Below are positions 1 through 35,647 of a stretch of 35,647 nt of DNA, one piece after another. This stretch comes from Phycisphaerae bacterium (lineage in GTDB: Bacteria > Planctomycetota > Phycisphaerae > Sedimentisphaerales > Anaerohalosphaeraceae), in assembly GCA_012517095.1 (NCBI GenBank), contig JAAYVQ010000078.1, positions 1 through 35,647 of the forward strand. Direction: 5' to 3'. The translations under genes and the position numbers were made by a program. Every line of letters begins with the position of its first letter. Position 1 is the stretch's first letter. The notes below the pieces were generated by a model. That model was not told the DNA's origin and did not search any database. It saw only the letters and a program-made list of their open reading frames with translations.

Positions 1-2
1 GA

Positions 3-842
3 TTACATTTTCGGTTCGAAGAGGTCGTAGTATCGCTTGGGGCTGTAGAATTTGTATTCGATGCCGCGGAAGAATTCCAAGGGCCCGCCGTTGCGGATAT
101 TCTCGACCAGCAAGACGATTTGCTTTTGGGAACGGAAACAGGCGATGGCCTGGAGCTTGGTTTCGAGCATATCCATCGGTGTCTGGACACGGAGGGTGGG
201 CGGGGCGGAGAACTCGCAATAGACGGCCATTTCCAACAGCCAGGAAATCTTCGGCAGGGGCTGGCCCAGTTCCGGCCAGATGCGGCCGCTGGCGTGGAAC
301 AAGCTGATGAGGAACTCGTCATAGACCAGCCGGTGGGCCGGATGGAAGTCGTTGTTGGTCGGAAGGAAGCACTGGGTCGGTTGGATGCGGCGAAGGTGCC
401 AGGTGAAGGCATTTTGCATGCCGGTGTAACCCTTGATGTTGAGTTTGCTGTATGACGGGGCCGGGAAGCGTCCGACAAAGTCGTGGAGGACACCGCTGGG
501 GAATCCCAGAAAGTGGATGTTTTCGAGGGGAACGCCGAGTTTCTGGTAACATTCGAGGGTTTCGGCCTGGCGGATCTCGGCGATATTTTCGCGTTCGTTG
601 GGATCGCAATAGCCCATGCTTCCGTCGGTGACGATCAGGATGTGGACAGGGATTTTGTCGCGGCAACAGAGCTGGATGAACAGGCCCGCCCCGAGGGCGA
701 CATCGTCGTCATGGGGGCTGACCATCAGAAAACATTCCTTCTCGTTTTGCCAATGGCGCGAGACGCTGGCCAGCGTGGGTCCGACCCGGCGTTCGCCGTG
801 GACCAGACGGACCAGTTCTGTCTGTTCAAGATTAGCGGGCAT
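3..842 (-). CDS. PIG-L family deacetylase (LmbE-like)
   Basis: The 279-residue protein carries the PIG-L/LmbE metal-binding signature SPHDDDVALGAG near residue 42, a variant of the usual PHPDD..G motif, and a downstream HPAHRLVYDEF segment that supplies the second histidine pair. Family members are zinc-dependent enzymes that remove N-acetyl groups from GlcNAc-type sugars or sugar conjugates. No signal peptide is seen, so it is probably cytoplasmic. It lies 95 bp downstream of the ROK kinase gene on the same strand and is probably the last gene of the lipoprotein-galE-ROK unit, which fits amino-sugar or glycoconjugate metabolism. The start is the first ATG, with only a weak purine-rich stretch upstream. 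The substrate cannot be told from sequence. Confidence 0.88.
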   Translation of the reverse strand: MPANLEQTELVRLVHGERRVGPTLASVSRHWQNEKECFLMVSPHDDDVALGAGLFIQLCCRDKIPVHILIVTDGSMGYCDPNERENIAEIRQAETLECYQKLGVPLENIHFLGFPSGVLHDFVGRFPAPSYSKLNIKGYTGMQNAFTWHLRRIQPTQCFLPTNNDFHPAHRLVYDEFLISLFHASGRIWPELGQPLPKISWLLEMAVYCEFSAPPTLRVQTPMDMLETKLQAIACFRSQKQIVLLVENIRNGGPLEFFRGIEYKFYSPKRYYDLFEPKM

Positions 843-878
843 ATTCGAGTCTTTTCATGATTTCAGAATTGTTGAAAG

Positions 879-915
879 CGGGATGGATGTACCATCTGTT
901 TGTGAGCCCATCCCG
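879..915. repeat. Inverted repeat between ROK kinase and PIG-L genes
   Basis: An 8-bp perfect inverted repeat, CGGGATGG (879-886) and CCATCCCG (908-915), surrounds a 21-nt loop in the 95-bp gap between two minus-strand genes. No T-run follows on either strand, so it is not a canonical terminator. It could be an mRNA processing or stability hairpin or an operator; this is a weak call. Confidence 0.3.
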
Positions 916-937
916 TCGGTTTATATTCTTCGGAGAA

Positions 938-2047
938 TCAAATCAGGTTGTTCAGCAACGAGTAATGGGCCAGAGAGGCGGCGCCGATAATACCGGTATC
1001 CTCACCGAGGGTGGCAAAACAGATTTCGGGATTTTCGGGTTTGAGTTTCCAGATATGTCTCTGAAAATGATGGCGAATCCGCTGCAGGAGGACTTCGCCT
1101 GCGGCGATCATCCCGCCGGTAAAGACGATTTGCGCCGGTTCGGTCGTGTGGAGCATGTTGACACACATGATGGCAAGGGCTTCGGCGGTGCCTTCGGTGA
1201 TCTGGAGAGCCAGGGTATCGCCGGCGGCGGCCTGCTGAAAGACATCCTTGCAGGTGATGGTTCCCTTCTTTTCGAGGATGGGCTTGAGCGACGAATCCGT
1301 CTGGCCGGCCGTTCGGACGGCTTCGAGGGCACGCGCGGCCGTAGCGGAGGCGGAAGCGTAGGCCTCGACGCAACCGCGCTGGCCACAATTGCACTGGCGT
1401 CCGCCGGGATAGATGATGACATGTCCAAGCTCGGCGGCGTTTCCGCTGACACCCTGGACGAGGCGGCCGTTACAGACGACTCCCCCGCCAATGCCGGTGC
1501 CAAGAGTCATAAAGATCATATCGTTGACATTTTTGCCCGCTCCCATCGTGAACTCGCCCCAACATGCGACATTGGCGTCGTTTTCGAGAATGGCGGGCTT
1601 ATGGCCGAGGGCCCCGGAGACCATGTCGCGCAAGGGGGTATCGACAAATTTGGGCATATTGCAGCTTTTGAAGATCACGCCCTTTTTGTAGTCAGCGGGG
1701 CCGGGCGTGCCGATGCCGATGGCGGCCAGGTCCTTGAGTTCCAGACCCGCCGAAGACAGCAGGTTCCTGCCGGCCAGGGCCATCTGGTCCACGACATATT
1801 GCGGACCCATATCGACATTGGTCGGGACGGAGGTCTTGCCGAGAAGATTCATGTCGGAATCGAAGCAACCGATCTTGATGTTGGTCCCGCCCAGGTCGAT
1901 CCCGAGGTAGTAACCGCCTTTTTTCTTCGGGGCGGATTTGACCTTCGCTTTGGCGGCCGATTTTTTGGCGGGCTTTCTCGCTTTGGCGATTTTTGTGGAT
2001 CGCGCGGTTTTGACTCCTCGCTTGGCTTTGGTTTTTACCTTGGACAT
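938..2047 (-). CDS. ROK family sugar kinase (glucokinase-like) with basic N-terminal extension
   Basis: This is an ATP-dependent sugar kinase of the ROK family, 369 aa. The core starts near residue 45 with the phosphate-binding LGIDLGGTNIKIG. It continues with GIGTPGP, the catalytic-region motif LENDANVACWGE, GTGIGGGVV, and the ROK zinc site CNCGQRGCVEAYAS. Glucose is the likely substrate, but ROK members also take N-acetylglucosamine or mannose analogues. The first ~44 residues are almost only Lys, Ala, Arg, Ser and Thr, unlike normal ROK proteins. The start is supported by GAGGA about 8 nt before ATG, and no in-frame ATG, GTG or TTG was found at the end of the extension. The gene follows galE by 15 bp in the same operon. 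Confidence 0.92.
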   Translation of the reverse strand: MSKVKTKAKRGVKTARSTKIAKARKPAKKSAAKAKVKSAPKKKGGYYLGIDLGGTNIKIGCFDSDMNLLGKTSVPTNVDMGPQYVVDQMALAGRNLLSSAGLELKDLAAIGIGTPGPADYKKGVIFKSCNMPKFVDTPLRDMVSGALGHKPAILENDANVACWGEFTMGAGKNVNDMIFMTLGTGIGGGVVCNGRLVQGVSGNAAELGHVIIYPGGRQCNCGQRGCVEAYASASATAARALEAVRTAGQTDSSLKPILEKKGTITCKDVFQQAAAGDTLALQITEGTAEALAIMCVNMLHTTEPAQIVFTGGMIAAGEVLLQRIRHHFQRHIWKLKPENPEICFATLGEDTGIIGAASLAHYSLLNNLI

Positions 2048-2062
2048 CGTGAAATCCTCTTG

Positions 2063-3046
2063 TCAATCGGGATACCCGTTGGGGTTTTGATTGTGCCAGA
2101 TCCAGGCGCTTTCGACAATCTTGTCCAACTCCGGAAAATCGGTTTTCCATCCGAGTTCGGTTCGGGCACGGGCGGCATCGGCCGTGAGGACCGGCGGATC
2201 GCCGGGGCGCGGATCGACTTCGGCGACACGGAAACTTTTTCGGCTAACGCGGCGGACCGTCTCGATGACTTCGCGGACGGAATACCCCTTTCCGTTGCCG
2301 AGATTATACACGAGTTCTGCGGCGGAGTCGAGTTTGCGAAGGGCCAGCAAATGGGCCTTGCAGAGGTCTTCGATGTGGATGTAGTCGCGGACGCAGGTGC
2401 CGTCCGGGGTTGGATACTGATTGCCGTAGATTTTGATTTCGGGGCGTTTTCCCATCGCGGCCTGAATGACCAGCGGGATCAGGTGCGATTCGGGGCGATG
2501 GTCTTCCCCGAGCGAGGCATTGTCACCGGCGCCGCAAGCGTTGAAGTAGCGGAGCGCGGCGTAACGAAGCCGGCCGGTCTGCGAGAGAAACGAGCACATT
2601 CGCTCGACCGCCCATTTGCTGTGGCCGTAGGGATTGATGGGATCTTTCGGGAGGTCTTCCCGGATGGGAACCTGTTGCGGGGCACCGTAAACGGCGGCGG
2701 TACTGCTGAAGACAAACTTCGAGACGCCGGCCTCTTCCATGGCCGACAACAGCGTGCGGGTATTGCAGAAATTGTTCTGGTAGTACTTGAGGGGATCGGC
2801 AACCGATTCGCCGACTTCAATGAAAGCGGCGAAATGCATGACAGCTTCGATGCGGTATCGTTTGAGGGTATCCAGAAGGGCTCGGCCGTCGGACAGATCG
2901 CCATAGACAAAACGAGCGTTGCGGATCGCGGCACGATGACCCTTGGAGAGGTTGTCAAAGACGACGGGCTCGTACCCCTGCTTGAGCAGCATGGCTGTCA
3001 TATTACTGCCGATGTATCCCGCCCCGCCGCAGACCAGAACTCGCAT
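2063..3046 (-). CDS. galE: UDP-glucose 4-epimerase
   Basis: This is a 327-aa extended short-chain dehydrogenase. The N-terminal NAD-binding motif is CGGAGYIGSN, and the Ser/Thr plus YxxxK catalytic set appears as FSSTAAVYG and NPYGHSKWAVER. The FNACGA and GDGT-like C-terminal regions follow the GalE pattern, including GTCVRDYIHIEDL and the YNLGNGKGYSVREV segment. It interconverts UDP-glucose and UDP-galactose in the cytoplasm, feeding galactose catabolism or surface-glycan synthesis. The length fits the family (about 330 aa). It lies 3 bp after the upstream lipoprotein stop and 15 bp before the ROK kinase start, so co-transcription is very likely. Confidence 0.95.
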   Translation of the reverse strand: MRVLVCGGAGYIGSNMTAMLLKQGYEPVVFDNLSKGHRAAIRNARFVYGDLSDGRALLDTLKRYRIEAVMHFAAFIEVGESVADPLKYYQNNFCNTRTLLSAMEEAGVSKFVFSSTAAVYGAPQQVPIREDLPKDPINPYGHSKWAVERMCSFLSQTGRLRYAALRYFNACGAGDNASLGEDHRPESHLIPLVIQAAMGKRPEIKIYGNQYPTPDGTCVRDYIHIEDLCKAHLLALRKLDSAAELVYNLGNGKGYSVREVIETVRRVSRKSFRVAEVDPRPGDPPVLTADAARARTELGWKTDFPELDKIVESAWIWHNQNPNGYPD

Positions 3047-3049
3047 GGG

Positions 3050-3625
3050 TTATATTCCTTCGAGGCGAGCGATTTTCTTCTGGAGCCGCCGAAGAATTTC
3101 GGTTTCGAGGGCGGAGTCGGCCCCCAGATCCATCCAGGTCATCGTTTCTTCCTGTTCGGATTGGGTCTGAAGCCGTTGCTGATTGATATTCCCCTGCGTA
3201 TAGAGACCGGCCGCCTGCGATGCGCTGGCGATCTGTTTTTGAGGCATGAATAGCCGCTGGACCTGCGCATCGCACCTGGCCATCAATTGAGGACCCTCGG
3301 AGTATATATTGACGAAGACGGTTCGGCGGAGAGAATGGAGGTTGGCCTCGGCGAAGTTATAGCCGCCGACATTGTCGGATCGCCAGACCTCGAAGAACTG
3401 GCTGCCGGACAACGGCCGGGTCTTGACCAGACCCTTTTCAACATCGAACTTCTCAATGGCAAAGCCCATATCCCGGAGAACTTCCTGCGAGGCCTCCATG
3501 GCCTGCTGCATGCGGGCATTGCGCAGGGAAACCGGCTGGCTGGGGACCAGTTTCGACGGATCGGAACAACCGGCGGCCAGCAGTCCCGAAAACAGGATCG
3601 CGATCATCTGGAATCGATTCTTCAT
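3050..3625 (-). CDS. Putative lipoprotein of unknown function
   Basis: The protein is about 191 aa and starts with a lipoprotein signal peptide: MKNR, a hydrophobic stretch and the lipobox LLAAGC with the acceptor Cys near residue 20. It is therefore probably anchored to a membrane and faces the periplasm. The rest has no motif I recognise. It has a moderately conserved-looking alpha/beta middle and a Gln/Glu-rich segment near residues 145-160, and ends in a charged helix. The ATG at 3625 is chosen over the upstream in-frame ATG at 3664 because the latter would overlap the -10 element at 3653-3658. It is the first gene of the unit ahead of galE. No function is assigned. Confidence 0.75.
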   Translation of the reverse strand: MKNRFQMIAILFSGLLAAGCSDPSKLVPSQPVSLRNARMQQAMEASQEVLRDMGFAIEKFDVEKGLVKTRPLSGSQFFEVWRSDNVGGYNFAEANLHSLRRTVFVNIYSEGPQLMARCDAQVQRLFMPQKQIASASQAAGLYTQGNINQQRLQTQSEQEETMTWMDLGADSALETEILRRLQKKIARLEGI

Positions 3626-3652
3626 AGTTTTGGCACCTTTTCTCACGAGAGG

Positions 3653-3680
3653 ATTGTACCGCAAGCACGGCCGATCTCAA
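3653..3680 (-). promoter_or_regulatory. Sigma70-type promoter of the lipoprotein-galE-ROK operon
   Basis: On the minus strand TTGAGA (3680-3675) and TACAAT (3658-3653) are separated by 16 bp. Transcription would start near 3646, about 20 nt before the lipoprotein ATG. The match is good in both boxes, and the position decides the start of the downstream gene. Confidence 0.7.
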
Positions 3681-3866
3681 GGGGCAATGCGTTTTTTTCG
3701 GACAAATGCCATAACGCGGGCTTTCAAGGCGGATCGGTATGGATTCCGATAACTACAGTATGAGCGGGGGAGCGTCCCCCGGATGGATCCTGAACGGGCG
3801 GCACGGCGAAAGCGGATGTCCGGATATCAACTCAACCAGATTCGCAAACGATTGGGGGAAATCCCG

Positions 3867-4754
3867 ATGGGGGAGGTTGTCAACGGATTTCTGGACTACC
3901 TGCGGGTGGAGGCGGGACTGGCGGAGAATACCCTTCTGGGGTATGGGCGGGATCTGCTGGAATTCTGCGGATATTGCCGGAGTCGTCAGGTGGATCGGCC
4001 ACAGGGACTGACGGCGGAAATGTTGTATGCGTATATCGCGTCGATGGGCAAGGCCCGTAAGGCCGAATCAAGCATACACCGGGCGATCGTGGCGATCAAG
4101 ATGTTATGCCGGTATGCGATGATGATGGGGACGATGGAGGAGGATCTGACCGGATTACTGGAATCGCCGAAGCAATGGCAAAAGCTGCCGATTGTCTGTC
4201 ATAAAGAGAAGGTTTTAGCCCTGCTTTCCGCTCCGCAGTCACAAGAACCGTATTATTATCGGGACAAGGCGATTCTGGAATTGCTTTATGCGACGGGTTG
4301 CCGAGTGAGCGAAGAAGCGGGATTGCGAGTGGGGGACCTGAACCTGGAGGTGGGGTATGTGCGGTGTTTCGGCAAGGGCAGTAAGGAGAGGGTGGTACCC
4401 TTGGGGCGAGTGGCAACGGGGGCGGTGAAGGATTATCTGGAACACTTACGGCCAAAACTGGCCAAGCCCGCTTCCGGTAACTGGGTGTTTCTGACCCGAA
4501 CGGGCAAGCGGATTGATCGGACGGCAATCTGGCGGATCGTCAAGAAATACGCGCGGCGGGCGGGAATGCCGGCCAACCTGACGGTCCACACGCTGCGGCA
4601 TTGTTTTGCGACGCACCTGTTGAGCGGAGGGGCCGATTTGCGGAGCGTGCAGGAGATGCTCGGGCATGTGGATATCCGCACGACGCAGATTTATACGCAT
4701 GTGGATCAGGATCGTTTGCGGGCGATCCACAAAAAATACCATCCCAGGGGATAA
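3867..4754 (+). CDS. xerD: Tyrosine recombinase XerD/XerC type
   Basis: This is a site-specific tyrosine recombinase that with a partner Xer protein resolves chromosome dimers at dif. From the chosen ATG it is 295 aa, the usual XerD length. It has the N-terminal SAM-like core-binding domain (FLDYLRVEAGLAENTL) followed by the catalytic domain. The catalytic Arg is in ATGCRVSEE, the Lys in GKGSKERVVPLG, the His/Arg in HTLRHCFATHLL, the second His in MLGHVDIRTTQ, and the Tyr nucleophile in IYTHV. The upstream in-frame ATGs (3783, 3816) lack a ribosome site, whereas ATG 3867 has GGGGGAA about 8 nt upstream and aligns with known N-termini. A GGGGGA/TCCCCC hairpin lies at 3766-3780. The absence of phage genes argues for a housekeeping role. 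Confidence 0.93.
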   Translation: MGEVVNGFLDYLRVEAGLAENTLLGYGRDLLEFCGYCRSRQVDRPQGLTAEMLYAYIASMGKARKAESSIHRAIVAIKMLCRYAMMMGTMEEDLTGLLESPKQWQKLPIVCHKEKVLALLSAPQSQEPYYYRDKAILELLYATGCRVSEEAGLRVGDLNLEVGYVRCFGKGSKERVVPLGRVATGAVKDYLEHLRPKLAKPASGNWVFLTRTGKRIDRTAIWRIVKKYARRAGMPANLTVHTLRHCFATHLLSGGADLRSVQEMLGHVDIRTTQIYTHVDQDRLRAIHKKYHPRG

Positions 4755-4868
4755 CAACCACCATAACTCCATGATTTACAATACCTTGCAATCGGCCACG
4801 AGACCAAATTTGATGGTTTTTCACTTTTTAATATCCGAAAACGCCGGGAATTGAAATTGGTGAATGGC

Positions 4869-4898
4869 TTGATTTGGGCGGGATTATTGTGGTATAAT
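4869..4898 (+). promoter_or_regulatory. Promoter of clpX
   Basis: TTGATT (4869-4874) and a perfect TATAAT (4893-4898) are separated by 18 bp, and a TG dinucleotide one base upstream gives an extended -10. The expected start is near 4905, leaving about 37 nt of leader before the clpX ATG. The rest of the 187-bp gap after xerD shows nothing else recognisable. Confidence 0.75.
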
Positions 4899-4941
4899 GA
4901 GCCAATGGTGTTAATCGATTCCACGGACAGGAGTATTCGTT

Positions 4942-6213
4942 ATGGCACGAAGAGCCAGTGATTCCGGACGCCGCGAGTTGTGCAGCTTCTGCGGCCGGAC
5001 AAAAAAACCCATGGATGCGTTTGTCGAAGGGCCGGGAGGAGTGTTTATCTGCCCGGAATGTATCGAGCTGTGTTATAACATCGTCCGACAGGAACGCAAG
5101 CGCATTCGGGGCATCAGCGCCGACCTGGGAGAGATTCCCAAACCGCGGGAGATCCGCGAGTTTCTCGATCAATATGTCATCGGACAGGAGTTCGCCAAAA
5201 AATCACTGTCGGTTGCGGTGTATAACCATTACAAACGATTGATTCATACCGACACCGATACCAGCGATGTCGAGATCGAAAAATCCAACATCCTTCTGAT
5301 CGGGCCGACGGGATCGGGCAAGACGCTGTTGGCGCGATCCCTGGCGCGGGTGTTGAATGTACCCTTCGCCATCTGCGACGCGACAACGGTGACCGAGGCC
5401 GGCTATGTCGGCGAGGATGTGGAAAATTTTCTGCTGCGGCTGCTGCAATCGGCGGATTTTGATCTGCCCAGCGCCCAGCGGGGAATCGTCTATATCGACG
5501 AAGTCGATAAAATCGGCAAGACCTATCAAAATGTTTCGATCACGCGCGACGTATCCGGCGAGGGCGTGCAACAGGCGCTACTGAAGATGCTGGAGGGAAC
5601 CACGGCCAATGTGCCGCCGCAGGGCGGACGCAAGCATCCGGAACAATCGTATATCCAGATGGACACCACGCACATCCTGTTCATCTGCGGCGGGACCTTC
5701 GTGGGCCTGGAGAACATCATCAAGAAGCGGCTGGGGCGAAAGATGATCGGCTTCGGCAGCGAGCAGGCCGATCGGACCGACGATAAGCAGGAGCTATCGG
5801 AAATCCTGCGGCAAGTCACGCCGGAAGACATCATTGAGTTCGGGATGATCCCGGAATTCGTCGGGCGGCTGCCGATCATCACGACGCTGTCGGCGCTGGA
5901 CGAAGAGGCGCTGGTGCAAATCCTGACCAAACCCAAGAACGCCCTGATCCGGCAGTATCAGAAACTGTTCGAGATGGAAGGTTCGGAGCTTTCGTTCACC
6001 GACGAGGCGCTGCGGATGCTGGCACGCAAAGCGATGGAACGGGATACCGGCGCACGGGCCCTGCGGGCGATCACCGAAGACCTGATGCTGGACCTGATGT
6101 ACCGGTTGCCGGAAGAAACCAAGGGCGGAAAATACGCGGTTACGCGGGATGTGGTGGAGCGCAAGGTCGAACTATTTTCCACTCGGCTCAACGCCAAGAA
6201 AGAAACGGCGTAA
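4942..6213 (+). CDS. clpX: ATP-dependent Clp protease ATP-binding subunit ClpX
   Basis: This is the AAA+ unfoldase that recognises tagged substrates and feeds them to ClpP. It has 423 aa, the normal length. The N-terminal zinc-binding domain has four cysteines, C14-x2-C17 and C37-x2-C40. Walker A is GPTGSGKT at residues 121-128, and the pore loop is in [10 protein letters not shown]. Walker B is [10 protein letters not shown], and the RKH-type loop GGRKHPEQ and the sensor region [12 protein letters not shown] are present. AGGAG sits 8 nt before ATG. clpP is not in the window, so clpX is separated from it here or clpP lies elsewhere. The gene has its own strong promoter. Confidence 0.98.
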
Positions 6214-6243
6214 GAAAAAACAAAAAAAGATACCGATATGAAA

Positions 6244-6270
6244 TAAAAAACGGACCGGCGGAGGGTCCGT
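6244..6270 (-). terminator. Intrinsic terminator, minus orientation, behind clpX
   Basis: The hairpin ACGGACC/GGTCCGT (7 bp, 7-nt loop) is followed on the minus strand by TTTTTT and then ATTT. On the plus strand an A-run precedes the hairpin and no T-run follows, so it works best for minus-strand transcripts. No minus-strand gene ends here. It would stop antisense transcription coming through the propeller gene from the glycosyltransferase operon, and could act weakly for clpX. Confidence 0.6.
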
Positions 6271-6317
6271 GGGGGATTGCATGTAGGGGGAAAAGTCTGT
6301 TTTGGGCTGATTTTCTG

Positions 6318-6346
6318 TTGACTGGTCGGCGGGGTTTTGGTAAAAT
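6318..6346 (+). promoter_or_regulatory. Promoter of the secreted propeller gene
   Basis: TTGACT (6318-6323) and TAAAAT (6341-6346) are separated by 17 bp, each one base from consensus. The predicted start near 6353 gives a leader of about 109 nt before ATG 6462. Confidence 0.75.
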
Positions 6347-6461
6347 GGGGTTTTGATTGGAGATATTTCGGTCGTGTCGGGGCCGTGACAGGATGATGAG
6401 TGTTGCGGTTACCGGGGTCAATCAACATACTGAAAAAGCGATCATGAACGGAGGGAAGATC

Positions 6462-7508
6462 ATGGGTACGAAGAAAGGGTTTTTGTGCATCGCGGCCGGT
6501 TTAGCCATTGTTTCTTTCTCCACGGCCGCCGTCCAGCTCACCACGCAGGAAGATTCTCAGGCCACACCAGCGATCAGCGGGAAATATGTCGTGTACTCAG
6601 ACGGTCGTGCCGGAAATTTGGACATCTGGATCTATGACTTGGAAACCAGCCAAACCTGGCCAATTTGCACGGAGGAACACAAACAGTTGAATCCCGCCAT
6701 TGACGGCGATATCGTCGTCTGGGTGGACTGGCGAAACGGAGAACAAAACAAGGATATCTACGGGTACAACCTCAGCACGCAACAGGAATTGGTAATCTGC
6801 AATCAGCCCGGGAATCAGCGGAACCCAAAAATTCATGGAAACCGGATCGTCTGGGATGACTCTCGGAACGGAAACGGGGATATCTATATGCTGGATCTTT
6901 CCACCATGGTGGAAACGCCGATATGCGTGGAATCGCATGACCAGCTTGCCCCAACAGTTTACGGAAATCTTGTCGTTTGGGAAGATAATCGGAATGGAAA
7001 TTCAGATATATATACTCGTGATTTAATTTCCGGTTTTATTTTTCCGATTTGTACCAACACCAACAACCAATATTACCCTGCCATAAATGAACGATACATT
7101 CTCTGGACAGACTCTCGAAATTCAACTTATGATATCTATGGGTACGATATGAATCTGGCAAAGGAAATCATCATCTGTAATAGTGCTGGAGAACAAAATC
7201 ACCCTCGTATCAGCGGATCCTTTGTTGTCTGGATCGACAATCGAAATGGGAATTTCGACATATATGGAAAAGACCTGGGCCGAGGAGACGAGATCGTTGT
7301 ATTTCAAGGCATAGGAGATCAGATCGGTCACAATGTCGATGGAAAGAGGGTTGTCTGGCAGGATAACCGGTTGGGGGATGCAAATTGGGATATCTGGATG
7401 AGTTGTATTGGAGGGTCGGGCCTCAGCGCGGACATCAATAGTGATTGCAGGGTCGATTTTCTGGATCTGGGAATTCTGGCCGAACAATGGATGATGACGG
7501 CGTATTAA
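6462..7508 (+). CDS. Secreted TolB-like beta-propeller protein with C-terminal half-dockerin motif
   Basis: The start at 6462 has GGAGGG six to seven nt upstream and begins a signal peptide (MGTKKGFLCIAAGLAIVSF). About seven repeats of roughly 45 residues follow. Each contains a version of VVWxDxRNGNxDIYxxDL, for example WDDSRNGNGDIYMLDL and WIDNRNGNFDIYGKDL, which suggests a seven-bladed TolB-like propeller. The last ~27 residues contain one calcium-loop-like unit, DINSDCRVDFLD, with D/N/D/D at loop positions 1, 3, 5 and 12. This resembles half of a dockerin type I repeat, as is common at the C-terminus of secreted planctomycete proteins. The role is unknown; surface attachment or binding is possible. 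The stop overlaps the stop of the convergent glycosyltransferase gene. Confidence 0.85.
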   Translation: MGTKKGFLCIAAGLAIVSFSTAAVQLTTQEDSQATPAISGKYVVYSDGRAGNLDIWIYDLETSQTWPICTEEHKQLNPAIDGDIVVWVDWRNGEQNKDIYGYNLSTQQELVICNQPGNQRNPKIHGNRIVWDDSRNGNGDIYMLDLSTMVETPICVESHDQLAPTVYGNLVVWEDNRNGNSDIYTRDLISGFIFPICTNTNNQYYPAINERYILWTDSRNSTYDIYGYDMNLAKEIIICNSAGEQNHPRISGSFVVWIDNRNGNFDIYGKDLGRGDEIVVFQGIGDQIGHNVDGKRVVWQDNRLGDANWDIWMSCIGGSGLSADINSDCRVDFLDLGILAEQWMMTAY

Positions 7509-8758
7509 TCCGTTTCGATCGCCGATTTTCGATTTTCAATTTTGGCACCCTGGCATAGCTGAAAACAGAGGGATTCGAGGGCCTCGTTCAGTTTTCGGAT
7601 ATTAAAATAGGCCTCGACATGTTCGCGGCCGGCTTTGATCATATCGGGCCAGGTCCGGGGGTTGTCGATCAGCCAACAAAGTTTGTCGGCGAGGGCATCG
7701 GCGTCGGCCGGGGGAACCAGCAAAGCCGACTTTCCCGGGATAACGGCAAAGGGAATGCCATCGGTCTCGGTGGCGACAATCGGCAGGCCCGCGGCCTGGG
7801 CCTCGAGCAGGACCACGCCCAGCGCCTCGGAGACGCTGGGCAACAGGAACAGATCCGCCTGGTACAATCGCTCGATCACTTCGGTATGATTTTTCGGACC
7901 GGCAAGAAACACAACCTCTTGCAGCCGCAATTCCCGAATCAACCGGCCAAGCTTATCTTCTTCCGGTCCGAAACCGATGATTTCGTAACGCGCTTTTTGA
8001 TGTGAGAATCGACTCGCCAGGCGGGCAAAGGCCCGAATTCCGAATTCCAGTCCTTTTTCGGGGACATATCGCCCGACGGTCAGAATCAGCAGCTCCCGGT
8101 CCTGCGGTCGGATGGACCGATCTCGGAGCGGAAATTGGGCCAGATCGATTCCCATCGGATGGACCTGAACGATTGACGGATCGGCCCCCAATTCCAGTAA
8201 ACGGTCCTGCGTATATTGGGAGTTGGCCAGGAGCCGATCGGCGCCGCCGAACAATTCCCGGTACAGGTTTCGATCCCCCGCCAGCGCCATGCGAATATCG
8301 TAGCCGTGAAAAGCGGCGATCAGCTTTGGCGCGATGCCGATCCGTTTGAGGGCAAGGCCGGAATTGCCGGAGGGACCAAAGTGGGCACATAGTACATCAA
8401 AGGATTTCCCGATGCACTTGAGGCCGAGAAACAACGAGGGAAAATCGAACCGATTGCCGCCGTGCCAACAGGCCCTGAGGAGTCGAACCGTTCGGCGGGG
8501 CGAAGCGAAAAAACAAGCGGCGGACAAGGCGACGGCTTTGAGACGGCGAAGGATCTTGTTTCGAGGAATGGAAAAAGCAAACGCGGTTTTGGACAGAAGG
8601 TCGTATTGGGTAATCGACGGGTGAAGAAGAGTTTCATGGGTTCGATATTGGGAGATGATCTCGACGGTATGGCCCCGGTCGATCATGTGGGCAATCTGGC
8701 TGAGAATAAAACTTTCCGACAGGGCCGGAAACCATTGGACGATAAACGCGATCTTCAT
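7505..8758 (-). CDS. Glycosyltransferase family 4 protein (copy 1)
   Basis: This is a 417-aa GT-B-fold retaining glycosyltransferase. The N-terminal acceptor domain starts MKIAFIVQWFPALSESFIL. The C-terminal donor domain has VGRYVPEKGLEFGIRAF, a GFGPEEDKL segment, and the EX7E motif EALGVVLLE. It probably transfers a sugar from a nucleotide-sugar donor during surface polysaccharide synthesis, at the cytoplasmic face of the membrane. The ATG at 8758 overlaps the stop of the upstream GT2 gene as ATGA, so translation is probably coupled; the longer in-frame start at 8839 would extend into that gene. It is a paralogue of the GT4 gene at 10731-12032. The donor and acceptor are unknown. Confidence 0.9.
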   Translation of the reverse strand: MKIAFIVQWFPALSESFILSQIAHMIDRGHTVEIISQYRTHETLLHPSITQYDLLSKTAFAFSIPRNKILRRLKAVALSAACFFASPRRTVRLLRACWHGGNRFDFPSLFLGLKCIGKSFDVLCAHFGPSGNSGLALKRIGIAPKLIAAFHGYDIRMALAGDRNLYRELFGGADRLLANSQYTQDRLLELGADPSIVQVHPMGIDLAQFPLRDRSIRPQDRELLILTVGRYVPEKGLEFGIRAFARLASRFSHQKARYEIIGFGPEEDKLGRLIRELRLQEVVFLAGPKNHTEVIERLYQADLFLLPSVSEALGVVLLEAQAAGLPIVATETDGIPFAVIPGKSALLVPPADADALADKLCWLIDNPRTWPDMIKAGREHVEAYFNIRKLNEALESLCFQLCQGAKIENRKSAIETD

Positions 8759-9741
8759 GGTCCAACCCGCCGAGAAAGGATTTGATTCTTGACCTTGAAA
8801 TATGCCGAAAGGAACCACGGTCCAAATCGGGGAAACCATTTTCTCAGGCGGAGTTGTATTCTCTGAGCGGGAGTTAACAGTTCAGGTACCTGGTTCAAAA
8901 ACGGGGATAAATTCGCGGCGGGATCTTTGCCGATTTCGTTGATCCAGCGGGAGGCAAGGTGTTTGGCACAAGGAATGAAACGATCTCCGCGACCGGCCTG
9001 GCGGGAGAGTTCGAGGTGGCGAAGGAGGAATTCGCAACGAAGGGGGACATCGGTACGATTGCGGAGGGTAATACTTTCGGCACGGCCGGCCTGATAGATC
9101 GACAGGGGGTGGGGCCAGTACGCGACTTTCGGATTCTGATAGGCGATCCGTAAAGCCAAATCGGCATCCTGGGCCCATTTTCGGCCGGGCTGGAACGACC
9201 CCACGGCAAGGAGGATATCCCGGCGAATGATCATGGTCGTCATGGAATTCGGTGCGCCAGCGGCATAGGCGAGCAGATAATCGTCGAAGAAGTCTTTTCC
9301 GGCCAGCAGATGGATGGCCTGCTGTGAGGTGTGGGAAAGTGTCTGCCGGTCGGTATCGGTATGTCGGAGAAAATAGTTGGAGTACGCCCAGACAATGTCG
9401 GGATTGCGGGCGAGCAGTTGCATTTGTCGGTTGAGTTTGTCGGGCAACCACTCGTCATCGGCATCCAGAAAGGCAACCCATCGTCCGGACGCTTCGGCGA
9501 TTCCGCGATTGCGGGCCTCGGCGGCACCGGTCTGGGGCTGATGGAGATAACGAACGCGGTCGCCGTAGCCCCGGGCGATATCGGCGGTGCCATCGGTCGA
9601 GCCGTCATCGACGACGATGATTTCGTCGGGGGGCCGAGTCTGGGCCAGGGCGCTGTCGATGGCGCGGGCGATAAACAATTCCACATTCCACGCCGGAATG
9701 ACGACGCTGACAGGATCGGATGGCGTAGATAGGGGTGTCAT
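8755..9741 (-). CDS. Glycosyltransferase family 2 protein
   Basis: This is a 328-aa GT-A-fold inverting glycosyltransferase. It has the N-terminal VSVVIPAWN strand and the nucleotide-binding VVDDGSTDGT. The metal-binding DxD region is VAFLDADDEW, with the substrate loop GAAEARNRGIAEASG before it. The C-terminal third is variable. No membrane segment is evident. It is 13 bp downstream of the SDR epimerase gene and overlaps the next GT4 gene by four bases. The context indicates assembly of a cell-surface or extracellular polysaccharide; the donor sugar cannot be inferred. Confidence 0.92.
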   Translation of the reverse strand: MTPLSTPSDPVSVVIPAWNVELFIARAIDSALAQTRPPDEIIVVDDGSTDGTADIARGYGDRVRYLHQPQTGAAEARNRGIAEASGRWVAFLDADDEWLPDKLNRQMQLLARNPDIVWAYSNYFLRHTDTDRQTLSHTSQQAIHLLAGKDFFDDYLLAYAAGAPNSMTTMIIRRDILLAVGSFQPGRKWAQDADLALRIAYQNPKVAYWPHPLSIYQAGRAESITLRNRTDVPLRCEFLLRHLELSRQAGRGDRFIPCAKHLASRWINEIGKDPAANLSPFLNQVPELLTPAQRIQLRLRKWFPRFGPWFLSAYFKVKNQILSRRVGP

Positions 9742-9754
9742 GCTCGACCGGACC

Positions 9755-10726
9755 TTAGAATTTTTCGCGGCGGCGAAGATCGTCGATGACGGCTGTCAGG
9801 ATCGTTCGAAGGTCGGCGGTGGGTTTATAGCCGATGGTCTGACGGATCCGGTCCAATCCCGGCAGACGACGCATCATGTCGTCGAAGGGTTTTCCGTAGG
9901 CCTTCTCATAGGAGACATATTGAATGGGGCTTTTGCTGTCGGTCATTTCGACGATTTGGCGGGCCAGGTTTTCAATGGTGACCTCTTCGGTGGAGCCGAT
10001 GTTATAGACGCGACCCGGAGCGGAGGGACAATCCATCAAAGCCGACAAAGCCCGCACGACATCGCCCACAAAGGCAAAACAGCGGCTTTGCTTGCCGGAA
10101 CCGTGGATGAGGATCGGCTCGTTTCGCAGGGCGGCACGCACGAATCGCGGAACGACCATGCCGTATTGGCCGGTTTGTCGCGGTCCGACGGTATTAAAGA
10201 GCCGGGCGATAATGACCGGCAAGCGGTACTGGTCGAAGTAGGCCAGACCGAGAAATTCGTCGATGGCCTTGCTGCATGCATAGGACCAGCGGGAAAAACG
10301 GGTGCTGCCCAGGACGGTGTCATCATCCTCGTCGAAGGGAACCTTTTCGCTTTTGCCGTACACCTCGCTGGTGGAGGTGATCAGAACTTTCTTGCGGAAT
10401 TTGTTGGCGACGGACAGGACGACCTCGCTGCCATGGATGTTGGTCTCGATGGTGTGAACGGGCCGATCGACGATGAGCTGCACGCCCACGGCCGCGGCGA
10501 GATGATAGACGACATCGCACTGCTCGATCAGCAGGTGCATGATCTCGGTGTTGCGGACATTGTCGAACACAAAACGGAAACGAGGATTATCCTGCAGGGG
10601 AAGGATGTTGTCGAGCGAACCGGTGCTGAGGTCGTCAACGGCGACGACTTCGTGGCCGGCGGCGAGCAGATGCTCGGCCAGATGGGACCCGATGAACCCC
10701 GCGCCGCCTGTGATTAATGCCTTCAT
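9755..10726 (-). CDS. NAD-dependent nucleotide-sugar epimerase/dehydratase (extended SDR)
   Basis: The 323-aa protein opens with the Rossmann motif ITGGAGFIGSHLAEHLL and an acidic NAD-ribose site (VAVDDLSTG). It has the catalytic STSEVYGKSE stretch and the active-site YACSKAIDE (YxxxK). GSGKQSRCFAFVGDVV matches the nucleotide-sugar epimerase and UDP-glucuronate decarboxylase groups. It probably makes a UDP-sugar for the adjacent glycosyltransferases, for example by 4-epimerisation or decarboxylation; which of these is undecided. The ATG at 10726 lies 4 bp after the stop of the upstream GT4 gene. The longer in-frame start (10837) would overlap that gene and is disfavoured. Confidence 0.88.
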   Translation of the reverse strand: MKALITGGAGFIGSHLAEHLLAAGHEVVAVDDLSTGSLDNILPLQDNPRFRFVFDNVRNTEIMHLLIEQCDVVYHLAAAVGVQLIVDRPVHTIETNIHGSEVVLSVANKFRKKVLITSTSEVYGKSEKVPFDEDDDTVLGSTRFSRWSYACSKAIDEFLGLAYFDQYRLPVIIARLFNTVGPRQTGQYGMVVPRFVRAALRNEPILIHGSGKQSRCFAFVGDVVRALSALMDCPSAPGRVYNIGSTEEVTIENLARQIVEMTDSKSPIQYVSYEKAYGKPFDDMMRRLPGLDRIRQTIGYKPTADLRTILTAVIDDLRRREKF

Positions 10727-10730
10727 GGGA

Positions 10731-12032
10731 TCAATCCTTCGATTTATCCGGACTACTTTTTGTATTATCGGCACTTTCGGCGGCGGGATTGATCCCGCAG
10801 GCCGAATTCCGAGTGTTTGGTTTACGGAGGTCTTCAAAGACGGTAACGAGGGCGTCGTTCAGGCGGCGAATGTCGAAATGGGCCTGGATATGGGCTCGGC
10901 CGGCCGCACCCATATCCGGCCAGACCCGGGGATTATCGATGAGCCAGCAGATCTTGTCGGCAAGGGCGTCGGCGTCGGCCGGGGGGACCAGAAGGGCGGA
11001 TCGGCCGGGGACGACGGCGAAGGGGATACCGTCGGTTTCTGTGGCGACAATCGGCAACCCCGCGGCCTGCGCTTCGAGGAGAACCACACCCAACGGCTCC
11101 AGAATACTGGGCAACACAAACAAGTCCGATTCCATCATCCGCTGGATCACTTGTTCGTTGGACCGAGGGCCGAGAAGCGAGACGCTTTGCGTCAGGTTCA
11201 GCTCGTTAATCAGCCGCTGGAGAGCATCCTGTTCCGGACCGAAACCGATGATATCGTAGGAGATGTCGCGATTCGGAAACCGGTCTTTGATTTTCCGGAA
11301 CGCCCGGATGCCGTAGTCCAGTCCTTTTTTCGGGACATACCGGGCAACGGTCAGAATGCGTAAAGGGTCTGGGGCCGATTTTGGGGGACGAGACCGGAGG
11401 GGAAAACGGTTTGGATCGATACCCATCGGATGAATGCGGATGGAATCGGGATCGGCGCCCAAGTTGATCACCTTCTCTCGCGTCGAGGGAGAATTGGCCA
11501 TCAGCAGATCGGCCGTTTGGAACAGATCACGATACATATCGCGAGATTCTCCGACCGCCATTTGATAATCATAGCCATGAAACACGGCGACCAATCGCGA
11601 ACGGGGATCGACCCCTTTGAGAAAGGCGGCGAGATTTCCGTTGGGGCCGTAATGACAATAGACGACATCGTACGATCGTCGGATCAGAGACAAGGCGACC
11701 CGATACTCGAAATACAGAAATCCTTCCGGGCGGTTCAGGAAATGACGAAGGGTCCGGATGGTTACCCACGGCCGGCGGATCAGTCGTAACAGCGTCACCC
11801 ATCCGGTCTGAAACCGGCAAAGCCATTTGTTGGACGGGATTGCGGGATGAGGAGAAAAATAACGATCGAGACGATATTTCAGGACATCCTCATGCACGGG
11901 TTGGCCCTTATCGACCTTTGGATAGGCAAAGATATCAATTGAGTGGCCGCGGTCGATCAGGCCGGTGATCTGGTTGAGGATAAAGACTTCGCTGGGCGCG
12001 ATCATCGCGTTGGTCACGAACGCTATTCGCAT
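10731..12032 (-). CDS. Glycosyltransferase family 4 protein (copy 2)
   Basis: This is a 433-aa GT-B glycosyltransferase, first gene of the glycan cluster. The start has GGAG about five nt before ATG and gives MRIAFVTNAMIAPSEVFIL. The donor domain contains VARYVPKKGLDYGIRAF, GFGPEQDALQ and EX7E as EPLGVVLLE. It resembles the GT4 gene at 7505-8758 throughout. By eye the donor-domain tail differs at about 13 of 80 residues, while the acceptor halves are much more divergent. This suggests an old duplication with the same donor sugar but different acceptors. The C-terminal ~30 residues are polar and low-complexity. The gene is separated by 120 bp from yebC upstream. Confidence 0.9.
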   Translation of the reverse strand: MRIAFVTNAMIAPSEVFILNQITGLIDRGHSIDIFAYPKVDKGQPVHEDVLKYRLDRYFSPHPAIPSNKWLCRFQTGWVTLLRLIRRPWVTIRTLRHFLNRPEGFLYFEYRVALSLIRRSYDVVYCHYGPNGNLAAFLKGVDPRSRLVAVFHGYDYQMAVGESRDMYRDLFQTADLLMANSPSTREKVINLGADPDSIRIHPMGIDPNRFPLRSRPPKSAPDPLRILTVARYVPKKGLDYGIRAFRKIKDRFPNRDISYDIIGFGPEQDALQRLINELNLTQSVSLLGPRSNEQVIQRMMESDLFVLPSILEPLGVVLLEAQAAGLPIVATETDGIPFAVVPGRSALLVPPADADALADKICWLIDNPRVWPDMGAAGRAHIQAHFDIRRLNDALVTVFEDLRKPNTRNSACGINPAAESADNTKSSPDKSKD

Positions 12033-12117
12033 GGGGGCTCCGTAAGGAGACGCTGAACCCGACACACGATTCCCCCCGCATCCCTCCGGTCTCCGGGATT
12101 TCCGAGAACACCGGAAA

Positions 12118-12144
12118 CCGATCTTTGGATCCCATCAAGATCGG
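12118..12144 (-). terminator. Possible weak terminator after yebC
   Basis: On the minus strand an 8-bp stem CCGATCTT/AAGATCGG with an 11-nt loop starts 9 nt after the yebC stop, but only TTTC follows. It may be an inefficient or factor-assisted terminator, so the glycosyltransferase unit might receive read-through from the nusA operon. No clear promoter was seen in the 120-bp gap. Confidence 0.3.
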
Positions 12145-12152
12145 GATGTCGT

Positions 12153-12902
12153 TTAGCCCAGTTGTTTAAGAATATCGTCGGGGATATCGAAGTTGGCATA
12201 CACACTCTGGACATCGTCATGATCTTCCAGTTCGTCCATCAATCCCATGAGCTTACGGGCGGAATCGGCGTTGTTAACGGGAATGGTCGTTTGGGGGATC
12301 ATCGACAACTCGGCGACCTCAAAGGCGATGTTGTGTTTCTTCAGTTCGGCCTTGAGCGGCTCGAATGCCGTCGGGGTACAGGTCAGTTCGTAGGTCTCGC
12401 CGGTATTTTTGAGATCGTCAGCGCCGGCCGACAGAGCGATTTCCATCAGGGCGTCTTCGCCGATGGCGCTGCTTTTGACGGTGATCAGCCCCTTCTTGTG
12501 GAACATCCATTTCACGGAACCGGCCGCGCCCAGCGTTCCGCCGCGGCGTTCGAAAATCTTTTTGACTTCGGGGGCGGTTCGGTTACGGTTATCGGTGAGG
12601 GCCTCGACCAAGACCGCGATGCCGCCGGGGGCATACCCTTCGTAGTGTACTTCCTCGTAGCCGGCTCCGCCCGCCTCGCCGGTAGCCTTCTTAATGGCCT
12701 TCTCGATGGTGTCCTTCGGCATGTTGGCGGCCTTGCCCTTGTCGATGGCATACCGCAGCGTCAAGTTGGCCGATGGGTCTCCCCCCCCCGCCCGCGCGGC
12801 GACGATAATCATGCGGGCGATCTTGCTCCAGATCTTGCCGCGTTTGGCGTCCACGATGGCCTTTTTATGTTTGATTCCAGCCCAATGGGAATGTCCTGAC
12901 AT
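12153..12902 (-). CDS. yebC: YebC/PmpR family regulatory or translation factor
   Basis: This 249-aa protein has the typical length and the hallmark N-terminus MSGHSHWAGIKHKKAIVDAK. It also has the GGGDPSAN segment, KAANMPKDTIEKAIKK, and YEGYAPGGIAVLVEALTDN. Family members bind DNA as transcriptional regulators, and some act in translation through difficult motifs; which applies here is unknown. The gene lies 39 bp downstream of hisG and ends the nusA-led run of minus-strand genes. Its coding sequence contains a run of nine C on the plus strand at 12781-12789, encoding the Gly repeat, and the reading frame is intact as given. Confidence 0.95.
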   Translation of the reverse strand: MSGHSHWAGIKHKKAIVDAKRGKIWSKIARMIIVAARAGGGDPSANLTLRYAIDKGKAANMPKDTIEKAIKKATGEAGGAGYEEVHYEGYAPGGIAVLVEALTDNRNRTAPEVKKIFERRGGTLGAAGSVKWMFHKKGLITVKSSAIGEDALMEIALSAGADDLKNTGETYELTCTPTAFEPLKAELKKHNIAFEVAELSMIPQTTIPVNNADSARKLMGLMDELEDHDDVQSVYANFDIPDDILKQLG

Positions 12903-12941
12903 GGTTCGGTCCTTAATCCGATTTGCGTTTTGCAGAGGGTT

Positions 12942-13817
12942 TCAATGGATAACCCGATTTAACGGATAGGTAATAATACCCGACGCGCCCGCGCGTTTCA
13001 GTTGCGGGACCAGCGTGCGAGCGACGCGATCTTCGACGATGATTTCCACGGCTACGAACGACGAGTCGGCCAGTTCGGAAATGGTGGGGCTTTTCTCCGA
13101 CGGCAGCAGCGACAGAACCGATTGCAGGTCGTCCTTGCGGGCGTTGAGCTTCATCCCCACCCGGCTTTTGGCGTCAATGGCGGCGTTGAGCAGGATGGAA
13201 ATATTCTCGATCTTGGTTCGCTTGAAATCATCCCGCCAGGCCTGGCGATTGGCAATCAATCGGGTGGTACTGGTCATGATGGTATCGACGATCCGCAGGT
13301 TGTTGGCCTTGATCGAAGAACCCGTCTCGGTCAGCTCAACGATCGCGTTGACCAGGCGCGCTTTGACCTCGGTAGCGCCCCAACTGAACTCGACCTTGAC
13401 GGGGATATTTTTGGATTCAAAGTAGTGTCGGGTGGCGTTGACCAGTTCGGTGGCGATAATCCCGCCGGCCAGGTCTTCGGGTTTTTGTACGGTCGATTCG
13501 TTCGGTACGGCCAATACCCACCGCGTCGGCAGGTTGGTCGCTTTGCTGTAACGCAACTCGCATACCTCGTGAACATCCGAGCCGTTTTCGACGATCCAGT
13601 CGAAACCGGTAAAACCGGCGTCAAGCACCCCGTCGGCCACATAGCGGCTCATTTCCTGAGCCCGCAGCAGGATCAGCGAGATTTCGTCATCGTCGATCCG
13701 CGGAAAGTAGCTCCGCTCAAAACCGGACACGGTAAATCCGGCCTTTTCAAACAAGGCAAAAGTGGCCTGTTCCAGACTGCCTTTGGGGATACCGAGTTTC
13801 AGAATGCGTTCGGACAA
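12942..13817 (-). CDS. hisG: ATP phosphoribosyltransferase, long form
   Basis: HisG catalyses the first step of histidine synthesis, ATP plus PRPP to phosphoribosyl-ATP. The protein is 291 aa from the TTG proposed here. It has the N-terminal LGIPKGSLEQATFALFEKAG, the substrate-binding region with DAGFTGFDWIVENG, and the PRPP-loop-like ELTETGSSIKANNLRI. A C-terminal ACT-like regulatory domain ends in GASGIITYPLNRVIH, so this is the long, HisZ-independent type. No in-frame ATG lies near the N-terminus. The TTG at 13817-13815 has AAAGGA six nt upstream and gives the expected family start, 22 bp after the preceding stop. A longer in-frame ORF reaching back to 13988 would overlap the upstream gene and adds an unlikely Arg/Pro-rich tail. 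No other his gene is present. Confidence 0.93.
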   Translation of the reverse strand: MSERILKLGIPKGSLEQATFALFEKAGFTVSGFERSYFPRIDDDEISLILLRAQEMSRYVADGVLDAGFTGFDWIVENGSDVHEVCELRYSKATNLPTRWVLAVPNESTVQKPEDLAGGIIATELVNATRHYFESKNIPVKVEFSWGATEVKARLVNAIVELTETGSSIKANNLRIVDTIMTSTTRLIANRQAWRDDFKRTKIENISILLNAAIDAKSRVGMKLNARKDDLQSVLSLLPSEKSPTISELADSSFVAVEIIVEDRVARTLVPQLKRAGASGIITYPLNRVIH

Positions 13818-13839
13818 AAGGGGTCCTTTCAGCAAGACA

Positions 13840-14499
13840 TCAGCTTTTCTTTCGTTTGGGGGCCGGTTTGGCGGCCTTGCGGGCGGCTTCCGCCGCGGCA
13901 GACATCGCTTCGGCATGGAGGAGGGTCGCAAACTCACGGGCCTGGGCGGCGCTAATCTGCCGGACCAGAAAGCCCTGAATCTCCTCATCGGTCGATTCGG
14001 GGTGCACCAGCCCCTCGGCTTTGAGATAGTCGATCATCACGCGATTGAGGGGGATCGTATGGCCATCGAGAGCGTGCAGGAAACAGTAATCAATCGCGAA
14101 AGGGGTCAGACCGGCGATCAGGTCGAGTTCCTTGCGGGCCTGACGCTTGCCTTGTTCGCAGAGGAATTGCAGACGGAGCTGGTCATGGCGGTTGAAGATA
14201 GCCATCAGACTCATCAGCAACGAAGTCGTGATCGACCGCGCGGAGGCGTCCCGAACGCCCATCGCGTCGAGAACTTCATCCTGACGCGCCACGCGGAGAT
14301 CGTTATCGTCAACGAAGTGCTCATGGATCCTCTTGAGAGCGGCATGGGTCTGAGCGGCGGTCCAGTGTTCCAGGAAGATCCCGTCGATCAGGGCGGGCAA
14401 CGGATCGGCATAGTTCGGCAACGCGATCTTGCCCCGGTCCTGACGCATGCGACGGAAGAGCTTGTCGATCTGTTTGGCGTAATCTTTGCTGTTTTTCAT
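13840..14499 (-). CDS. Uncharacterised HhH-GPD-like protein, probably non-catalytic
   Basis: This is a 219-aa all-helical-looking protein. Residues 125-165 read LDLIAGLTPFAIDYCFLHAL, then IPLNRVMIDYLKAEGLV. This follows the endonuclease III/HhH-GPD pattern (LPGV..TA followed by VDTHV.R...R.GLV), but the catalytic Asp position is Asn152 and no catalytic Lys is evident, nor an iron-sulfur cysteine cluster. The tail from residue 190 is Ala/Lys-rich and ends KPAPKRKKS, as in nucleic-acid-binding proteins. Its ATG overlaps the rbfA stop (ATGA), and hisG follows by 22 bp. The fold assignment is inference. Given its place among translation genes it could bind RNA or DNA, but the function is unknown. 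Confidence 0.7.
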   Translation of the reverse strand: MKNSKDYAKQIDKLFRRMRQDRGKIALPNYADPLPALIDGIFLEHWTAAQTHAALKRIHEHFVDDNDLRVARQDEVLDAMGVRDASARSITTSLLMSLMAIFNRHDQLRLQFLCEQGKRQARKELDLIAGLTPFAIDYCFLHALDGHTIPLNRVMIDYLKAEGLVHPESTDEEIQGFLVRQISAAQAREFATLLHAEAMSAAAEAARKAAKPAPKRKKS

Positions 14500-14960
14500 G
14501 ACCTGTCCTCGGAAGGATCGTCCCCGGCTCCGACTTCATCCGACGGGTGGGGTCGATCCTGAAACTCCTTCGAGACCTCGTCGATCAAATGCAGCGTTTC
14601 GAGGGTCTTTTTGAATTGGGTATCGCGAAGCAGCAACAGATGGGGGCAGAAGCGACTGGTCAGGACATCGCCGAGGCGAAGCTGAATGGGTCGGGAGGCG
14701 TGTTGAATGACCTCGAATGTTCGTTGCTGCGACGTTTCATCGGCGGCGAATATGCTCAGAAACACCTGAGCCGTCCGCAGGTCCGGGGCCACTTCGACAT
14801 GCGTGACGCTGACCAGGCCCTCGATCCGGGGATCGTTGAGATGGTTCTGGATGGTATCGCTGACCGAGTCGCGGATGACGCGAGCCATTTTTTCCTGACG
14901 ACGGGATGGGGGACGATGCATGGACATTTGAGTTCGAACGCGACCTTGTCTTTCGACCAT
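14496..14960 (-). CDS. rbfA: Ribosome-binding factor A
   Basis: RbfA is a small KH-fold factor that binds the 30S subunit and helps 16S rRNA maturation. The 154-aa protein contains the family helix RRQEKMARVIRDSVSDTI, the conserved strand VSVTHVEVAPDLRTAQVFLS, and a final region matching PHLLLLRDTQFKKTLETL (usually P.L.F..D). It follows infB by 17 bp in the standard nusA-infB-rbfA order and overlaps the next gene by four bases. The start could be 14960, 14927 or 14921: the first follows AAGGGAA very closely, and the family core begins near the last. An acidic Asp/Glu-rich tail closes the protein. Confidence 0.93.
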   Translation of the reverse strand: MVERQGRVRTQMSMHRPPSRRQEKMARVIRDSVSDTIQNHLNDPRIEGLVSVTHVEVAPDLRTAQVFLSIFAADETSQQRTFEVIQHASRPIQLRLGDVLTSRFCPHLLLLRDTQFKKTLETLHLIDEVSKEFQDRPHPSDEVGAGDDPSEDRS

Positions 14961-14977
14961 TTCCCTTGTGCAATCCC

Positions 14978-17752
14978 TTAGAGAGTCCGAGCCACTTCCA
15001 CGATTTCAAAGGCCTCGAAGACATCGTCCACCTTGATGTCATCGAATCCGGCGATCTTGATTCCGCACTCAAAACCCGTCTTGACCTCGCGAACATCGTC
15101 CTTGAAGTGCTTGAGCGAGTCGATCTGGCAATTGTCGCGAAGGACAATGTTGTTGCGGATCAGCCGCAGACGGGCCTTCTTGGTCACCAGGCCGCTGGTC
15201 ACATAGCAGCCGGCAATGGTACCAACCGAGGAGATCTTGAAGGTATTGCGGACGACCAGGCGGCCCAGGGTTTTTTCCTGTTTTTCCGGTTCCAGCATGC
15301 CCGTCATGGCGTCCCGAAGGTCGTCGGCGATTTTGTAGATGACATTGTAGAACCGTATATCGACACCTTTGGTTTCGGCGATCTCGCGGACCTTTTCGTC
15401 GGCGACGACATTGAATCCGATGATAATCGCCCCGGACGCCTCGGCCAGAACGACATCTCCCTCGTTGACGCCGCCGACGGCGGCATGCAGGATCTTGATC
15501 TGGACTTCCTTGGCGCTGAGGTCGGTGAGGAACTTGGGCAGCATATCGATGGAACCCTGGACATCGGCTTTGACGATGAGGTTGAGTTCCTTGATCTTTC
15601 CGGCTTCAATCTGGGAGAACAAATTATCCAGGGTGACCTGCGAGCGCTGGGCCAGAGAGCGTTCGCGGGAGAGAATCTTGTTTTCGTCCGAAATGGATTT
15701 GGCCCGGTTAATGTCGTCCAGACAGAAGAACTTGTCTCCGGCCTGCGGGACATCGTCCAGACCCGTAATTCCAACGGCCATCGAACTGGTTGCTTGTTTG
15801 AGCTTTTTTCCCCAGTCGTCGAACAGCGTACGCACTCGCCCGTAGGCAGAGCCGGCCAAAACGATATCGCCTTTGTGCAGGACGCCTTCCTTGACCAGAA
15901 GGGTAGCCATAACACCCTGTGTACTGGTCATTTTGGCCTCGACGACCCAACCCATGGCCGGAATGGTTGAATCGGCTTTATAATCTTTTAGCTCGGCGAT
16001 GTAATCGAGATACTCAATCAGCTCGTCGATACCCTCGCCGGTGACAGCGCTGGTCTTGACAATTTCGGTGTCGCCGCCCCACTCGGTCGGCACCAGACCA
16101 TGCTCGGCCAATTGGCCATAGACGCGATGCAAATCCACGCCTGGAAGGTCGATCTTGTTGATGGCCACGACAATACTGACGCCAGCGGCCTTGGCATGGT
16201 GAATGGCCTCAACGGTCTGGGGCATCACGCCGTCATCGGCGGCAACGACAAGGATGACGATGTCGGTCATGTTCGCGCCGCGGGCTCGCATGGCCGTAAA
16301 GGCCTCATGACCGGGGGTATCAAGGAAGGTGACCTTACGGCCGTTCTTCTCGACATTAAAGGCGCCGATGTGCTGCGTGATTCCGCCCGCCTCGCCGGCG
16401 GCGACGCTGGTCGATCGGATCTTGTCAAGCAGACTGGTTTTGCCGTGGTCCACATGACCCAGAATCGCAACGATCGGCGGTCGTTTGCTCAATTCGGTAC
16501 GGGCACGGGCGGTAAATTCGGCGTCGATCAGTTGCTCGCCGCTTTGTTTTTTCTCGACAATCAATTCGGTACCCATCTCCATGGCGACCAACTCAGCCAC
16601 TTCGGTTGACAGAGTCTGGTTGGCGGTGGCCATGATCCCCTGGGCCAGGAGCTTTTCGATAATCTCGCCGGCTTTGGCAAATAATGCGGCCGACAAATCC
16701 TTGACGGTGATCGGTTCTCGGACAACGGCTTTTTCGGGACGGATGACCGGATGGGTTTCGAGAGTCCGTTTGGCTTCAATCCGCCGCGAAGGCCGGGCCC
16801 GAAGCGATTCGCCTCCTGCCGCGGCCAGACGCGCCCGACGGTCTTCCATGTCCCGTTCGCGAAGCTTTTTGAAATCCTTAGCGCGAATCTCTTCGGAGAC
16901 GGATTCCGACTCCCGCTTGCGCCGGCCCTGAGTTCGATCCCGGATCGGGGCCGCACTTTTGGGGATTGGTCCTTTTGCGGCTCCTCTGTCCTTTCGGCCT
17001 TTTCCAAGAATGGTAGAACCCATTCCCTCCGGCAACAACGGTTCAGAGATGGGCTTGTCGTACTTGGGACGGGGAGTCCGAGGACCCGGGGCCTGCCGCG
17101 GTTTTCGGTGAAATTTTTCGTCCGGTTCGACGGCTTCAACACGGATGACGGTCGGACCGGTCAATTTGGCGGGGCGGGGTTTTTCAAGCATAGGACCTGC
17201 CGGGACAATGACCGGAGGTTTTGTGGGTTCGGGGGTCGCAACGGGCTCGACAAAGGGAACCGTTTCCACCGTCGGCTCGGCGGGCACAACCACTTCGGGG
17301 GCAGGAGATTCCATCGTCGGGCCGGATATCGCCGCTTCGACAACCGGCGTTTCCGCTACCGGCGGGACGGCCGGGGCTTCGACAACCGTAACAGCGGCCG
17401 TCGTCTGATCCGGGATCGTCTCGGATACCTTTGGCTCGACCGGCGTTTCGGCGACGGGCAGTTCGGTGACGGCCGCCGTTGCTTCGGCGGTTGGGGCCCC
17501 TGCTTCCTCTTTGCGCCGGGGTCGGCGGCGAACGCGAACCTTTTCCAGGTCCACCCGGTCGGCCGTCTCTAAAGTCGTGGTGTGGCTCCCTTCGCTGAAC
17601 CATTCACGGATGGTCGCGGCCAGACCGGCGGAGATCGTGGACATGTGATTCTTCACATCCAGATTCTCGGCCTGGCATTTTTCGACGATGGCCTTGCTGG
17701 AAACACCCAGCTCATTGGCCAGAATGAACACTCGTGTTATGGCTTTTGCCAA
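14978..17752 (-). CDS. infB: Translation initiation factor IF-2
   Basis: IF-2 is the GTPase that delivers initiator tRNA to the 30S subunit. The protein has 924 aa. Residues 5-55 form a first IF2_N helix domain, 85-200 a Pro/Ala/Val/Glu-rich low-complexity linker, 200-340 a basic linker, and 345-395 a second IF2_N-like domain. The G domain follows with G1 GHVDHGKT (432-439), G2 GGITQHIG, G3 DTPGHEAF (478 on) and G4 NKID (about 532). The C-terminal domains II-IV follow. The start codon is TTG at 17752 with GGGAG eight nt upstream, and the N-terminus [17 protein letters not shown] fits the family. It lies 50 bp after nusA. Confidence 0.98.
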
Positions 17753-17802
17753 ACGCTAATCTCCCGAACAATCCTATAGCACATCGCCGGATCCTTTCCG
17801 GT

Positions 17803-19020
17803 TCAGTCGGACGAATTCTGTTCCCTCGCCAGGAAGTTTTCGGCCTGTTTTTTCTCCGGCTCAGAGGAGACCTTTTTGGCTTCCTCCGCCGCCATCGTGA
17901 CGATCCCGTTGGCCAGGGTCTCATCCAGATGCAGTTCTTCTACCAACGGTCCGGCTCCGACTTCTTCCAGGTCCAACACGGAAATGATTCCCAGAGCCAG
18001 CAACTTGTCAACCAGGGCATCTTCGGCACCGGGCACGCGAGCCAGACATGCGCTCATCCGTTCGACTTCCTTATTGTATTCCGGCGGAGTCAGAATGTCG
18101 ATATCCCAGCCGGTTAACCGCGCGGCCAGACGGACATTCTGCCCGTGTTTTCCGATAGCCAAGCTGAGCTGGTCGTCGGTGACAACGACGGTGGCCCGAC
18201 CCAGTTCAAAACACAAGGCGATTTCACTGGCTTCGGCGGGCTTGAGCGCGTTACGAATCAAGCTCTGCGAGGAATCGCTCCAGCGGACGATGTCGATCTT
18301 TTCACCGCCGAGTTCATCGACAATATTCCGAATACGGCTGCCGCGAACCCCCACGCAGGCGCCGACGGCGTCCACTTTGTCATCCACGCTGTGGACGGCG
18401 ATCTTGGTACGGTAGCCGGCTTCACGGGCCAGGGCCTTGATTTCGATCACTCCTTCGGCGACTTCGGGCACTTCCAGCTCGAACAGTCGCCGAATGAAGT
18501 CCGGATGGGTTCGGGACAGAACGATTTTTACCTGGCTGGAGGCATCGCGAACATCGAGAATCAAAGCTCGGATCCGCTCTCCGGGATGATGGGAAGAGCC
18601 GGCGATCTGCTCGACCTTGGGCATCATGCCTTCGACACGGTTGTTGAGATTGACGATCAGCGCGCCGCCTTCGTATCGGCCGACGATCCCGTTGACGATT
18701 TCTCCCTTGCGCTTGACATATTCGGAAAAGATACTGTCCCGTTCGTCGGCCTTGATCTTCTGGATCATGACCTGCTTTGCGGTTTGGGCGGGGATACGAC
18801 CCAGACGGCGAATGTCCAGTTCCGCGCCATCCTTGAACGCCCGGATATCGCCGGTCGCCCGATCGATCGTAACCGTGATATCGCTTTCGGGATTCTGGAT
18901 GCCGAAATGCTTTCGGGCGGCCGACACCATCGCCGATTCCAAATCCAGAAATATCGACTCTTTGTCGATATTTTTATCCCGAGCGATATTGTCCACGATC
19001 CGTATCAATTCCTGATTCAT
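17803..19020 (-). CDS. nusA: Transcription termination/antitermination factor NusA
   Basis: NusA binds RNA polymerase and nascent RNA, promoting pausing, intrinsic termination or antitermination. The protein has 405 aa. The N-terminal domain starts MNQELIRIVDNIARDKNID, followed by an S1 domain (GIVGRYEGGALIVNL), KH1 and KH2 (GVRGSRIRNIVDELGGEK, and AIGKHGQNVRLAARLTGWDI), and a single C-terminal helix-hairpin-helix-like unit (LLALGIISVLDLEEV). The gene leads the nusA-infB-rbfA run. No rimP gene lies directly upstream, where it is often found. In its place is a long structured leader ending in a terminator-like hairpin 23 bp before the ATG. AAAGGGA and AAGGGA precede the start. Confidence 0.97.
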   Translation of the reverse strand: MNQELIRIVDNIARDKNIDKESIFLDLESAMVSAARKHFGIQNPESDITVTIDRATGDIRAFKDGAELDIRRLGRIPAQTAKQVMIQKIKADERDSIFSEYVKRKGEIVNGIVGRYEGGALIVNLNNRVEGMMPKVEQIAGSSHHPGERIRALILDVRDASSQVKIVLSRTHPDFIRRLFELEVPEVAEGVIEIKALAREAGYRTKIAVHSVDDKVDAVGACVGVRGSRIRNIVDELGGEKIDIVRWSDSSQSLIRNALKPAEASEIALCFELGRATVVVTDDQLSLAIGKHGQNVRLAARLTGWDIDILTPPEYNKEVERMSACLARVPGAEDALVDKLLALGIISVLDLEEVGAGPLVEELHLDETLANGIVTMAAEEAKKVSSEPEKKQAENFLAREQNSSD

Positions 19021-19043
19021 GATCCCTTGTTCCCTTTAACAAT

Positions 19044-19075
19044 AAAAAAAGTGGAACCCTTCAGGATACCACTTT
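19044..19075 (-). terminator. Terminator-like hairpin directly upstream of nusA
   Basis: On the minus strand AAAGTGG (19075-19069) pairs with CCACTTT (19054-19048). Four further pairs lie inside a single mismatch around a TGAA loop, and the total T-run is seven. It ends 23 bp before the nusA start and downstream of the promoter, so nusA expression needs read-through. Confidence 0.75.
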
Positions 19076-19209
19076 CATCCGCACCCATCTCGGCGGTCGA
19101 ACAAGCCCGGAATCGCCGATCAAACCATGATCGGATCCTCCAGCCGCCCATTCAACGGATGCAGCATCCCTGAAGTATCTAAAAAACGCCGTTTCATCGA
19201 CATAGGCGC

Positions 19210-19257
19210 AAAAAGACAGTGCCGCAACAACTTGGGCCTACCCAACGAATGCACTGT
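19210..19257 (-). terminator. Second terminator-like hairpin in the nusA leader
   Basis: ACAGTGC (19257-19251) pairs with GCACTGT (19222-19216) and encloses TTGGG/CCCAA with a TAGG loop; C and five T follow. The 5' arm lies inside the small ORF at 19276-19238, so a ribosome on that ORF would block it. The internal loop of 5 by 9 nt makes it a weaker terminator than the one at 19044-19075. Confidence 0.45.
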
Positions 19258-19276
19258 ACAACAATCCTATCATCAT
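19238..19276 (-). CDS. Possible leader peptide of the nusA operon
   Basis: This is a 12-codon ORF encoding MMIGLLYSAFVG, with GGAAGG exactly six nt before ATG. Its stop codon TAG lies in the loop of the TTGGG/CCCAA hairpin, and its codons 7-9 form the 5' arm of the longer stem. The spacing and ribosome site are good for such a short frame, but chance is possible. No run of one amino acid that would act as a sensor is seen, although two Leu codons are TTG. Confidence 0.35.
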   Translation of the reverse strand: MMIGLLYSAFVG

Positions 19277-19319
19277 CTTGCACCTTCCACGAACTCATTT
19301 CCCGTTTCCGAACATAGCC

Positions 19320-19347
19320 ATTATAGACGGAAATTTCTTCCTGTCAA
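19320..19347 (-). promoter_or_regulatory. Near-consensus sigma70 promoter of the nusA operon
   Basis: On the minus strand a perfect TTGACA (19347-19342) and a perfect TATAAT (19325-19320) are separated by 16 bp. The predicted start is about 19313, roughly 290 nt upstream of nusA. This is the strongest promoter match in the window, as expected for a transcription/translation operon, and it makes downstream attenuation plausible. Confidence 0.85.
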
Positions 19348-19393
19348 CCAGTTAGGGTAAAAATGTTACAAAAAGCCGTAAATTATCCACCCT

Positions 19394-20113
19394 CTATGGA
19401 AACGCCCCGGCAGGTGCAAAATCGAGAATCAGTTTGTGGTTTTGGACCTGGACTCCCGTCAGTCGGATAAACCGCTTATACGGCGGAACGGGAAAAACAG
19501 GGTCAAAAGGGGTATTTTTCAGGAAGGCCGCAGCGGTATCCCGAACCCACGGGTCCTTGTAGAATTGCATCTGGTGGTCAAAAATCTTGCCTCCAATAGC
19601 CCTGGCAGGTCCGGTAATATTGATGGCTCCGGCTTTGATTTTGAGCAAATTCAGCCACAAATTTCCCTGTTCATCTATTTTCGGCTGCGCAATCATGCTG
19701 ACGATGACCGGAAAACCGACATCAACGGCCCCCATCAGATAGATGGTGTCCTGGGCAAAGACGATGGAGGGAGCTGAAAAGGTCACCCCATTGAGGTTGA
19801 TCGGCCAGGACCAACCGAGGTTTTGTTCCTGGACGATGATTTCGTTAAGACCCGTCTGATCCACAATAATCCGGAATGGTTTATCGAGTTGAATCTGATT
19901 GTTGAAGCTGGGGGCGAGTTCATGGGTCAGGTAGGAACTGACTTCCTGGTTGGATTGCTGGGGAATGGGATGATATTCCGGGGGTCGGGCCGTAAACAGC
20001 TTCAACAGGATCAGGACGGCCACCACCGGAATTCCGATGAGGGACACGATGATCCATATCCTTCGCGATCGTGTTCGTTTTGGTTTCAATTTCGTCGATC
20101 CGTCAAAATGCAT
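19394..20113 (-). CDS. Single-pass membrane protein of unknown function
   Basis: The protein is 239 aa. A basic N-terminal segment (KLKPKRTRSRR) precedes one membrane helix at about residues 23-43 (IWIIVSLIGIPVVAVLILL), so most of the protein probably lies outside the cytoplasm. The remainder looks beta-rich, with segments such as GVTFSAPSIVF and GFPVIVSMIAQPKID. In layout it resembles DUF2140-type membrane-anchored proteins that have a beta-rich outer domain, but I cannot assign a family. No ribosome site is clear before the ATG. It ends 47 bp before the nusA promoter on the same strand and is divergent from pyrF. Confidence 0.75.
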   Translation of the reverse strand: MHFDGSTKLKPKRTRSRRIWIIVSLIGIPVVAVLILLKLFTARPPEYHPIPQQSNQEVSSYLTHELAPSFNNQIQLDKPFRIIVDQTGLNEIIVQEQNLGWSWPINLNGVTFSAPSIVFAQDTIYLMGAVDVGFPVIVSMIAQPKIDEQGNLWLNLLKIKAGAINITGPARAIGGKIFDHQMQFYKDPWVRDTAAAFLKNTPFDPVFPVPPYKRFIRLTGVQVQNHKLILDFAPAGAFP

Positions 20114-20114
20114 C

Positions 20115-20142
20115 TTGATTTAACCGGGTTTGAGATTATAGT
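20115..20142 (+). promoter_or_regulatory. Promoter of pyrF, overlapping a minus-strand -10
   Basis: TTGATT (20115-20120) and TATAGT (20137-20142) are separated by 16 bp on the plus strand. The same bases contain a perfect TATAAT on the minus strand (20140-20135), which could serve the divergent membrane-protein gene, though its -35 is poor. The two promoters would compete. Confidence 0.5.
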
Positions 20143-20243
20143 GGTTTGTTGGCGTGAGGAAAGTTTTTTCCGCGGGAGTCCCTCTTTTCCGGCGGAAGTC
20201 CAGGGAGAATGATCGGATCATTCAGAAAGGGATACATGTGACT

Positions 20244-21182
20244 ATGCATTTTGGCGACCGCCTTTGTGAAGCGGTGAAAAGCAAGAATACGCCGTTGATC
20301 GTCGGACTTGATCCGGTTTATGGCCGGCTTCCGGCGGCCATTCGGGAACATCGCGACATGAACGACGAAAACGATCTCGACGCGTCCGTGGATGCGATCT
20401 TCAGTTTCAGCACCAAGGTTCTGCGGATCGTGGCGCCGCTGGTTCCGGCAGTCAAGATCAATATCGCATACTTCGAGAGGTATCTGTGGGAAGGACTGGA
20501 GACCTATTACTCCTTGATCGCGGAGGCTGACGAACTCGGTCTGGAAGTGATTGGAGACGTCAAGCGAGGCGATATCGGTCACACGGCCGAATGTTATGCG
20601 CAGGGACATCTCAAGAATCCGGAGTTTGCGGAACTGGAGGATGTCCTGACGCCGGATGCGATCACGATCAATGGGTTCGCCGGAGCTGACGGAATCCTGC
20701 CGTTTGCGGAACTGGCCGACAAGGAAGGCAAGGGCGTGTTTGTGTGGGTTCGGGCCAGCAATCCCTCGGCAGCGGTCTTGCAGGATTTCGCCGATGCCAA
20801 CGGGACCAGGATGTATGAGAAACTGGCCCAGATTGTTTCACAAGTCGCCGGCGAAAACGGACGGATCGGAACGACAGGGTACAGCAATATCGGTATGGTT
20901 ATCGGCGGAACCAGTCCCGAAACCACGACAGCTCTTCGCCAGAAATATCCGAATCTGTGGATCCTGGTTCCGGGATACGGCTCACAGGGCGCCACAGCCG
21001 CCGATTGCGTGCGATTCTGCAAGCCGGATGGAACCGGCGCGTTGATTAACGCCTCGCGATCGATCTTGTACGCCTTTGAGGACGCCAAGTACGCCGGCAA
21101 GTTCGGCAATAACTGGGAAAAATGCATCGAGCAAGCCGCCATCGACGCCAAGATGGAATTCGCGAAGGCCTTGCACGGTTGA
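20244..21182 (+). CDS. pyrF: Orotidine 5'-phosphate decarboxylase (type 2)
   Basis: PyrF converts OMP to UMP, the last step of UMP synthesis. From ATG 20244 it is 312 aa, in the range of the longer type-2 bacterial enzymes. It begins HFGDRLCEAVKSKNTPLIVGLDP and has the catalytic Asp/Lys motif GDVKRGDIGHTAE and a phosphate-binding region LVPGYGSQGATA. An in-frame GTG at 20238 has AAAGGGA five nt upstream and could be the true start, adding two residues. It is the first gene of a plus-strand run and is followed by murD after 30 bp. Confidence 0.95.
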   Translation: MHFGDRLCEAVKSKNTPLIVGLDPVYGRLPAAIREHRDMNDENDLDASVDAIFSFSTKVLRIVAPLVPAVKINIAYFERYLWEGLETYYSLIAEADELGLEVIGDVKRGDIGHTAECYAQGHLKNPEFAELEDVLTPDAITINGFAGADGILPFAELADKEGKGVFVWVRASNPSAAVLQDFADANGTRMYEKLAQIVSQVAGENGRIGTTGYSNIGMVIGGTSPETTTALRQKYPNLWILVPGYGSQGATAADCVRFCKPDGTGALINASRSILYAFEDAKYAGKFGNNWEKCIEQAAIDAKMEFAKALHG

Positions 21183-21212
21183 GAATTGATCCATCGATGG
21201 ATCAGAGATGAT

Positions 21213-22598
21213 ATGGATCGCGGATTCTTTGCGGGTAAACGAATTCTGGTCATGGGCCTGGGGCGATTCGGGGGCGGGCTGGATTCGGTGATCTTTGCGG
21301 CCCGGTTGGGTCGCCAGGTCATCGTCACGGATTTGGCTAACGAAACCGACTTGGCCGCTCCGATGAAGGCCCTGCAGGGATTTGACAACATTCGCTATCA
21401 TCTCGGCGGCCACCGGGAAGAAGACTTCGGACCCGAGGGTGCCGACATCGTCGTCGTCAATCCGGCCGTGACCCCGGAGAATCCATTTGTTCGGATCGCG
21501 GAAAAGGCCGGCAAGCAGATTACCTCGCAGTTGGAAATTTTCTTTGAGTTGTGTCCGGCCCGAATCGTCGGCATCACCGGCTCCAACGGCAAAAGCACCA
21601 CGACCACACTGACCTCGCACCTGTTGGAAGCGGGTGTCGGCCAATCGGGGGTTGGATACCAGCGCGTCTGGCTGGGCGGTAATATCGGCAACAAGCCCCT
21701 TCTGGAAATTCTGGATCAGATCGAGCCAGCGGATGTGGTGGTTCTGGAGCTGAGCAGCTTTCAGTTGGAACAACTGGCGCGGATTCGTCGCGCTCCGCAA
21801 GCGGCGATCATCACCAACCTGACGCCCAATCATCTGGACCGGCATGGAACCTTCGAGGCCTACTGCCGGGCAAAGGAAAACATTTTCATTCATCAATCGC
21901 TCAATGCTTCCCATCCGGCCTTGAGTGTGTTCAATGCCGAAGATCCGGTTACGCAGGGCTGGTTCGAAAAATACCAGGTCCAAACAGGCCGTCTGTGCAG
22001 GACCTTCTGTCCGGCGGATGTTCCGGCCGATCTGGCCGAGGTCTTCGTGCTGGCCGGACCCGCCAACCGTGCGAATCTGGCGGCGGCGCTGGCGGTGGCG
22101 GAATATTTCGGCGTGGCGAAGGATCGTATCCACAAAGCCGTCGCAAGTTACCGCGGACTGCCGCATCGGCTGGAATTGGTGGCCCGGCGAAAGGGCGTTG
22201 GTTGGTACGACGACTCCAAAGCAACCACGCCAATCAGTTCCATTGCGGCTCTTGAGGCATTCGACTGTCCGGAGATCCTCATCGCCGGCGGGTACGACAA
22301 ACACATCCCTTTCGACGAATTCGGCAAGGTCATCGCCCGTAAAGTCAAGGCGGCCATCCTGATCGGCCAGACGGCCGACAAGATCGACGCCGCCATCGCG
22401 GCCGGACGAACAGTCGATAGTCGAGTCGAGGTCCACCGAACCAGAACTCTCCAGGAAGCGGTCCAGTTGGCCGATCGGCTCAGTCGTCCAGGCGATGTCG
22501 TCCTGCTCAGTACCGCCTGCGCCAGTTATGACATGTTCCGTCATTACGAGCATCGGGCGGCGGTCTTCCGCGAGTCGATCGAGGCCCTCGACGCCTGA
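21213..22598 (+). CDS. murD: UDP-N-acetylmuramoylalanine--D-glutamate ligase
   Basis: MurD adds D-glutamate to UDP-MurNAc-L-Ala in cytoplasmic peptidoglycan precursor synthesis. From ATG 21213 it is 461 aa, the usual size. It has the N-terminal Rossmann-like KRILVMGLGRFGGG and the ATP P-loop GITGSNGKSTTTTLTSHLL. LTPNHLDRHGTFEAYCRAKE is the Mur ligase hallmark, and the C-terminal domain has RLELVARRKGVGWYDDSKATTP. The gene is not in a division/cell-wall cluster, in line with the scattered dcw genes of planctomycetes, a group in which peptidoglycan was long disputed. An upstream in-frame TTG at 21186 is less likely. Confidence 0.95.
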   Translation: MDRGFFAGKRILVMGLGRFGGGLDSVIFAARLGRQVIVTDLANETDLAAPMKALQGFDNIRYHLGGHREEDFGPEGADIVVVNPAVTPENPFVRIAEKAGKQITSQLEIFFELCPARIVGITGSNGKSTTTTLTSHLLEAGVGQSGVGYQRVWLGGNIGNKPLLEILDQIEPADVVVLELSSFQLEQLARIRRAPQAAIITNLTPNHLDRHGTFEAYCRAKENIFIHQSLNASHPALSVFNAEDPVTQGWFEKYQVQTGRLCRTFCPADVPADLAEVFVLAGPANRANLAAALAVAEYFGVAKDRIHKAVASYRGLPHRLELVARRKGVGWYDDSKATTPISSIAALEAFDCPEILIAGGYDKHIPFDEFGKVIARKVKAAILIGQTADKIDAAIAAGRTVDSRVEVHRTRTLQEAVQLADRLSRPGDVVLLSTACASYDMFRHYEHRAAVFRESIEALDA

Positions 22599-22803
22599 TT
22601 ATGGGACGCGCCGGAAACTTTTTTTCACCGGCCTGTTCGATCGTGTTCGGGTTTGTCGAGCCACCCCCAAGTCGATTCGAAAATTCCAGTATCAGTTCTG
22701 GCACTTCACATTTATGGGAGATTTGCGCTGCGTTCGATTAAGTGACCCTTCAGTTCTTCCGATACGGTGGGCGGAAAGACAATCTTTTGGGAGAACGAAA
22801 ATC

Positions 22804-23214
22804 ATGAAGGCGGAAAGTGAACGCAGGCGGGAAAGACGGCTCCGGTACAACTGGCCGATTTGGTTTTCCGAAAATTTCAGTTCGCTGTTGACGCAGGGGC
22901 AGATGGTGGACCTGTCCAGTTCTGGCGCCGCGTTTACTTGCTACTCCGACCGTTGTCCCGATGCCGGCGAGAAGATCACTGCCCGATTCAGCGTTCCGCG
23001 ATACGGTGAGAATGATTCTTTCGACATGGAGAATTTCATTCGTGACGGCCGGATCTGCCGAATCGACGAGATCACGCCTTTCGTTCGTCGCGTGGCGGTA
23101 CAGTTCGGCGAGCCATTGCCGTTCAGGCCGGGCGAGAACGCCGACGACGAAGCGGTGATGACCGAAGACACCTTCAAAATCGACGAATCGGCCCATTCGG
23201 TCGCCGTCAACTGA
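22804..23214 (+). CDS. PilZ domain protein
   Basis: The protein is 136 aa from the ATG with GGGAGA nearby. It has the c-di-GMP-binding signature: an N-terminal arginine patch RRRERRLRYNWPIWF, then DLSSSGAAF (D/NxSxxG) about 35 residues later, followed by the beta-barrel strands. It is probably a single-domain cytoplasmic receptor for cyclic di-GMP. The C-terminal ~35 residues are acidic and lie outside the domain. The 205 bp between murD and this gene show no recognisable gene, promoter or RNA. A clear terminator follows. Confidence 0.8.
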   Translation: MKAESERRRERRLRYNWPIWFSENFSSLLTQGQMVDLSSSGAAFTCYSDRCPDAGEKITARFSVPRYGENDSFDMENFIRDGRICRIDEITPFVRRVAVQFGEPLPFRPGENADDEAVMTEDTFKIDESAHSVAVN

Positions 23215-23239
23215 TTCCAATTGGTTTTGAATATTCCCA

Positions 23240-23274
23240 CAGACACAGTCGGGGAGGGCGTGTCTGGTTTTTTT
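23240..23274 (+). terminator. Intrinsic terminator after the PilZ gene
   Basis: A perfect 7-bp stem CAGACAC/GTGTCTG (23240-23246 and 23260-23266) is followed by G and seven T. It closes the PilZ transcript. Confidence 0.85.
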
Positions 23275-23317
23275 GCGCCCTTTTCAACCGGTACAATCTA
23301 TCGTATGATACCCCATC

Positions 23318-23851
23318 ATGCTGACAAAGGGATTAGTCCAGATCTACACCGGGGACGGTAAGGGTAAGACCACGGCCGCCATCGGACTGGCGGTGCGCGC
23401 GGCCGGGCAGGACCTGCGGGTCTTGTTCTGCCAATTTCTCAAACCCGAGAATCTGGATTTGGGCGAACGAAATATCCTGGAGACAATCCCGAACATCACC
23501 CTGCGAATCATCGATCACCCCTGGGACATGCGATCGTCTTTGAAAGATCCGATCATCGTCGAGCAGACGCGGAATATTATCCACAAAGCTTTTGCAACAA
23601 TCGCAGCCGAAATCAAACGGTACGACCTGATCATTCTCGATGAGATCGTCTTTTGCTTCAGTCAACGACTGGCCGACATCGAAGATCTCCGACGCTTGTT
23701 CATGCAACGCGGGCCGAATACCGAAATCGTTCTGACCGGCCGTGGAGCCACGGAAGAACTGATCGCGATGGCCGATCTGGTGACGGAGATGAAAGCCGCC
23801 AAACACCCTTTCGATTCCGGAACGCCGGCGCGAAGGGGAATCGAATATTGA
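23318..23851 (+). CDS. cobO: Cob(I)yrinic acid a,c-diamide adenosyltransferase (CobO/BtuR type)
   Basis: The 177-aa enzyme transfers the adenosyl group of ATP to cob(I)alamin or its corrinoid precursor in B12 synthesis or salvage. It has the modified P-loop TGDGKGKTTAAIGLAVRA, the LFCQFLKP strand, a Walker B-like YDLIILDEI, LTGRGA, and the typical terminus GTPARRGIEY. No other cobalamin gene is in the window, so salvage is possible. No ribosome site is visible before ATG 23318. TACAAT (23292-23297) and TATGAT (23304-23309) are candidate -10 boxes without a strong -35; the second would give a nearly leaderless mRNA. Confidence 0.92.
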   Translation: MLTKGLVQIYTGDGKGKTTAAIGLAVRAAGQDLRVLFCQFLKPENLDLGERNILETIPNITLRIIDHPWDMRSSLKDPIIVEQTRNIIHKAFATIAAEIKRYDLIILDEIVFCFSQRLADIEDLRRLFMQRGPNTEIVLTGRGATEELIAMADLVTEMKAAKHPFDSGTPARRGIEY

Positions 23852-23873
23852 GTTTCAGAAGGAAACACACGGT

Positions 23874-24611
23874 ATGAAAACGGTGGCGGCTATTCTCTGT
23901 GCGGCGGGAGCCAGTAAACGATTCGGAGGCAACCGAAAAAAGCCCTTTGTGAATGTGGATGGGCGTGCGGCGTTTTTGCGGAGCGTGGATTTGTTCGCCG
24001 ACCGCAAGGATGTCAAACAGATCCTGCTGGCGATTTCGCCGGACGATGAGGAAACGGTCAAGGTGGTCTGGGGCGCGCATCTGACCTTCGGCGGCGTCAA
24101 GATCTGCCACGGCGGAACGGAACGCTGCCAAACCATCGCCAGGGCGATGGAATGGGTCAAGCCCGAGATCGACCTGATCGCCGTGCACGACGCCGCCCGG
24201 TGCTGCCTGACGGCCGACTGGCTGGACGCTGTGATCGAGCTGGCCGGTAAGACCGGAGCGGCCATGCTGGCCTGCCCGGTGGTGGCAACCCTCAAGCGGG
24301 TGGTCAATGGCCAGATTGTCGAGACGATCGACCGCAGTGACCTCTACGAAGCCCAGACTCCGCAGGTCTTCGACGCCAATCTGCTGCGAAGGGCCTATAA
24401 AAACCTGGATCAGTACCCGCCGGCAAAGGTCAGTGACGATAGTCTTCTGGTCGAGGCGCTGGGGCAAAAGGTCTCCGTCGTAACGACAGATCATTCGAAT
24501 ATCAAGATCACGACGAAGAACGATATTCCGATTGCCGAGGCCATTCTTCATTCCCGGCCCAAACCCAAACCTGATGGTCCGATCGGGCCGTATGTCGAGG
24601 CCCAATGGTAG
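23874..24611 (+). CDS. ispD: 2-C-methyl-D-erythritol 4-phosphate cytidylyltransferase
   Basis: IspD makes CDP-methylerythritol in the MEP pathway to isoprenoids. The 245-aa protein starts with the nucleotidyltransferase loop ILCAAGASKRFGGNRKKPF. It has LIAVHDAARCCLT (usually HDAARP), the ALKR-like region VVATLKRVVNGQIVETIDRS, and EAQTPQVFDANLL. The C-terminal TTDHSNIKITTKNDIPIAE is typical. It is 22 bp after cobO and probably in the same transcript. ispF is not adjacent. The tail after residue 225 is a short Pro/Lys extension. Confidence 0.94.
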   Translation: MKTVAAILCAAGASKRFGGNRKKPFVNVDGRAAFLRSVDLFADRKDVKQILLAISPDDEETVKVVWGAHLTFGGVKICHGGTERCQTIARAMEWVKPEIDLIAVHDAARCCLTADWLDAVIELAGKTGAAMLACPVVATLKRVVNGQIVETIDRSDLYEAQTPQVFDANLLRRAYKNLDQYPPAKVSDDSLLVEALGQKVSVVTTDHSNIKITTKNDIPIAEAILHSRPKPKPDGPIGPYVEAQW

Positions 24612-24634
24612 GCCGGAAAAGTGTGCCTGAACCC

Positions 24635-24662
24635 TTGACAGGGTTTGGGAAGATGATATCGT
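24635..24662 (+). promoter_or_regulatory. Promoter of the TPR-like lipoprotein gene
   Basis: A perfect TTGACA (24635-24640) and TATCGT (24657-24662, four of six matches) are separated by 16 bp in the 100-bp gap after ispD, giving a short leader to ATG 24712. Confidence 0.5.
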
Positions 24663-24711
24663 GGTGAACTGGATTGGAGAATTCCGCTATGGCTATGGAA
24701 AGGATTTGACA

Positions 24712-25512
24712 ATGGCGAGAATAGGATGTCTTGCGGTGGTTTCCATGATCGTGTGGACTCTTGCGGGATGCGAGGAGCCCATTAAGGACGATGCCCGGTT
24801 TCATTTGGATCCGGAGATGACGGCCAAGGCAACCGGCGAAGGATTCGCCACGCCGGAAGCGGCAGAAGTGGATATGGTCGAGACTCTTGCGGCCAGCCGT
24901 ACGCAGTATCGGGCCAATCTTGAAGCCCTTCAGAAATATTATTTGTCCAAGGGCAATGTCATCAAGCGGCAGTGGACGGAAAAGGAACTCAAGATGCTCG
25001 GCGAGATGCCACAGTATCGGTATCTGTCGGCACCGGAGTCGGTGATGACCAAGCTCAAGGCCACCGACTCGATCGAGGGAGCCGACGAACTGTACGCTAG
25101 CGCGATGAAGGCGTACAACTCGCGATTCCTGTTTCTGTTTGTCGATGCGTCCAAGTATCGGCTGGCGCTGAACCGGTTCAACCTGCTGCTGAGCCAGTAT
25201 CCCACCAGCGACAAGGCCGACGACGCCGCGTATCGCTGCGGGACGATCTACGAATACTTCGGCGATTACGAAATCGCCGCGCCCTGTTATCAGCGGGCGT
25301 ATCAGTGGAACGAATATACGCCCTATCCGGCGCGGTATCGGGCGGCACTCCTGCTGGATGATAAACTGCACATGCGAGCGGAAGCGACAACCTTGTATCA
25401 GTTGGCCCTGGAAAAAGAGTCTCTGACGAAAGAGGAACGAGAGCAGGTCGAGGAACGGATTGCAGAATTGACCCGAGCTGTCGGTACGGTACCTCCGGCC
25501 TCAACGAAATAG
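24712..25512 (+). CDS. Lipoprotein with TPR-like repeats (BamD/YbgF-like layout)
   Basis: The protein is 266 aa from ATG 24712, which has AAGGA seven nt upstream. The signal peptide MARIGCLAVVSMIVWTLAGC ends in a lipobox with Cys20. The middle is charged and helical. Residues 150-260 contain two to three tetratricopeptide-like units, for example YRLALNRFNLLLSQYPTSDK, DAAYRCGTIYEYFGDYEIAA and a final LYQLALEKESLTKEEREQVE. The layout resembles BamD and other periplasmic TPR lipoproteins that scaffold outer-membrane or envelope complexes, but family membership is not certain. It has its own promoter and a strong terminator, so it is a single-gene unit. Confidence 0.82.
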   Translation: MARIGCLAVVSMIVWTLAGCEEPIKDDARFHLDPEMTAKATGEGFATPEAAEVDMVETLAASRTQYRANLEALQKYYLSKGNVIKRQWTEKELKMLGEMPQYRYLSAPESVMTKLKATDSIEGADELYASAMKAYNSRFLFLFVDASKYRLALNRFNLLLSQYPTSDKADDAAYRCGTIYEYFGDYEIAAPCYQRAYQWNEYTPYPARYRAALLLDDKLHMRAEATTLYQLALEKESLTKEEREQVEERIAELTRAVGTVPPASTK

Positions 25513-25539
25513 TGCGGACGATTTGTATTTGATTGTACA

Positions 25540-25573
25540 GGGATCCGCTCCCGGTCGGGGGCGGATCCCTTTT
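25540..25573 (+). terminator. Strong intrinsic terminator after the lipoprotein gene
   Basis: The stem GGGATCCGC/GCGGATCCC is extended by TCCC/GGGG around a GGTC loop (13 bp in all) and followed by TTTT. It lies only 16 bp before the tilS ATG, so tilS either depends on read-through or has a promoter inside this element. Confidence 0.88.
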
Positions 25574-25589
25574 GCATGGTCATAGGACA

Positions 25590-27029
25590 ATGGATTTGGA
25601 ATCCTCCATTCGGGAAACGATTGAATCACTGGCTCTGGTTTCCAGGGGCGACCGCGTGTTACTGGCGGTATCCGGCGGCGTTGATTCCGTTGTAATGGCG
25701 GCGGTATTCCAGCAGATTCAGTCCCTCCATCCGGTCTGTCGGGATTTCGTAATCGGTCATGTGAATCATCATCTGCGGGGTGATGAATCGGATGAAGATG
25801 AACAATTCGTCCGCCAACTCGCCAAACAATGGAATCTGCCCGTACAGGTTCGCTCCGTCGATGTCGCCGAAAGACGACGATCGCATAAACAATCGATGGA
25901 GACGGCCGCACGGGAACTCCGGCTCAATGCTCTGGCGGAAATCGCCATCGAAACCGGATGCCATCGAATTGCCACGGCCCATCACGCCGATGACCAGGTC
26001 GAAACGATGATTCATCGTCTCCAGCGAGGGACAGGGTTTCGGGGCCTGTGCGGAATTGCCCCGATTCGATCTCTGGACACCGGATTGTTGTTCATTCGCC
26101 CGATGTTGAATGTTTCTCGCGCCGAGATTCTCGATTTTGCCGGCAAGTACGGCCTGTCCTGGCGCAAGGATTCGTCCAATGTATCGATTGACTATACTCG
26201 CAATCGAATTCGTCATCTCCTGTTGCCGGAACTGGTTCGAATGAATCCGCGACTCCCCGATCAGTTTCGGGAATTAGCCGGACATTGTCGGCGGTTTCAG
26301 CAAAAGGTGGAAGACGAATGCGAGCAAGTGCGCTCTCGGGTTATTCAATCTCGACATTCCGAGCAAACGATTCTCCATCGAGATACCCTGGTCATTCTTC
26401 CGGAACCCGTCCGCGTGGAGTTGCTTCGACAATCGCTGGCAGAACTGGGCTGTGGCGAGCAGAATCTGGGGATTCAACAATTCCGCTCGTTACACCGGCT
26501 GATGCAGGGACCTCCGGGGCGAAGTCTGAATCTGCCCGGGGGTTTCTGTGCCCGGACGGATTCATCAACCCTGATTCTGTGCCGCGGGCCCTTCGGGTCT
26601 TTCCTTTCGGCGGTGAAAGAGGATGGCGTGGCAATTCCGATCCCCGGCAAGATTGCATTCGGCCGCTTTGAGATCGAATCGCAAACCCTGAATCGCGATG
26701 AATGCGATTGTGCAACTTTCTTCGAGACCAAGCCGCCCACAATCGAATGGTTTGACCTGGATCGGATCGTTCCTCCATTACGGATTCGGCGCCGCCGGCC
26801 GGGCGACCGATTTGTCCCGCTGGGCCAGACGGAGGAAAAAAAGATCGGCAAGTTTCTCACCGCCCAAAAAACCTCCGATGGTCTGCGCCGTCGCATTCTG
26901 ATCGTCGAGGATACTCGTCAAATCCTCTGGGTCGCCCCTCTGCGGATCAGTGAGGTCGCCCGGATCCGGCCGCAGACACGGCGGATCGTCGAAATTTCGG
27001 TTCGGTTGGTTCCCGGTCACCCCGCGTAA
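25590..27029 (+). CDS. tilS: tRNA(Ile)-lysidine synthase
   Basis: TilS converts C34 of the CAU-anticodon tRNA-Ile to lysidine so that it reads AUA. The 479-aa protein has the PP-loop AVSGGVDSVVM near residue 26 and the HVNHHLRGDESDEDEQFV motif. It also has ATAHHADDQVETMIHRLQRG, the GIAPIRS region, DSSNVSIDYTRNRIRHLLLP, and a C-terminal domain with RPGDRFVPLGQTEEKKIGKFL. This is the full-length three-domain form. The ATG at 25590 follows AGGACA; the longer in-frame ORF would start before the terminator and is rejected. Confidence 0.95.
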   Translation: MDLESSIRETIESLALVSRGDRVLLAVSGGVDSVVMAAVFQQIQSLHPVCRDFVIGHVNHHLRGDESDEDEQFVRQLAKQWNLPVQVRSVDVAERRRSHKQSMETAARELRLNALAEIAIETGCHRIATAHHADDQVETMIHRLQRGTGFRGLCGIAPIRSLDTGLLFIRPMLNVSRAEILDFAGKYGLSWRKDSSNVSIDYTRNRIRHLLLPELVRMNPRLPDQFRELAGHCRRFQQKVEDECEQVRSRVIQSRHSEQTILHRDTLVILPEPVRVELLRQSLAELGCGEQNLGIQQFRSLHRLMQGPPGRSLNLPGGFCARTDSSTLILCRGPFGSFLSAVKEDGVAIPIPGKIAFGRFEIESQTLNRDECDCATFFETKPPTIEWFDLDRIVPPLRIRRRRPGDRFVPLGQTEEKKIGKFLTAQKTSDGLRRRILIVEDTRQILWVAPLRISEVARIRPQTRRIVEISVRLVPGHPA

Positions 27030-27044
27030 TCATCGAATCCCGCT

Positions 27045-27073
27045 TTGACCCGCTGCACCTTCATCGGTATAAT
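27045..27073 (+). promoter_or_regulatory. Promoter of rmuC
   Basis: TTGACC (27045-27050) and a perfect TATAAT (27068-27073) are separated by an optimal 17 bp. The predicted start near 27080 is about 15 nt before the rmuC ATG. The glycosidase genes downstream may share it, since no other promoter was seen before 28169. Confidence 0.8.
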
Positions 27074-27094
27074 ATCGTTTTACGGAACATTCTC

Positions 27095-28144
27095 ATGCAG
27101 GAACTACTGGCGGTACTGTTGACAGTTCTGATTCTTCTGATGGCGGCGATCCTGATCGTCATGCTGCGTCAGATGAAAAGCGGAGTTGGTCTGCGCGAAG
27201 AAATGGTCCGCCAGAGTACCTCTGTCGGCTCTCTCCAGCAACAACTCGAATCCATCCGCGGCTCGCAGGAGAAGACCGGCCAGTCGCTGGAGCAGAACCT
27301 TCGTTTCGGACAAGAGCACATGGGCCAGTACCTCAAGACCACCCAGGAAACCCTGGCCAAACTCAACGACCAGCTCGGGCAACTCCGCGCCGGAAGCGAG
27401 CAAATCCTTCGTCTCGGCCAGGATGTCCGCGGCCTGCAGGATATCCTCAAGAGTCCCAAGCTCCGTGGCCAACTGGGAGAATATTCGCTGGAACGACTGC
27501 TGGGCGAGGTTCTGCCCTCGGACAGTTTTTCGTTACAGCACACCTTCTCCAACGGCAAGCGGATTGACGCCCTGATCCGGATGGCCGGTTATTCTGTCGG
27601 TATCGACGCCAAGTTCCCCCTGCCGGCATTCGAGGAGACGATCAAAGCAACCACCGACGAAGACCGGTCCCGTCTTCGCCGCAAGTTCTATGGCGACTGC
27701 GTCAAACACATCGACAAGATCGCCGCCGACTACATTCAGCCCGCCGAAAAAACGCTGGATTTCGCCCTGATGTATATCCCGGCGGAGAATGTGTATTATG
27801 AAACGATCATCCGATATGATGATGACAAGACCGATCTTCGGGAGTATGCCCTGCAAAAGAAGGTAATTCCGGTATCGCCCAATTTGTTATATGCTTACCT
27901 GATGACGGTGGCGATGGGGTTGCACGGACTGCAGATCGAGCAGCAGGCCGACCAGATTCGCAAGAACCTGCAATCCGTTTGGGTCGGCTTCCAGGCGTTC
28001 TTCGACGAGTGGAGCACCCTCGGTGGTCATCTGCAAAAAGCGATGGGAAAATTCAACGAGGCCAATGGGCGACTCGTCAAGTTCCAACAGCAACTGGAAC
28101 AGATTCGGACCCGGCAGGATTTGCCCGAATCGAACCCACAATAA
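27095..28144 (+). CDS. rmuC: DNA recombination protein RmuC
   Basis: The 349-aa protein has the RmuC layout. An N-terminal membrane helix (residues 3-25, rich in Leu, Ile and Val) is followed by a coiled coil rich in Gln and Glu (35-110) and the RmuC domain with the nuclease-like fold. That domain contains SPKLRGQLGEYSLERLLGEV, RIDALIRM, VGIDAKFPLPAFE, DFALMYIPAENVYYE, and VIPVSPNLLYAYLMTVAMGL. In E. coli RmuC limits inversions at short inverted repeats; the activity is proposed to be nucleolytic. Here it is followed after 24 bp by a GH97 gene of unrelated function. Confidence 0.94.
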   Translation: MQELLAVLLTVLILLMAAILIVMLRQMKSGVGLREEMVRQSTSVGSLQQQLESIRGSQEKTGQSLEQNLRFGQEHMGQYLKTTQETLAKLNDQLGQLRAGSEQILRLGQDVRGLQDILKSPKLRGQLGEYSLERLLGEVLPSDSFSLQHTFSNGKRIDALIRMAGYSVGIDAKFPLPAFEETIKATTDEDRSRLRRKFYGDCVKHIDKIAADYIQPAEKTLDFALMYIPAENVYYETIIRYDDDKTDLREYALQKKVIPVSPNLLYAYLMTVAMGLHGLQIEQQADQIRKNLQSVWVGFQAFFDEWSTLGGHLQKAMGKFNEANGRLVKFQQQLEQIRTRQDLPESNPQ

Positions 28145-28168
28145 ACGAGAAAGGAATGGTTTCACGAA

Positions 28169-30022
28169 ATGCGTACGCTGCGATTGATCGTAATTCTGTC
28201 CCTGATCGGATTGAACGCCTCGATTGGCATCGCCCGCGTCGTTTCCAGTCCCGACGGGAAGGTTCAGGCGGACCTCTACACCAATGACGCTGGACGATTA
28301 TGTTTGCGGTTGGTTCGCGGCAGTACACCTATCCTCGACGAGTCACCGCTGGGAATTACCGTCAATGGCACCGACTTCGGCAACGGGGTTCAAATCACCT
28401 CCATCGAACACGAAGCCATCCAGGAGACATATCCGTGGAGGGGCGTTCATGCGGTGGCCGTGAATAACTGCAATAGCGCCGTCGCCTCGGTGAGTCATTC
28501 GGCCAGTAAATTGCAGTACACCGTCGAGCTCCGCGTGTTCAATGACGGGATCGGCTATCGGCATGTGATTCCCGGAACCGAGGAACGTACCGTACAGGGC
28601 GAAAGCAGTTCGTGGAATGTCGTCGCCGGCAGCCAGGTCTGGTTTCATAGCAAGACCGGCAACTATGAGGGATATTATACCCGACAGAAACCCGAACAGA
28701 TTCCCGCCGGAACCGTGATGGCCTTTCCGATCGTCGTCGAACTGGCCGACGGAACGCTGGCAGCGTTTACCGAGGCGGGATTGCTGGCTTATAGCGGCAT
28801 GACGCTGAAGGCATCCGGCACGACACTCCTGTCGGCCGTGTTTGAGGACGACGCCGAAGGGTGGAAGGAAACCGGCGAGTTCCGTACGCCCTGGCGCGTA
28901 ACCATGACCGGTCCGGACCTCAACTCGTTAGTCAACAGCGACATCGTCCACAACCTCTGTCCTCCTCCGGACGCAACGATGTTCCCGCAGGGTTTTAGCA
29001 CGCCGTGGATTCGGTCGGGTCGGGCCTTGTGGAACTGGTGGTCCGACAGCTCGCTGGATCAGGCCCAACAAAAGGAATGGGTCGATAAGACCGCGGAACT
29101 GGGTTTCGAGTTCTATCTGGTCGATGCCGGATGGGAGAAGGCCTGGGAACTTCCCGAAAAGAACAAATGGGCAGCCCTCAAAGAACTGTGCGAGTATGCC
29201 AAAGGCAAAAATGTCGGCATTCATGTGTGGAAGCATTGGAGCGGGATCGAAAAACAGGAACAACGGGAGGAGTTTTTCCGCCTTTGTGCCGAGGCAGGGG
29301 CCGTCGGGATCAAGATCGACTTTATGGATAGTGAATCCCGCCAGCGCATCCGATTCTATACCCAAACCCTGATCGATGCGGCCGAGTACAAGCTGATGAT
29401 CAACTTTCACGGCGCCAACAAGCCCACCGGCGAACCGCGGACCTATCCCAACGAGATGACCCGTGAAGGAATCCTGGGTCTGGAATACAACAAGTGGTCG
29501 GATATCCCACCCAGCCATTATGCAACTGTTCCGTTCACGCGTTATCTGGCCGGACACGGGGATTTCACGCCGTGCACCTTTACTCCGGAAAAACTCAAGG
29601 GGACGACCGCCGCCCTGCAACTGGCCAGCACAATCGTGTTCACCTCGCCCCTGATGCACTGGGCCGATCATTGGAGGTTTTATGTCGGCAGCCCGGTCGT
29701 GGAGGTCATAAAACAGATTCCGACGGTCTGGGACGAAACCCTGGTCCTGCCCGGCAGCAAGCTTGGCGAGCTGGCCGCATTTGCCCGGCGGAGCGGCGAC
29801 AAGTGGTTCATCGGCATCCTCAACGGCGGGGGTAAGACGCAGTATAACCTGATCCTGGCTTTTCTTCCCAAACCGCAGTATGACGCGATTCTGGTCTCGG
29901 ATGTCGCGGGCAAATCCGCCGAGATGGCTGTCGATCGGATCGTCCTTGACAAAGGCGCACCTCGCGCGATCAACCTGGAAGCCGGAGGCGGTTTTGTGGC
30001 GATTCTGACGCCCAAGCCGTAA
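28169..30022 (+). CDS. Glycoside hydrolase family 97 enzyme, probably retaining (alpha-galactosidase-like)
   Basis: The 617-aa protein starts with a signal peptide (about 22 residues) and then the GH97 N-terminal beta-sandwich (SSPDGKVQADLYTNDAG, GITVNGTDFGNG). The TIM barrel runs from about residue 285, with WNWWSDSS, YLVDAGWE and HVWKHWSGI. Asp384 in GIKIDFMDSES and Glu439 in LGLEYNKWSD are 55 residues apart, the spacing I recall for the nucleophile and acid/base of the retaining GH97 from Bacteroides. A SusB-like inverting enzyme would instead use Glu bases. The C-terminal beta domain includes WFIGILNGG. It is exported, probably to the periplasm or surface. The C39-like gene follows after four bases. 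Confidence 0.92.
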   Translation: MRTLRLIVILSLIGLNASIGIARVVSSPDGKVQADLYTNDAGRLCLRLVRGSTPILDESPLGITVNGTDFGNGVQITSIEHEAIQETYPWRGVHAVAVNNCNSAVASVSHSASKLQYTVELRVFNDGIGYRHVIPGTEERTVQGESSSWNVVAGSQVWFHSKTGNYEGYYTRQKPEQIPAGTVMAFPIVVELADGTLAAFTEAGLLAYSGMTLKASGTTLLSAVFEDDAEGWKETGEFRTPWRVTMTGPDLNSLVNSDIVHNLCPPPDATMFPQGFSTPWIRSGRALWNWWSDSSLDQAQQKEWVDKTAELGFEFYLVDAGWEKAWELPEKNKWAALKELCEYAKGKNVGIHVWKHWSGIEKQEQREEFFRLCAEAGAVGIKIDFMDSESRQRIRFYTQTLIDAAEYKLMINFHGANKPTGEPRTYPNEMTREGILGLEYNKWSDIPPSHYATVPFTRYLAGHGDFTPCTFTPEKLKGTTAALQLASTIVFTSPLMHWADHWRFYVGSPVVEVIKQIPTVWDETLVLPGSKLGELAAFARRSGDKWFIGILNGGGKTQYNLILAFLPKPQYDAILVSDVAGKSAEMAVDRIVLDKGAPRAINLEAGGGFVAILTPKP

Positions 30023-30026
30023 CGCC

Positions 30027-30872
30027 ATGTGGAGAATGGGGCAGGATCTTGTCGGCGTCCTCCTTGTACTGTCGGTTGGATGGATCCTCGGGTATCGCAG
30101 CTCTCGAAGTGGGCGATGGTGGATTCTTGGATATGCGTTTCCAGTCGGTTTGTTGTTTCTGATCGGGCTCCTTCGCCATTTTCCAACCCTTTCTCTGTTG
30201 CCCGTTTTTGGGTGGATACTGAGCGGACGAAATGAGTATTTTATCCTGGCCGTGATCGTTTCGGTCCTGTTTGGAAATCTGATCCCGCGAATTCCGCAAT
30301 TGCGTTTGAAGATTCTGGTCGCGATCTTCATGATCATCGCAGGGCTCTATTATTGCGTCAGCCCTTTTGTTCTGCCCATGATTTTGTATCGATCGCATCA
30401 GCGGCTTCAGACGGTAATCGATCACGCGGGGGTCTGCATTCAGCAAACGCATTACACCTGCGGACCGGCAGCCGCCGTAACGGCCCTGAAATGCCTGGGG
30501 GTCGAGGCGCAGGAGGGCCTTCTGGCCATTCAGGCCTATAGCAGTCCCGTATCGGGCACTCCGGAGGATTGGCTCTGCCGAGCGATCGAATCCCTGTACG
30601 GAGAACAGGGAGTTCGGTGTCAGACCCGGTCTTTTGATTCGATCGACCCCCTTCGAGATCTATGTCCCGTCATCGCTGTTGTGGGGTATGCTCCTCTGGT
30701 GGATCATTACATCACGCTTATGGAATTTCGTGACGATGTTATTGTTGCCGGCGATCCCGCTGTTGGGTTACAATATCTACCCTATGAAGACTTTCAGAAA
30801 CGCTGGCGTAATATTGGGATCGTGGTCAAGCGAGAAACATCCACTCACACGAATGAGGAGAAGACATTATGA
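30027..30872 (+). CDS. Membrane protein with C-terminal C39-like cysteine peptidase domain
   Basis: The protein is 281 aa. The first ~120 residues contain about four hydrophobic segments (near 8-24, 32-50, 70-85, 97-120). The C-terminal part matches the C39 peptidase pattern. Gln139/Gln140 serve as oxyanion residues just before Cys145 in QQTHYTCGPAAAVTALKCLG, His227 lies in VDHYITLMEF and Asp243 in VAGDPAVG. C39 domains normally cleave double-Gly leaders as part of ABC exporters, but no ATPase domain is present here and no exporter is nearby. It sits four bases after GH97 and overlaps the GH29 start as ATGA, so it is translated with these enzymes. The substrate is unknown. Confidence 0.8.
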   Translation: MWRMGQDLVGVLLVLSVGWILGYRSSRSGRWWILGYAFPVGLLFLIGLLRHFPTLSLLPVFGWILSGRNEYFILAVIVSVLFGNLIPRIPQLRLKILVAIFMIIAGLYYCVSPFVLPMILYRSHQRLQTVIDHAGVCIQQTHYTCGPAAAVTALKCLGVEAQEGLLAIQAYSSPVSGTPEDWLCRAIESLYGEQGVRCQTRSFDSIDPLRDLCPVIAVVGYAPLVDHYITLMEFRDDVIVAGDPAVGLQYLPYEDFQKRWRNIGIVVKRETSTHTNEEKTL

Positions 30873-32563
30873 TCAGACAATGGAAATCCGTTCAAATGAC
30901 CCGTTTGTTCGTAGTCGCGATTGGATTGTTCACAACCGCTTCTCTTCTCGCCCAGACTCTTCCGCAGGAAACACCCGAACAGTACCAGCAGCGGATGGCC
31001 TGGTGGCAACAGGCCCGTTTCGGGATGTTCATCCATTGGGGTCCGGTCAGCTTGAAGGGGACGGAGATCGGCTGGTCGCGCGGGGGCGAGCGCCGCGGTA
31101 CCGGAGGCAAAGGCGAGATCCCCGTAGAGGAATACGACAATCTCTATAAGCAGTTTAATCCCGTCCGGTTCAACGCACAGGAATGGGTGGCGCTGGCACA
31201 GGATGCGGGGATGAAGTATCTGGTCTTCACGACACGGCATCACGACGGTTTTTCGATGTTCGACAGCGCTCTGACCGACTACAAGATTACCCGTTCCCCG
31301 TTTCATCGAGATGTCGTTCGCGAGCTGGCCAATGCCTGCCATCAGGCCAATTTGCGGTTGGGTTTCTACTATTCCCCGCCCGATTGGCATCACCCGGACT
31401 ACCGAACGGCCAACCACGCCCGCTTCCTTGAATATTTTCACGGTCAGATCAAAGAACTATGTTCTAACTACGGTCGGCTGGATATCCTCTGGTTCGACGG
31501 CCTGGGCGGCACGGCCAAGGATTGGGACAGCGAAAAGCTTTTTCCGATGATTCGTTCGCTTCAGCCGCAGATTATCATTAACAACCGCGCTGGTTTGCCC
31601 GCCGACCATGACACGCCCGAACAGGAGATCGGCAAATTCCAGAATACCCGCCCGTGGGAAAGCTGTATCACCATCTGTAACCAGTGGGCCTGGAAGCCGG
31701 ACGACACAATGAAGTCGCTCAAGCAATGCCTCGAAACTCTGGTCCGCTGCGCCGGCGGCGACGGAAATCTGTTGTTCAATGTCGGCCCGATGCCTGACGG
31801 CCGGATCGAGCCCCGCCAGGCCGACCGCCTCCGTGAGATGGGCGCCTGGCTGCGGCAGTATGGCAAGAGTATCTATTCGACTCGCGGCGGCCCCTATAAA
31901 CCCGGACCGTGGGGCGCAGCAACATTCCGAGAAAACCGCGTCTTCGTTCACATCCTCCAGTGGAAGGAAGACAAGCTGACCCTGCCCCCCCTGCCATGTA
32001 AGGTCACCGGCTCGTCCCTGATGACCGGGGGAAAACATACCTTCAAACAGACGGACGAAGCGATTGAAATCGAAGTCGATCCCCGGGATCGGCAGGACAT
32101 CGATACAATCGTCGTACTCGACCTGGACAAGCCCGCCAATATCATTACCCCGATCGGAATCCGTTCGGCCTCGTTGGCTTCAGGAAAACAAGCGACAGCG
32201 TCGAATATCTTTCAAAACAGCTCGGTTCATAGTCCCGACAAGGCCTTCGACGATGACGACGCCACTCGTTGGGCCACCGATGCCGGGACTCATCAGGCCT
32301 GGCTTCAGGTCGATCTTGGCAGGCCCGTTGGCTTCAATCGTGTCATCATCAACGAGGCCTATGCCGGCCGGATTCAGAAATTCCAACTCCAGCGGCTGGA
32401 AGGTGAAACCTGGAAAACCTTCTTCGAGGGTACGACCGTCGGCGAAAAGGGTGAGTTCAAGTTCGAGCCCGTCACTGCCCAACAGGTTCGGTTCAACATC
32501 CTCGAAGCCACCGAAGGCCCGACGATCTGGGAATTTCATATTCTGCCAGCGGAAAAAAAATAA
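30869..32563 (+). CDS. Alpha-L-fucosidase (GH29) with C-terminal discoidin/CBM32-like domain
   Basis: The 564-aa protein has a signal peptide (residues 1-29, cleavage likely after LLAQ). The GH29 barrel contains ARFGMFIHWGPVSLKG, YLVFTTRHHDGFSMFDS and FYYSPPDWHHPDY. The nucleophile Asp210 is in LDILWFDGLGG, and NVGPMPDGRIEP lies near the barrel end. Residues 440-560 form an F5/8 type C (CBM32-like) domain, for example DATRWATDAG and WLQVDLGRPVGFNRV. It should release fucose from glycans outside the cytoplasm. The acid/base residue cannot be assigned safely. The start overlaps the C39-like gene by four bases, with GAGGAGAAG upstream. Confidence 0.95.
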   Translation: MIRQWKSVQMTRLFVVAIGLFTTASLLAQTLPQETPEQYQQRMAWWQQARFGMFIHWGPVSLKGTEIGWSRGGERRGTGGKGEIPVEEYDNLYKQFNPVRFNAQEWVALAQDAGMKYLVFTTRHHDGFSMFDSALTDYKITRSPFHRDVVRELANACHQANLRLGFYYSPPDWHHPDYRTANHARFLEYFHGQIKELCSNYGRLDILWFDGLGGTAKDWDSEKLFPMIRSLQPQIIINNRAGLPADHDTPEQEIGKFQNTRPWESCITICNQWAWKPDDTMKSLKQCLETLVRCAGGDGNLLFNVGPMPDGRIEPRQADRLREMGAWLRQYGKSIYSTRGGPYKPGPWGAATFRENRVFVHILQWKEDKLTLPPLPCKVTGSSLMTGGKHTFKQTDEAIEIEVDPRDRQDIDTIVVLDLDKPANIITPIGIRSASLASGKQATASNIFQNSSVHSPDKAFDDDDATRWATDAGTHQAWLQVDLGRPVGFNRVIINEAYAGRIQKFQLQRLEGETWKTFFEGTTVGEKGEFKFEPVTAQQVRFNILEATEGPTIWEFHILPAEKK

Positions 32564-32608
32564 CGCTTTGTCGGACTTCACCGATCGGAATTCGACCTCA
32601 ACCCAAAG

Positions 32609-34066
32609 TCAGCGGATCGGCCAGACCTGAAGGGCCTCGAGGGACATCGTCCCTTCTTCGGCAACCAGTGAGATATTCTGGTCAGCCGGATCGGCCTGAA
32701 TGACGGCGGTGATACAGACCCGGCCATTCACGGCATAAACCTCCAGAACGGAATTGTCGAGGAAGACATGTAGCGTCTGGACGGAGTCAGGTTCGATCCC
32801 CTTCTCCGCGATCTTGTTGCCCACGGATAATTTTCCTGATTCGGCATCGATCACAATCGGTATGCCCTTGGAACCGTCGGCGGCACATCGAACGGCCAGG
32901 CCGAATTGTCCTTTTTGTCCCGGACGAAACCGCAGAACCGCCTCTAAGCAATCACCGGCGAAATCCGGAACAATCCATCGACTGTCCGAGATCTGACGCT
33001 CTTCGATTCGAATGCCTCGACCCCGCAGTTGCTTCAATCCGTCAACCGGAGTCTGTACCAGTTGCCCTTGCGGATCCAGGGACAACATCCGTGGGAGAGT
33101 CAAACATCCATTCCAGCCCTTTCCTACCGGAAAACCGCGGACCCAACCCCACATGATCCGCCGCCCCTGCGGATCTTCCAGACAATTGGGGGCGTAGTAG
33201 TCGCCGTAATCCATCGTCCCCTGCGACTGCGGGGTAAATTTGCAGGTTTTGGCGTCGAACTGGCCGACATAGTACCGCACTGTGCCATGGGGCGAATAAA
33301 CCAGCACCCATTTACCCTGCAAGGGGAACAGGTTCGGGCATTCCCAGTTACCCTCGGTTCCTTCAAAGCCGATCCCGCGATAGGTCCACTGCGTCAACTC
33401 GGCGTTCCGGGCTTCATACACGAAGATCGCGCCTTTGCCGCCCTTGGGATGTCCGCCGACCACCATGAAATTTTTCCCCTCGGCCTTAAAAACAAACGGG
33501 TCTCGCCAATCGTCGATTTGTTGTCCGCCGTGATCGGCCAAGGTCAGGATCGGATTGGCCGGATGTTTCTTCCAGACGAACAGTTCGTCGTCTTCGGGGA
33601 CCGCGGCCCAAATCTCCGGCGCCCGCTTGTCGCCGATCGAAGTATAGATCAGGATTGGCCGGCCGGACCCGTCGATCGCCGCACAGCCGCTGAAGCAGTG
33701 ATCCTCGCCTTTTTCCTTCGACGGCCACAGCGCAATCGGCAGGTGTTCCCATTGGACCAGGTCTCGGCTTCGGGCATGACCCCAATGCATGTTTCCCCAC
33801 TGGTCACCGTAAGGGTTATGCTGATAGAAGATATGGTAGTAATCTTTGTACCAGATCGGGCCGTTGAGGTCGTTCATCCACTGGGCTGGGGGATGAAAAT
33901 GAAACACCGGCCGAGCTGGATCCGCCTCGGCCTTGGCCACCGCCGCCTTGACCGCCGCCATCGGCTTTTGAATTTCCGGGGGCAGTTTGGACTCAGTGGC
34001 GTCTGTCTCACCAAATGCTGACCCGCATAATCCACAGGCCATCCATATCAGAACAATTCTCTTCAT
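32609..34066 (-). CDS. Secreted GH32 fructan hydrolase (levanase/inulinase/invertase type)
   Basis: The 485-aa protein starts at ATG 34066, with AGGG seven nt upstream, giving the signal peptide MKRIVLIWMACGLCGSAFG. The five-bladed propeller has the nucleophile motif WMNDLNGP (normally WMNDPNG), the stabiliser WRDPFVF, and the acid/base in NWECPNLF. FHPPAQ, WGHARSRDLVQWEHLP and SGCAAID are further GH32 landmarks. The C-terminal beta-sandwich includes VLRFRPGQKGQFGLAV and FLDNSVLEVYAVNGR. It would hydrolyse beta-fructosides outside the cytoplasm. The gene is convergent with the fucosidase gene with a 45-bp gap and no clear terminator. A longer in-frame ORF reaching 34276 overlaps the cold-shock promoter and is rejected. 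Confidence 0.94.
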   Translation of the reverse strand: MKRIVLIWMACGLCGSAFGETDATESKLPPEIQKPMAAVKAAVAKAEADPARPVFHFHPPAQWMNDLNGPIWYKDYYHIFYQHNPYGDQWGNMHWGHARSRDLVQWEHLPIALWPSKEKGEDHCFSGCAAIDGSGRPILIYTSIGDKRAPEIWAAVPEDDELFVWKKHPANPILTLADHGGQQIDDWRDPFVFKAEGKNFMVVGGHPKGGKGAIFVYEARNAELTQWTYRGIGFEGTEGNWECPNLFPLQGKWVLVYSPHGTVRYYVGQFDAKTCKFTPQSQGTMDYGDYYAPNCLEDPQGRRIMWGWVRGFPVGKGWNGCLTLPRMLSLDPQGQLVQTPVDGLKQLRGRGIRIEERQISDSRWIVPDFAGDCLEAVLRFRPGQKGQFGLAVRCAADGSKGIPIVIDAESGKLSVGNKIAEKGIEPDSVQTLHVFLDNSVLEVYAVNGRVCITAVIQADPADQNISLVAEEGTMSLEALQVWPIR

Positions 34067-34115
34067 GTTTTCGCCCTTTTCAGTACTGAAAATCAACAAA
34101 TTCGAGAGAAACCTG

Positions 34116-34144
34116 ATGGTATCGTTTTCCGGCCGTCTCGGCAA
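34116..34144 (-). promoter_or_regulatory. Possible promoter of the GH32 gene
   Basis: On the minus strand TTGCCG (34144-34139) and TACCAT (34121-34116) are separated by 17 bp, four of six matches each. It is positioned about 45 nt before the ATG. The match is weak. Confidence 0.3.
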
Positions 34145-34209
34145 GGCCCTCTTGAGGATGATGGAACCCCAGACCAGCAGGATCAGTCCATGAATTTTCC
34201 GGATTTTTT

Positions 34210-34238
34210 TTGACATTTTATCCGATCTATGGTGTAGT
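34210..34238 (+). promoter_or_regulatory. Promoter of the cold-shock gene
   Basis: TTGACA (34210-34215) preceded by a T-rich stretch and TGTAGT (34233-34238) are separated by 17 bp. Transcription would start near 34245, giving a leader of about 97 nt before the GTG start. Confidence 0.55.
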
Positions 34239-34244
34239 GGTATC

Positions 34245-34341
34245 GTGTTACAGGAGGCCGCCTTTGGATCCCTCAAGGCGACATCTGGTCAAAAAACGAG
34301 GGATCACGCATGACAGGTCGCAGGACCTGGGGAGTTTTTCA
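34245..34341 (+). promoter_or_regulatory. Structured 5' leader of the cold-shock gene
   Basis: Three stems are visible. CGCCTT (34259-34264) pairs with AAGGCG (34275-34280). GATCCCTC (34267-34274) pairs with GAGGGATC (34298-34305). CAGGTC (34314-34319) pairs with GACCTG (34324-34329) around a GCAG loop, the last base of which is also the first G of the ribosome site GGGGAG. The first two stems interlock and cannot form together as a simple fold, which suggests alternative or pseudoknotted states. Cold-shock mRNA leaders of other bacteria are known to switch structure with temperature; that this one does is inference. Confidence 0.5.
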
Positions 34342-34545
34342 GTGGAAACTGGTGTTGTAAAGTGGTTTAACGCGAAAAAAGGTTTTGGTTTCATCACCCC
34401 GGATTCGGGCGGCGAGGATCTGTTTGTCCATTATTCCAATATTGCTGGCTACGGCTTCAAGTCGCTGCAGGATGGACAGCGGGTTTCCTACGAGTCCGCT
34501 CAAGGTAAGAAAGGTAAGGAGGCAACCAAGGTTAAGGCCGTCTAA
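34342..34545 (+). CDS. csp: Cold-shock domain protein
   Basis: This is a 67-aa nucleic-acid-binding OB-fold protein. It reads [18 protein letters not shown], with RNP1 KGFGFI and RNP2 DLFVHY, and ends in a Lys-rich stretch [13 protein letters not shown]. Such proteins bind single-stranded RNA and DNA and melt structure at low temperature. The start is GTG at 34342, with GGGGAG seven nt upstream, which gives exactly the family length. The in-frame ORF extends upstream to 34210 but only through the leader. A strong terminator follows, so it is a single-gene transcript. Confidence 0.95.
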
Positions 34546-34567
34546 GAGTTCACTCGAAGACCCCCCA

Positions 34568-34596
34568 AAGGCCTCGGAAATGCGAGGCCTTTTTTA
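34568..34596 (+). terminator. Intrinsic terminator of the cold-shock gene
   Basis: A perfect 9-bp stem AAGGCCTCG/CGAGGCCTT (34568-34576 and 34583-34591) with a GAAATG loop is followed by a further T-run. Confidence 0.9.
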
Positions 34597-34684
34597 TTGC
34601 GCTGCCTGCCCGCTTGCTTCCTATCGGATGGCGCGTTACAGTACGCTGACTTGAACACGGAAACCGATGGAGCGAGAACACCGT

Positions 34685-34957
34685 ATGAATCTGTTTGACA
34701 AGATCTGTTCGGTCCCGGCGTTTATCCTGGGAATCATATTTTTGTTTTTGGGGGTCCTGGGGTTGTTCAAGGGCTGCCATGCAAATTTTACTCTCCCGCC
34801 GATTCTGGGAATCATTCCCGCGTTGGTCGGATGGGGTATCATTCGAGCCGTCTGGGTAGCGTGGAAAAAACCAGCGATTCGGTCCGGCGCTACTTCTTTA
34901 GGAGAAAACAATCATGTCCAATCCTTCGAAGGCCCAACAGGCCGCGGACCTGCATAA
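34685..34957 (+). CDS. Small membrane protein of unknown function
   Basis: The protein is about 90 aa with two hydrophobic helices, roughly residues 10-28 (PAFILGIIFLFLGVLGLF) and 37-60 (PPILGIIPALVGWGIIRAVW), joined by a short loop containing GCHAN. No known family is recognised. The start may be 34685, with GGAG 12 nt upstream, or the in-frame ATG at 34667. Its last 44 bp overlap the next gene in another frame, so the C-terminal ~15 residues may be an artefact of extension or the two may be coupled. It lies just after the csp terminator. Confidence 0.5.
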   Translation: MNLFDKICSVPAFILGIIFLFLGVLGLFKGCHANFTLPPILGIIPALVGWGIIRAVWVAWKKPAIRSGATSLGENNHVQSFEGPTGRGPA

Positions 34958-35363
34958 GCAGGGATTCAATTGTTGTCAGTCGATCGTACTGATTTACGGT
35001 CCTCAATTCGGCCTGACCGCCGAGCAATGCGCCAAAGTCGCCGCGGGATTCGGCGGCGGCATCGGGAGAATGGGGAAAATCTGTGGCGCTCTGTCGGGTG
35101 TGATACTCGTTCTGGGCATGAAATTCGGCGCCACCGACGCCAAAGACAAGACCACCAAAATGAAGACCTATCAAAAGGTCGCCCTGGCGGCGGAACGGTT
35201 CAAACTCCGCTGCGGTTCGCTGGAATGTTGCGATCTGCTCGGATTCGATCTGTCCAAGCCGGAGGGAGCCCTGCGGGCCCAGGAACCCGGCGCGTTCGAC
35301 AAGTGTGCCGATTTTGTTAATGACGCCGCCGAGATCCTCGAAGAACTGTTATCACAGGAGTAA
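34914..35363 (+). CDS. C_GCAxxG_C_C family (redox/metal-associated) protein
   Basis: The protein is 149 aa. It carries the cysteine pattern of the C_GCAxxG_C_C family: a Cys pair in QGFNCCQSIV, the central GKICGALSGVILVLG (a variant of GCAxxG), and later cysteines in LRCGSLECCDLLGFD and FDKCADFV. GFGGGIGRMGKICG is a typical helix-glycine segment. Such proteins are thought to bind metal or act in redox reactions, but their function is not established. GGAG sits about nine nt before ATG. It is followed after 22 bp by a truncated ACT-like gene. Confidence 0.85.
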   Translation: MSNPSKAQQAADLHKQGFNCCQSIVLIYGPQFGLTAEQCAKVAAGFGGGIGRMGKICGALSGVILVLGMKFGATDAKDKTTKMKTYQKVALAAERFKLRCGSLECCDLLGFDLSKPEGALRAQEPGAFDKCADFVNDAAEILEELLSQE

Positions 35364-35385
35364 CCATTTTCGGAGATGACGACCA

Positions 35386-35647
35386 TGCCCATCAAGAAAC
35401 ACATCGTCTTCGGCGTTCACATCACCGAGCGACTTAAGCACGTCGATTCCGTTCAGCGCCTGCTCAGCCAGTACGGCTGCAATATCAAGACGCGGCTGGG
35501 ACTTCACGAAGCGGGCGAAAATTTCTGTTCACCCAACGGCTTGTTGCTTCTGGAAATGGTCGGCGACGAGAAGACCTGCATGGAATTGGCCGACAAGCTC
35601 GCCGTCATCGAGGGCGTCGAGGTCCAGAAGATGATCTTTGATCATCC
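35386..35647 (+). CDS. ACT-like regulator, TM1266-type (3' end cut by the window)
   Basis: The reading frame is open to the window end (87 codons). The ATG at 35386 is preferred over 35377 because GGAG lies nine nt upstream. The sequence includes HIVFGVHITERLKHVDSVQ, LLSQYGCNIKTRLGLHE and LADKLAVIEGVEVQKMIF. This matches the ferredoxin-like beta-alpha-beta layout of the ACT/NikR-C group and resembles proteins named putative iron-only hydrogenase system regulator (TM1266 family). The function is inferred only from pattern. It lies 22 bp after the C_GCAxxG_C_C gene and probably shares its transcript. Confidence 0.55.

Follow-up and report, generated by a model that had tools for sequence, protein, structure and literature searches.

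A putative ribosome-read attenuator with a start-stop open reading frame before nusA-infB in the planctomycete order Sedimentisphaerales

The window, which is the whole stretch of 35,647 nucleotides analysed here, comes from a genome of the class Phycisphaerae (Planctomycetota, order Sedimentisphaerales) and carries a nusA-infB operon preceded by a long leader. This leader contains two micro-ORFs (uORF1 and uORF2) and two mutually exclusive structures, a terminator and an antiterminator. From the complementarity and conservation of these parts we propose, with moderate confidence, that it is a transcription attenuator of nusA-infB that ribosomes read through their occupancy of the micro-ORFs.

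The nusA leader and its operon

The leader precedes the run nusA-infB-rbfA-ORF-hisG-yebC, in which nusA, infB, rbfA, hisG and yebC are confirmed with Pfam, as a sequence-only reading of the same DNA had named them. The ORF between rbfA and hisG (13840-14499, minus strand) has no Pfam match, and the same is true of an ORF upstream of the promoter (19394-20113, minus strand). That reading had also remarked on the absence of rimP from the locus; this absence extends to the whole genome and to its relatives, as RimP (PF02576) is found in 0 of 31 genomes (the window's own and 30 relatives) and the control genomes are positive. The rimP gene seems to be missing from the whole order Sedimentisphaerales. 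No tRNA or tmRNA was found in the window.

The promoter, described earlier as near-perfect, matches the consensus at all 12 of 12 positions and is the only one that does so within a 3.5-kb region, where 5 sites of at least 9/12 are found versus 1.8 expected. Of 115 leaders in the order, 45 have a perfect 12/12 promoter 5' of uORF1. In the window the leader extends over 293 nt, from about 19313 to 19021 on the minus strand, and it is present in one copy in its own genome. Its long and structured character, also claimed by the first reading, agrees with a predicted fold of -102.6 kcal/mol versus -88.9 +/- 4.7 kcal/mol for shuffled sequences (z = -2.9; 2/200). The seven-T terminator which had been placed 23 nt before the ATG of nusA (19020) is indeed found there, at 19075-19044. 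A simple terminator scan missed this hairpin, which has an internal mismatch, and called another at 19203-19186. In the middle of the leader, at 19209-19182 on the minus strand, a hairpin GCGCC...GGCGTTTTTT is followed by six T's and looks like a weak early terminator; it overlaps with the alternative hairpin of Table 1, in which the antiterminator arm is hidden. The features of the leader are collected in Table 1.

Table 1. Features of the nusA leader and of the genes that follow it, in the order of transcription
Feature	Position	Strand	Basis
Promoter TTGACA (19347-19342), 16 nt, TATAAT (19325-19320)	19320..19347	-	12/12 consensus match
Transcription start (putative)	~19313	-	position of the promoter
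Shine-Dalgarno (SD) of uORF1, GGAAGG, 6 nt 5' of its ATG	19283..19288	-	sequence
uORF1, putative leader peptide MMIGLLYSAFVG-stop	19238..19276	-	conserved across the order
Hairpin P1: ACAGTGC (19257-19251, inside uORF1) with GCACTGT (19222-19216)	19216..19257	-	own-versus-cross pairing
Alternative hairpin, hiding the antiterminator arm when the terminator forms	19162..19191	-	folding only
Antiterminator 5' arm CTTCAGG, complementary to 19065-19059	19169..19175	-	near-invariant helix, own-versus-cross pairing
Stem P2, 5' arm	19155..19168	-	covariation
SD of uORF2, GGAGG, 8 nt 5' of its ATG	19137..19141	-	sequence; strong SD order-wide
uORF2, minimal ORF ATG-GTT-TGA (M-V-stop)	19120..19128	-	micro-ORF counts versus shuffles
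Stem P2, 3' arm (approximate limits)	19077..19090	-	defined structure
Intrinsic terminator AAAGTGGTATCC-TGAA-GGGTTCCACTTTTTTT	19044..19075	-	11 pairs, UGAA loop, seven T's
Antiterminator 3' partner CCTGAAG, shared with the terminator upper stem and loop	19059..19065	-	complementarity
nusA Shine-Dalgarno, AAGGG	19028-19024	-	sequence
nusA, first gene controlled	17803..19020	-	Pfam NusA_N and KH_5; ATG at 19020
infB (IF2), 3' of nusA, same run	14978..17752	-	Pfam IF-2 and IF2_N

Conservation of the leader across the order

The order was sampled with 161 genomes, 149 of which have a NusA match, and 144 nusA upstream regions were read. Nearly all of these regions, which come from about 140 genomes, have a common layout of promoter, uORF1, P1, antiterminator arm, P2, uORF2 and terminator; uORF1 overlaps its hairpin, and the SD and the minimal ORF lie in the loop of P2. 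A covariance model was made from 19 sequences that belong to the window's family (labelled f1). It matches 71 of the 161 genomes, once in each, always at the nusA leader and nowhere else, and within that family it matches 34 of 39 genomes. Conservation of the leader and its terminator in relatives, a check which the sequence-only reading had named, is strong across the order; covariation, which it had also named, is positive for the long stem P2, but not for every helix. Rfam 15 has no family for the window, the leader or 14 loci: the window and the loci have no match at the gathering score, and no relevant match is present at E up to 10. The reading of the element as mainly an independent small RNA was rejected, as it contains an antiterminator and all its occurrences lie directly before nusA. 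In one genome of the sample (L034), an ORF with the look of a GIY-YIG endonuclease is inserted between the leader terminator and nusA.

Terminator and relation to the rimP leader

Nearly all upstream regions of the order end before nusA with a terminator of the form GAAGTGG...CCACTTTTTT, which is conserved in sequence, beyond shape alone, and whose helix in f1 is paired in 99.5% of cells. A terminator before rimP-nusA-infB has been described as the most ubiquitous attenuator, generally without a visible antiterminator, and NusA has been suggested as its regulator (Naville and Gautheret 2010, PMC2965389). The window terminator belongs with this rimP-leader attenuator, with which it shares the operon, the position of an intrinsic terminator shortly before the first gene and the conservation of the terminator stem. 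The order keeps a changed form, to which it adds the antiterminator and the micro-ORFs. The window stem is GTGGTATCC...GGGTTCCAC, unlike the GGGc...gCCC of the rimP leader, its operon does not have rimP as first gene, and, unlike the general rimP leader, it has an antiterminator (CTTCAGG/CCTGAAG), a covarying P2 and two micro-ORFs. Phylum relatives outside the class (e.g. L190 and L203) have short leaders with the GGGc...gCCC stem of the rimP leader.

The likeness to a leader for which NusA has been proposed as regulator, the conservation of the terminator in sequence and not in shape alone, and the NusA autorepression of the operon in E. coli (Plumbridge 1985, in the citation of it by PMC2965389) all speak for a NusA feedback, in which NusA stimulates termination at the hairpin or binds the leader in favour of the terminator, and the micro-ORFs are secondary. 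We consider this explanation rather unlikely: it leaves unexplained the conserved antiterminator, uORF1 and the start-stop ORF, all of which speak for a control that responds to ribosomes, and the terminator sequence may equally be conserved because it has to pair with the antiterminator arm. The attenuator itself, as proposed in the sequence-only reading, is upheld by the terminator found throughout the order and by the existence of an exclusive antiterminator; that reading had missed the antiterminator and the two micro-ORFs.

Antiterminator and stem P2

The antiterminator and the terminator are mutually exclusive, because both use nucleotides 19059-19065. The antiterminator arm fits the terminator of its own leader better than those of relatives (own-versus-cross p = 0.009 in f1, 5e-5 in f7 and 5e-4 in f2), and negative-control pairs have no own-versus-cross preference. 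The pairing register differs between families and the complementarity is kept. The partner of the corresponding arm in f7 (GTTTCTGCTTC) and f2 is the terminator 5' arm (GAAGTGGAAAC). In f1 the antiterminator helix is paired in 99.2% of cells, and it shows no covariation because it is almost invariant. When transcripts are cut before the terminator 3' arm, the antiterminator is predicted in 59% of f1 leaders and in 92% of f7 and f2 leaders. A clear antiterminator is lacking in the family f5 and in some members of f4.

By the defined-structure count in f1, compensatory changes are seen at 10 of the 14 pairs of stem P2, and the structure covariation score in this family is higher than those of 500/500 shuffles and of all slid registers. 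Own-versus-cross pairing also supports P2 in f1 (p = 7e-6) and f7 (p = 1e-4), and is not significant in f2. A tree-based scan of f7 on a MAFFT alignment gave no covarying pair below E = 1, probably owing to misalignment of variable helices, and after this null result own-versus-cross pairing and the defined-structure count were used instead. P2 is unsupported on the f7 alignment, and the f7 antiterminator varies only by G-U changes. By own-versus-cross pairing, no coevolution was found for the anti-antiterminator hairpin, and coevolution of the hairpin over the start-stop SD is weak or none.

Outside the order, an automatic test found a clear antiterminator in one f15 genome only (a 12-nt perfect complement, 0/300 shuffles). 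In four f18 genomes a complementarity TTTTCGAGC/GCTCGAAAA, which the automatic anchor missed, is seen by eye.

uORF1 and hairpin P1

The first micro-ORF has 9-14 codons across the order and is preceded by an SD. Its start and stop are kept, the identity of the stop varies (TAG, TAA, TGA), and its peptide follows the pattern M..TG..SRA.A* in most of f1 and M.LTGLANSA.* in f7, the largest family. Among close relatives, pN/pS is 0.44 in f7 and 0.83 in f1; the f2 value, 0.47, comes from only 5 pairs. Hairpin P1 has own-versus-cross p values of 4e-4 in f7 and 0.016 in f1, and is not significant in f2.

Leader-peptide attenuators are known from trp, his, ilvB and the topAI uORF (PMC10272879, PMC12121999), and the leader resembles them in having a short uORF with an SD and alternative terminator and antiterminator stems. 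It differs from them in that uORF2 has zero to three codons after its ATG, for which reason the signal of uORF2 cannot be codon-specific stalling, and in that the controlled genes encode NusA and IF2. The role of such a leader peptide could be assigned to uORF1, which would then be the sensor, with ribosomes stalling on it in response to an amino acid, an antibiotic or another signal, and uORF2 only tuning the switch. The conserved peptide sequence (TG..SRA or TGLANSA), its pN/pS of 0.44 in f7 and the position of the last uORF1 codons within P1 are consistent with this. We consider it improbable, given that uORF1 has no run of one codon kind and lies 60-100 nt from the antiterminator arm, that folding with uORF1 blocked gives no consistent change, that its pN/pS is 0.83 in the window's own family, and that other orders with the minimal ORF have no short uORF1.

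In other orders of the class (L156, L158, L163-L165, L182 and L184), a gene for a UgpC/MalK-type ABC ATPase has its 3' end immediately upstream of the nusA leader, and this end occupies the place of uORF1. The C-terminus of the ABC ATPase (HALA*, HAIA*) and a hairpin at its stop codon resemble uORF1 (SRAFA*) of the window's order, and the arm that can pair with the terminator is located within the ABC ATPase gene in f15 and f18. On the similarity of the C-terminus, one may guess that uORF1 is a relic of such a gene.

uORF2, the start-stop ORF

The second micro-ORF lies within the loop enclosed by P2, 33-134 nt 5' of the terminator across the order. In the window's family it has an ATG and one to three codons. 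A pure start-stop form (ATG followed by TAG, TAA or TGA) is called in 72 of 73 scored f7 genomes and in 11 of 12 f2 genomes, by an ORF caller that favours short ORFs behind a strong SD, for which reason a shuffled control matters. Of 131 leaders, 115 contain an unbiased pattern (GGAGG, GGAG or GAGG, 4-9 nt, ATG, at most 3 codons, stop), where dinucleotide shuffles give 2.5, and 84 contain its zero-codon form, where shuffles give 0.35. On a tree made from nusA itself, the identity of the stop has changed at least 18 times among the start-stop genomes. Only 1 of 9 single-base changes of TAG and 2 of 9 of TAA keep a stop, so that RNA-level constraint alone is an unlikely cause of its conservation. 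In a single f2 genome (L044) the start codon of uORF2 is lost (GGAGGATAGGCTATAAGAG) and promoter, uORF1 and terminator are kept.

Other orders of the class also have an M-x-stop ORF behind an SD, with 20 of 40 genomes versus 2.4 expected from shuffles; the families concerned are chiefly f9, f10, f18-f22 and f24. There is no excess of such ORFs outside the class (1 of 20 genomes versus 0.7 expected).

Start-stop sites, which have an ATG followed by a stop at once or after one codon, as here, have been detected in E. coli and Campylobacter with ribosome profiling, and a regulatory potential was suggested for them (PMC11955535). The profiled sites are individual ones, in Campylobacter out of frame inside genes (PMC11955535), unlike the ORF of the window, which is order-wide (as M-x-stop in much of the class) and belongs to one operon and to the inside of an attenuator. 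The two-codon minigene of axe-txe is cis-acting and affects translation or stability of the toxin gene (PMC8708949). It is likewise a minimal ORF that acts in a leader or operon context, but it has no terminator switch and is not conserved across an order. A literature search outside subscription journals found no description of a start-stop attenuator, an order-wide start-stop ORF or a planctomycete nusA leader, and the start-stop part of the attenuator appears to be undescribed.

The axe-txe minigene, which is thought to raise mRNA stability in cis (PMC8708949), suggests that the start-stop ORF could serve instead for ribosome parking, with protection of the mRNA against RNase or Rho, or for the loading of ribosomes on nusA, and not set the terminator. 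This is doubtful, as the minimal ORF in the order is enclosed by the stem linking the antiterminator to the terminator, 33-134 nt before the terminator and away from the ribosome-binding site of nusA. Part of uORF2 is in local hairpins (UGUAG/CUACA in f7 and GGGCAU/AUGCCC in some f1), which would agree with an untranslated ORF whose ATG-stop is a piece of an RNA structural motif. We hold this to be very improbable: the local hairpin shows little coevolution, SD, ATG and stop persist in families that differ in the surrounding structure, and all three stop codons occur, with the many changes counted above.

Proposed mechanism

In the attenuator that we propose, the strong promoter would give a leader of about 290 nt ending in the intrinsic terminator. 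Pairing of the arm 19175-19169 with 19065-19059, which P2 would bring together, would block this terminator. The predicted energies of the two states lie close together (a difference of 0.4 kcal/mol in the window), and therefore a small input could decide between them. The inputs would be ribosomes on the two micro-ORFs, the occupancy of which would choose terminator or antiterminator: uORF1, whose last codons form one arm of P1, and, behind a strong SD in the P2 loop, the minimal or zero-codon uORF2.

We infer that both micro-ORFs are translated, that their occupancy sets the switch and that initiation is what is sensed. Since uORF2 offers few codons or none, ribosome occupancy there would depend on initiation (and release); a start-stop ORF needs these two steps without elongation, and its occupancy would report initiation capacity. 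Initiation capacity is what the IF2 of the operon supplies, and sensing of initiation would suit an operon that encodes IF2. More tentatively, and as a possibility that we hold with less than even confidence, the zero- or one-codon ORF, found order-wide and in much of the class, may be an initiation sensor, in which an initiating, non-elongating ribosome sets the switch of the IF2/NusA operon.

The sign of the switch is a guess: occupancy of uORF2 may favour termination, as a negative feedback, which seems only slightly likelier than the opposite. A modelled ribosome footprint on uORF2 of the window tips the balance in favour of termination, by +2.6 kcal/mol, and in relatives such footprints give shifts in both directions, with no consistent sign.

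Significance

Known ribosome-mediated attenuators read elongation, by the stalling of ribosomes at certain codons of a leader peptide. An ORF without sense codons can report only initiation and release, and here it stands before genes of an initiation factor and a transcription factor. If the proposal is true, it would be, to our knowledge, the first attenuator to measure initiation instead of elongation, and it would link initiation capacity directly to the supply of IF2 and NusA. Start-stop sites, which are mostly seen as scattered profiling peaks, could then be selected regulatory elements. The leader also presents the widespread and unexplained rimP/nusA leader terminator in an elaborated form, in a lineage without rimP.
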